From NCBI RefSeq assembly GCF_000004075.3, contig NC_026657.2:11036001-11100000 (forward strand): a stretch of DNA of 64,000 bases, in the 5' to 3' direction. Positions 1 through 64,000 of this stretch are shown piece after piece. The position numbers and the translations under genes were made by a program. Each line of letters begins with the position of its first letter. The stretch's first letter is position 1. The notes beneath the pieces are model-generated. The model was not told the DNA's origin, did no database searches, and saw only the letters and a list, made by a program, of their open reading frames with translations. Source of the stretch: Cucumis sativus. Its lineage: Eukaryota; Streptophyta; Magnoliopsida; Cucurbitales; Cucurbitaceae.

Positions 1-3000
1 CCAACAGATTAGTGATTATAACATACAATACTCCACCTACGCAGAGGATATTCAACACCCAAAATTCTAAACGTAAAAGAGTATAAATTCAATGGAAAAT
101 ACATAAAGGTTTATTCATTCATTGGTCTATTCAATTTGTTAAAGTGTATATGCTTACAGCAGTGTCAAGAATTCAGGGAATCTATAAAGCTAGCGACCTT
201 CCAGGCAGAATTCAGGCTATAAAATTGGATCTTACCTCCATATTTCCAGTGTCAGGTGCGCCACAATTAAACACCTGAGGTGCCCAAATAGATCGACCCA
301 TTATCTCACAGAGGTGCCCATATTCAAGATTGGAGAGGCCAGCACCAAGAAGAAGATTTTCCGCACCAGCTGAAACGATGTGGCTAGTTCCATTGAAAAG
401 CAGTTTCCTTGCTCTAGCAGCACTATCAAACTGCACAAGAAATCTTATTTCTTAAACTGATATTTAAAGGAATAACAGTACAAGTATATAGATTAAATCA
501 GAGAAGAGATAAAATACAAACAGGTATCCACAAGTTCCATAAGCCTTCTTTTTTAGCCATCTCCTTTAGTTTCTCTTCCTCTGGGTGAATGGTCCACCGT
601 AAGGAAGACTGAGCAAGTTTGTAAAATTCATTTTCCATAGGGTATATATGATCGTCCATGAACTTAATCAACTTGGTTCTCAACTCCATGACCTTTTTAC
701 TGGGGACGAACTTTCCTTCATCTTTGAGAATCCCCCAATCTTCACCCTCCTTCCTTGTATATTGTGAATCAACTTGTACAATTGAATCTGAAGTTGTTGA
801 AATGGGAAATAGCACCTTATGAAATAGCCTTAGTTATGTTCTACTAGAAGTGAAAAGCTTTATTAGACAAAAAAACTACCAGATGGGGGATTCTCAGGCA
901 GCAAAGACTTTTGTTCAATAAATACCCAAGCAGCATCAACTAAAGCATTAGCCTTTTGTACAGCAATCTGAGCACTCTCACCCCCTGATGCATTTCCCTG
1001 CATTCTCAAAAGGAAACTGTGATTATTGCAATTTAAAAATTCAAAATCCATTCTTTCGTTTTTCCATGCTGCCAAGTGTATTCAATTAACTGATAAGATA
1101 CCATAATCCATCGACTGTAAATTCCAGCAAAGATTGCAGCTCCTCGAAAAATGGAGAAGGCAACATAAAATTTCCATGCAGAAAACGGCCATGGTTTTCC
1201 CTGCAACAAGGAAATTCCAGAAAAAGTGAATCTCAAGAACCAGTGGAATAAATTTGAAACAATGAATCTTCATTTACGTCAGCTAGATCATGCACTGGCC
1301 CATGAACATTCATTTTCCTTGGACCGAATAAATATCAAACTAAAAAATTACTTAAATTGAATCTAAGCTGATTTTTATCTGTATCATAGGAGCTCAAAGG
1401 AAACTTAGGGATTTATTACTTAGACCATATTTACAATTTATTTACATAAACAAGAAGTCAGACACATATCAATAATTGATAAACGCTCAAGGACTGCAAA
1501 GATAACGGAACAACAAGATACTGACATTACTTCTAGATAAGTTGCACCTTCAATTCCTTATCATCAAGCCTTCAATATATGGTTACAAGATGCTTTCTTC
1601 ATGGCTATTTGTTTCAAGGCTAACGTAGAAACGAAAAATCTAGGACGGGAAATGTGAAAACATAGGTATCTGTTATTATCAAAAGAACCTGATTAATATT
1701 GCAAAAGTTTTTACTCGGGAAATCTTCAATAGCCATATACTAATGAATTAATTGAAACTTTAAGTTATTATCCCTAATCAAAATCAAGTGAGTTCAATTA
1801 ATTAAGTCTAGAAACAATAACTAATTATTACAATCTAATTAATTTACCACATTATATTAATATAAAGTAATTTGTGTCGATTCTAAAAGAAACGAACAGA
1901 GATGGGCATAAAATAAGAAAGTTCCATTAATAACATAATAATAATAAAAAAAACAATTAATGTATATATATATTCAAGATAATGCATGACCTTCGTAATA
2001 AAAACCCATTTATTTAAAATGTTAACAAAAGAACAAAAATTGGTGGCGTCACCAACTATCATGCGGGTGAACCACAAAACTCAAATACTTGACCGAATAA
2101 TTCTGATAATAACTACTTACAGCGATAGAACAGTAACGAGCCAAATATTCTGTTAATGAAGGTATCCCTTCCAAAGTTCCAATATTGTTAAAACCACTTG
2201 CTGTATTTGGAAGGTCAGAGTGGATGTCCAAGATGTAAGGCTGGAAAGAAATGGAAGTAGTACAGCTTCAATATGTGTGAGCACATGAATAGAAATTATC
2301 CAACAATTAACAGCGTGCTGATGTTACAAGTTAAAATGCTGAAACATTATGGTGATTCTTGAACATTGTAGAACAGAAATTCCCTACCAGGCAGAAATAA
2401 GCAACATCACACATTTGATTTCCAACCGTGGACAGCTCCCAATCAAGAATGCCTATTACTCGGTCCTGCACTCTCAAAGGATGAAACAACGTGCAAGTTT
2501 TATTTATCTATATACACCTCAACTTCAGCAATAAACATCCAAGAAATAATAAATGTTAGCAGGGCGCCAGACTTTACAAAGATTAAAACTCATCCTCTTG
2601 GTTGAACAAGCAAAAAACAAAATGGAGGACATGGACATTCAAAGGATATATTTATATAGAAGAAATAGCAGACCTCGGAGGGATGAAATATAAGATTATC
2701 AATTCGAAAATCTCCATGAACTAAGCCAGCTGTGACACCTGAAGAATCTTCTGAAGGAATATGTGCACGTAGCCACTCAATTAGTGCAAACATTTTTGGA
2801 TTTCCATCTACTTTACCCTCATTGGTTGATGAAATATACTGTTTTGCCCACCTTTCAATCTATGGGGAAAACAAAACAGAAGTTTATAAGCAATATTACT
2901 TGGTTTGGCTAACAGCGTTGTTATGACCAGTCCATCCTCACAAAATAGCACAGGGAAGAAAATTTCAAGGACTCATAATCCATAGGAACAGAATAAAGAT

Positions 3001-4013
3001 TTAGGACACACCTGTCGCTTACAATAGTTATCTGGACGCCCAAATTTTCCTAGACCAATAGCATTCACATCAACAGAATGTAGAGAAGCTAAACTTTTCG
3101 CAGCTTCTAAATATATTGCTCTTCTAGTTTCAGGAGCAACTCCCTAATGCAATAACAGTCAATCCATCAGAATCAAGTCAATTGCATAGCTAGTAAAACT
3201 TCAGAATTTACTAAAGATACCTCCAATTTGGGGTCTAAAAAGATTCGTCCGTTCAAGTACTCCATAATATAAAATGGAGTACCAATTACACTTGAATCAT
3301 TACACAGGCAGACAACTTTGGGAACTGGAACCTGTGTATGATTACCCAATGCTTGAAGAACCTATCACATCAGAGATTCAAAGTGGAGATCAAAACCTTC
3401 AAGTCCCTACAGCTACATCAATTCGGAAAATTATAAGAAGTATTACACTTCTCTCTTTTTAGCATTAAAAAATTAAGCTAGCTCACCGATTAGTTGGACT
3501 GCCTACTGATTCTTTGATATAAAAAAGTTGTATTCACAATTATAGAGTTGTGAAGTTTTCTTTTAATCAGTTAACACAAGTCAAATGAAGTTGTGATCGA
3601 TTCTCGTTCGATTTCTATCTGTTGTTAGGTAATGGAATCACCTGAAACTCCCTCTCAACGGCGTGAGCAGAGTGGAGCAGGACGCCGGGAGGTTTCTTCC
3701 TCAAAACATACCGATTCGTGGAATCTCCGGAAGAAACTTCGATAAGATAAGTGGGATTTGATTGACCATGTCCGAACTAATCTCCAGAAATGGGAAAGGA
3801 AAACACAAAATCAACGAAGAGAAATAAGATTAAAGCGATGAAATTAGGAGTAAGAGAAAGCATAGAAAGAAGAAGAACCTGAGAGACGAGGAAATTAGAA
3901 GGGAAAGAAGGAAAAGCAGGAACGTTGGAGGAGCAGTAACGGAGCAAGGCATTGAGATCAAGGTGGTGAGCAGGAGAAATATGGCCAAGCAAATCAAGCG
4001 TACGCTTCGCCAT
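1..4013 (-). CDS. IBR3: IBR3-like acyl-CoA dehydrogenase (ACAD10 type), 5' part, runs off left edge
   Basis: Eleven exons are readable on the minus strand: 4013-3879, 3776-3642, 3361-3221, 3143-3012, 2859-2674, 2465-2388, 2240-2121, 1200-1102, 997-880, 787-522 and 430-236. They give 535 residues in one continuous frame; the rest lies outside the window. Residues about 45-300 form an aminoglycoside-phosphotransferase/choline-kinase-like domain with the catalytic-loop motif HGDFRIDN (229-236) and the metal-binding DWE (Asp 251). From about residue 395 the N-terminal helical part of an acyl-CoA dehydrogenase begins ([27 protein letters not shown]). This fused order is that of plant IBR3, a roughly 820-residue peroxisomal enzyme implicated in indole-3-butyric acid beta-oxidation to auxin. 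The start is the first in-frame ATG ([10 protein letters not shown]). The intron at 1201-2120 is unusually long for this gene. The expected C-terminal peroxisomal signal cannot be seen. Orthology is inferred from motif order and exon content. Confidence 0.9.
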
Positions 4014-6030
4014 AGCTGGAAACTCAAGAATCAGTAGAGGATTGGTTAAGAAGAGAAGAACATACAGAAAATTGAAAGGAAAATTGGATGAAGAAGGAGC
4101 AAGAAGGAGGACGCAAACCAATGAAGGTGTTTTTAAATGCTATTTGTATTTCAATAATAGTCGGACTAAACGAAAAAATGAGTATATGCCCATAACTACC
4201 CGCTTGATTATATATATATATATATCACAGCCTTTCACTTACACACCCTTGGCCCCATCATTTTTAGATTTTTAAATTTAATACATTACCTTTGATTTGC
4301 CCTTTAAAAAATTTAGTTTTCTCTCTTCTTTATTTATTAAATGGGTTTCACTTTTTTTTTTTTTTATCTCCATTTTCTACTAAATATACATTGTTTCGTT
4401 TCTATGCTTATTACTTAATTTAAAAGAATATGTTTCACTATTTTTATTCATCACTATTCAAATTAATTTGAGATTTTATCATTCAAGTGAGTATTTACTA
4501 ACAAAAGTTTGATAAATTTGTAATATTTTTATATTTATGAACCAATGCCAAATGAAAACTAAGGTCCATAAAAAATGTATGTATTTTTCTTTATTTTATT
4601 TTTTTTACATACTAATATAAAAAGTATGAAAAAGTCCAGACATAATTGGTGATCTTCAACCCATATGGTTTTTAATCAATCCAGTCTTGCAAGCTTTGTG
4701 AAACAAAAGTTAAACTAATTTTGATTAGCGAGAAGAAAACAATGGGTTATGCGTATGCCTCTTTGATGAATATCACAAATGGGGGCAATAAAAATACACT
4801 TTGAATTTTGTTTGATAGAGGACTTTGAATTAGTTTTTGGATCACACAATGGCTGAAATCTTGTTTCTCTTTCACTACGTGTGCAGAGAGAGCAATGGGC
4901 TTATTAGCAAGGTCAAATTGAAAGCATTAGAGATCAAATGCTCTCCAAAACCATCATCAAGTCACTCTTGGGGTCTCCAAAAATAGCTTTAAATGCCCAC
5001 CTGATCATTATGTAAGACAAGTACATCAAAATTCACCATGATGTAGAGAGAGTTGGGGAAGGAAGATGAAGGTGACAATGGGATGATATCCAAAAACATA
5101 GTCTGTAACACTTAAAAAAGGTGGGTGGTCTGTCCAAAGCTTCTAGGTAACAAGACAAACCCATTGACTAAGTCTTAAGGAATAAGGGTTCTCATTCACA
5201 TTGATAAGAACTAAACAGTTCATACCTCTAACCTATAGAATATACTTTGAGTTATGTTTGAGTTGGTAGAAATAAGTACTCTTAACTTCATTATATCCAT
5301 TGAAATGTTAATTTTGGATACAACTTAATGGATAAAATACATATTGCCAACTTAAATAAAATATCTATTATTAACTCAAAAATAAACTGTATGATGTAAA
5401 TTTGAGCCTAACTCAAATGATTAAAACATATTATATTTTTAATTAACTAAAAAGTTCAGTGTTTGTTCCGACGAAAGGAGAAAATTTGTGGAGATATCTA
5501 CTCGAAAGAAATAAATATAGAAATGAAGAATGAATACATGGAAGAGAGGAAGAGGAGAAAGAAAATATTAAAAAAATATATTATTTTCAACCAGATTTTA
5601 GAAAATTATTTTTATATTTAAACTCAATATACTTATTAGTAGGATGACCTTTTAAATTTATTTTAAAAAATGACTAATTTAAAATATTAGAAACTAAATG
5701 TACTTATTTGTCGAACATGATTATAATGATATAGTTATAAATTTCAAATCTAAGAATAAAAAATAATATCAAAGGAGAACACATAATTTTGATTACTTAA
5801 ATAAAACTTTTGTGTGTAACCTTTGGGTTGCACAAGTTGTTACCATTAAACTCCAATAATTCTCCTGTCCAAATTATTGTTTCAAATGCAATTATATACT
5901 TTTCCTATATAAAATAATTACAGTTGAATTATAAAACTTAGGTTTAATAAAAAGAATTTTATAATTAGAATGACTAAGTATAGAATAATGGTAATTGGTA
6001 GCTATTTTAGGAATAATAATTAAGGATATA

Positions 6031-6240
6031 GTAACATTTAAAAAAGTTGTAAATATAGCAAAATCATCACTGATAGACTTGTATCGCTGATAGATTCGTA
6101 TGGTCTATTAATGATAGACCAATATTTACAACATGGTCTATGAGTGATAAACTTATATCATTATAGCATATCAATGACTATCAGTGATAAAATTTGTTAT
6201 AAGTTATAAATATTTTGTAAAATCTACTATTTTTTAAAAA
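6031..6240. repeat. Dispersed AT-rich CTATCA/TGATAG repeat
   Basis: A stretch with many short inverted copies of TGATAGAC/GTCTATCA, flanked by phrases such as 'tgtaaatatagcaaaat' and 'ataaatattttgtaaaat'. Similar phrasing recurs near 15.6 kb and 29.0 kb. It looks like a degenerate MITE-like family common in cucurbit noncoding DNA; that assignment is from memory and I found no clean target duplication. Confidence 0.4.
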
Positions 6241-7314
6241 AAATTCAAAGTAAAAATATGAAAATAAGAATTCAAGCTAAAAATCTAAAAAAAAAATCCT
6301 ACCAACTTTGTTCTATGTTCTTTGTGAGAAGACAAGTCAATGCAAAGATAAGGTTAGAATATATCCCTTTTTAGGGTTTCTAAACTTTGGGTATGCTCAA
6401 GTTGGCAAGTAATCAATTACCAAAGTGGTTGGTTTGTTTTAGTTTTGTTTTTCAATTTACTTCCTATTTTTTAAAAAAATTTCATTAGTAATTATTAATT
6501 TGGTATGATAAATATCTAAGAAGTGTTTGACAATCGATATGTAATTGAGTTGCGTGGATAAAAAAATTCATCCACCATTTAAATACATCAATAATTCAAG
6601 AGATTTAATTAACTTGTTATTTGTGTTAGCTTATATTTTCCATTTGAGTGTTTATTTCAACTTTCTTAAATACTCTCACATATAATAATTATCAACTCAA
6701 CCTCATAATTAAAAATCAACTCTAGTCCAATATTTTTTCTTTTGTAAATATGAAATTTAAAGGAAGAAAATTAAAATGTTATTTAAAATATTTTCAATTT
6801 CTAATAAAAGAATATTAATCTCAAATTATTACTCATAGACATAGTCAATAGGTGAAGAAAATTCGTTCACTATCCCTATATAGAAGAACATCTCTACCTA
6901 CTTTATTCTTAATTCAAATGGACTACTTATCCAAACTAAATACCATATTAAGATATTTTTTAATTATTGGTAACACAAACATATTATAAATAAACTAACT
7001 CAATAAAAGGACCTTGAACATCTATAATAATTAGAATTTCCTTTTTAATGTATATATATAGATCCAGATCAACCCAACAAATATACTCCCACTTACAAAA
7101 TTTTAAAAAATAAATTATTTTTTTTTACTAATTTAACCCTTTTATTTAATGTATAGGAATTTCTAATGGGAGCTAGATTCCCCCAAATAATTTGAAAAAA
7201 TAATAATATTTCAAAACAATTATTTTTGGTGGAACAAATTCCAATTTTCTTAGCTTATTGAGAGATAAAGTAATTTCCAACAAATTAGTAAGCCTAATCA
7301 TTTCCAACGTTTTC

Positions 7315-7322
7315 TATATAAA
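7315..7322 (+). promoter_or_regulatory. Probable TATA box of small gene copy A
   Basis: TATATAAAT lies about 90 bp upstream of the ATG at 7413, a normal spacing for a plant gene with a short leader. The equivalent TATATAAATA in copy B is at about 11041-11050. Confidence 0.5.
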
Positions 7323-7412
7323 TGGTGTTTCACCTTCTTCAATATAAATTAATTTCTATCCCCAAACCAAAAAAAAAAGGAAAACTAACCATAAAAACAC
7401 ACAAGGTGTGTT

Positions 7413-7649
7413 ATGGCAGCTCACAGAGATCTATCTCGTAATGATCTCCCTAAAATTGGATTGGAAGGCTTTGCCCTTATAGAAGAAATCTACTGCAAAC
7501 GACTACCAAAGAGGAGACCAAGGCAAGTTGCTCTAGCTCCACCACAATCAATCATAGCAATTCATCCTCCACAAAGGATGGCCGAGTCATCACCGCCTAT
7601 TCGTTGTAATCAATTGGCTAAAACTCACGAAGGTGAAAGCAAGTCATAG
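7413..7649 (+). CDS. Small 'GLEGF' protein, copy A (tail lost)
   Basis: An intronless 78-residue protein, MAAHRDLSRNDLPKIGLEGF..., without signal peptide or membrane segment. It is basic and proline-rich in the middle, with RPRQVALAPPQ and AIHPPQR motifs. It matches copy B (start 11119) across the first 70 or so residues: IGLEGF-IEE-Y, APPQ, IHPPQR, ESSP-IRC-QLAK. Copy B then reads AHGGIIIKEW, whereas here about 21 bases plus one more base are missing after QLAKTHEG, so the frame shifts to GESKS and stops. The Gly-Gly tail, which I recall as common in this kind of small plant protein, is therefore gone. Overlapping AATAAA poly(A) signals lie at 7824-7833. The function is unknown to me. It may still be expressed, or may be decaying. 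Confidence 0.65.
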   Translation: MAAHRDLSRNDLPKIGLEGFALIEEIYCKRLPKRRPRQVALAPPQSIIAIHPPQRMAESSPPIRCNQLAKTHEGESKS

Positions 7650-10600
7650 AGGAATCTATTAAACCATGAAAATTTAGAGTCATATGGTAACTCTTTATTT
7701 AATCAAAAGTGTGTGTATATATATATATATTTATATATTTTCATTTGGCATGATCTGGTTTCTACGTTTGTGTGGAAGCAAGCTTGTAAAGAGTCTAGTA
7801 AAACTTATAATGGCTCTGCTTGTAATAAATAAAGTTTATTATCAACTAAGAAGCTTACTTTGCTATCCTCTATTTGCAACTTTTCATCGTATGTTTCTCT
7901 TCTTGACTCACCTTTAACTTCTTGTTGATCAAGCAGTTGGGTTGACAGTTTTCTTTTAAGCATTTCATTACACATATATATGGTTATTAATTTTGCTACA
8001 AAACATTTGATTCATATGGAGAATTCTTATTTATTATATTGGTTATAGAAATTTCTACATTCTTTTGTTTCTTCCTATTATATCGGTCCCATCCGATAAT
8101 GGTGTAGCATGTAGAGATATTAACACTCAGTACCCCTTGACATCCTAAACTCACAATTCAAAGTATATAATGGTATTCAAGGGAGCTTTCACTCTAGAAT
8201 TTCATATTTAAAAAAAAAAAAAAATTCATCACCAATTTATCCTTCCATTGTTAATATATTAGTAGGATTTTCTTATTACTTAGTAGAAGTTCTATGATCA
8301 TTACGGATTAAAATAAAGCAACGCGAAAGGAAAAAAAAATTATTTACATACATATATAGTTATTTTTAACGGTGGATCCAAATCTATTTCGCTTAACGGG
8401 TTTTTGGTTCTTGATCATTTCTATATTTATTGTACTAAAAAATAATTTTAAAATGAATCGTTATATTATTAAAATTTTATAGTTTGGAGTAGAATCTAAT
8501 CGATGTAAAACGAATGACTAGTTAACTTAAAAAAAAATAAAAATATATATTATAATATCAACTTTATTTAAAATTCTTTTAAAAAGAAATTCTCCCACAA
8601 ATATTTTCACTCAATTCTTTTATTAATATTAAAAAAAAGACTTACTAAAAATATACCATAATTATTCCAAAACTTATTATTTATTATAATTGGACCATAT
8701 CTCTTCAAAAAAAAAAGACGATAATGATTAAATTTATTATGGCAAAAAAATGGACTTCTAACCAAAATAATTGAGAATGTGAAAGTATACAGTTGTTCGT
8801 AATAAAATTTATTTGTTTTGTAACGTAATTTAAAATTTATGTTTAAATTAAACGTTTTGAGTTTAATCTTTAATATAAAAATTCATTTTATATTATAATA
8901 GTTTTCAATTTAACTTTCTCTTTCTTATTGTTTTCACGATCTCATATTTTAATTGAAAAAAATAGCTAAAAAAATATGTATTTGATTTAACTTTGAAAGA
9001 ATTTAATTTTAAAAAAATATTTTTATTAAAATTTGAATTATTTGATAATAGTTAAAAAATATTAACTTTAAAATTTTATTTTAAACAATTGTTTAAGCTT
9101 AAATAAAAAGGATGTGCTTAACTTATAATTAAATTCGGGTGTATATTTATTGTATTTAATTTGTAAGAAGGATAAAGAAAAAAGAGAGAAAATAAAGTTT
9201 AGTACGACTTTGAAAGGCTTAATTCTGGACCTTACACTCCCAATACATCTTAAGATTTGTCTTTTTGATGATTAAAAAAAACTAATTTTGATGTAGGGAA
9301 GAAATAGAACGAATTTAATTAAATGATGTTGTGTCTTGTTATTGGATTAAGAAGTAAGGGGACTGAGTGAGACTTTATAACAAATATGGTAATAACATGG
9401 ATGGAAATGCATATGCTCTAACTGATGTGGTACATTAATATTACACTTCTACTATAACTCAAGATCAGTTTTCTCATATTTATAAATGTCTCTACATTGT
9501 TGTGCTAAAGTGTTGTAATTAAGTTTGATTACCATATATATAATTGTTCCTAAAATTTATTTTAAGCAATACTTAAATACATTCATACATATACCAATCT
9601 TTATGTGCTTGCTTTCATTACAACATACCAAAAAAAATTATAATATTCTAAACAAGAAGTAAAATGAACATAGATACGCGAAATATAGAAGATTAATTTT
9701 TAGTCTATAAGTTTTGAATTTAATTTTGATGTGCTTTATAAAACTAGATTCATATTAACATTTATTACTTTGGTGATAGGCATAATGATAAGTACCTATT
9801 TGAATTTATGATAATCTATCGATAATAGAAAGTAAATAATTTGTAAATGTATTCAAATGTTTTCAAATGAATCACATAAATTAGTATTCATTCTAACTAA
9901 AACAATTGATTGATAAGCAAACTCTATAAAATGAAACACATATTAATTAAAAAGTAAAAATATGAAAATAAGAATTGAAGCTAAAAATGTAAAAAAAAAA
10001 AACCCTACCAACTTTGTTCTTTGTTCTTTGTCTTTGAAAAGACGAGTCAATGCAAAGATAACGTTGTTAGATTAAACAGAATATATCCCTTTCTACGGTT
10101 TCTGAATTTTGGGTATGCTCAACTTGTTGGCAAACTAATTAATTACCAAGTGTTTGCTTTGTTTTCGTTTTTTTTTTTCAATTTACTTCTTTTTTCTTTA
10201 AATACTTCCATTTTAATTTTTGCTTGGTTTGATAAATGTCTAGGAAGTGTTTAACAACTGACAGGTAATTGAGTTGTATGGGTAAAAAAATTCACCCACC
10301 ATTTGAGTGTATCTATAATTCAAGAGATTTAATTAACTAATTATATTTTTCATCTATTTATTCATGTCAACTCTCCTAATTACTCTCACTTATAATAATT
10401 ATCGACACAACTCAACAATTAAAAAACAACCCTAATCAAATATCATCTCGATAAATTATATGAAATTTAAAGGAACAATATTAATCACAATCATAGACAT
10501 AGTAAATAGGTCAATAAAATTCCTCCACTATCCCTATATAGAAGAACATCTCCAACTACTTTATTCTCAATCCAAAAGGACTACTTATCTAAACTAAGTA

Positions 10601-11118
10601 ACATAGGCAGATATTTTTTAATTATTGATAACACGAATCATATTATAAATAAAGTAACTCAATCAAAGGATACGTTTTTTTTACTTTGAACGTCTATATA
10701 ATAATTACAATTTTTTTAATGTATATAGATCTAGATGAACCCAATAAATATACTCCCACTTACAAAATCTAATAAAAAAAATTATTTTCTACTAGTTTAA
10801 CCTTTTATTTAATGAAAATAAAAAGCTCTTCAAGTAAACATTCCAATATGAGAGTCAAGTATACATTCTAATGGAAGCACCGAAAGTCTAAAGATTCCAC
10901 AAATAATTTGAAAGAATAATAATCTTTCAAAACCATTATTCTTAGTAGAACAAATTCCAATTTTCTTAGCTTATTGAGAGATAAAAGTAATTTCCAACAA
11001 ATTGGTAAGCCCAACCATTTCCAAAGTTTTTCTTTTTATATATATAAATAGTGGTTCATCTTCTTCATTTTCTATCCCCAAACCAAGAAAACCTAACCTT
11101 GAGAACACACAAAGTGCC
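7650..11118. other. Intergenic between the two small-gene copies
   Basis: It holds the 3' flank of copy A (to about 8630), about 1.3 kb of unduplicated AT-rich DNA, then the 5' flank of copy B from about 9955. A (TA)n-rich run is at 7716-7740. No further gene is supported. Confidence 0.55.
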
Positions 11119-11388
11119 ATGGCAGCTCGTAATAACGATCTCGCTAGAATTGGATTGGAAGGCTTTATCTTTATAGAAGAACTCTACGACCGACCAAGGA
11201 GGAAGCCGAGGCATGTTGCTCCAGCTCCCCCGCAACCAGTCGTAGCAATTCATCCTCCACAAAGGAAGGTCGAGTCATCACCATCTATTCGTTGTGATCA
11301 ATTGGCTAAAGCTCATGGAGGAATTATCATTAAAGAATGGGGTGGAAAGCGAGTCAACAAAGTTGTCCAAAAAACAGAGAGACCATAA
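11119..11388 (+). CDS. Small 'GLEGF' protein, copy B (full length)
   Basis: An intronless 89-residue protein, MAARNNDLARIGLEGF..., with IEELY, an Arg/Lys-rich stretch RPRRKPRH, APAPPQP, IHPPQR and a C-terminal part AHGGIIIKEWGGKRVNK. There is no signal peptide or transmembrane segment, so a soluble intracellular protein is likely. The ATG at 11119 is chosen over the longer open frame because it matches the start of copy A and follows TATATAAATA (11041-11050) at a normal distance. The AATAAA present after copy A is AATACAAAG at the matching position here. I do not recognise the family with certainty; it resembles short uncharacterised plant proteins with 'GLEGF-LI' near the start and a Gly-Gly motif near the end. 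Confidence 0.7.
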   Translation: MAARNNDLARIGLEGFIFIEELYDRPRRKPRHVAPAPPQPVVAIHPPQRKVESSPSIRCDQLAKAHGGIIIKEWGGKRVNKVVQKTERP

Positions 11389-12971
11389 CCGTGAAGTTTG
11401 GAGTGATATGAGTGATATGGTAACTCTTTGTTTAATCCAAAGTGTATATTATATATGTATGTACGTATATTTCCATTTGGCCCTGTTGTTCTAGTTTCAA
11501 TGTTTGTGTGAAGCAAGCTTGTAAAACTTATAATGGCTCTGCTTGTAATACAAAGTTATCAACTAAGAAACAAACTTTGCTATGCCTATTTGCAACTTTT
11601 CATTGTATGTTTCTTTGAAGTCTAATTGACAAGCAGAGTTGGAAACGAATGAAAGAGGGATCATTTTTCAATTTTCAAGTATTTCAGGATTCTTAACTTT
11701 CAATTAATTTTACTCTCAATTACTTTTAACATTCAAAATTATAATTCGAACAAACCCAATTTCAAATATGAAAAAAAAAAGTTAAAATTATTCCCAAAAT
11801 CTATCCAATTCTCCATGTTTTAGTTTTTTTTAGTATATTTTATAAATATTTTCAATTTTTTTCTATCCATACAAAATTTTCTCCATACAAATGTATTATT
11901 ATCGCAAAATACTAATTTAAATGGTTATATTTAAAGGACAATAATATTTATCTCATTCTACTAGGTTAGTAGGAATTTCTTATTACTTAGTAGAAGTTCT
12001 TTGACCATTGAGAGTCAAAAGAAGGCGAACGAAAAAAAAAATCTTTATGTATGTATATAGTTTGGACTTAGCTTAGTTTGGACTTAGCTTAGCGACAATT
12101 CATAAGCAGATGTGTGGTTCTTCTCTATTGCAGCGCAATGAATAAACTTTTTAAAAATATGTTAACTCAAAAAAAAAAAAAAAAAAACCATACCTACATG
12201 TACATATTATAATATCAACTTTATTTAAAATTGTTTTAAGAAGAAGTTCTCCCACATATATTTTCATTAAATTCTTTTATTTTTGTAAATATTTGGTAAA
12301 ATTTGTTATTTTTTAAAATTTCTCTAAATTTAATCATTCTAGTAGTAAGTTAATATTTCTAATAATTTTTTCTATAAAAAAACAAAAAAAAATTAAACAA
12401 ATAGACAAAAATAGTGAAAACTATAATTTCCTAAAAAAAATTAAATTGAACTAAATTAGGTCTAAAAAATGTAAAAAACCTAACTCATAAACAAATAACC
12501 ATAGTTTAGTTTACAAATAAACTAAACTACGTATATATATTAAGGGGATATAAACTAATGTGAAATAAATTAGTTAATTGGTATCTGGTGAGGCGAGTTC
12601 TTCTCTGAACCCACACAATATTGGGTTAACAATCAACAAAAGAAATGTCTCTAAAAGAACCAATCTTTTTATAGAAGAGTTGGTAGAGAAAAACTTGCCT
12701 TATTCTTCACAAAAACACATTTTGTTTATCCCCAAATTTAAAGGAATGCCACCAATTTTAATTTAATTCTATACACATTCTTTGTGCTTTCAATTCTTTT
12801 TCTCCCCTTTAAAAGAGCCTACAAATCCACCAAACCTCATAAATCCACACTTCATCATTTCTCCTTTTACTTCCCTGGCCTCCCCTTGGAGGCTTTGTTT
12901 CTAATTTATCTCAATAAACCAACCCCATTAATTAATTTCTTTCTTTTTCTTTTCATCTCTTATAAATTTCA
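11389..12971. other. Intergenic / upstream region of first polygalacturonase
   Basis: It holds the end of duplication unit B and the upstream region of the GH28 gene at 12972. A perfect doubled 16-bp word (TTTGGACTTAGCTTAG) lies at 12061-12092 and a long A run at about 12169-12187. The last 200 bp is pyrimidine-rich, as in many plant 5' leaders. Confidence 0.5.
12061..12092. repeat. Perfect 2 x 16 bp tandem repeat
   Basis: The word TTTGGACTTAGCTTAG occurs twice head to tail with no mismatch. It is absent at the matching place in unit A, so it arose after the duplication. Confidence 0.8.
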
Positions 12972-14743
12972 ATGAGTTCTGTTTTCAAACAACTTATTCT
13001 TCTTACCTTGCTATTAGTAGCATTGGTTGCTGTTGACGCCAAGTTGCTCGCCGGGCCGATCTCGCCGGACCCCTTTCTAAATGTCAATTTAGGGAAGGAC
13101 ATTAAACATAGAAAGGAAACAGTGTTTAATGTGCTGAGTTTTGGTGCCAAACCTGATGGCAAAACAGACAACAGTGAGGTGATTGATTATTCAGAATGTT
13201 TTTGCTGTTGTTTTTATGAACTAATGATTTTTTTTGTTGTTTTTGTAGAGTTTTATGAAGACATGGGTAGCAGCATGTCACTCCAAGGGAGCTGCAAGAG
13301 TTGTTATTCCTCGTGGTACTTTTTTGATCAATCAAATTGCATTTGCTGGGCCATGTGCTTCTACAAGTCCTATCATCGTTCAAATTGATGCAACGTTGAA
13401 AGGAGGCGTCGACATTAGCAATTACTTCTCGGATGAATGGATATTGTTTGAGAAGATCAATGGTTTGATTGTCACTGGCAGAGGTGCTTTAGATGGACAA
13501 GGTAGTGCTGTTTGGGAATACAATGATTGTGGTATGAATCCTAATTGCCAGAAACTCCCTGTTGTAAGTACTTACCCTTTCATCACATTAATGATTTTTC
13601 GGGTGGTTTTTTATTTATTTATTTTTTTGCCACGATATGGTTGTCTCTTTAACATCGGCTGGATGTGAATACGAAGTTACTATATCAGTTTGTATCTTTT
13701 ATATCCAACCGTATAAAGCTGACAGTCACATTATGGTTCCTATAATTTGTTTCCAACTTCGAGTTCACGTTCTTTTTTTTCCTTCTCATAGAATTTAAAA
13801 CTCAATAACATCACACATGGGCTTGTGAAAGGCATTAGTTCCGTCAACAGCAAAGGGTTTCATATGTTCGTCACGAACTGTGAGAATGTTAGGCTAAGAA
13901 AACTGCACTTAACAGCCCCAGAAGACAGTCCAAACACTGATGGCATACATCTCAGCCGCTCCAACAATATCAAAATATCGAGATCTGTCATTGCCACCGG
14001 TGACGATTGCATCTCTCTCGGTCGAGGATCAATGAATGTCGCCATCAACAAAATCACCTGCGGTCCAGGACACGGTATCAGGTAACTCCCACATCTCAAA
14101 AACTTGTTCAGCTACGGAAATGCTTCTGCTTTCTGCTTTTGCCCTGTTTAATTTATGGTGTCTACTATGGCAGTGTGGGTAGCCTCGGAAAGTACCCAAA
14201 CGAGGAGGACGTACGCGGTATTGTCGTGAAGAACTGCACATTACTAAGCACGGACAATGGACTTAGAATCAAAACATGGCCAGATTCACCCCCAAGTGCT
14301 GCATCAGGCATACTATTCCAAGACATCAATATGGTCAATGTCAAGAATCCCATCCTCATAGACCAAGAATACAGCTGCTCAAAAACCAATTGCCAAAGAC
14401 CGGTTCGTTTTTGTTTTTCGTCTTCGATTTCTGAATATATATATATATTTCCCAACTCATTATGTACTAACTAACGTAATGTTGTTGTTTAACCGTTTAC
14501 TCAACACAGCCATCACGAGTGAAAATCAGTGATGTTCATTACATAAATGTGAAAGGATCATCAATCTCTCCAGTAGCAGTTCAACTGAAGTGCAGTAAGC
14601 AATTCCCTTGTCAAAACATCGAGATGTTTAATATAAATTTGAAATATAGTGGCCCTCCAAATAAAGAATTACCATTTAGTGCTAAATGTAGCAATGCAAA
14701 AGTAGGTTACAGAGGCCTTCAATTTCCACCTCCTTGCAAATGA
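12972..14743 (+). CDS. Polygalacturonase (GH28), exopolygalacturonase-like, tandem copy 1
   Basis: Five exons: 12972-13178, 13249-13563, 13792-14081, 14174-14402 and 14510-14743, coding 424 residues. Residues 1-23 form a signal peptide (hydrophobic LILLTLLLVALVAV), so the enzyme should be secreted to the cell wall. GH28 motifs are complete: NTDG (Asp 224), GDDC (Asp 245-246), CGPGHG (His 268) and RIKTW (Arg 302, Lys 304). These are the acid/base, nucleophile-activating and substrate-binding residues that hydrolyse alpha-1,4 galacturonan. Length and the lack of a long propeptide fit the pollen-type exopolygalacturonase clade better than fruit endo-PGs, but endo versus exo cannot be settled here. 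The next gene is a clear paralog in the same orientation. Intron phases are 0, 0, 2, 0. Confidence 0.92.
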
Positions 14744-16757
14744 TCATCATCTTCAAGCTGCAGCTGAAGTTTGTTTGTTTTTTTTTGATAATTTTTTTTC
14801 TTTTTTTTTTTTTTTGGGTCCTTTTTATGTATCGATGAAGCTTAATCTGTAACCTTGCAAGATTCATGAAGCATGTTACAATGGTTTGATGCTTCTCAAT
14901 TTAATTTAAATGCAAAAAAATATTTTGAAAATCATCTCTCTTTTGAAGTATATTAATTAATTTTATTGTTTCTTATACTGAATAATCTACAAAACCAAAA
15001 GTTGTATTTGCGTATCTGTTAGTTTTTATTGTTATATTGTCGTCATTACTTTGATTTTAAACACAGATATAAAAAATATGTAGTGAAGTTATGTGTTTGT
15101 TTCTAATTTATACTACACTATTAACTCTATTGATATGCCATCAACTTTATTATAATTTAAATTCAATAAAAATACAATTTAAAACGTGATTATAGAATCG
15201 TGAAACAACTATAAAAAGTTTCTTAGTTCAAGAAATCGTTAAAAGACATGGTGCAAAAATCACTTTGTGGAAACAATTATACTATCAAACTTTTATTGTA
15301 AAAATTAAGTCTTCGAAGTTATACAAGTGTTTGAAAAAGTGAAACTCTTACCGTCTTACGAATGTAAAAGAATATGCCTCTTCTTTTTTTCTTTTTCCGA
15401 AACTGAAAATTTTTAATTAACAAAGTTTATGACAATTTTTGCGATATCAATTTAGGAAGATGATTAACGATCTAAATAATTAAGAAGTTTTTGCAAAAAT
15501 AAAAAAAAAATAACAAACCATTTATCATTTATAAAATAAAGAGTAGTTATAATTCGTTGCAATTTTAAGAATATTTATTAAATATATAATAATATTTTTT
15601 TAAATTACAAATATTACATAATTTATCGGGATAGATTTTTATTGCTGGTAGATACAGTCTACCGATAAATATTTGCAACACTTCTATCATTTATTCATTT
15701 ATAGACTTTAACATATTTTGTTATATTTGTAACTTTTAAAAATATTACTATTTTCTTAATTATTTTGAATATAATTGTGATATTTAGAAAGACAAAATTT
15801 ATTAAACTTGATATTATTCATACGTTATTATATGAAGTGTAAATATTTTATTATTGTATGAAGTGTAAATATTTTGTAAAATATTTTATAAGTATAAAAA
15901 AAGTAAAGAGACATTTTAAACTATAGGTTAGTGAACCAAAATACTAACGAAGTATTAGACTTGTAGAATCTAATAATTTTTTTTTTTTTGTATATACATA
16001 GCATATTTGCTATTTTCAATAATTTTTCAAAAGTAAAGAGGTTTTCATTTTTTTTTATTTTTTTGAAAAAAGAGGAGGTTTTTTGTATATGAAATTTATG
16101 ACAATTTCTGAATGTTTTCAAATTTTCACATTGATTATAACAGAAATTTTGAGGAACTAAATTATACCACATTATAATTGAGTCTCTCCCAAATGATCAT
16201 TCCCTTCTTTCTTCCCCTTTACAAGAAATCCCCACGTTTATGGTATAACAAAAATTATACATAATGTACGTCTAGTTTTCTTTAAATATCGGATTAGAGG
16301 ATATAAATTATGATTCCCAAACACAATTTTAATCCATTGTCTAAATTGTTTTTTCTATAAACAATGAAATGTATTGAAATATAAATTTTAATACAATTAT
16401 AAAAATTTAAACAATTACATTTGTAATGGTTGAAAAGTTCATAAATTGGAAGAAACTTAAAAATAAACGAATTTGAGTCAAAAATAAATAATGGAGAGAT
16501 TGTACTAAAAATTAAAGTCAAATATGTAAGGAAAACGGCTCAAAAAAACTCAATTAAAGAGATTAAAAACGAAAAATTAAATTAAATACGACCTTAATTG
16601 AATTAGTTATGATAAATCGAGGAAGGAAAAAAAGACAGACCTAACTCCAATTAATTAATCGTACTTACTTCAGTTAAAATAATTAACCCCCAAATTCATG
16701 AAATTATAAATTGTCAATCTACGCCATTTTAGTGCAGTCGAGAATTTCATTAACGTC
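14744..16757. other. Intergenic between the two polygalacturonase genes
   Basis: AT-rich. It contains a dispersed repeat at about 15600-15770, and a repeated phrase 'atgaagtgtaaatatttt' at about 15833 and 15859. The 3' UTR of copy 1 includes T-rich runs at 14777-14816. No gene is supported. Confidence 0.55.
15600..15770. repeat. Dispersed AT-rich repeat, same style as 6031-6240
   Basis: It contains GGTAGATACAGTCTACC-like inverted words and 'atatttgtaacttttaaaaatattac', resembling the repeat near 6.1 kb and the one near 29 kb. Boundaries are approximate. Confidence 0.35.
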
Positions 16758-19639
16758 ATGAAGCTAATTTCATCACTTTCATTATTCTCTTCTCTTCTGG
16801 CCATTACTTTATCTGCCGCCGATGGATTTGATATAGCTCTTCCGCCGTCCTACCCGGCGGAGCCCCCCGTGGGAGATCCTTGGAGTGGATTGCGTGTTTT
16901 TGATGTAAATGATTATGGGGGAGTTGCTGATGGGAAGACGAACAACAGCTTGGTAATTTCGTTTCCTCTCGGCTCTCTTTTTTTTCTTTTAAATTATGGT
17001 GATTAATTTATGAACAATTTCTATTTACCTTTTTTGGAAAGTACTATTCCAAATGAGTTATTTGAACTAAAATATTTATAAAATATATCTCCAAAACTTC
17101 TATATTATCTATATCTTAATAGACACAAATTTTGTTATTAATTTATTTATAAATGTGTGAGAAATTTTGTTATTTAGAATAAACTTCATTTGAAAATTGA
17201 AAAATATTAGTATTTTATTTCTAATTAAGAGTGGAGTTTCAACTTGCAATCTTTAAGTTAATTGAACCAAATAAGTTTGACTTTAGAAGTAACGTAGAAA
17301 ACTGATTGTGGGATTAAGGAATAAATTGTACCAAACTAATTAATGTATAAGTCAAAAGTGTCCCTAAAAAATCTAAAATGAAACAAGAATTAAGTTAAAA
17401 AGATCAAGTAAAAATTTGAAATAAAAGATTGTTATTAGAAAAAAATAATTATAAAAAATAGAGAGAAAATTAAATTTTAAAAACTAAAAAAAATAAATAA
17501 AATAGTTAGAATAGGGATAACTGCTAAGGACTATATTAATGTAGTTATTATGTTTATAAATAGATATATTTAAAGGGAAAAAAGAGTTAGAAATAACCCA
17601 TCAACTTGTGATTGAAATATATATGAATATAATTAAATTTGATTGATGAACACAAGTTATATACAAAAAGTAATGAAATTGAAAGTTGATAGGCATTGAT
17701 GGCGGCGTGGGAAGATGCATGTTATCACCAAGGAGGGTCGATGCTGTTAATACCGGAGGGGAATTACTTCGTTGACCAAGTTACATTTTCAGGGCCATGT
17801 TTCAATGACCTCTCTCCTAAAGTCCTCATTTTAGGCACTTTGATTGCTCCCACCAATCTCACCGCCGACGTTTGGATCCACTTCGATTCCCTCCGCCGCC
17901 TCTCCCTCACTGCCGGCCACTTATCCACCCTCGACGGCCGGGGCGCCCAAACCTGGTCCTCCGGTTCCCGCTGTCGTCATGCAATGACTTGTGCCATGTT
18001 TGCCATTGTAAGTGTGTGTGTAAACATTGCTATTAAAAAATTATGTACTAATTAATACACAACTCAAATTTTAAGTGTTCATAACGGTGCAGTCTTTGAA
18101 GCTAAGCAATGTGTTGAATGGGACAGTGAGTAGTATAAACCTAGTGGACAGCAAGGCGTTTCATGTCTCCATCCATCAGTGTGACAATATTCATCTTTCT
18201 GGATTCAATATCACAGCTCCTTGGTATAGTCAAAACACTGATGGATTCCATATCAGCCAATCTACCAACATCAGCATCACAAACTCAAAAATCGGTGTTG
18301 GTGATGATTGTGTTTCCATTGGACCTGGTAGCGTGAACGTGTTGGTTTCTAATGTTACATGTGGCCCAGGACATGGAATCAGGTATATATATACCTATTA
18401 AATGTAAGAGTAGAAGTTTTTAAAATTATTGAAATTTGAAAGTATTATATATTCATGTAATGCAGTATCGGGAGTTTAGGGAGGTACAAAATGGAGAATG
18501 ATGTGAGAGGAATATGGGTGGAGAATTGTACCATAAGTGGGACTCAAAATGGAGTGAGGGTAAAAACATGGCCAGGAGATCATGCTAGCAATGCTACCAA
18601 TTTGACATTTCAAAACATTGTGATGATCAATGTCTCAAATCCCATTATCATAGATCAACAATATTGTCCTAACAGTTCTTGTGACTCACGAGAGGTAGAT
18701 AGTTATATAATTTGTATTTATCTCACTACTTTAAACTACTACTTATACATATACTCCCGATTCAATTTTGAATTTAATTATGTAAACAGTTTTCAAAATT
18801 GTCTCAAGTACCTAATCACGTTTGTTAGTCTTTACTACTTCTATTGCTGAGTTTTTTTTTTTTTATTTATTTATTATTATTACTATTACATTTTTATAAT
18901 ATTTTTAAAAGTCATATCCAAGTTTTTTTCTTCTTATTTACTAAAAATTTAAATATATTTTTAAAATAGATGAAAACTATGATAAATAAATGGAAAGAAT
19001 ATAGTCATCAATTTGGTAGACTGAAAATTTAAAACAAAAATGTTAACAAATAAAGCCTTAATTTGTGAAATGTTCCTTTGGATAATTTATCCTAAATTAT
19101 GAGCATGTTAGGTTAGTAATTTGATAAAAAGTAAAACATCTTAAAAATAAATAAATACTTTTTATTGCTTTAAACATTTAAAAATGGTAACAAACAATGA
19201 ACAAGTTAAAAATGTTTAAAACTGTAGTTCACACGATAAAAAGTTAAAAAGTCATTATAGAAAAACAATTGAAGAATTTGATTATTAAGAAAGAATAAAT
19301 GAAAACAACATTTTTGGGAAAACATTATGAAGGGTATGTTTTTTTCTTCAAAACTACTTACAAACTCTCTCTTGTTTATTTGATGAACAGTCATCAAGTG
19401 TGAAGCTGAGTGATATCAACATAAGAAATATAAGTGGAACTTACAACTCTGAGTTTGCAATTAACATGAAGTGCAGCTCAACCAAGGCATGTGAGAACAT
19501 TCGTCTTTCTTACATTAATCTCACTTCCATTAATCACCAATCGGATGATGATGAAGATGAAGAAGAAGGTGATGTAACTGGCAACTTCAATTTCAAGGGT
19601 GCTCTCAATTCTTTCACCATTTTTAATTCAACATTTTAG
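16758..19639 (+). CDS. Polygalacturonase (GH28), exopolygalacturonase-like, tandem copy 2
   Basis: Five exons: 16758-16952, 17693-18007, 18093-18382, 18466-18694 and 19391-19639, coding 425 residues. A signal peptide is visible (MKLISSLSLFSSLLAITLSA), so secretion to the wall is expected. Catalytic motifs are intact: NTDG (Asp 220), GDDC (Asp 241-242), CGPGHG (His 264) and RVKTW (Arg 298, Lys 300). Exons 2, 3 and 4 are exactly 315, 290 and 229 bp, the same as in copy 1, and the phases agree, so the two genes come from a tandem duplication. Introns 1 (740 bp) and 4 (696 bp) have grown. Oddities: several extra N-glycosylation sequons, and an acidic stretch DDDEDEEEGD near the C-terminus that copy 1 lacks. 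Confidence 0.92.
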
Positions 19640-20730
19640 CCTTCATTCACTCAATTACATTACCCATTACCATTAGGGGCTTATTCAATTATTTTCATCT
19701 AATTATAACCCCTCCAAACCAAGTTAAGGTGAGTTAAGGTTACATTTTTGGCTATATTTTGTATTATATTATTGTATTTCCAAAAATGTTAAATTTGCAT
19801 GAAATACAAAATGAGATTATAAGAGGAATAAGAGCTATGAGTCTTTCAGTTTTATCTTCTTCCTCTCTAATTTTGTCGAATTTATGTAATTTATAATTGA
19901 TTCTCTAATTAAAATCAAGGTATTGCGTCAACGTTCAAACTATTGATGATGTTAAATAAAATAATTTATTGTCTTTAGATTAGGCTTCACTAATATACAT
20001 GGTCAAAAGTAACCACTATGATTTTGTTGTGCAATTAGTTTATGAAAGCAACGATGTAAAGTAGTTGTTAGGTTGAGAAATTGAATTGAAAATCTTGAAA
20101 ATATATATTTTATGGAAGCGAAAATTGAAAATCTACCGTTTGCATTCAATAGGTATGGTAATTAAACCATTCTCCATATTTTTGGTATGGTAAATTATAC
20201 TAAAAGTATGTTTGAAAAGGGTAACAATTAATACACTATTGAAAGAATTAAAAGTTATAAAAAAAAAATAGAAAAAGAAATAGATAAATAAGAAGAGAAA
20301 GTAAAAGTGAAAAATATGAGACGAATAAAAGAGAGAAATGAATGATACATTTAATTGAAAATGACAAAAATAAAATATTATTGATAGCTAAGTAATAAAT
20401 ATTTCAATTACAAAAATTATGCTTTTTAATAAAAGAAAAAGGAACTAATAAAATATTATTTTAGGTTATTTACCTAAAAGAAAAAAAAGAAAGAAAAAAG
20501 AACCGATGAACTAAATATTGACCGGCAGGGAGTCAAGGTCGGTAAAGCTTGAAAGCACCAGAGAGAGCTCAGATTCACGAGAGTCTCTTTGGAGCAACCC
20601 TGCTTTGCGCTGCCGTCGTCGGATCTATCATCTCCTCTCCTTTTCCGGTTTAGGTACGTTTTTTAAAAGGGTAGATCCCTTTTTAATTTTTGATTTTATT
20701 CTTTATCTGGGGATTTCAATTCAACAAGCC
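19640..20730. other. Intergenic and 5' leader of the TPR gene
   Basis: AT-rich spacer with no gene seen to about 20500. From 20518 to 20730 the DNA is more GC-rich and open in the frame of the following gene, but has no ATG, so I read it as 5' UTR. Confidence 0.5.
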
Positions 20731-22779
20731 ATGAATTCTAATTTCGGGAAGAATTTCGACTTTGATCTGGGACTCGGATCTTCTGGCTCCAAATCACTCA
20801 ACGATCAGAAAAACAAAACCCCATCCTATTCATCTTACACTCCCTCTGCTTCCTCCTACTCTTCTACCCCCACGAGGCCCGCCTGGCAGCCTAACAAGCC
20901 CTCCTGGACGCATCAGCCCGCCATGAATCAGGCTGCTCGTCCTAACTTGTCCAATTCCCCTGCTTCCATGGTTGGTGATATATTTGGGAAGACCTGGGGT
21001 TCCAAGGCAACTTCCGCTTCCACGACGGGTATTGGAATTGCTGAAAAGAATCCGAATCTGTTCGGCGATTTGGTCGGTTCTGCCTTGGGATCGGGTAAGA
21101 GCAATTCTAATACTCCATTGAAGAATGTGGGTCCGGCTTCGGTGTCTTCCGGTGCCGCATTGAATAGAAATTCGTTTTCGATGGGAAATATGAACGATTC
21201 CTTGCCTAAATCCAGTAGTAATCCGAGTAAAAATAGTGGAAATTGGAGTTTTGAGAATCTTAGCAATTACAATAACGGGAAAAGTAATCAGAGTAATACC
21301 ACCAATATCAAGACTCCCAATCTCGGAGGTCCAAGCATGAGTTCAACCATCGGCGGTGGTAAGACAAGCTCTACCAAAGATCCCTTTGGTTCTTTAGTTG
21401 ACTTTGGATCTAAATCATCTGGGAATCTGAATTCAACTACTAAGAATCAAAATATCAAATCAAGCGAGGACTCATTTGGGGATTTCCAGAATGCTTCTAA
21501 TCCAAGCGCTACGACATTTCCTTCAAGCAGATCAAGCACCAATGGAGTTGATTTCAAGGGATCGAGTTTTAATTCTGGCATAAACATGGGTGATTTTGGA
21601 ATGCCTACCAATTTTCATTCCAAGGTTCAAGATACTGTTCAGACCACAGCCAGTGATCCACTTGATATGTTGTTTAGCTCATCCAAAGCCCCAGCTGAAG
21701 GTCCTCCCTTGGCATCTGGCACACCTGGAGCATCCCAATCATTGGATGCCGATGATTGGGGATTGGATTCGGACTTTGGGGGAGGTGGTCATGACGTGGG
21801 TGGTTCAACAACTGAGATTGAAGGACTTCCACCACCTCCCGCAGGGGTGACAGCTTCTTCTGCAAAGAACAAGGGAGTTGATGTCTACAGGCAGGGGCAA
21901 TATGCCGATGCTATTAAGTGGCTTTCTTGGGCTGTCATTCTTTTTGAGAAAACTGGTAACAGTGCTGCCATAGTTGAAGTTTTGTCGACCCGAGCTTCGT
22001 GCTACAAAGAAGTTGGGGAATATAAGAAAGCTGTGGTTGATTGTACAATGGTAAAAAATTCAAATTCTCTTGTAATTAAATATTTGCTAATGCACCCTTT
22101 GTCTCACTCCTCTTAGGTCCAGGTACCATATTAGCTTTGAAATCTATTAACTTGGGAACTATGTTTGTATCAACAAACTTGAATTCATGGTCCAAATAAT
22201 AGTAGCATTAGGTGGTAGGAAGTTTGGAGTAGTCCTTTGTTTGCTTGCAGCAATCATGACTTGGTTCTTATAAAAGGGGGAAAAATGTAACAGGTTTTTC
22301 TTTGGTGGGTCTCGGTATTCATTGGTGTTAGCAACCATGTTGTGACTCAAGTTTTCACTTTTGTAGAGATTGTTTGATGGAGGAAGGGGGAAAAACTGGG
22401 TGCTGATGTTTTATAGCATGGTTAGCTGACTGGAGTAGTTAGCAAATAACTCTTAGATTATTGGTGTCCATTGTTTGGTTTTTCCTTTAGATAAAATTAT
22501 TCTACCTAGTCTCATGTCCTCTGTCATTCCACCCACCCCCTAAAGAGGGAAATATTTGTAACTGTAGAGCACTTGTAGGAAGCCTTATCCTGCTGTGCTG
22601 TGCAGGTATTGGATCAGGACGATGCAAATGTTGCTGTTCTCGTTCAGCGTGCACTTCTATATGAAAGTATGGAGAAGTACAAACTTGGAGCCGAAGACCT
22701 GAGGGCTGTCCTGAAGATCGATCCAGGTAACAGAGTTGCAAGAAGCACAATTCACCGGTTGACTAAGATGGCAGAGTAA
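20731..22779 (+). CDS. TPR protein with long disordered N-terminus
   Basis: Two exons, 20731-22050 and 22606-22779, coding 497 residues. The start is the first ATG (MNSNFGKNFDFDLGLG); the open frame upstream lacks one. Residues 1 to about 375 are low-complexity, rich in Ser, Asn, Gly and Thr, and carry spaced acidic/aromatic motifs: DFDLGLG, DIFGKTWG, LFGDLVG, DPFGSLVDFG, SFGDF, DPLDMLF, DDWGLDSDFGGGG. Such DPF/FGDF-type words are typical of clathrin-adaptor or other short-linear-motif binding. Residues 380-497 are TPR helices (VDVYRQGQYADAIKWL, RASCYKEVGEYKKAVVDC, RALLYESMEKYKLGAEDL) ending in LTKMAE. It is probably cytosolic, with no signal peptide or membrane segment. I recognise the architecture but cannot name an Arabidopsis ortholog. 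A trafficking scaffold or cochaperone-like adaptor is inference. Confidence 0.85.
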
Positions 22780-25700
22780 AGGTTCTTATCACAATTTTGT
22801 CTGATGAAATTTCTTGAATATAGAATCACACTGGTTTCTCTCATGCTATCTAAATGTGGTGGTGGAATGACCATTTTTTGATTACATGGTTTTGTTTTGT
22901 ATGTGTGCCCCCGTCCCTTGTGATGCTTTCAAAATACATTACGTACTTGTATTGTTTATGACACAAAGAAAAAAAAATCTGTGTTCTTGTACGATGGCCA
23001 TGAAAATTCAATATATTCAATTGCTTTTCATATCCTTTTTGCTGTTGTTTGAATTGGGCCGCTTTAGATGGCTGTTAACATCAGATAAAAAGAGAGTTAT
23101 GTTAGTAATGAAAACATGTTCAAATTTTAACACAATTTTAGGATTCTTTGATTAATTGAGCTATAACAGGACTTGGATACTATTTGGTTAATAGAGTTTA
23201 TGATGCTGTTTAGGAGATTTGATCTTGGTGGTTGGTAGCTTGGTGGTCATTGGAGGTCTTCAATGAACAAGAACTATTGAGGATCTAAAATCTGAAACAA
23301 AGACTTTTATCAACTGCAAGACCAAATCTCCCAAACAAGGTTATAACTACATTAACCTTAACCCATCAAATAGTCAGGTTTTCTTTTCATGTATAATGTA
23401 TATGGGGATACATAAGATGGCTAATGGCTTTATGCTCTTATTTTAAACAAAGGCATCAGCCATCTTATTTAATTTATTCAAGGAAAAGAAAAAACAAAGT
23501 GAGGAGAATGGATTCTTCTTTAGTCTATTCCAGCCAAGGTTCTCCTTTGATAGAAGGAATATTGTTTCTTTTGATTCAAGTGAAGGACATTTCACTTGAA
23601 CTTGAATTTTTTGAGGTATTTTTTGAGATAGAGGTGGAAACTAAGGATTTGGTTAGGACATCAAATTGTGTTTCTTATTGCTTTTTCTTTCTCTTGGTTG
23701 TCGATTTCTATAGCACAAGTATTTTAACTTTACTTTTTGTTAGCAAGGGTCTATTATTGAGGACTGGCATTGATATATAATGGATACATAGATCTAAATT
23801 TTTTTTAAAAAGTTCCTCAACAACTTATATGACTTATTAAAACAGTTAAGAGTTCATATTTGAAATCTTATAAATGATGATATCTAAATCTTTTACTAAT
23901 ATATAGTTGTAGTTCATGCTTAATTGATAACAACATTCTGGGTTGGAAGGCGTCATTGCAAACAGTAATATTTGTGATAATCAAAGTACAGTCTACCTCT
24001 CAAATTCTAACAAAACATATCAGACATCAAATATCAATTTTGTTCCAGAATAAATAGAGAACGAAGAAATTGAAGTGCTGAAGATCCTTCTTTTGTGTTT
24101 TCTAAAATTTGAAGAGAAAAAAAAAAGGGAAATAGAAGGAAGATATTTTATCCATAACAAACACCCATAGTTGAAATTACACAAAATTTTCTCCCTTCTT
24201 TTCAATTACAATACCACTTTCTCAAACTCTTTTATCAATTTTTTTATTCGTTAATATCGATATATCTTCTATGTTTCTAAAATATAAAAATAAACATAGT
24301 TAAATTGACATATATACATATTAATGAATAACAACCAAGAAAGCACAAAGCATTCAGAAAATAAGGGCCGAAATGAGTAAAGGGACTGTGGTAAAGTTGT
24401 AATTAGGGACCAAAAATAGAGGAAATTTGGGGGTTATCCTTTGCATCATAGCATTTAAATTTGCGTTACAATTCTTAATTGTATATACAAATTAATTAAA
24501 TTAATCAAACATCAATTAAAGCGTTACCCCTTACTTAAAAATAAATAAATCAGTTCCATAAATAGAACGTTACCCTTAATTATGGAATAAAGTGAAAACT
24601 GGACAATCGTTCGGCCCATGGGCTCCGCCCAATACATCCCACCGAAGGGGGAAAAAAAATTCCTTTTTAATAGCTTCAAAATAAATAAAACTTTTACTTC
24701 TCTCAACTCTTACTTTAAGTTCGAATAAGTTTTCAAAAATTTTAACCTTAAACGTTAAACATATTGTAATATTAACTTCCCGTTCCGTAGTTTAAAAAAA
24801 AAGTAAAAAAATTTGGAGCACGAATTTCTTCAAGAATGATTTTAATTACGTTTGAACTAATTTCAATTGAGTAGATTTTAAAAAATGATTTAATAGTTAA
24901 TTTGTGTTGTTGATCATAATTGATATTCAATTAAACCGTGATCGAATCAACCAATTAGTCGATCCAGTAAAAGTTCAAACTGACTCTACCCATTATATGA
25001 GTATAAACCGTCTAGTTTGAATCAGTTTAAATCTTTAAAATTATTTTTAAAAAATGTTCTCTGACGAATACCAACTGATTGCTTTTGATTCTATTGGTTT
25101 TGGTTGGTTGGATCAGTTTATCATACTCACTTTTATGTCGTCAACAACAAAACTTTATTTTATACTACATTTTAATAGATGCTTTTTTCATATAAACGTA
25201 GGATGTATGCAAACTATTTTGGCTTTTTGATTGAGTACTTAGATATTTTATATCAATTGAGTTATATTTACGTTGACACGAAGTTACACAATTAATGTGA
25301 ACTTGAAACAAATAATTTTCAGTTGAAGAGATGACTTTATTGAAAAATGTTACAAAGACCGAATGAGATAAAGAGCAAAGGTAAGCAGGAAATAGGGAAA
25401 AAAGAAGGATGGAAAGAAAGGACAAATGTAAATTAAAGGAAGGAAGAATGATCGTGAATAAAGGATCAAATGAAACGGCAATTAAACAGAGTAATTTAGG
25501 ATATAAGGACGTGAGAAGAACATGAATTACCAAGCAAATGAAAGTTACTAATGATCAAGATGAAATTTCCAATAATTTACAATTTGAACCAATATACTTA
25601 ATTACTTAGTATATATATCTTTTGTTAAGTGGTTAGATATTTATACCCATATTTATTTTCTGACTATCAAATATTCTTCACATTTTTATCCAATATTGTT

Positions 25701-26184
25701 GAATTAAATAACAACAACAAAAATACAAAAAAAAAGTAGTTAATATATGTTCTTAAAACTTCACTAAATCAATTCTAAACTTCATTATATTTTTCAATAT
25801 TTAAGAAATTTGTTCTTTCAAACATTGATTTTCAATCATTTATTTGAATGACTAAATAAAAATTTAAATTAAATACTAAAGCTGATGAAAAAAATAATAA
25901 AACTCAATTAATTATAACTTTTTAAATTAATTAATAAACACTAATATCAAAAAAATGAATATTTAGCATATTTTATGTCAAAGGACAATAATGTTTTTTT
26001 TTTTTTAATTCAATAAAGATAAAAAATTAGAAAAAGAAAAGGGAAAAAAAAACGGACAAATTTTAAAAATAAAGAAAGAAAAGAAAGAAAAAAAGAAAAA
26101 ATGGTAAAAAAATCAGATGAGTATTTGTCAGATTGTTGGTAACTTCCTTTTACGTTATAACCGTCATCTCCTCTTTTCTTCTAT
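22780..26184. other. Intergenic, no gene seen
   Basis: About 3.4 kb between the TPR gene and the ERF promoter. Open frames near 23424-23780 and 25165-25533 are low-complexity, with no family resemblance and no codon bias. A purine-rich tract at about 26020-26112 lies just upstream of the ERF promoter. Confidence 0.5.
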
Positions 26185-26191
26185 TATAAAT
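26185..26191 (+). promoter_or_regulatory. TATA box of the ERF-VII gene
   Basis: TATAAAT about 115 bp upstream of the ATG at 26300, followed by a pyrimidine-rich leader. Spacing suits a transcript start near 26215 with an 80-90 nt 5' UTR. Confidence 0.6.
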
Positions 26192-26299
26192 CTCTCTTTC
26201 CTTTCACTTTCATTTTCATTCTTCTCTTCGCCACACTCCTCCTTTTCTCAATTTCTTATTCTTTTTGTTCTCTCTCCTCTTTCACTTCAACCACCCACC

Positions 26300-26691
26300 A
26301 TGTGCGGCGGAGCTATCATCTCCGATTACGTCGAACCAAACCCCGTTGTCGTCGACAACCTCCTTTGGCCTGACCTCGACACCACCTTCTCCGACCTCCT
26401 CGGTCTTGACCTCATCACCCAGACCCAAAACTACCCCTTCAACAACACTACTTCTCCCAATGTTGTCGACAATAATATTCCCAAACAACTCTCTCAAGGT
26501 ACACTACTCTGATTCTGAACTCCCCTCCCCTCCCCCTCCTTAATTACTTTCTAAAATCCATTTTTCATTTAATTGATTATTCAACCTCTAACTTGTAGTG
26601 AAACTATTGTAGAAGAACTCAAAAAGTTGAACTTATTAATTTTAAGGATGCATAAACTTTGTAGGAATTAACTTAATTAACAAATAAAATA

Positions 26692-26722
<31 letters not shown>

Positions 26723-27700
26723 CTGTATATCTTCAATACTGTTTAGCTAAATTTTGTTATAATGAAAATTTATAGAAGGTCTCGCAGGCATAAATCAATA
26801 ACAATTGGAAAAGAAATGACTTTAGGAGTTTGAGCCATCTTTTACTATGTTAAATCAATGACAAGCCCAAAACTATATATCATCTGGTTGACAAATCAAT
26901 AGTTTAATGAAAAAAGTGACTCTTTCACATCAATTGAGTTTTAAAAAATGAGAAAAAATTTAAGATTCTATTTTGTTTTTTTTCTAGAATTAAGCTTATA
27001 ATTCTCTCAATTTTTTACAACAAGATTTGTATATTAAAATGAAAGCGTTATAACCAAATTTCAGAAAACAAAAATAAGCTTTTGAGAAACTGAGGTGAAT
27101 GGATTGTTTAATTGCAAGCTTAAAGAAAAAGTAAACTTAGTAGTTCGTGTGTTTTGTTTTGTGATGAGAAATGATAGTAAACTAGTAGTAATTGGGTATT
27201 GTTAATGTTAAATGTTTTTAGTGAAAAAAGAGAAAGTAGAAGGGAATGAAGTAGGAAGAGGTGAAATGAAGAAGCCTCAAAAGGTTAGAAAAAGCAAATA
27301 CAGAGGGATCAGGCAGCGTCCATGGGGAAAATGGGCCGCCGAGATTCGAGACCCACGAAAGGGCCTACGTGTTTGGCTTGGCACCTACAACACTCCTGAA
27401 GAAGCTGCTCGAGCCTATGATCAAGCCGCCATAAGAATCAGAGGTAAAAAGGCCAAACTCAACTTCCCGCCCCCACTCCCATCACCACCATTGTTATCAG
27501 TACCGTTATCTCTACCACCCTCACCGCCACAACAACAGCTCCCGACCACCTCCACCCCCATTGATGTCGAACTCAAACACCAAATCTCAACCTTGGAATC
27601 ATTCCTCGGTCTCGACCCCTCGCCACCAGTCGAACCCACAGCAGACCTTTGGTGGGTTGATGACCTTCTCGCATGTCAACAACAAAACCTCCAACTCTAA
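26300..27700 (+). CDS. Group VII ERF transcription factor with MCGGAI N-degron
   Basis: Two exons, 26300-26498 and 27222-27700, coding 225 residues. The N-terminus [10 protein letters not shown] is the signature of group VII ERFs (RAP2.12/RAP2.2/HRE type). In that family Met removal exposes Cys 2, which plant cysteine oxidases oxidise so the N-degron pathway destroys the protein in air; hypoxia stabilises it to activate anaerobic genes. The AP2 domain (about 92-149) is complete, with [20 protein letters not shown] and the [16 protein letters not shown] helix. Basic residues ([10 protein letters not shown]) precede it as a likely nuclear signal. The C-terminus has LESFLGLD and an acidic-aromatic DLWWVDDLL, plausibly an activation motif. 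The 723-bp intron falls after the N-terminal domain, as I recall for this group, and holds a (GT)13 repeat. The short length suggests an HRE2-like member, but the exact ortholog is uncertain. Confidence 0.93.
26697..26722. repeat. (GT)13 microsatellite in ERF intron
   Basis: Thirteen uninterrupted GT units inside the single intron of the group VII ERF gene; likely polymorphic. Confidence 0.9.
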
Positions 27701-30700
27701 TTTCAAATACCCAAAATAAAACATTAATACTTACCTCATCATCTTTACAAGTAAGTAAGAATCTTTTATTAACACCGTTAAAAATTTGATAAGTTGAAAT
27801 TTGAACAGGTGCAATCAGTTTGAAGATTTTTACTTATAATCATTTAGTAGGAGGTAAGTATATTGTTTAGTCTTTTTTTAAATCCCAACTTTTGTTAATA
27901 TATAAGGAAGAGATTTAGTTCTTCCTTTGAAGTTGGGTTTTGGGTCTATATTTTGGTTTAATTATAATATAGTAAAGTGTGTTTATCACCTTTGTGTATT
28001 GTGGAATCATACAAAAGTTTATATAAATAATGTTTAAGCATTTTGGGTATGTTTCTGTGATGTGTTGTCGTTATTAGCGTTAGATTTTGAAAATGATTTA
28101 ATAATTTGATAATGACCCAAAAGCAAAAACAAATAGATTATATATATACATATATTAACCCAATTAATTAACAATGATTGGATTTATGTATATCAACATT
28201 TATATATTAGTAATGTTTAATAATGTAAATGCAAGTGGGGGATGGATTTATAATTTGGTTCATGAACCTCACCACCATTACGTCACACCAGCAGCTGCTT
28301 GAGGATTTAATTAATTAATTAACCTAATCTTTTTGCCTCACTTAAAAAGGAGATTACGATTAGAAAATTCATGAAAGTGACAAATTTCTATTAGCTGTAT
28401 TCCCTTATGAATAATGTCAAACTATAAATAGTGATTTTATTGAAAAAAATTTAGAATATTTTCCGAGTTAGGTTTTGATTCAACATTGATAGTAGTTTGG
28501 AGTTTGAGATTTGATCGTCCGATTTTCAAATTAAAAATTAAATTGGCACACACAAAAGAGAAAAAAATATACTTCTATTCCATATAATTTAACTTTGGTT
28601 GATTCAATTTGATTATGGGAATATCAACCTTACCTTATGCCAATTCAATGTATATATATTATGGTATATTTTATATTTTATACTTCATTTATGCGTTTGG
28701 TTATTCAACTTTTTCTTCTGTTGGTGCTTTAATAGTTGTGATTAAGGTCTTATAAATTGTTTAGCCAAAATTTATTTGACCAACTATATTCTTTTTCAAA
28801 AAAATATATTTTTTAAAGAAATATTTCAAGTCAACATACTGATATTATAAACTGGGACCATAATATAGTAAATTTTATCAAGGTCTATGAACGACATAGA
28901 CTATATTGCAAATATTATTGGTCTATCCATAACAATAGAAGTATATAGTTGATAGTCTTTGTTAAATTTACAATTTTTTTAAATATAGCTATATTTTTAA
29001 AGGAAATGATTGAAAATAACAAATTTGACAAAATATTTACTAGCAAACTTTTTAGATTTTATCAATATAATAGATATTGCTAGACACTAATATGTTTCTA
29101 TCAGTACATTGATAGATAGTTATAGAATCTAAAATTTTGCTATAACCAATAACTATTTTAATTTTAATTTTTTTTTTGTTTAAGATGATGATATTTTTTA
29201 ATTATCATCCTTAAAATTGACATTCATTAAATTTTTTTAGGTGAAGGGTGTGATTCCACCTTTCTAAAAAAATTTGTAAAAGAATATGATACAAATATTA
29301 AGAATTTAAGTATTTTAAAGGAAGTAAAGCAGACACAAATTGAACTAGGCAGATTTATATATTAGTAAAAAGGAAGTTTGTAGTAAATACTTTTCATGCT
29401 CTAAAAATCGAATAAATAAATAAATTAAAATACGACAAATGCATAGAAGTATAAAAGAGATTTTGGAAATAAGGTTCTAAAAATGTCAGAAGTTTAGTAA
29501 AGATTTAAAGATATATATTCGTTGCAAAATTTATCAAGAGATTTTCTTAACGAATAAATTCCGATTTTTTGTTTTTCTTTTCGAATAAAATTTGAATTTG
29601 TTTTTTTTACGAGAAAAAATAATATTTTTAAATATAGTAAAATGAAAAAAAATATTTTACAAAACGTAGCTAAATTCTATATTATATTAATGATAATCCC
29701 GGATACTTTACCATTTATAAAATTTGAAATTTTGTAATATTTTATAAATATTTTTATACAATTTTGTTATTTAAAATAATTTTCTATTTTACATGAAATA
29801 CTGTAGAATAAGACAAAATATATGACCTACCAAAAAAGAAACTCACATACGAGAAAATTATTACAATGACACAAATTTGAACACGATCTAAATTACAAAA
29901 ATACTCTTTTAAAAGTTTTTGTACCACTATTCTTTTTTCCACTCCTAAGCTATTGAACATAAAAGAGAATTTAACTAGAATAAGCACATGCAAATTTAAA
30001 GTGTAATAATTAGGACGACTCCTATTAGAACACTTGAAGTTCATTATAACTTTTTAGAGTAACGTTTGCTCTTTTAATATTTGTGTTAAAACTTAGGAAC
30101 GTAATTATTAGAAAATATTAAAATAATAATGTGAGAAGTTAGTGATAGAAAGTGTGGATAATGAAAAGTTAATGTGAGTGAAAAAGGTTAGTATAGTTGA
30201 GAAAAAATGTGTGAGAGAAATTAATTAGGTAAAAAAATATACCAATTTTCATGTAATTTTCCCTCATCATAAATATAAAAAGAATTAAATAGGTGAGATG
30301 CATCATTGTATACAACAATATAATCTCTTTCTTCTAAAAAAAATTATTTAAGTAATTTTCTCAACAAAATATGACACAATAATTTATTTTCTTTTCTTTT
30401 TTGTTGTAAGAAAAAGCACTTGAAAGATTAAAAAGGTATATTATTAGTAAGACAGATGGAAAGGAGAAAAGATGCATGAGAATAGAGAGTCCAATAGAGA
30501 GCTTTAATTTGTAAAAGCAATATTAAAACGTGTTGGGGATGAGATGTTTTTAAATAATATTTATGCATTGGAAACCAATTAATGCAAAACCAAACCTCCC
30601 TTTCACCTCTTCAACTTAAACTTAAAACTGTGGGTTCCAAACACTCTCACCAAACTCCATTTCTTTCCTTTCTAAATCTTAACCTACAAAATTCCAACCC

Positions 30701-31865
30701 TACACTGTGTTTTCAAGTTTTAACGATAGTACTCATTACCATTTTAAATGTAATTTTTTTGTTTTTGTTTTTTGGAGGCTTTTCAAATTAAAGAAATGCT
30801 TGAAGTAGTTAATGAGAATCAACACACTAGATGGATCAAACTTAGGGTTTTTTAATATTGCCATAGCTCCACTTTACACCATATCTCAGTTGATATAAAA
30901 CTTTTGAAGAGAAACGGAACAAAAAAATCGAATAATGTTTGAAAAACTTTTGAAGAAAGAGGGAAGCAAATTTAAGTGTGCACAATGTTAGGCATTTACC
31001 ATAATTTTCTCTTTTGGCTACCCTGGTTTGAAGCAAAATTTCAAGGTGTTGGACTTTGCTGAGGAATGTCTCTTTATTTTCTCCACATGGTATGCTGTGA
31101 AAGAAAAAACCCATATGCCTTTCGCTATCTTTAGTGACCAATTTTGAGACGGAAACCCACCAAATTATTAGGTCTTACTACTACTTCACTAATCAATTAC
31201 TTTTCTATGCAATTGTCAAACATTTTCCCACCCTCTCCTCTCTTCTAATTTGACCAAATGTCTAAGTTTGCTACTTATAAGTTCTCCTATTTCTTTAGTG
31301 TATGTATTTATGTAATATCTTTAGTGTTCATGTGTGTGTGTGTATGTCGATTTATGTATGTATATATGTATGTCAATTTATGTACGTATATATTTACTAC
31401 TATATGACAAATGTACTATGTACTTTTGAAGAATATAATATTAGATAGTGCACTATCATTTATTTATTTTTTATTTCTATCTTTGTTACATTGTTTTCTA
31501 TATCCTACCTAAACTAAAACAATATACACTAAAGACACGTTATTACAATAACCAATTCACCTCAAATGGCTCATACAAATTTGGTTCATGGGCGAAAATC
31601 AAAGTTTCAATTTTCACTTTACCTTTATTAACATGATATGAACTATAAATTCAAATAACACCCATTAATTGTTAACACATTATATAACTGTATTTGTTTG
31701 AGCAACAAATTGATGTGCATAGATTGTTGGACATCAAATTGAATTGATTGTCCACTAGGGTTCGAATATGAAAGCAAATGTGGGCCGGGAGAAAGGTATA
31801 GAATAGAAGATGCCAAAACGGGCTTTATTTTAGGCCCAATTGTAGAAAGAGATGAAGCAATTGGA
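27701..31865. other. Intergenic, AT-rich, no gene seen
   Basis: About 4.2 kb downstream of the ERF. It holds a dispersed repeat at about 28860-29180. Open frames such as 29784-30044 and 30842-31141 (minus) show no recognisable family. The last 150 bp becomes GC-richer with GGGCTT and AGGCCCAAT words just before the snRNA-like promoter. Confidence 0.5.
28860..29180. repeat. Dispersed AT-rich CTATCA/TGATAG repeat
   Basis: Contains 'tctatcagtacattgatagata', 'aaatatagctatattttta' and 'acaaatttgacaaaatattt', the same style as 6031-6240. Boundaries are approximate; no target duplication was identified. Confidence 0.35.
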
Positions 31866-31876
31866 ATCCCACATCG
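31866..31876 (+). promoter_or_regulatory. USE element (snRNA promoter)
   Basis: ATCCCACATCG matches the plant snRNA upstream sequence element consensus RTCCCACATCG at all 11 positions. It sits 33 bp upstream of TATAAATA (31910-31917). Known plant promoters use about 33-34 bp for RNA polymerase II snRNA genes and about 23-24 bp for polymerase III ones, so this spacing predicts polymerase II. Confidence 0.85.
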
Positions 31877-31909
31877 GAAAGCAGAATGGAAGAAAGGTGA
31901 AAGGAGAAG

Positions 31910-31917
31910 TATAAATA
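31910..31917 (+). promoter_or_regulatory. TATA box of the snRNA-like gene
   Basis: TATAAATA, 33 bp after the USE. Transcription would be expected to start about 30 bp further, near 31940. Confidence 0.8.
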
Positions 31918-31939
31918 GCAAGTAATAGAGGGAGGTTAA

Positions 31940-32123
31940 GAGTAACCCGACCTGTCAGGGGGTGAAAGGCGACTTGTCAATGATCGTATAGAGACGACGA
32001 GTCGTGCCGACACCTACCAATACGAACACACGGTACTCGTGCGCGAGCGAGCACCCACCCTACTTTCGGTGGGGGCTTGCCCGTCAATTTTTGGAAGCCC
32101 CTGACTTTCTCGGTCGGGGCTTT
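31940..32123 (+). ncRNA. Candidate Sm-class small nuclear RNA, identity not established
   Basis: A GC-rich island of about 184 bp in AT-rich DNA, placed exactly behind a USE/TATA pair with polymerase II spacing. It reads like an snRNA. A 5' hairpin is at 31945-31963 (ACCC/GGGT with inner CCT/AGG). A 9-bp stem pairs 31970-31978 with 31996-32004, including one G-U pair. A stem CCCACC/GGTGGG (32054-32059 with 32068-32073) has a CTACTTT loop. An Sm site AATTTTTGG lies at 32086-32094, followed immediately by a 3' terminal hairpin 32095-32122 (AAGCCCC/GGGGCTT, with GAC/GTC above a one-base bulge). I do not see the hallmark words of U1, U2, U4, U5 or U12. It could be a divergent minor-spliceosome RNA such as plant U11, a lineage-specific snRNA or a pseudogene. 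The start and end are estimates. Confidence 0.6.
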
Positions 32124-35100
32124 ATTAATTATCCTCATTTTTTAATCCTTTTACTATTTTCTTCCGACTCCACCCTTCCGTGTCGTCTTTTTTATTCTAT
32201 TGATTCTCTTAAAATGGAACCAGTAAACTTAAAATCTTACGAATTAAACTTTATTAAATTATCGTAATTATGCATAGGGATATTTAAACAAACCCAATAG
32301 AACGAATTTTAAAATAACAGATATTTTAATATTTGTAAATTGTTTGAGTTTAATTTGATTGGTTTAAAAAATCTTCCTAACCTAAACCCAATTTATTTAT
32401 ACTCTCATTTATTAATAATGTATTAACTTGAATGGTTATGAAATAAATAACTCTTATGTTTTATGACAAATTGTATTTAACTATTCTTTTATAATTGAAT
32501 ATATGGAATTTTATTTTTAAAAAATGATGTTTTGTTTTCTTTAAAAAAAAATTCGAATAGTATAATATCATAGATATTATCTTGTTTATTTTAATTTAAC
32601 AACAAACTCAATTTTAACTTTTGAAAATTATTTTTAAAAATATTTATTGCATTTTTTAAAACCAAATTGAATTTCAAAACAAACAAAAAAAATAGTTTTT
32701 AAAAATCCGATTTTGTTTTTAAATTAAATTGTAGAGAGTTCAAATAAGTAAAAATCAATTTTAAAATTCAGATTTTTGATACGGTCAAATAGATTTTTAT
32801 TGATTCAATATCGGATGATGTTAGTTTCATTATACTGAAAAATAGAAATCCATAAAACATTAAATAATGAAAAAAATAAATCCATGAAACATTAAATAAT
32901 GAAAAAAAGAAATCCATGAAACATTCAAATAAACAACCTAACGTTATTACTTCTTTAAATTTTGATTCATCCACTAAACTTCGATATAATATTAACGACT
33001 TATAAAAAAATCTTTATTTTTAAGTATTATTAGTTAAACCTCAATTAACTTTTTTTTTTAAATGCAATTACCACGTAATATTAGTGATTAATTCAATTAA
33101 CTGTGAAATTATTAATCTACTTTATGTTTCAAAATTTGAATGTAGTTAAGGATAACTCTACAATTAAATATACTTGATCTTAAATAATGATGGGAAGGTA
33201 GATGGTTTGTTGAGAATTTTTCTTTAAAAAAAGAAAAAGAAAAAGAAAAAAGCAACATCTAAACTATTCTTATTTGTAACAATACCCTTAATAAATTTAT
33301 ATTTGGAGTTAAAAGACACAAAAATAAAAATTTAGAAAGCTATTGAGTGAGTAGTCAACATCAAATATCTAACAAAGTTGTATTGTATTAGTTTGAATAC
33401 AATAATACAGTGATGAATTTTGGGAAATGGACAAATTTTGCAATCCAATTCCCCACTCTCTCCAACGAATTAAAAGCATTTTATAATCTGCATTCAAATC
33501 CAATCTCCCTTCAATTGCTCCAAAACAATAATAATTGAATTCACATCAAAATTATTACTCCATTATTAAAATTTAAAACCTCCTCCCCACCTATATATAT
33601 ATATACCAATGGGATTTGTGTTATCAATTTGAATTTAAATTCACCTCCCTCCCTCCTACCAGACTTGAATTTGTAACAAATGGTGTGATATATTAAAATT
33701 GAAACATAAAGTCTCCAAAGGAAATGAGTTGCACACAATTATTCAGCAATCAATACTTTCAACTCACTGTGGACCCTAAATTTCTTCTAAAACACATCTT
33801 TGGACATTGTTCTTTTCTTTAACAAATAAAAATATTAGACATTGTTTTGTTGGTTTCTTTCAATTTCACCATCTCTTCTCCCTCTTTTCACCTTCTTATT
33901 TCAATTGCCTATTATTGTTTGTGGGTCATCATATCATATCATAATATGAATATATATTCACTTTTCTTTTCCTTCACCTCTTCTTCTTCTTTTTGGGTTT
34001 TAATTAGTTGCTACCTAATCAATTTATTGCTACCCTTTATATTATACTATGCTCTACCTACACTCACTTATTCTATATTTTTCATATCATTTCTCTTTCT
34101 TCCATCAACCTCTAATACTATTTCATCTATCTATTCTATGTCGTCCCATCCATTTAGATTCAGATTGAGCTTCCTCCTATCCAAACTAACAATTTTATTG
34201 GGTTTCATTATGTTGTGAAAGATAGTGATTGACTTATAAATAAGCAGTCTCTCAACTTCATTTCAATTTATAAGAGTTGTGTTAGACTTTTTTCAAATAT
34301 CTAAGATTTAAGTAGTTCCGAGTAGTTGTTCTACCGAAATTAGTCGTTGTATCCTATTGAGACGCTTGTTGTGATATAATTTTAGTTTCTGCAAAGTAGA
34401 TAATTGATTCTAGAATAACATTTTATAAACGTTCGTATCTTAATTGTCAATTAAATCTCTACAAGATATTCGAGTTTTTCTTTTGTTATTTTAGTTTATA
34501 GACTTGGCTATCTCATCTCACTATTTTTTGAAATTCTTGTTGTATAACATATTACATTGTAATTGTTGCATGAAATGGTCAATAATTTGCTTGTGTTATT
34601 TCATTATTGTTTCCTACAAATCTTAAATTAAAAATTCATAGATACTATCTTTCGATATTAAAATTTTAAATCTCAAACTATTGGGTGAAAAGTTTAATAT
34701 AAGCTTCTTAAACAATAATATTTTGCATCCTCCCTATTTCCCTTCACCAATAGATGTGACCATACTTGTGAATTATTTCAGATGCAGACCTATTTTGTTA
34801 GAGCACAATGTTATGAATCACACTGTGGGGGTGGTATATACATGATAACAATCATTTATTGTTGCTCTTAATTATCTCTTCTTTGAACAAGAATACCGAG
34901 CAAGAGCTCACATGTGTTTGGATAGTTGCATATTTCATCTTTTTTGTTTTGTATGTTTGGTAAAATTTGATTATCCATTTGGCTACAAACTCAAAAAAAG
35001 AAAGTGTATTTCACACAATTGGAGAATCAAAAGTCTCATGTGTTTTGTGGAAGGTGGAAATGTTTAGTCCAAATGTAAAGAGAATTTTGGTATGGCCAAA

Positions 35101-36024
35101 AGTGAATTGTTATACAGAGGAATTTGCTATAAAACCTAAACCCACATTCTCACTTTCCCTCCATTCTTATTCGTTCATTGGTACAAACAAAAAGGATATT
35201 TGGGGTTTGTCTTTCTCACCCCCACATGCCCACATACCCCAAAACCCTCTTATCTCCATTTGGGCCTTTTCCTTTTTCCTTTCATTTTAAACTTCTTAAA
35301 TTACATTCCCCATAAATTACAGAGATAAATTTAACGTTAATTTCAAAACAATTTCAACTTGATTAATGAAAATCCATATATTTATCTTATACAAACTTCA
35401 TTTCAACTAAAAAAATAACTCATTCTATATATATTTGTGTGTCTTTCCAACTATGCAAACAAACAAATCAATACATAAAAGAATCTTTAAATAGCCCCCT
35501 AGAGTTTAAACATACCTAATCTCTTCTAATGTTTAACGTTTTTATAATGATAAGTGATTCATTCAAAATTGAAGGCTAAAAATCATGTTATTGAAAAACT
35601 TTTAGATGAATAGAATCCTTGGATTTGGGGTTATTTGAGCCAATGAGATTATATTAGCTAAAGCTCTATAGATATAAATGGGAGGATGGAGGTTTAAACT
35701 CGTAGCTTAAGAGAGATAAGACGTGTTAATTATGATTAACTAAGGTATACTCGTTTTGGAGTTAATTATTGAATTGTTTTGTATTCATTCCATATTACCA
35801 CAATACGATAATGCCATAATACCATATACCAACTGAATCCACTTTCAAATGAAAAGAAATGATATATTATCTAAGTCTACCCCGCAAGTGTTGGCCCTTC
35901 CTTCTCCTTTTTCCCTCTCACCTCTTAACTGCCTCCATCTTCTTCTTCAATATCAATTCTCATCCACCTGAACACAACAAACAAACACAAATTCCCTCAT
36001 TTCACCATTTCTCTCTTAATCTTG
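32124..36024. other. Intergenic, no gene seen
   Basis: AT-rich spacer from the snRNA-like gene to the J-protein gene. It has a three-copy tandem repeat at 32838-32930. Open frames such as 33847-34218 are T-rich and hydrophobic by composition only. Confidence 0.5.
32838..32930. repeat. Three-copy tandem repeat, ~33 bp unit
   Basis: The phrase 'aaatccatgaaacattaaat' followed by 'aatgaaaaaa' is present three times with a few substitutions; the third copy is cut short. Confidence 0.75.
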
Positions 36025-37267
36025 ATGGGTCCTCACTCTGATTTCAAATCCCATTTAGCCTCTGAAATCTCCTCCTTCTCTTCCCTTACAGTTTCTTGCC
36101 CTCACCGCCTTTTCTCCCCTCCTTTCATCGATTGGTATCGCCTTTTTGGGGTACGTTTTTTTCTTCCCCTTTTTCTCTTGTGGGGTTTCTTTATTTTCTT
36201 CCCTTCTCTCTTAATACATTCTCATAGGTCCAACAAGACGCTCCAATCGATTTCATTCGTAGCCGATATCTTAAGCTTGGTGGGTTTCGTTTTATTTTTT
36301 TCTTTTCTTATTTCTCACTATTGTCATTTCGTTTTGTTTTTGTTTTTGTTTTTCAATCATGAATGTGCTTTTGATTTGCAGCTCTCCAACTTCATCCAGA
36401 TAAAAACTCACACCCCAAGGCAGAAATCGCCTTCAAGCTTGTCTCTGAGGTTCGATTCCATTCATTTTCTTTGAAACCCAACTTCCTGTCCTATTTATCT
36501 GTTCTACATTTTCTTTTTTTTTTTCATTTTGCTTTCTAGAGGTTTTTCCATGGCCACCCATTGCTGTGTTTTCTTTCATTTAAATTCTGTTGTCATGTAC
36601 TACTCGTGAATGTTATAATGAAACTTTGTGTTCTTGAGTTTAATGCAAAATCTTGAGAAATGTGAGTGGGAAATGAGGGATTGTTTGTGTTTGTGTTTTG
36701 TGTTTGTAGGGATATGGTTGTTTAAGTGATAATGTGAAGAGAAGGGCATTTGATTTGGATAGGAAGGACAAGTTTTGCGCTGATTGTAACACAATCCCTT
36801 ATAGAAATTACACCTCTGCTACAAACTTGAATGCTTTGAATGTATTAGGGAGTTTTCACAACAACATTCATGGAAGAGGTTTGAGAGATGTGAAGGAGAG
36901 ATTGAGAGAAGAAGCTAATGTGATTGAGTATTGTTTAAGAGCTAATAATTCTTCAACAACTACAGAAACTTCATTATTCAATCCACCTGGTTGCAGTATG
37001 TTTCATCACAGAAACTACAAAGAAACCCCAATCTTCAATCCTTCTGACTATGTTTGTCAAGGCTACCCTCATTTCCGAACAAGAATCCACCCAAAACCGC
37101 AGAGTTTTCGATGTTTTAGAAGTGGAAATGCATTGAAGTATGAACAAGGTAGAGGGAAGTGTGAATATCCAGTGTTTGAAATTAGTAGTAATAGATCAGA
37201 AAGTTTCCTTTTACAGAAACAATCTGCTTTTGTTTATTCAAATGTTAACAAATCATCACATTGGTGA
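36025..37267 (+). CDS. J-domain (DnaJ/HSP40-like) protein
   Basis: Four exons: 36025-36150, 36228-36279, 36382-36449 and 36710-37267, coding 267 residues; the short exons 2 and 3 are easily missed. The J domain covers about residues 36-100 and reads DWYRLFGV, SRYLKLALQLHPDKN, AFKLVSEGYGCLSD, KRRAFDLDRK. The HPD tripeptide (64-66), needed to stimulate HSP70 ATPase, is intact. There is no Gly/Phe region, zinc finger or C-terminal substrate domain, so it is a type III (class C) J protein. The remaining 165 residues are Asn/Ser/Arg-rich with scattered Cys (FCADC) and no domain I know. There is no signal peptide or membrane segment. The partner HSP70 and client cannot be inferred. The start is the first ATG in frame with the J domain. 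Confidence 0.88.
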
Positions 37268-40200
37268 AACTCAGCTGACTTCCATATCCATTCATTGCCA
37301 TTTTTTTTCTTCTTTTCTGGGGAAATTTAAATAAATTCTAATTCTTTCAAAAGTTTTATTATTTATTTTTCAAATTAAAGCAAAATTCCCTCTGTTTTTT
37401 GAATTGGAGGGAAAGTGAAACACTTTCGAATAACAATTCTTTCTAAATGTAATATGATTAGTTCAAATCTTTAATAAAGAAAGTGGGTAACAAGTTTTCT
37501 TTTTGGAACTTGGGTTTTGTTTTTAGTTTAATCATAGAGATTTATTATTATTATTTTAGAAAAATATATACTATTGTTGTAATGTGTTCACAGTGTTTAA
37601 TGATGGAGATTTCTAATGGGTCAAGTCAATGTGATGGTAAAGTTTGATAAAAGTGTATTGGAGTGAAAGGCTGAGTTGAGGAATGTGGGGTATTTTCTCA
37701 CCAACTTGATCATCAAACTCAAATTCCATCATTCTTCATTTTCTTAATCTTTTGTTTTCAGGATTAAAACATGTCTATATATCAAACAGTTGAACCCTTA
37801 AATAAATATAGTTTTTCTTTCATTATCATTTTATTTTTGAAAATTAATATACCCATTCAAATGTTAATTCTTTTAGAACAATGATGATGAAATAATAACC
37901 TTGTGGTTACTCAATTTCTTTTATTGTTTGGGCATGTCTTTTCTATTTTGTTCTTAACGTTGGTAGAAAAATTGAAAGATGAAAATAGGACAAAAAAAAA
38001 AAAAAGGAGAAGAAGAAAATTGGAAGTAATTAGATTTTGGTTACTTATCTATAACTTTTTATATTTTCATTTCACTTAAATTAACAACTTAAAGAAATTT
38101 TACATTTACCATTTTGGGTTGTTGGTTGAAAACCTTATAAAGTATGGTAACAATCCAAAATGATTTGAATGTCTCATGGTTTCTTCAAATTTGTATCAAA
38201 AACATGTGCCAAAAATACTCTATAAAGAGATTGGGATTCATGCTCTTACAAGAATGTTTTGTAAAATAAGGAAATATTGATCCCCATGTGCTGCACTTTA
38301 ACAAAAAAAAAAAAAATCAGTGGTTAAGATTTGTTTAGTAATTATTTTGCTTTTTTCTTTTTAAATTAAGTTTTTTTACATTACTTTGTATGTTCTTTAA
38401 TTTGTAAGTCATTTCCTAAAACAAACTACTTTGAAAACATGGTTAAAAAGTTAGATAACAAATATACAAAATCTAAGGATAGGTCATTTTAAAACACAAA
38501 AATACTTAAACTACTCTTTTGAAATGTTAAATTTCATCCTTTTAACTTTAAAATTGTTTTATTCTATATCACTGAAGATTTTTTTCTTAAAATGAAAGAC
38601 ACAAAATTTAATGTATTTTAATGTTTAAAAATTAGTTGTATTTTAAATCCTTAATCATTATTTCATTGGAACTGATTTACAACAGTTTCAAAGATTTAAG
38701 GTTAAAATGGAAATTATTAAGGATACTTTGCCTCTTAATGTATTTTTTATTTTGGTTTTGGTGCTTTTTTTTCTTCTTCTGAAAAATAGTCCCTTCCTTT
38801 CTATTTTTATTTAATTTAAGAGAAGAAAACGATGAATTTAAAATATGAAACCAAACAATTTTTTAAAATATATAGATCGAAATAAACTAACGTATGTTGA
38901 CCAAAGTTATTATTTTTAAATTACACAAACCAAAAAATGCACCAAAACCGAGATAAAAAAATACAATTATCAAAGTGAAGGTAGTATTTTTAAACCGAAC
39001 AAAAATTACAAATAAACTTTTTGCATTAATTATAATTATGAATTTGTTAAATCATTTATTTTTCCAAACAAATTCATATTTTTTCTCAAATATATTTTCT
39101 TATTTCGAACAAAATAAAAATTTTAAACTTTTTTTCCCTTTTTTTAACTCCAAAATCATTAAACAAACCTTATATTGTTCACGTAGAAAAGGTTAACTTT
39201 TGAGTTTGCACGAAAATGTAAAAATAACCCTCAATCAATGAATGACCAGTGACCAAATCAATTGAATTTAAGGCAAAATGAATGAACAAATTAGAAAGCC
39301 TAATACGTAATTCCAAGTATGAAATTTGATAAATACACCAAAATGATTGAGGATGGTGTGTGTGTTGGATTTTGAACCTTAAGATAACTACAACTTTGTA
39401 AGCTACAAAATTGCTTCCAATCTGGTTGAGCTTTTGACTATGATTCAGGTATATAACTGCACACTAAACCTTTTTTTCTTAAGATGAATTCAACCGTTTT
39501 AGATGTTTATTCGATTGAATAATTAGAGTTTAACATGATCGTGGTTAATAAGCTTATGTTTGGAATATAAAGTTATAAGATATTTGTAAAAAGTAAGATA
39601 AAAGTTATTTAGTAAATATAGAAAGTAAGGGTATAATTAAAAGGAAGCTTTTCTTAAACAAAAATAAGGATTTACTCGATAAATGTACAAGTTCAATAAG
39701 AATTTAGTATTGAAGTTAAGTTGTTTAAAATAAATAAGTTAAATATTTTGTTTCATCAAAATTAATTTTAAAAATGATAAAATTGATTTTGACCCTTTTA
39801 AATCACTCATAAATATGTTTGTTATTTAAATGAACTCATTTGAATTAGAAGTTTTATCTTTCTAATGACTTTCTATTCATGATTCTAAATATCATTCATA
39901 CAAGATTTGAAAAATGTATTAGACAAAATTTCAAATGTTGGACAAACAAACAAATGAAACTTTGATTCACTGTTCAAAGTCTTCATTTCCTTACATTATT
40001 TACATTATTTACATTATATAATTAAAATTATAATTTGCTAGTCCCATCACTACAACCATATTGATATTAAAGTATTATTGTTAACAAAAACAAATTTAAT
40101 GAAATCAAAATGATCCATTATCAATTGGTAGTCCCATCACTACACCACATAATTAAAACTTTCATTTTTAGGAAAGTTTAGACACAAAAGATTAATAATT

Positions 40201-40389
40201 TCGGAAAGAAAATACAAAGAAATCCCCAATTATGAAGGCCAAGGGGGTTGTAATTGTTTTAATTTTGTGACCTCAAAATTTGATTATTTGTGTTTGAAAA
40301 ATTGAATTATTGGTCCCATTGGGGAATTGATGTTGATGTTAGAAGAGAACATGAACATGGGGAGGCCAAAGTAGCACATGAAACTACAT

Positions 40390-40408
40390 AGAGAGAGAGA
40401 GAGAGAGA
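40390..40408. repeat. (AG)n microsatellite
   Basis: About nine uninterrupted AG units in intergenic DNA. Confidence 0.85.
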
Positions 40409-41092
40409 AAATAATAATAGGGATTGAATTGCAATTTTTTTGGACCCTCATTTGAAAGCTAAGATTTTGAAGTTTTCCAAATGAAGACAACAAAATATCA
40501 TATACCAATTTTTGCTACCAGGGCTTTCATTCTTCCACAATTCCCATCATACCCCTCTCCCCCTTACCTTATTTATCCCCAACATTTTCCCTTAATTTCA
40601 TTCCTTTCCACATTTTTTTTTTAATTAATTGACCAACGTTACATTTTATCTTATTCAACTTTAGCACTCAAATTTTCAAATTTATATCGTTATAAATTTT
40701 TAAAAATTTAAAGTTAACTATAGTTGAAGAGTATATTTTAGCCTAGCACAAGATAATAAAATCTCTTTCTAAAATTATACATTAGATTAAATCATGGTTG
40801 GTAGAATTGAAATTTTGACATAAACTAATAATTAATGTTATAATTAACTTGAGTAATAGAATTTTGTGTGAAGCAATAAATTTGGTTGTCAGTTTGTTGA
40901 AGATTGCTAAAGTATATTGTTCATAGGTCTTTGTACCTTGTATGGTAGATACTCCACCAAAAGAAAAAAAAAAACTTGTAGAAATTAAATTACAGATTGT
41001 GACTTGTTCTTATATGTGTAATTATTTATTTGTTTGTTTTGTCTTTTCCAAAAAAAATCCAATAATCCAAAACCAATTTTTCTTCTTAAATG

Positions 41093-41116
41093 AATAATAA
41101 TAATAATAATAATAAT
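41093..41116. repeat. (AAT)8 microsatellite
   Basis: Eight uninterrupted AAT units in intergenic DNA. Confidence 0.9.
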
Positions 41117-44100
41117 TCATGTCTATATTCTATTGCTTTTCCTTTCCTATACATTTCATTCTACAAATTATTCTAATTCCTCTCTTCTATTTGTGGTTCA
41201 GTTCTTCAAACCTTAAATTTATTATTAATCAAATACCATATAGGGGCATCTTAATTTCAATTTGATTTTTATACCCATTTGATTAGTCTATATAGCTTGA
41301 TCAAACTTTCTTGTCATTGCAAATTAGTATCATATTAATTAGTTATCATTTTCCTATATTATATTAAATTGTGTTAGTTGATTGTATAAGTTAAAATATA
41401 TTAAATATGGGGCACTGTGGATATTTATTAAGCAATAAATTATTGTTTTTAATTATTGTTTATTGTGTTAGCTCGTTGTATAAAATTGGGTTACTAGTAT
41501 GAACAATAAATTTGTAGGTAAATCATAGGTTAAAAAGTATTAGAAACCAAACCAAATGTAATTCTTATCTCATTAACTAAATTTTGTCAAAAGCATAGCA
41601 AAATTTGAAGATTTAAAAGTAAGAAAAATTGAAAGTTTAAAAGATGTAATTGGTATGATGATTTTAGGGTCAAGATTAGATATGGATATAGATTTAGATT
41701 TTATATATTTAATTTACGATGGATAGCTAAAATTAGGGTTGCTGTAGTAACATGTGGGTATGTCTGTGATAGGGGGAAGCTCCCAGCAATGGAAACTGTC
41801 TATCTTTGAATGAACCCTTTGCCCTTCATTGGTCCATTTTCAAATTCCCCACCACCCATCACTCTCTCTCTCTCTTATATTTATAATTTTCTTTTTATAC
41901 TTTTTATATTTATTTTACCATTAATATCTCATTTATTTCCACCTTTTAAAATTATTATTCATATCATATGTAATGTATGAATGATATCTATATCCAAATA
42001 ATTCAATTCATTCATACATAAATCTGTCACTCTTCATCTTCATTTCACTTCTTTGCTCTCCTTAATTCATACCCCCATTTCACTTATCCCTCCATGTATA
42101 TTTTCCCACAACACTTTGAACTCTCTCAAAACTCTGGGTCCTAGTTTCTTGCAATTAAAGAGAGAGAGTAGATGAGAGGAACTTAGTTATTTCAACATTG
42201 TTCTAGATTTTTTCTTTTTGTTATAAACTAGTTTATTTATCTCAAACTTATGAACTTTGCTAGCATTATATTATTGTGTATATATGCATGCACACTATGT
42301 ATGCATGTTTATCTAAATAAAATTTTTATAGAGTAAAAGGTCCTCAACTATGTATAAACTCATGATGTACATGTATATTAAAAAAGACGGGGATTTTGAA
42401 ATTTTGCTTTGAGATTTTTTTTTCTTTTTTAAAAAAATGAATATTAAAAGTAGGATTTAAAAATGGTAATTGGATGATGGTATAGAGAAATGAATGGTGG
42501 AGATGAAATGGTAAAAGAAAGAAGGTGTATTTTGAAGATAATAATAATAGTATATGAAATTCAAAGTGTCCGTTGGTCACCTCTTCTTCTTTTTCTTTTC
42601 TTTCTTCTTTTCTAGAAAAATCTAAATCATTTTATCTCTTTGTTGTGGTCATTTTAAAACATTCAAATTATCAATAATTCAAACTTTGTTATATATTATT
42701 ATATGATTCAAACTCACAAAGTTAACCATTTTAACACTAAGTCTGGTTTCTGAATGTCTAAATGTCAATTCTCTTTCAGATTTTGCTTTAAATTTTCTGC
42801 TTTTTTAATGTATGCTTCCTAATAATTTTTTTGGAGAGAATTAAACAAAACTATTAAAAATATAGCAAATTTTCATATTGACACATTAATAAATTTCTAT
42901 TTTACAAATACAGAATCTTATTATACTTTATAATTATTTTGTTTCATTGTATTTGAAAATGTTTCTAAATTCTTGTTGTGTATATGTATATATGTTTGGT
43001 ATTTGGCTATATGGGTGGCAGTTAGATGTGAATGCTCATGTAATTTAATTTTACAAACTTTATATTTCTATATGTATTTATTTCATGGTATTCATGCCAA
43101 CACAAAAATTAAATACGAGAAATTATTTTAAATGATATTTTTTTAAAAAATATTTATAAATAAAATAATATAACATAATCTCTTCTATCAAAATACATAT
43201 AATAATCTATTACGATCTATCATAAATAAACTATGAAAATAGTTTTTCTAATCTCGATTATTTAAGTGAAATATATTCACTCTCAACCACTAAACAATTA
43301 ATATCATTCCGTCTAAAATATTTTATCACATGAGATAAGGGATTGAACTCTTTGTAAAATTTTAAAATAGAATAACTCAAACCTAAAATTTTAAACAGGT
43401 CTTCATTGTTTAGAGTTCAAATTAAAAAATATATATTTTTTTTACTACTTAGAAAGTCATAAGTTGATAACATAGCATTTTTCTCCATACCTGATCTGAC
43501 AATCATCAAGTTGTTAATAATGGTTAAATATTATAAGTATGTAGTAATTCTAAACATTGAGCAATACTTGGTGTGTATGATATTTCTTTTAATTAATAAA
43601 CCTTTCATCTATTTTAGAATGACTCAAATGGTGAATCCAATATAAACCAAGTTTGTAATTAAACTGGAAAAGGAATATATAGGCACACTCAGAAAGGTGT
43701 TGTTGACAGACAATGTGTATTTTTAATAACCAAATATAAAATGATTGAATGAAATAAAATGAAAGAAAAGAAAAAGAAAAGGTTTTATTTTGTGTGGATG
43801 GGTGTATGTATATATTTGGTATGGTAGTTGAAGACAAACAAGAAAAGGCAATGGACAGAGGGTGTCCTCTTCCATTATCATGTACTCCTTATTTTGTAAT
43901 AAAACACACACCAATTATACTTAATTCTTCCTTTAATTATGTTTTCATTCTCTTTCTCAATTATTGTAATCATAACTTGTTTAGGGGGTGACACATTTTG
44001 GTGTTTCTTACCATTTTTATCCCATGCTAATAGATGAATAATACAAAAAAAAAAAAAAAACCTTGGGAGTGGAAGCATTATATTCTCTTTAGGAAAAAAG

Positions 44101-44792
44101 AAAAAAGAAAATCACAATTGAATAGGATTTTACGTTTAGAGATCAAGTGAGAGAGAGGTGTATAGAGTGAAGGAGACGAGTGGTAGAAACAAATTAAAAG
44201 ATTGGTAGAGGCTGGTAAAAGAAGAAGACTATTGGTATATTATTTTGTCATTTAATAATATTTGCTTTACCAAATGATTGTTTCCAACATATTAAATTGA
44301 ACTAATCCTCCATTAATATACAACAACTCAAAACTCCATTATAAATTTGTCAGGATTAAAACAAATTAGGACCAAAACGAAACACATAATCATCTTTCAA
44401 ATTTGAATACTAAGAATAAATTTGAAATAAAGACATAAACATAAACCAACAAAATTCAAATTTTCTATCCTTCTTTCTTTCATTTTCTGATAGTGATTTA
44501 ACCTTCACTCTCAAGAAATTCTCTATTTATGCATTTAAATACTTGGATATTTTAAATAAACCACATGATAATATCAACCATCAAATGTTTGATTGATTTA
44601 TTTATTTTTCAATTAAAAAAAAAGTACCATAAACATTAAATACTAAACCAACCAATATATATTTAGTCAAAAAAATAAAAACAATAATTGCAAATCTATA
44701 ACACCAAGAGGCATCCAAGAAAAATCCAAAAGAGAAAAAGAAAAAAAAAAAAGGCCATTATTGTAAATGTGCATGTGCTGATGTGTTTTGAC

Positions 44793-44910
44793 AGCCTGTA
44801 GTCCGATTCATCGACGACCCACCACCGCCGCCGCCACCGCACATCGGAATCAAAACGGTCCAACTTTCCGGCGGACTAAACCAAAATTTGATATTTCTTT
44901 TCTAAAAAAA
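44793..44910 (+). other. Isolated GC-rich, coding-like island (possible terminal exon or gene remnant)
   Basis: After a good acceptor-like sequence (TTTTGACAG) the plus strand reads PVVRFIDDPPPPPPHIGIKT followed by VQLSGGLNQNLIFLF and a stop. This looks more like a protein C-terminus than its surroundings do, and GC content jumps well above the flanks. No upstream exons in a matching frame are visible for several kb. The minus strand is also open (MCGGGGGGGSS...), so the coding strand is uncertain and the island may simply be a CCG-repeat region. Confidence 0.25.
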
Positions 44911-45126
44911 CCCAAACATTCGGCCGTTCGTTCCAGGGAATCTCTAATAAATATGGTAGAAAACAAAAACCTCAAATATTAAACAAAACCTACGTTTTAC
45001 ACTTTGGGATTAATTAAATAAATTAATCACTTTAACTCACACCTTATTGTTGATTTTTTTTTTAAAAAATAGAATATAATTGGGTGGGTGTTGAGCTTCA
45101 CATAGCTGGCTGCTTTTAGAATTGAG

Positions 45127-45128
<2 letters not shown>

Positions 45129-45157
<29 letters not shown>
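45129..45157. repeat. (AT)n microsatellite, 29 bp
   Basis: Uninterrupted AT run in intergenic DNA. Confidence 0.9.
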
Positions 45158-45164
<7 letters not shown>

Positions 45165-45557
45165 TATAAAAATAATAATATAGAAAGAGACAATGAAATG
45201 GAGCCCAAATATGGACAAAAAATAATTCAGGCCATTTCTATAAATCTAAATATCTGATTCCATGCCCCCTAAAGCACACTCTAATCTCAATTTTCCCTCT
45301 TTAATTTCCCCTTACCTTTATTTATTTTTATCATTCTCTTTCTTTTTTTTTTCCTTAATCTTTGAGTGATTTCACACTTCAATTATTTAATCCAAAATTT
45401 TAATTTCATTTGAGCACCTCAAAATTAATTCAATCATATTACATAAATGGAGTTGGTTATAATGAATTTTATCTTGTTGTTCTAGCTATTTGAAGTTTTT
45501 GGTTCAATCTAGTTAGATTATGAAAATAGATAGACATTGTTTCTCTTTTTTTGATAT

Positions 45558-45560
<3 letters not shown>

Positions 45561-45615
<55 letters not shown>
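45561..45615. repeat. (AT)n microsatellite, 55 bp
   Basis: The longest dinucleotide run in the window, about 27 perfect units; likely unstable and hard to assemble exactly. Confidence 0.9.
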
Positions 45616-45621
<6 letters not shown>

Positions 45622-46410
45622 TATTGAAACATCATCTTGCATTTAGGACCCTCATAAGAACAATAAAAAAAGATGTATGTATATATTGATATAGTCATAA
45701 GAATATGTTCCTCCTTATCAATCATTTTGTCAAAGCATAATTGATGGATATGGAAATTAAATATATATATATTTTACATTTTGATTGAATTATTATACAG
45801 TTGTATCCTAAATTAAAGAAAGCTTGTACTTTGTTCCTTCTAAATGTTTAAGTTTGATATAAATGAAAAGGAAGATATTTAAACATATAGGTATAAAAAT
45901 AGAGATTTGATTTTGCATTATAACAAAGTTGAAAATAGAAGTCTGAACATTTTGATTATAGTCATGAACATCAACTATATATTAGCCTAAATATGAATAT
46001 TTTGATAATAATAATACAAAAAAAGAAAAAAAGAAAAAAAGAAGAGAGAGTAGAATAAATGTATAGGTAGATAGAATTATATATATATATATAGTGATGA
46101 GGAGTGAGGAGTGAGGAGAGGGAATTGAAGTAGAAAAGGAGAGAAAAGAAAGAAATGTAAAATAGTAAAAAAGGGAAAAGAAAGAAAAGAAAAGAAAGTA
46201 ATGAAAGAGGAGGGAAGAGGGTGTGGAAGAAGATGTTAATGTTATTCGTTAGTGTGTGAGTGTTGGGTGTTGGTGTTGGGTGATTGTTTGTTGTTCTGTC
46301 AAGTGATTGATGCCAGCCTGGCATCTCCGCTATCATTGATTCAGGGACCCACTCTCCTTCTGTCATCCCACATGCCCTCTCATTGCCCCCATCCCATGCA
46401 CTCCCAAATC

Positions 46411-46440
46411 CAACTCCAACTCCAACTCCAACTCCAACTC
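46411..46440. repeat. (CAACTC)5 hexamer repeat
   Basis: Five perfect CAACTC units in a pyrimidine-rich region upstream of the third GH28 gene. On the minus strand it encodes alternating Gly-Val, which explains an otherwise long open frame there. Confidence 0.9.
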
Positions 46441-46695
46441 CTCCTCCAAACACCTCTCCCTTCATTTCCTTTCCTTTCCTTTCCTCCTCTCTTTTCCTTC
46501 CACGTTTCCCCCTCTCTCTCACCCAATCATCACTCTCCACCTATATACCTCCTCCTACTGCTTCACATTTACCCTAAATATAATAAACACATCAAACCCA
46601 AACACATATACGTAATTTTCCAAATTATCTCTGTTTTTCTTTCATACTACATTAACATACATTTTATTCATTTTATTCATTTTTAAAAAATAAAA

Positions 46696-47389
46696 TAAAG
46701 ATTACAGTATAGAGACATAACATAACACACTTTCTCTCTTTCTTCTCAAATCCTCCTGTGATGGAGGGCCGTTTCAAACAATTTTGTCGGCGACAGACGT
46801 TATTAATCATATTCACAACCCACACACACTCACACCCTAATTCCCAATTACTTCTAATTAATTCTATTCCTTTTTTTCAAAAAACAAAAATTAATTCTTT
46901 CTTCTTCTAATCTAACAAACTAACACCAAAGGGCACAATTTCTTCACCCAAATTCTCCTCTCCCCCTCACTTTTTTTTTCTTTTTTTTTTTAATTTTCTC
47001 TCTCTTTGTGTGTTGTGTTTGTGCATTTAGAAAGCTGTCATTTCATTTCTCTATACTGTCCTTCCCTTTCTTTCTTTCTTTCTTCCTTCATTCACAATTC
47101 CCTTTTGTAAGTTTATTATTATTATTCATTTTTGTATCGCATTTATATCATTAATGCTTATTATCTCCTCCAATACCCATTTTCATTTCCCTCCTTACTC
47201 TCTTACTTTCTTCTTCTTCTTCTTCTTTTTTTCCTTTTTTTTTTTTCTTCCTTTTTTTCTTTTTCCGGCTTCAGCTTCCTTCTCCCTCGCCGATTTTCGC
47301 TGCCTTCCTTCCCCTTCTCCTTCGGCGTTTTGGATTCTGCATCTCGTTTTTCTTTTCTTTTTGGTCATTGTCGTCTCTGGCTTTGACCA
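46696..47389 (+). promoter_or_regulatory. Upstream region / probable 5' UTR of the third GH28 gene
   Basis: From about 46700 the plus strand becomes strongly pyrimidine-rich, with CT, TTC and long T runs, as plant 5' leaders often are. I cannot place a TATA box or transcript start with confidence. Confidence 0.35.
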
Positions 47390-48166
47390 ATGAGGATGCT
47401 GCTAGTAAGTACGTTTCTTTTTATCTGGGTTTTTTTTCTTCTTCTTCTTTTCTCATTCTATATACTACTACTACTCGATTCTTTTGTTCTACGAATCTTT
47501 CAACCCCATATGCTATTTTCTGTTGATTTCTGAACAAACCCTTTTCGTTTTTCTTTTTTTTTTTTTGATTGTGTGTGTGTGTGTGTTTTTTTTTTTTTTT
47601 TGTGGGTTCTTACTCTTGTTTTTCAATGTCTTCCAGCATCATCAGTTTACCTCGGGTTCTTTCTTTTTGCTCTGTTATCTATGTTTTTCTTTACAGATGG
47701 TCCAGAAACCCTTTTTGACTTTTCGTGATTTGTATTCTCCCTTCTCTTCCGCTATTACCCTTTTTCCCCTTCTCTCTCTCTCTTTCTCTCCTCTCCTTGA
47801 ACATTTCCTTGATGTTGATTTTCTGGCAGGTTTCAATTTCTAGATTTGATATCCTTCTGCATTTTGTTACTTTCACGTTATTGATTTCTCTAATTGTTGA
47901 TTCTATCTCTCTTTGATCTGCTTTTCTTCTTGTGGGATTAGTTTCATATTCATGTAGGTGTTTTGATTTGCAAGTGGTTATGTCAATCACTTTATTTTTT
48001 TCATTTATTCTCGAACTTGAATCTGCAATTGTGGGGATTTGCAAAGTTTTTGTTTTTCAATGTAGTTATGGTTCTAGGTGTATTTGGCTTCCTTTCTTTG
48101 TTGTCTATCTCTTGTAGTTGGTTGATTTAATCAATTCACGGTGTTGCCCCTAAGTTTCTTTCTTTT

Positions 48167-48201
<35 letters not shown>

Positions 48202-50530
48202 CTGTAGGTGGCATTGCTTTTGTTTCTACAATTGAGCAATGCTGCAAAAATAATCGGTGAAGAGCTCGTGGGACAGTGCGATTCTAAACCAACATTAGAT
48301 CCAAGACCACACAGTGTTTCTATCTTGGAGTTTGGGGCTGTTGGAGATGGCAAAACTCTCAACACCATTGCCTTCCAAAATGCGATTTTCTATCTTAAAT
48401 CCTTTGCTGATAAGGGTGGAGCTCAGCTTTATGTTCCACCTGGAAAATGGCTTACTGGAAGCATTAATCTTACCAGCCACCTTACTCTTTTCCTGGAAAA
48501 AGGTGCTGTGATTCTTGGCTCTCAGGTATGTTCTTCTTCATGGATTGGTGCTCAAACAAGTAGTTGTTTGAAGGCATTGTTTTGAAACACATTGATCTTC
48601 TCTTTAACAGGACCCATCTCATTGGGAACTTGTCAATCCCTTGCCTTCATATGGGAGAGGTATTGAAGTTCCAGGAAAACGATACCGGAGCTTGATAAAT
48701 GGTTACAATTTACAAGATGTTGTAATAACAGGTTTGTTGCTCTCCTAAAATCTAACCCTTTATTCTGAATATAGTTTGTGGATATGCATTCCTCTGAACT
48801 AGTGATATCATGTTGATTTTGGATGTGCTAGGTGATGATGGGGTCATTGATGGACAGGGTTTAGTTTGGTGGAATTGGTTCAGCTCTCATTCATTAAACT
48901 ACAGCCGCCCTCACCTCGTGGAATTTGAGGATTCTCAATATGTAGTTGTTTCAAACCTCACTTTCTTGAATACTCCTGCCTATAACATTCATCCAGTCTA
49001 TTGCAGGTATGCTATAACAACCAGTGATCAGTTTCTTCTGCCTCTGCTGATTGTGTTCACCTTGTTGATTTGTCTATTTGCTGATTGTCAGAGAATCTGT
49101 ATTGAATAAAAGTTTTTCATGTGCAGTAACGTCTATGTTTACAACATCTCTGTCTCTGCACCTTCTGAATCTCCCTACACAGTTGGAATAGTCCCAGGTT
49201 TGTTATGCTTCAATTTTCAGCATCTCATTGTTATTTTGTGTGACTATTGTTGATGGGCTCTCTCTCACTCTCTCTCTCTCTCTCTCGTTTGTTGTGATAC
49301 ATCAATTGGCTGAATGGCTTGAGCACCATTGAAGAATCTCTCTTTTATCTCACTTTCACATGCACACACACAGCACTTAGTACAAAGAAGAAAATGCCAT
49401 CAAGAAAGCTATTATGAGCAGTTGACTGTTAACAGATATGTTTATAAACTTTAGGTACTATCAACACTTGTTTAACATCATGTAATCTTAGAAAAACAAT
49501 GCCCTCTTATAAAAAAAAGTCCCAATATACCAAGTTCTTATATTTGGGGCCTGAGGTCTATGGTGATAAATTTTACAGTAAAATTTAAGAAACTTGGCAC
49601 TGTTAAAATGGTGACGTTGGATTGAATTTAGAAATAAGATTCTGTTAGGAGTTTATGACGCGTAGTGGGATGCCATCATGATCAAAAGGATTTATTGTGG
49701 GGCGGAACAAATTTAGACATACAGTACATCATGGCTCCATTAATGATCATCAATCCAAGAATTAAAATTAGTGTTTTGCAATTTATTCTTTCTTGTTTCT
49801 AATTAATGAGGTGGAGAAGCATTCTTTTCTAAATAAAGTTTGATTGGTGCTTTCAGATTCCTCTGATCATGTATGCATAGAGGGCTGCAACATTGCCACA
49901 GGATATGATGCCATTGCCTTGAAGAGTGGTTGGGATCAGTATGGTATTGCCTATGGCAGACCATCTAAAAACATACACATTAGAAGGGTCCACCTTCAGT
50001 CATCTTCAGGTTCTTCCATTGCCTTTGGTAGTGAGATGTCTGGTGGGATATCTAATGTTCTTGTGGAGCATGTACAACTGAACAACTCATTTATTGGCAT
50101 TCAAATTAGAACTACCAAGGGAAGAGGGGGTTACATTAAAGGAATAGTTGTTTCGGATGTTGAAATGGAAAACATATCGACGGCATTCAGTGCCTCTGGT
50201 CACTTCGGGTCACATCCGGATGATGAGTATGATCCTAATGCTCTTCCAATTGTGCAGGACATAACCTTACAGAATGTGAGAGGCACCAACATTAAAATTG
50301 CTGGAAACTTTTCTGGGATACAAGAATCTCCCTTCACTTCAATTTATTTATCCAACATTACCTTTTCAATCAATTCATCTTCTTCCACTTCTTGGATCTG
50401 TTCAGATGTTTCTGGCTTTTCAGAATCTGTGATCCCCCCACCCTGTTCTGATCTCAGTACTCCATATTCAATTTCTTCCTCAGCAGCCTCTCCCCTTGTG
50501 AATTCAACTGGAAAGACTGCTGTTTTATGA
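47390..50530 (+). CDS. Probable polygalacturonase-like protein (GH28), atypical catalytic motifs
   Basis: Six exons: 47390-47404, 48208-48525, 48611-48731, 48832-49006, 49127-49197 and 49857-50530, coding 457 residues. The 15-bp first exon (MRMLL) is joined across an 803-bp intron to complete a signal peptide, MRMLLVALLLFLQLSNAA. The rest is a GH28 right-handed beta-helix protein: EFGAVGDGKT, VPPGKWLTGSINLTSH, DGQGLVWW, NIHPVYCSN, LKSGWDQYG, FGSEMSGG, RTTKGRGGY and DPNALP, phrases of the membrane/wall 'probable polygalacturonase' clade. The usual NTDG is YTVG (Val 229 in place of Asp) and GDDC is GYDA (249-252, only Asp 251 kept). I recall the same substitutions in some Arabidopsis relatives, so this may be a clade feature, not decay. 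Activity on pectin is therefore uncertain. About ten N-glycosylation sequons are present. Confidence 0.9.
48169..48201 (+). repeat. T33 tract at a 3' splice site
   Basis: Thirty-three consecutive T residues run directly into CTGTAG, the acceptor of intron 1 of the third GH28 gene. It acts as an extreme polypyrimidine tract and is likely length-variable. Confidence 0.9.
49259..49286. repeat. (CT)n microsatellite in intron 5 of the third GH28 gene
   Basis: A nearly perfect CT run interrupted once by an A. Confidence 0.85.
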
Positions 50531-52005
50531 AAACCCTTTCCTTTCCAAGGGTACACCAATATATATTTCAACCCCCATTCTACATGAGGGAAAATACCAA
50601 AACTTTCAACCATTGCCTTCTCCAAGTCAAGCCAGATTCTTTCAAATAAAAACCACATGTCTAGATTACTTGTTTCTTCATTCTCTTAGATTTGCTTTCT
50701 TCCATGTTGCACTCTGCAGATTTATTTGTACAGTTCCATTTCTTCATTCACGTGTAAGGAAATTTTTGGTAGTGATTTTACAGGTCTTTTGGTATCGTTT
50801 GTGTTGCTTTTTTAAATTATTCCCACTCCCTCCCCCTCTCCTCAAGAGCTTGGTGCATTGTAATTTCACTGTAAATTGTTCATTTGTTGTGAAGGGCTGA
50901 AAGGATAAAACTCTAGTTGATGTGAAAAGCAATTCATGTGGAGCCAAGTGATTGGAATAAAGGGATCTTGGTGACACTCTACTGCTTGTTTAGTAAATTA
51001 AGATGGGTGTTTTTTTTTCCAATTCAAGTATACATTTTATTTCTCTTCCTCTTCCTGTTATGTTTATTAATGAATCATCCTTTCTGGTCATTTCCTTCCG
51101 TAATTTTTTATCTACTGCTTGAGTGCTACTATTCTTATAAGCATCATGGAATGTGAATCAAACAAGGTTCCACATGTCAACCTTCCACTGGCATGCCCCT
51201 TATTGATGTCTGAAGTTGTTAATGTTCTGGTGGCCTATACATCTGCATCTGCCCTCAGTTGTCTGTTCAGGCTTTCTTCCTCATATTAAAATATCTTTAA
51301 TTCTTTAAACATTATTCTCATGATTGATTTATGTATTACTTATTGCTTGTTCTAAATCTAGTATTGGAATCTGACGTAGGTTGCCACGATGTAATTGACC
51401 AGATGTCTTATTGTCCTTTTACATTTTCTATTGGTGCAACCCACTGATAGAATGAAAACATTGCCTAAACATGATTCTTAACTCTGCTTTAGATTGTTTT
51501 GGGACATTTGCCATATGGGCCATCAGTTTTGGATATATTGGGTTCTTTTTCATTCAGTGATTACATGGGCTTTTGTTCATCAAAATGACTGCAGAATTAA
51601 ATTTGAAGATTCGTTCTGGTAGGACAGAACTTCAGTTCATTCTCTGTGATTTGCCTGTTATATTTTAGCAAATATGATTTTTTTGGCAAGAACATAGTCA
51701 TTGTTTCTGTAAACATCTGTCAGCCGTTGAAGCCTTAAAAATCTTTACAACTTTACAAGATTCCCCACGTCGCTATTACAAGAATGTTCTTCACCTGGTT
51801 TATCATCTATCTACCCATCACCAAAAGGTGAGAATTTGGTATCAGATTCTTACAGCACTCCCACGTTGGGAATCTCATTCGTTCTCTCTTGCGTGCCCAT
51901 CAAAAAGTCTTCCTAACATTAAAACATTTCACCAACTCAACTATAGGATCTTTTACCAGATGGGTTTTCTTTCCTCTCTTTTTTTTTCCTTTCTTTCTAT
52001 TTACT
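50531..52005. other. Convergent intergenic region
   Basis: About 1.5 kb between the 3' ends of the third GH28 gene (plus) and the HIPP gene (minus). It should contain both 3' UTRs; AATAAA at 50645-50650 could be the poly(A) signal of the GH28 gene. No further gene is seen. Confidence 0.5.
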
Positions 52006-53320
52006 TTACATTAGATTACAAGCGTTCGGATTCTCGTCGCTGAATATTGATGTGATGTTCCCATTGCTACTGCCTGTGCCTGTGTTGTAATAGTCTTCAT
52101 TGTAATTGTAAAGATCCAGTCTTGGGCTATAATGGGTGGTTGGCTGCTGTGGTATGGATTCGGAGGCGTATACTGGGGGCCTGCTGTATGTGAGTGGTCG
52201 GACATACTCGGTAATGTATGGCGATGGCTTGTATGTGTTGTAGCTGTGTATCACGGTTGCCGGCTGCATTGATGTCGCTCCTGGAATGTTGTGGTGGTAG
52301 TTGTGGCTAGAGGCGTATCTGTATTCGGGTTGGTGGTGGTGGACTACATGGCTTTGGCTATAATTTGGTGGCTGATGGTATTGAACCGTCTGGCTGTGAT
52401 CAGGGGGCTGGTGGGAGTAAACGGTGTGACCATGATCAGGTGGCTGGTTAACCATGTGGACGTGCTCGGATGGTTGATGGCCTACGTGGAAGGATTCTGG
52501 TGGTTGATGGTGGACCACATGGCTATACTCAGGTTGGTGAGAGATGACATGGCCAGGTTCTGGTCCTGGTCCTGATCCTTGATGGTGGACAACATGGCCA
52601 GATTCTGACGGATATTGGTGGACGATATGGCCATTATCGGACGGCTGGTGGCTGACATGGCCTTGTCCAGCATCATATCCCCCAGGGTGTGGTGGTTGTT
52701 GGCCGTTGGTTGGATCAAAACTACCATCTTGAACGACCATTTGGCCAGGTGGGGGCGCGCCACCCGTGGCCATATCAGTAGGACCACCACCCATGACCAT
52801 GTCAGGAGGAGAAGGACCTGATGAAAAATTGGGTGGTTCACTGCCGGCCGGAGCCATAGAATCCGGCGGTTGGCCAGTGGGAGCAGCTTGAGGATCCGTC
52901 TGTTCAGAATCAGAACAAATGGTGGCAATCTTCCTTGTTTTCTTAATGGCTTTCATGATTCTCTCAGGCTCAGCCCATCCAATGATAGTGAGTTTCTGCT
53001 GGGGAAAGTCTATGTAGATATCATAAATGCCTGCAAAAGAACAAGAAAACTCAAGAAGAAGAAGGAAAGAAAGAAAGAAAAAATGAAAGAAAGAAAGAAA
53101 TGTATAAAAAAGAAAGATTATTTATTTTCCTTTGGCTCACCATTAATTCCATACAATGCTTTCTTGATCTTCTGGACACAGCCATTACAGTCCATCCGGA
53201 CCTTTATCTCAGTAATCTTCGGTTTCTGCAGAAAAGGAAAGTAAGTGGTAAGAACCCAATTACAATGGAGATGAAAAGAAACAAGGAGAAGAAGAAGAAT
53301 ACCTCAAGTTCTGGAATCAT
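52006..53320 (-). CDS. Heavy-metal-associated isoprenylated plant protein (HIPP), His-rich
   Basis: Three exons on the minus strand: 53320-53303 (MIPELE), 53225-53141 and 53030-52006, coding 375 residues. Residues 7-68 form an HMA domain with the metal-binding MDCNGC (Cys 19 and Cys 22) and the closing IDFPQQKLTIIGWA. The last four residues are CNLM, preceded by DENPNA: a CaaX box predicted to be farnesylated, with the DENPNAC tail usual for HIPPs. Between lie about 300 residues rich in Pro, Gly and His, with roughly a dozen degenerate units of the HVVHHQPPE type (about residues 145-265). HIPPs are thought to bind transition metals or act as membrane-tethered adaptors; the His-rich linker could add metal sites but that is inference. 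The small first exon and intron positions fit other HIPP genes I know. Confidence 0.92.
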
Positions 53321-54076
53321 GAGGAGATGAGGGGAAAGTAAAGGGAAAGAATATGGAGGAAAGAAGAGAGAGAGATTATGTGAAAGATGAAGAAGATCAT
53401 AAACGAAGAATCAGAATTGAGAGAGGCAAAATAAAAAGAAGAGGAGATGGGAATATTTAAAAGGGTGTGGGACATGCAACGAATCTAATTGGAACTTGGA
53501 CGACACAAAATAAAAAATAAAATAAAAATAAAACAAATGAATTCTTAATACAAAAAAAATCCAAAACCGACCATTTTGGGAAGAATATAAAGCAGAGGAA
53601 AGAAAAGAAGGGGGACGTCTTGGTTTTGGGTTTTGCATGCATGGACTCAAACCAATCCCTACGCCACTGTTAATGAAACCCTCAATGATTCCACGTTGAA
53701 AATATGAGAAAACATCACATTTCTCTAATACATACTACTTATTTCTAAACGCTACAAATTTTGTTCAAAGGGAAATTTTGTTATAAGCCCATCTCTTTGG
53801 TACTAAAATAAAAATTTATAACTATTTTGCATGGAAATAGTTCAAGTCTTCTTTAATTTTGCAATTAATTACAAATTACGTAATTTCAACATTTACACTA
53901 ATATGCATATAAATATTGTTATTGTTTTACTTCAAATAAATAATGATTAACAATTGTCAAATAATTGGAGTTTAATTAATCCACAATCAAATATTCGTTA
54001 ACATTGTAACAATTTCTACCAAAATACACACTTTCATAAAATTGGGATCTCAATATCTTTATCAATATTAATATTT
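53321..54076. other. Upstream region of the HIPP gene
   Basis: It holds the 5' leader, purine-rich on the plus strand (53330-53420), and promoter-side DNA up to the transposon's target duplication. A TATA box could not be fixed with confidence. Confidence 0.4.
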
Positions 54077-54085
54077 GAAATTTTA
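54077..54085 (+). repeat. Left 9-bp target site duplication
   Basis: GAAATTTTA, repeated perfectly in direct orientation at 55610-55618, immediately outside the inverted repeats. Nine bp is the hallmark length for Mutator-superfamily insertions. Confidence 0.92.
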
Positions 54086-55609
54086 GGATTTTTTTTAAAA
54101 ATAATGTAAAATTTGAAACATATTTCAAAAATAGGGTAGTTGCAAAACTATTTTCAAAAATAGGTGTTTTGAGGTGAAGTCGTGGACGGGGTACACGACT
54201 TCCATGCAGTGGCCCCCACATACTCTATTTTTTCCTTATTTTTATATTTATACTACACTGGGCCCCACATTTTTTAATTTTCTCATTATTTATATACGTG
54301 GGTCCCACACACTTCACTTTTTCTCATTATTTATATATACATACTCACATATAATATAATATATATATTATACATTTAAATTCTAAAAATATCTTTCTTT
54401 ATTAAATTAATTTATTTTTTTTATTTTTTTCTTTATATATATTTAAATATCACAATCTTCAATCTTCAATTTTTCTTATTAAATTCATTTTTCTAATTTA
54501 ATTTAATTCTTTCTTAATAACAAAATTATACATATATTTTTTTTCCAATTTTCAATTTTTTTAAAAAAATCTCATATATTAACAAAACATGTTATTAAAA
54601 ATATATTAAACAAATTAAAAGAGTAATAATAATAATTGAGATAAGTTAAAATTACTAAAAAAAATAATAATAATAACACTTGAAGCCACACACATTGATA
54701 ATTGAATAAAAAGAAATTCATGTTTATGGTAAAAGGAAAAAAACAAGAATTGGTTCGATTACAAATTAAATTTAAAAACTTAATGGATAATTTTGAATTG
54801 CAAATTTATTGTTATTATTATTTTTAGAGTACGTTTCAACTTCTTTCAATTACTATTATTATTTTTATTTGTTTAATGTATTTTTTAATAACATATTTGG
54901 TTAATATATGTGTTTTTTTAAACAGAAAATTAGAAAAAGATATATATAATTTTGGTTAAGAAATAATTAAATTAAATTAGAAAAGATGAATTAATAAGAA
55001 AATTTGAAGATTGAGATATTAAATAAATAAATAATATATATATATATATATATATAAATTATTATTATTATTACTCTTTTAATTTGTTTAATATATTTTT
55101 AATAACATGTTTTGTTAATATATGAGATTTTTTTAAAAAAAATTGAAAATTGGAAAAAAAATATATGTATAATTTTGATTAAGAAAGAATTAAATTAAAT
55201 TAGAAAAATGAATTTAATAAGAAAAATTGAAGATTGAAGATTGTGATATTTAAATATATATAAAGAAAAAAATAAAAAAATAAATTAATTTAATAAAGAA
55301 AGATATTTTTAGAATTTGAATGTATAATATATATATTATATTATATGTGAGTATGTATATATAAATAATGAGAAAAAATGAAGTGTGTGGGACCCACGTA
55401 TATAAATAATGAGAAAATTAAAAAATGTGGGGCCCAGTGTAGTATAAATATAAAAATAAGGAAAAAATAGAGTATGTGGGGGCCACTGCATGGAAGTCGT
55501 GTACCCCGTCCACGACTTCACCTCAAAACACCTATTTTTGAAAATAGTTTTGCAACTACCCTATTTTTGAAATATGTTTCAAATTTTACATTATTTTTAA
55601 AAAAAATCC
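54086..55609. mobile_element. Non-autonomous Mutator-like element with ~550-bp terminal inverted repeats
   Basis: The 1524-bp element begins GGATTTTTTTTAAAAATAAT and ends with its exact reverse complement. The arms, 54086 to about 54638 and about 55059 to 55609, match nearly perfectly with only a few substitutions and one- to four-base indels, so insertion was recent or the arms are kept alike by conversion. It is flanked by a perfect 9-bp duplication. No transposase or captured gene is visible; the identical 61-codon open frames in both arms are mirror images of the repeat and do not look coding. A sub-hairpin GAAGTCGTG...CACGACTTC lies at 54176-54202 inside a GC-richer patch, repeated in the right arm. 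The central ~420 bp is AT-rich. A transcript across it would form a very long double-stranded RNA. Confidence 0.9.
54845..55035 (+). repeat. Third, partial and diverged arm copy inside the element
   Basis: This stretch resembles the inner part of the right arm (about 55060-55255) in direct orientation: shared phrases include 'ttgtttaat-tatttttaat', 'aataaca', 'gttaatatatg', 'ataattttg-ttaagaaa' and 'aattaaattaaattagaaaa'. It is more diverged than the two arms are from each other. Confidence 0.6.
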
Positions 55610-55618
55610 GAAATTTTA
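55610..55618 (+). repeat. Right 9-bp target site duplication
   Basis: GAAATTTTA, identical to 54077-54085. Confidence 0.92.
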
Positions 55619-58600
55619 TAAACTATTAATCCCTATTGTGATTTGACCATGGTATGAAAACTCTATATATTTTTTCTTTTTGGTAATAAAATAACAATGG
55701 TCAGCTAAGTTAATTCAAAGGTGCTTTTTACATATAAATATTGGTTTGATCTGCTTTATATTATTCTTCCTAATCCATGGGTTTGGCTTACAAGGTTTCA
55801 ATCTTAGCCATCCATCTCTAGGAGTTTCATGCCACTCTGGACTTGGAATCTACACATACTGTCTCTATATATTTATTTATATGTATTAATATGCTTTTGA
55901 GTCTTTATTTTCTTTTACTAATTAAAAATACGAGAACAAAGTTGCTAATATAAACAATAACCTCCAAATTCTTAATAGATACATTATAATGTTAAAGAAT
56001 TTACAAATATAACAATTCCGTTTATTACTAATACTTCATGTTTTTTTCGTGAATAGATTATTTGACTATATTTGTAATTTTTTTAAAAATGTTATATATT
56101 TAATGATTAATTTTAGAAGTTTTACAAAAATGACGATTTAATGGGTTCTAGCACAAACCCACGCTAGTGTGTGCATCGTTTGCATACACAAGCTATCACG
56201 CTTGTCATGTTTAGCTCCACAAGTTTAAAGTCATTCATTTTTACTTAGTCATCAAAGCATATGGAATGTTTTCAACGATGAGATAAGAACAACTTCTCTT
56301 TTAGGGATTAACCAAAAAGGTAATTTATTCGAGACTATCTTTCGTCGAGTCATATGGGGTTGACTTGAAGATGTCGATATCTATGTTAAGTTGAAATTTG
56401 TGTAGGTATATATAAACTTTCTAAGCTGTATATATTAGACTATGCATTTTAAAAACCTTTCATTTGAATTCACCAACTTTCAATTCCATATTTAATATGA
56501 CTTTACCTTTAAATTGTTTAATGGTTCTTAGGTAATATATTCAACAAAGCTATGTGGAAGTATATATTAAATTGACGACAACTAATATAAGAACTTAGTA
56601 TATGTATATTGAAACAAATAAAATGAAATGTTTAGGAGTGTTAAAACTTTTTAAAATTAAAGTATTAAGATTAGATAGACACAAGACAAAGGCTTATTAA
56701 AAAAACTTCAAAGTATAAAGATTTATATGTTCTAAACTTTCAAGTATTTTTTTCTTCTTCAATTTTTATTTAGCCAAACAATTATATAAGCGTATGATCA
56801 TAGTAGTTTCGAGAATATTATGTTGCATATGGGTCTAATTTTTAAGAAAAAAAGTCAAAAATAATATAACCTTTAAGTTTTACTTGTGTCGGCCGAAAAA
56901 AAAAAGCTTGTTGATTTTAATCAATAAGATAAATTACAAATCTAGTTTCTACATTTTGAAACTACTACTCGATTAGGCTTTTAAACTTTAAAAGATGTAG
57001 TAGGTCGTTAGATCCAATTATTTGTATAACATTTAGTTGATGTTTAAAATTAACTAGTAGATATTTGAATGCCATTTAATTTTCTTTTTCTTTAATACGA
57101 ATGACATTTAATTTTATATCAAATAGTTTGTAATCCAAACTAAAACCTAGAGTTAAAAGTGTTAAAAGTATAAAGATCAAAAGTTAAAATAGGTTTTTTT
57201 TTTTTTTTTACTTAAATATAAGTAATTGATAAAAAGAAATTAAACTCATCTTCTTCATCATCAAAGGGGTTGAGACCTAAATGCATGCCCAAATTCAACT
57301 CATACTAAATTTAAAATCAGCTGAATGAACAATTGAAGTCCAACCTAATCCATCCATCTAAATAATTGAATATGGACCATCATTCATAAGAGTAGGCTTG
57401 CTCATGGATTATCTCGTTTGAATTATATTTAATGGGATATGAACCACTTCTTGTAAGAGTAGACTTGCCCATGAACGATTTCGTTTGATCTATATTTGAT
57501 TAACTCGTCATTTGATAGACATATCATAACATAACCACAGTGTACATGGTATGTCTCTATGTCTCTATGTGTGTATATAGATATATTTATATATAAAGAT
57601 ATATCTTTAAACTTACATATACCATTCTTTAATTAATAAAGAAATTTAAAAAATATATTAAAAAAAAGGAAAGCGTTTATGAAAGATAAAACAAAAGGAA
57701 ACTAAATAATAGTGATAATTTATAGTAAAAAGTACCAAATTTAAATTTAAATTAAACAAGAAAGATATTTCTAAATTCTTTTAATTAAATATAGTGAATT
57801 TGGACTAGAGAAGATATGAACAAGATAAAGTGAACTTAATTTTAAAAGAGACCAATTAATTATTGATCAAATAAAAATTTGATCCTCAACTGGTTTGGAT
57901 AAGATTAAACTCATATTCTAATTTTAAAAAGATTAATATAAAATGAAAGCCAATTTTACTTTGTTATAATTTCATATGAGGTAACTTAAACTTATGACTT
58001 TCTTGTTATTATAAAATTTTTATTTTGAATTTAAGACAAAAATTTTTTTCTTTGTTTTGTAAGTCATCTCTTCATGATATTATACGTGTTTTTCCCGATC
58101 CAAATTAATTTGATATCGACAAATGTTGAAGGGGCTAATCGAATGAACTCGAACTAACCTAAGCTCCATGAAATGTGTGGGTCAAGGATTGGGTCATAAA
58201 CTTGATTATTGAAGAGAGTGGGGTTGTCGTAGGCCCAAAAGTCTCTTGGGCCCAAGTTGTATTTTTCTTCAGGATACTTGAGAAATGTTGCATATAACCA
58301 AAATGGTTTTCATTTTTAGCAAATAAATAGCAAAGAATGAGGATGGAGAGTGTTTAATCAAAATTGAGGAGAAGTGCTTTTGGAGAGGCAAAAGCATGAA
58401 ATCAATTTAATTACGGCTCATATTGGATAAAAACATACGTGAAGAAACATAAAAATGGTTTTGTAAAAATGAACTCTCCTAATGGTAACAACAAATTTAG
58501 ATCAGTAATGGAAAAGTAAAAAAAAAAAAATGAAGATCGTTCACAGTTTTGATGTCCAAATAGAGAAGTTCCACATTTCATGCTAATGAACAAAGCAGAT

Positions 58601-59363
58601 AAAAAAGAAGAAAAAATATCCAAAATATAAATTTATTTTGGTTTAAAAGAAATTGAATACAGAAAATCAGTTGTTAGCAAGAATTTAGAACATTTATAAA
58701 ATACAGAAACGAGATTAGGTTATAGATATAGTCATAACTTAAAAATAAACAAAACTCAACAAATGTGTATTGAACTATTAAGTCGGAAAGGAATGATGTT
58801 TGGATCTGTTGTAATTAAAAAGAAAAAAAGGAAAAAAGAAATGTGGTGTTGGGAATGGGAATGGGAAGTGGGCCAGAATTGGTAGGCACAATAAAAAGGG
58901 CATACGGAGTCGGAAGATTGGTCTCTGGGAATATCCAGATTCGGAGAAGGATACATGGGTCATAAAGACAAAAGAGGGAGGGGTAAATAAGTAAATTTAG
59001 AGTTAAATACCCCACAACGCATTACGCAAAGGATAGAGAGATAGGTGAAGAAGAAGAGGAACGGAAAGGGCATTGGGAAATTATGATTTCTGGAGTGTTC
59101 TGGTCCTAAAATCTCCCCCCCCCTCTCTCTCTCCAATCCAATCCCCTCTTTCCCCCACCCCTTTCTATAATTTTCCAAAAATTAGGTTTAATTTTCTAAT
59201 AAACCTCTCTGTTAGTTATCTATCTTCTTCCCCCAATAGATTTTACAAAACCCTAGTTTCTCCTTTCTTCTTACTTTTTCTCCTCTTCATCACTGTATAC
59301 ATATAAAAACACACACACCTGAATACCTACCTACCCTGCCTTCCTCTTCTTTTCTTTCTTGCA
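55619..59363. other. Intergenic, no gene seen
   Basis: AT-rich, with an imperfect tandem repeat at 57371-57502, a long T run near 57197-57209, and a purine-rich leader-side segment before the DUF789 gene. The last 250 bp is pyrimidine-rich (CCCCCCCCTCTCTCTCTCC at about 59119) and is probably the 5' UTR/promoter of that gene. Open frames near 58756-59178 overlap this region on the opposite strand and look spurious. Confidence 0.5.
57371..57502. repeat. Imperfect two-copy tandem repeat, ~65 bp unit
   Basis: Both copies run ATATG-ACCA, then 'taagagtag-cttgc-catg', then 'tcgtttga--tatattt-at', with about 20 percent differences. Confidence 0.6.
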
Positions 59364-59446
59364 ATGTCAGTCTCCGGTGGTGTTTCGATTGCCCGAATCC
59401 GTGGCGAGAATCGCTTCTACCATCCACCTGCGATGCGACGTCGTTT

Positions 59447-59477
<31 letters not shown>

Positions 59478-62400
59478 CAACAACAACAACAACAGCAGCA
59501 GCAACAGCAGCCGAAGCAAAGTGCTTTAGATTCTAAGGACGTTGTGGCGGCTGCTACTTCCACGATCGACGACTTGGAAAAGAGGAGTGAGTTTGATGAG
59601 TGTCGTTCTTGGTCCACTCGCTCTGATTGTTCTGTTTCCGATCGGGGACTCGCTGATTCTACTAATTTGGATCGCTTTTTGGAGCATACTACTCCTCTTG
59701 TTCCGGCTCATTGTATTCCTAAGGTAATCATTGCTTGCTCAAGCTACTGTTTTTTGTCCTCTCCTTTTTTTCACTTGATGTTTCCTCGGACTTTTTAATT
59801 TGCTTTCTGGACTTGAAACTAGCTTATTGTCATGGTCAGCCTTCGTGTATGAACTTCTGAGATGTGTGTATTGAACAATCAATTACGGTTATTGCAATTT
59901 TGTTAGGTTCAAGAACTTGTGGTTAAGTTGATTAGCCTTGAGGCAGATGTGAAATCTTCCTTTCACAATGTCCCCCCTTCCACTTCCCATCTCTGCTTCT
60001 ACATTGTCTCTGTAATCAATATAACTGTAGTGCTAGTTTTTTTTCTATCTATTTAATTTCTTTTGTTTCACTAGGATATCGGTTAAGAAGTTGAGTACAG
60101 ATCTTAGCTAAGTTGCTTTTAATTTGAGAACCTGACTTTGCTTCAATTTCTCAAATCATTAAATTGCTTCTTTAATTGGCTTTTTGGGGATGTCGACAGA
60201 CGAGTCTGAGGGGGTGGAGAAATCGTGAAGTTTCAGAGGCATCTCCTTATTTTGTGCTCGGTGATCTCTGGGAATCTTTCAAGGAATGGAGTGCATATGG
60301 AGCCGGTATCCCTCTATTGTTAAATGGCAGTGACTCTGTAGTACAGTATTATGTTCCATATCTGTCCGGCATTCAACTCTATGTTGATCCTTCAAAGTCC
60401 TCTGCACTAAGGTAAGGATTATTCATAGATCACCATATTCTTATATCTATTCATTTCTTGCAATTTTTTTTTGTTTATTTCCCTTTTATCCTCATTGCCT
60501 ATATGAATTGAATTTGATAAGGTATGTATTTATGCTGTTTGGTAAGAAGTAATAAGATTGTCCCTGATTCTATTTTGTTTTTGTTTTTTTGAGATCTCAG
60601 GCTTTGTTTAGATTATATTTATAGGATAGGAATGCTAGCTTTATTTTTTCTAATTTTGATTGGTGATTCGTTTACAATACTATGAATGCTAGCTTCATCT
60701 ATTGTTCAGGATTGTGCAATATGTATATCTTGTTAATATTTAGGTTGCAAGGGTTTTCTTGATCTTGGATCTTCAATTGTGTATAAAGGAGGAAAGGGGA
60801 GTACCTTCTTATTTTGGGCAATGGTTTACCTTACATTTCACTCTTTTTATGGGTTATAACTTGCTGAACATATCCACTCTGGGTTTAACAATATATGTAT
60901 AAAATTGCTTGGCTGCTGGCTGTTGGCTGTTTTCCCCCCTTCACATATTCTTTTCTTCTTTGCACAAGAAATGTGATTAACATCATTTGTTATTGAAGAG
61001 GCAGCGGTTATATGCCCTAAGATCTGGTCATCATTTATTTTAATACTAGCCTATTTTTTCAGTGGTTAATTCTTTCACCATCTCATTGATCTTTCCTTTT
61101 GATCTTCATCCATTAAGCTTTTTTGCCTTTGGTCATTTATATTTTATTTTTACAAAAAAGCCTTATTCTAAGTTGTTTTTGTGTTATAGATTTATTAAGA
61201 TGGAAATGATGTTGTTATTGTTTTCTGAGCTGGTAAATGTGGCAAGTATTATCTAAAGTTAGGTACATGAGAGTGGTAAGTGGATTTCTAATTTGATATT
61301 GTATTTTGTAGTAGAAGGCGTGGTGCAGATAGTGATGCTGAGTCATCAAAGGAAACAAGCAGTGATGGAAGCAGTAATTCTGGGGCGGAAAAGAAAACGA
61401 AAACTGCCCTTCAGAATGAGTGGATACAGGACTTTAATGTTCCGGGGTCACAAAGAGCTCTTCAGATGAATGTACCTTCTTCCGAGTCATCGAGTGATGA
61501 AAGTGACTCTTGCTACCGTCATGGTCAGCTTGTTTTTGAATACTTGGAACGTGATCCACCATTTTGTCGTGAACCATTAACTGATAAGGTAGGTTTGTTT
61601 TTATTTGGCTTTAGTACATGAGGGTATTGCATTTCAGCCTTCTTGATAACGAACATGAACTTGCATTGAACAGATCACTGTCCTTGCATCACGTTTTTCT
61701 GAATTAAAGACATACAGGAGCTGTGACTTATCTCCTTCCAGTTGGATATCTGTGGCATGGTTAGTTATGTCTCCTCCTGATTACGTTTTATCATGATCCA
61801 ATTCTTTTACTCTGACATATTTGACTGTTCTCTAAAGGTATCCAATTTATCGGATTCCGACGGGGCCGACTCTACAAAGTCTAGATGCTTGTTTCTTGAC
61901 CTTCCATAATCTGTCAACAGCATTTCAAGGTATTTCCTCCTTGTTTTCTTATGTATATAGATACATATTTCATCAATCAATTCTTAGTGCTAGTGTATGC
62001 TCTGCGTGCTGCATTGCTTTTCAGTCAAATTGATCTCAATGCATATATTCAACTACTTAGGTGTTATTAGATTGTTTATCACCTGTTTTAGCTAGCTGTG
62101 TTATGGAAAAGCATCGGCTGTGGCTGTGATTCTGTTTTTGTCGGAATATTTTTCAAGAAGAAAAAAAGGAGTAAAAAGTTGAGTTTTTGGTAATATATCT
62201 GTAGAAAACGTTTTAGGACAATATTTATTTCTCAGCTAAAGCTGCAATATGCCTATAGTGTAATCAACTCATAATCTATCATTGGCTTGTGCTATTAAGT
62301 TTTTCATAAATTGCATTTTTAAGAAAGACATTCAATGGGCATCGTGGCTTGTGTTTGGAGCAGGCATCAGCACGGATGGTTTACAATTCCATTGGCCAAG

Positions 62401-62623
62401 AGTTAGAGAGGTGTACACTGCAGATTGCCCTCTCAAACTGCAGTTGCCAATATTTGGACTTGCTTCCTATAAGTTCAAAATTCCTTTTTGGAATTCGACT
62501 GGTGCAGAGGAATGTTCGAAGGCTCACTCTTTGTGGCAAGATGCCGACAGCTGGCTTAGGTTATTAAACGTAAACCATCCTGATTACAGATTTTTCGCAT
62601 CTCATAACTCATTCTGGAGATGA
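59364..62623 (+). CDS. DUF789 family protein with polyglutamine tract
   Basis: Six exons: 59364-59723, 60200-60411, 61312-61588, 61674-61759, 61838-61929 and 62364-62623, coding 428 residues in one frame. After a basic N-terminus ([18 protein letters not shown]) comes a run of 21 Gln (residues 29-49). The DUF789 core follows: [56 protein letters not shown], a Ser/Asp/Glu-rich spacer (residues about 195-250), [59 protein letters not shown] and a C-terminal [10 protein letters not shown]...[21 protein letters not shown]. The family is plant-wide and of unknown biochemical function. There is no signal peptide or membrane segment. The start of the last exon is the least certain junction, since GCATCAG offers a second acceptor seven bases downstream. 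Confidence 0.9.
59448..59510 (+). repeat. CAG/CAA trinucleotide repeat (21 Gln codons)
   Basis: It begins with eight CAG units, then mixed CAA and CAG. The CAA interruptions should slow expansion, but the pure CAG block at the 5' end may vary between accessions. Confidence 0.95.
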
Positions 62624-64000
62624 TAACGAAGGATATATCATGCATGATGCATAAATGTGGGATTACAGTTTTAAGTCCAAAGAAACTCGCTTCTCCTGAA
62701 TGTCGTGAAAGTTTTAATAGCATCTTTGGCTTCCTTTTTTTCTCAAAAGAAATTCTACTTTGACCACCATATAAAGGGTGGTACTGTACAGGGAGAATGA
62801 TGTTGATAGTAACATTACGGTTGAAACGGGGGGATTGGCTTTGGGATAGAGTTGTTATTCTTGGAGCGTCAATCCCCATAGTATTCTATTAGTCTATTCT
62901 TCCATGTGTTGAGAAATGAGTGATGATGGGAATATGGTGGTTGTGGACAGCGGAGAAACTTCTGTCAAATACCAACACCCCCATTCTTTTTTTTTTCTTC
63001 TTACTTTAAATTGTGGGTTAGATTTGTAACTTTCACTGGCACAACGATAATGATGAAAAGTATATCTAGTATTTTAACTGCAATCTTTGCTGTATTTATT
63101 AACAGTTAATTAGATAAAGGCAATTGCTGCTCTGTTTGTAAGTGTATGTTCTTGAATACATCTCTTAATCTGCTTCCCTAGGCTTGATGAACATTCTCTA
63201 TGGTCAGGATGTTCTGTATGGTGTTGGTCATATTAGGTCATCTCCTAATTAATAGTTGATATTTTGAACTTCTCTATGATCAGGATAGTTGAAATGACTC
63301 AACAAATAGATGGCAATCCTTATCAATATCATGGTGTCATAAGTAAGAGTTTGGAACTTGTATGTTGCGATGACCCACAAGTTTGAGATTGATATTTCAA
63401 GTTGTGAAGTTTGAGATTGATATTTCAAGTTGTGTTGGGTGGAAGCCTTCACTTTCGTTTCGTATAGGTTGGATGTGAGCCATGTTGGGTTGGCTGTACC
63501 ATGTGGATAGTTCTGATTTTAATACTAATCCATGAGTTGGATGGATGTTTGGTTGCATTTGGTTATGTGTGTACTTGCTGACCTTATAAGAGTGTCCCAT
63601 TGTCAGAGTTCGAAAATTTAGGCATCCAAATGCTAACCCTAAGTTACATTTTTCAGTTTCACAAAGTTTCTATGTTATTCGATTTCATTTGTCCAACTAA
63701 AGTGCTTTAGGGAAAGTACTTAATTACATAGCTTGTCTTAGTTAAAAACGTTAAAAACTGTTTGAGCTTCGTTGATTAACTTAGGGCCAGCTAAGTTTTG
63801 TGTCTATGCCCTTGAGTGATAGGCAATGGATATTGTTTTATCTTCGTATAAGTCATTTATTTGGTTAAATAAACTTGACTTTTGGCTTTGGGTAGTTTGA
63901 AGTTTGTATCTGTTTGGCTTGTTAAAAAAATAGTCTTATATTCTTGTTTGGAGTTGGAATTAGGACGATTTTTATGGGTTTACATAAAAAAATTCGGATC
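62624..64000. other. 3' flank of the DUF789 gene, no further gene seen
   Basis: It contains the 3' UTR and then unassigned DNA. A perfect 26-bp direct repeat ('gtttgagattgatatttcaa' plus GTTGTG) occurs at 63381-63406 and 63409-63434, and the phrase 'tctctatg-tcagga' recurs near 63195 and 63272. Short minus-strand open frames here are not supported. Confidence 0.5.
63381..63434. repeat. Perfect 26-bp direct repeat
   Basis: Two identical copies, beginning GTTTGAGATTGATATTTCAA and ending GTTGTG, separated by two bases. Confidence 0.9.

Follow-up and report, generated by a model that had tools for sequence, protein, structure and literature searches.

A strongly diverged locus of the cucumber genome that very probably encodes the minor-spliceosomal snRNA U4atac

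INTRODUCTION

Among plants, U4atac has been described in Arabidopsis thaliana (At4g16065, with At4g16060 and At4g16070 as its neighbors), where it was found in 2004 through its pairing with U6atac, the same logic as that followed here; that report gives a single-copy gene preceded by an upstream sequence element (USE) and a TATA box, with a listed length of 159 bp and a stem II word derived by the authors from U6atac (PMC545797). The human gene, RNU4ATAC, yields an RNA of 131 nt, and the Sm-site variants, numbered n.116-124, place its end 7 nt past the site; the same paper describes the binding roles of 15.5K, PRPF31, and the Sm ring (PMC7337319). No cucurbit U4atac gene was named in the titles or abstract openings covered by a partial literature search.

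Here, we analyzed a window of 64,000 nucleotides of Cucumis sativus (contig NC_026657.2, positions 11,036,001 to 11,100,000), in which an initial annotation had placed an Sm-class snRNA-like gene (Table 1). Like the single-copy Arabidopsis U4atac, this locus, the only copy found, has a USE and a TATA box, predicted stems I and II to U6atac, and an Sm site. It measures 155 bp to the end of its Rfam match versus the 159 bp listed, and its stem II word, compared by eye with the deduced Arabidopsis one, is one base shorter and differs in both partners of two pairs. The order of stem II, kink-turn 5' stem-loop, stem I, 3' stem-loop, and Sm site is that of the human RNA, but the latter stops 7 nt past the Sm site, which in the locus RNA is followed by a strong predicted hairpin. 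With the human letters, stem III is possible too, the mismatches of human stem II fall at positions that are paired here (by eye), and the human 5' end, AACC, is the same as at the predicted start of this gene. The locus also resembles the U4 genes of its own genome (L011-L014) in the 33-bp promoter gap and in having GGAAG and then a hairpin behind the Sm site.

Table 1. Features of the locus, in positions of the window
Feature	Position	Strand	Basis or remark
USE, plant snRNA upstream sequence element ATCCCACATCG	31866..31876	+	11/11 letters
TATA box TATAAATA	31910..31917	+	33 bp past USE, Pol II-type spacing
Predicted transcription start	31944	+	inferred: TATA start + 34 bp
Stem II strand	31946..31962	+	predicted pairing with U6atac, in which one G is bulged
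5' stem-loop	31969..32005	+	Rfam alignment, fold
Kink-turn letters AATGA and GA	31979..31983 and 31993..31994	+	in 5' stem-loop
Stem I strand TGCCGAC	32005..32011	+	predicted pairing with U6atac GTTGGCA
Stem III strand CGAACAC	32023..32029	+	predicted pairing with U6atac nt 1-7 GTGTTCG
3' stem-loop	32043..32084	+	fold, Rfam alignment
Sm site AATTTTTGG	32086..32094	+	letters, Rfam alignment
Terminal hairpin past Sm site	32095..32122	+	predicted fold, complementary to the RNA's 5' end

RESULTS AND DISCUSSION

The USE of plant snRNA genes has the 11-letter consensus RTCCCACATCG, and a USE-TATA spacing of about 33 bp marks those transcribed by Pol II. In the Arabidopsis report, the consensus is printed one C shorter, as RTCCACATCG (PMC545797). 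Both promoter elements claimed in the initial annotation are present to the letter, and the gap between them is exactly 33 bp. When up to one mismatch to RTCCCACATCG was allowed, the only match in the window was the USE of the locus; given that shuffled sequences searched with the same looseness had 0.51 matches on average and at least one in 40 of 100 cases, the 11-mer alone is weak evidence. For its combination with the TATA box, chance is excluded: TCCCACATCG-N(20-36)-TATAAA occurs at 34 places in the 226.6-Mb genome, with a gap of 32 to 35 in 32 of them, and the reversed pattern occurs nowhere. Apart from the locus itself, 29 of 33 places have a U1, U2, U4, U5, or U12 match within 200 bp downstream (48 of the 66 listed snRNA matches were compared), one stands before a plant SRP RNA, one stands before a C/D snoRNA, and two are without assignment.

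The control loci fit the 33-bp Pol II spacing rule. All 30 informative Sm-class controls (12 U1, 12 U5, 4 U4, U11, and U12) had their best TATA-like word at a gap of 32 to 35, albeit with 4/6 letters only in two U5 loci, while in four U6 loci and one U6atac locus, the gap was 24 to 31. All 12 U2 loci, whose Rfam matches mostly begin inside the gene, were excluded from the promoter and 3'-box counts.

A C/D snoRNA (snoZ279/R105/R108; L077, 1348-1453, minus strand) lies directly 3' of a USE-TATA pair with a 33-bp gap, that is, with the Pol II spacing of an snRNA promoter. Around position 1501 of loci L087 (C5:1436245) and L089 (C5:19728026), there are pairs with gaps of 32 and 25, respectively, and no Rfam match at gathering score within the fetched locus; they may be small RNA genes that have escaped annotation, or else chance occurrences.

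The genome has matches elsewhere to U6atac (100.7 bits), U12 (90.4 bits), and U11 (76.6 bits), and a U4atac gene was therefore to be expected. U12 and U11 have one match each, with USE-like words of 10/11 and 9/11 letters and a TATA box at a 33-bp gap. U6atac gave 25 matches at E values of up to 10, 12 of them above the cut-off, and of the 8 that were examined, L003 alone has a USE with a TATA-like word behind it. Judging from these sequences, there is apparently at least one working copy of U6atac, next to one match each for U11, U12, and U4atac.

At Rfam's own thresholds, there was no match in the window. With permissive filters, the covariance scan that the initial annotation had proposed aligned positions 1 to 132 of the U4atac model (RF00618) with 31945-32098 at 33 bits (E value of 6.7e-4 over 601 bases), which was the sole Rfam match below an E value of 0.01 at the locus. 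This is 20 bits lower than the gathering score of the family (53), so a default scan reports nothing. Genome-wide, no other U4atac match came up at E values of up to 10 when 48 of 12176 first-look candidates were scored, and a DNA search for second gene copies returned one match, the locus itself; "only copy" is nevertheless to be understood as a search result, short of proof. Since the genome-wide E value is 0.059, not significant by itself and not convincing alone, the identity rests decisively on the pairing with U6atac.

We used as the partner the U6atac locus with the highest score (L003, 100.7 bits), which has its own 10/11 USE and TATA-like word. Cofolding predicted stems II, I, and III in one duplex around the 5' stem-loop, with 17 consecutive U4atac nucleotides paired in stem II and one bulged G in U6atac. 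The ddG value for U4atac nt 1-90 with U6atac nt 1-80 was -20.8 kcal/mol, which none of 500 shuffles equaled (mean of -4.8, best of -14.6). Against the major U6, the value dropped to -3.3, whereas the U4 of the same genome behaved in reverse, binding its own U6 (-16.8) and hardly U6atac (-1.7). The number of intermolecular pairs (39) was reached by 3 of the 500 shuffles and is less telling than ddG.

Stems I and III keep their pairing via compensatory changes relative to the Rfam or human letters. In stem I, TGCTAAC/GTTAGCA in Rfam is TGCCGAC/GTTGGCA here, so that one A-U pair has become G-C through changes in both strands, and one U-A pair has become U-G. In stem III, ACAACAC (human U4atac letters) with GTGTTGT (U6atac consensus) is replaced by CGAACAC/GTGTTCG, so that two of seven pairs differ on both sides and all seven are still paired. 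Because 62 of 5,000 shuffles of the 32-nt region form seven consecutive pairs with U6atac nt 1-13 by chance, stem III rests on these double changes and on prior knowledge; Jakab et al. in 1997 reportedly proposed a stem III for U4/U6 and an equivalent one for U4atac/U6atac.

We conclude, with a probability of about 0.95, that the locus from 31944 to about 32098-32122 encodes U4atac, an snRNA of the minor (U12-type) spliceosome. It would be a member of a known RNA family, strongly diverged from the Rfam model. What stands of the initial annotation is an Sm-class snRNA gene, probably functional, behind a plant snRNA promoter of the Pol II type. Its labels "unassigned," U11, or lineage-specific give way to U4atac, one of the families it had named for checking, in view of the Rfam match and the U6atac pairing.

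The locus is very unlikely to be a decayed pseudogene of a U4atac whose working gene was overlooked by the search or is absent from the assembly. The low Rfam score (33 bits), a weak 3' box (4/7), and a one-base insertion in the kink-turn all point in that direction, but the promoter, the Sm site, and all three predicted U6atac helices are intact, compensatory changes are not expected from decay, and the 48 of 12176 first-look candidates scored contained no other U4atac match. Less probable still is the divergent U11 suggested in the initial annotation: the Sm site with a hairpin behind it and the Pol II snRNA promoter would suit it, as they do Sm snRNAs in common, but the U11 model (RF00548) found no match at the locus at E values of up to 10, and the reading is refuted by the U11 gene with its own USE and TATA box at C2:10518408 together with the pairing of the locus with U6atac. 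A lineage-specific Sm-class RNA with a chance resemblance to U4atac, compatible with the score under the Rfam gathering value, is equally negligible; for practical purposes, the pairing in stems I, II, and III refutes it, and the complementarity to U6atac and not U6 and the full-length co-linear model match also speak against it.

As U4atac, the gene would be driven by its USE and TATA box at Pol II spacing, and its RNA would form stems II, I, and III with its own U6atac around the 5' stem-loop. By analogy with the family, this duplex would keep U6atac inactive, the 5' stem-loop would be bound by a 15.5K homologue and PRPF31, the Sm ring would bind the Sm site behind the 3' stem-loop, and U4atac would be ejected from U6atac upon activation of the spliceosome on U12-type introns. 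The locus provides a plant U4atac that is invisible at the Rfam default cut-off, along with its matching U6atac, adds compensatory changes in support of stem III, and fills the U4atac place in the minor-spliceosome RNA set of this genome. The lesson, from a single case, is to seek plant U4atac by U6atac pairing besides score.

The predicted fold of the island (31944-32124) has an energy of -75.2 kcal/mol, better than that of all 200 dinucleotide shuffles (z of -4.0), and the GC-rich stretch with four hairpins described in the initial annotation is there, as are its Sm site and the hairpin that follows. The 5' stem-loop has a 10-bp stem with the AATGA...GA letters of the U4atac family (AAUGA/GA) and, relative to Rfam, an extra C at 31995, after the GA of the kink-turn. 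Further on come, in U4atac order, the 3' stem-loop and the Sm site. The terminal hairpin (-15.5 kcal/mol) may be part of either the mature RNA or the precursor alone. Plant snRNA genes end with a 3' box, CA(N)3-10AGTNNAA, of which the best word at the locus has 4/7 letters only. Among the 30 informative controls, 29 have 5 to 7 letters and one is as low as 4/7, a value also found in one excluded U2 locus. The end signal is therefore missing or unusual, and the 3' end is given as a range, about 32098-32122.

When U4atac was folded alone, its 5' end paired preferentially with the terminal hairpin, the closed fold (-75.2 kcal/mol) being 11.2 better than that with the first 19 nt free (-64.0). The duplex between the 5' end and the tail (-30.0) was reached by none of 3,000 hairpin-preserving shuffles and by 2 of 1,000 dinucleotide shuffles. 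In U11 (L019, 1501-1632), the 3' hairpin likewise forms a duplex with its own 5' end (-25.2 kcal/mol), equaled by 1 of 3,000 hairpin shuffles and 0 of 1,000 dinucleotide shuffles. Such complementarity was testable in 16 of the 43 Sm-class loci (9 U1, 4 U4, U12, U11, and U4atac), the others having no usable tail (12 U5, 12 U2, and 3 U1), and stood out in two, U4atac and U11. It was ordinary in U12 (1912 of 3,000 shuffles) and, unlike at our locus, did not exceed chance in U4 (470 and 849 of 3,000 at two loci).

The 5' strand is predicted to pair more strongly with U6atac stem II (-35.5) than with its own tail (-30.0). Cofolding with U6atac still gave the canonical duplex, at a cost of 1.6 kcal/mol from the tail (ddG of the longer RNAs of -15.9 with the tail versus -17.5). 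These predictions suggest a closed form of U4atac before U6atac binding; the prediction comes from a single sequence, and the tests of this form were selected once the fold had been seen. That the stem II strand is occupied by the terminal hairpin until U6atac displaces it, and that U4atac and U11 share a self-closing precursor, strikes us as improbable; if true, the precursor form would be common to two of the three Sm-class snRNAs of the minor spliceosome. There would be a loose parallel in human pre-snRNAs, where, according to one report, compact alternative folds around the Sm site are opened before Sm assembly along a pathway called conserved in Metazoa, plants not being covered there (PMC10584915). 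The terminal hairpin was also considered as a copy of U6atac, but their similarity is within chance (196 of 3,000 hairpin shuffles score as well), and for this reason, only the complementarity to its own 5' end was retained.

Other genes of interest lie near the locus or belong to the same RNA families. A near-identical copy of U6atac (L004, 1501-1628; C5:24172840-24172967) has a best USE word of 6/11 and no TATA box and is flanked on both sides by TTTGGTTGTCT (by eye), which suggests retroposition with duplication of the target site. A U4 gene (L014, C3:11013705-11013855, minus strand, 109.7 bits, USE of 11/11) is located ca. 54 kb from U4atac on the same contig. Four of the 20 open reading frames listed for 20000-44000 of the window were compared with Pfam: two had no Pfam domain, one had TPR matches below the Pfam cut-offs, and the frame at 27212-27700 (plus strand) had an AP2/ERF domain (Pfam AP2, E value of 4.2e-16) and is likely a transcription factor gene.
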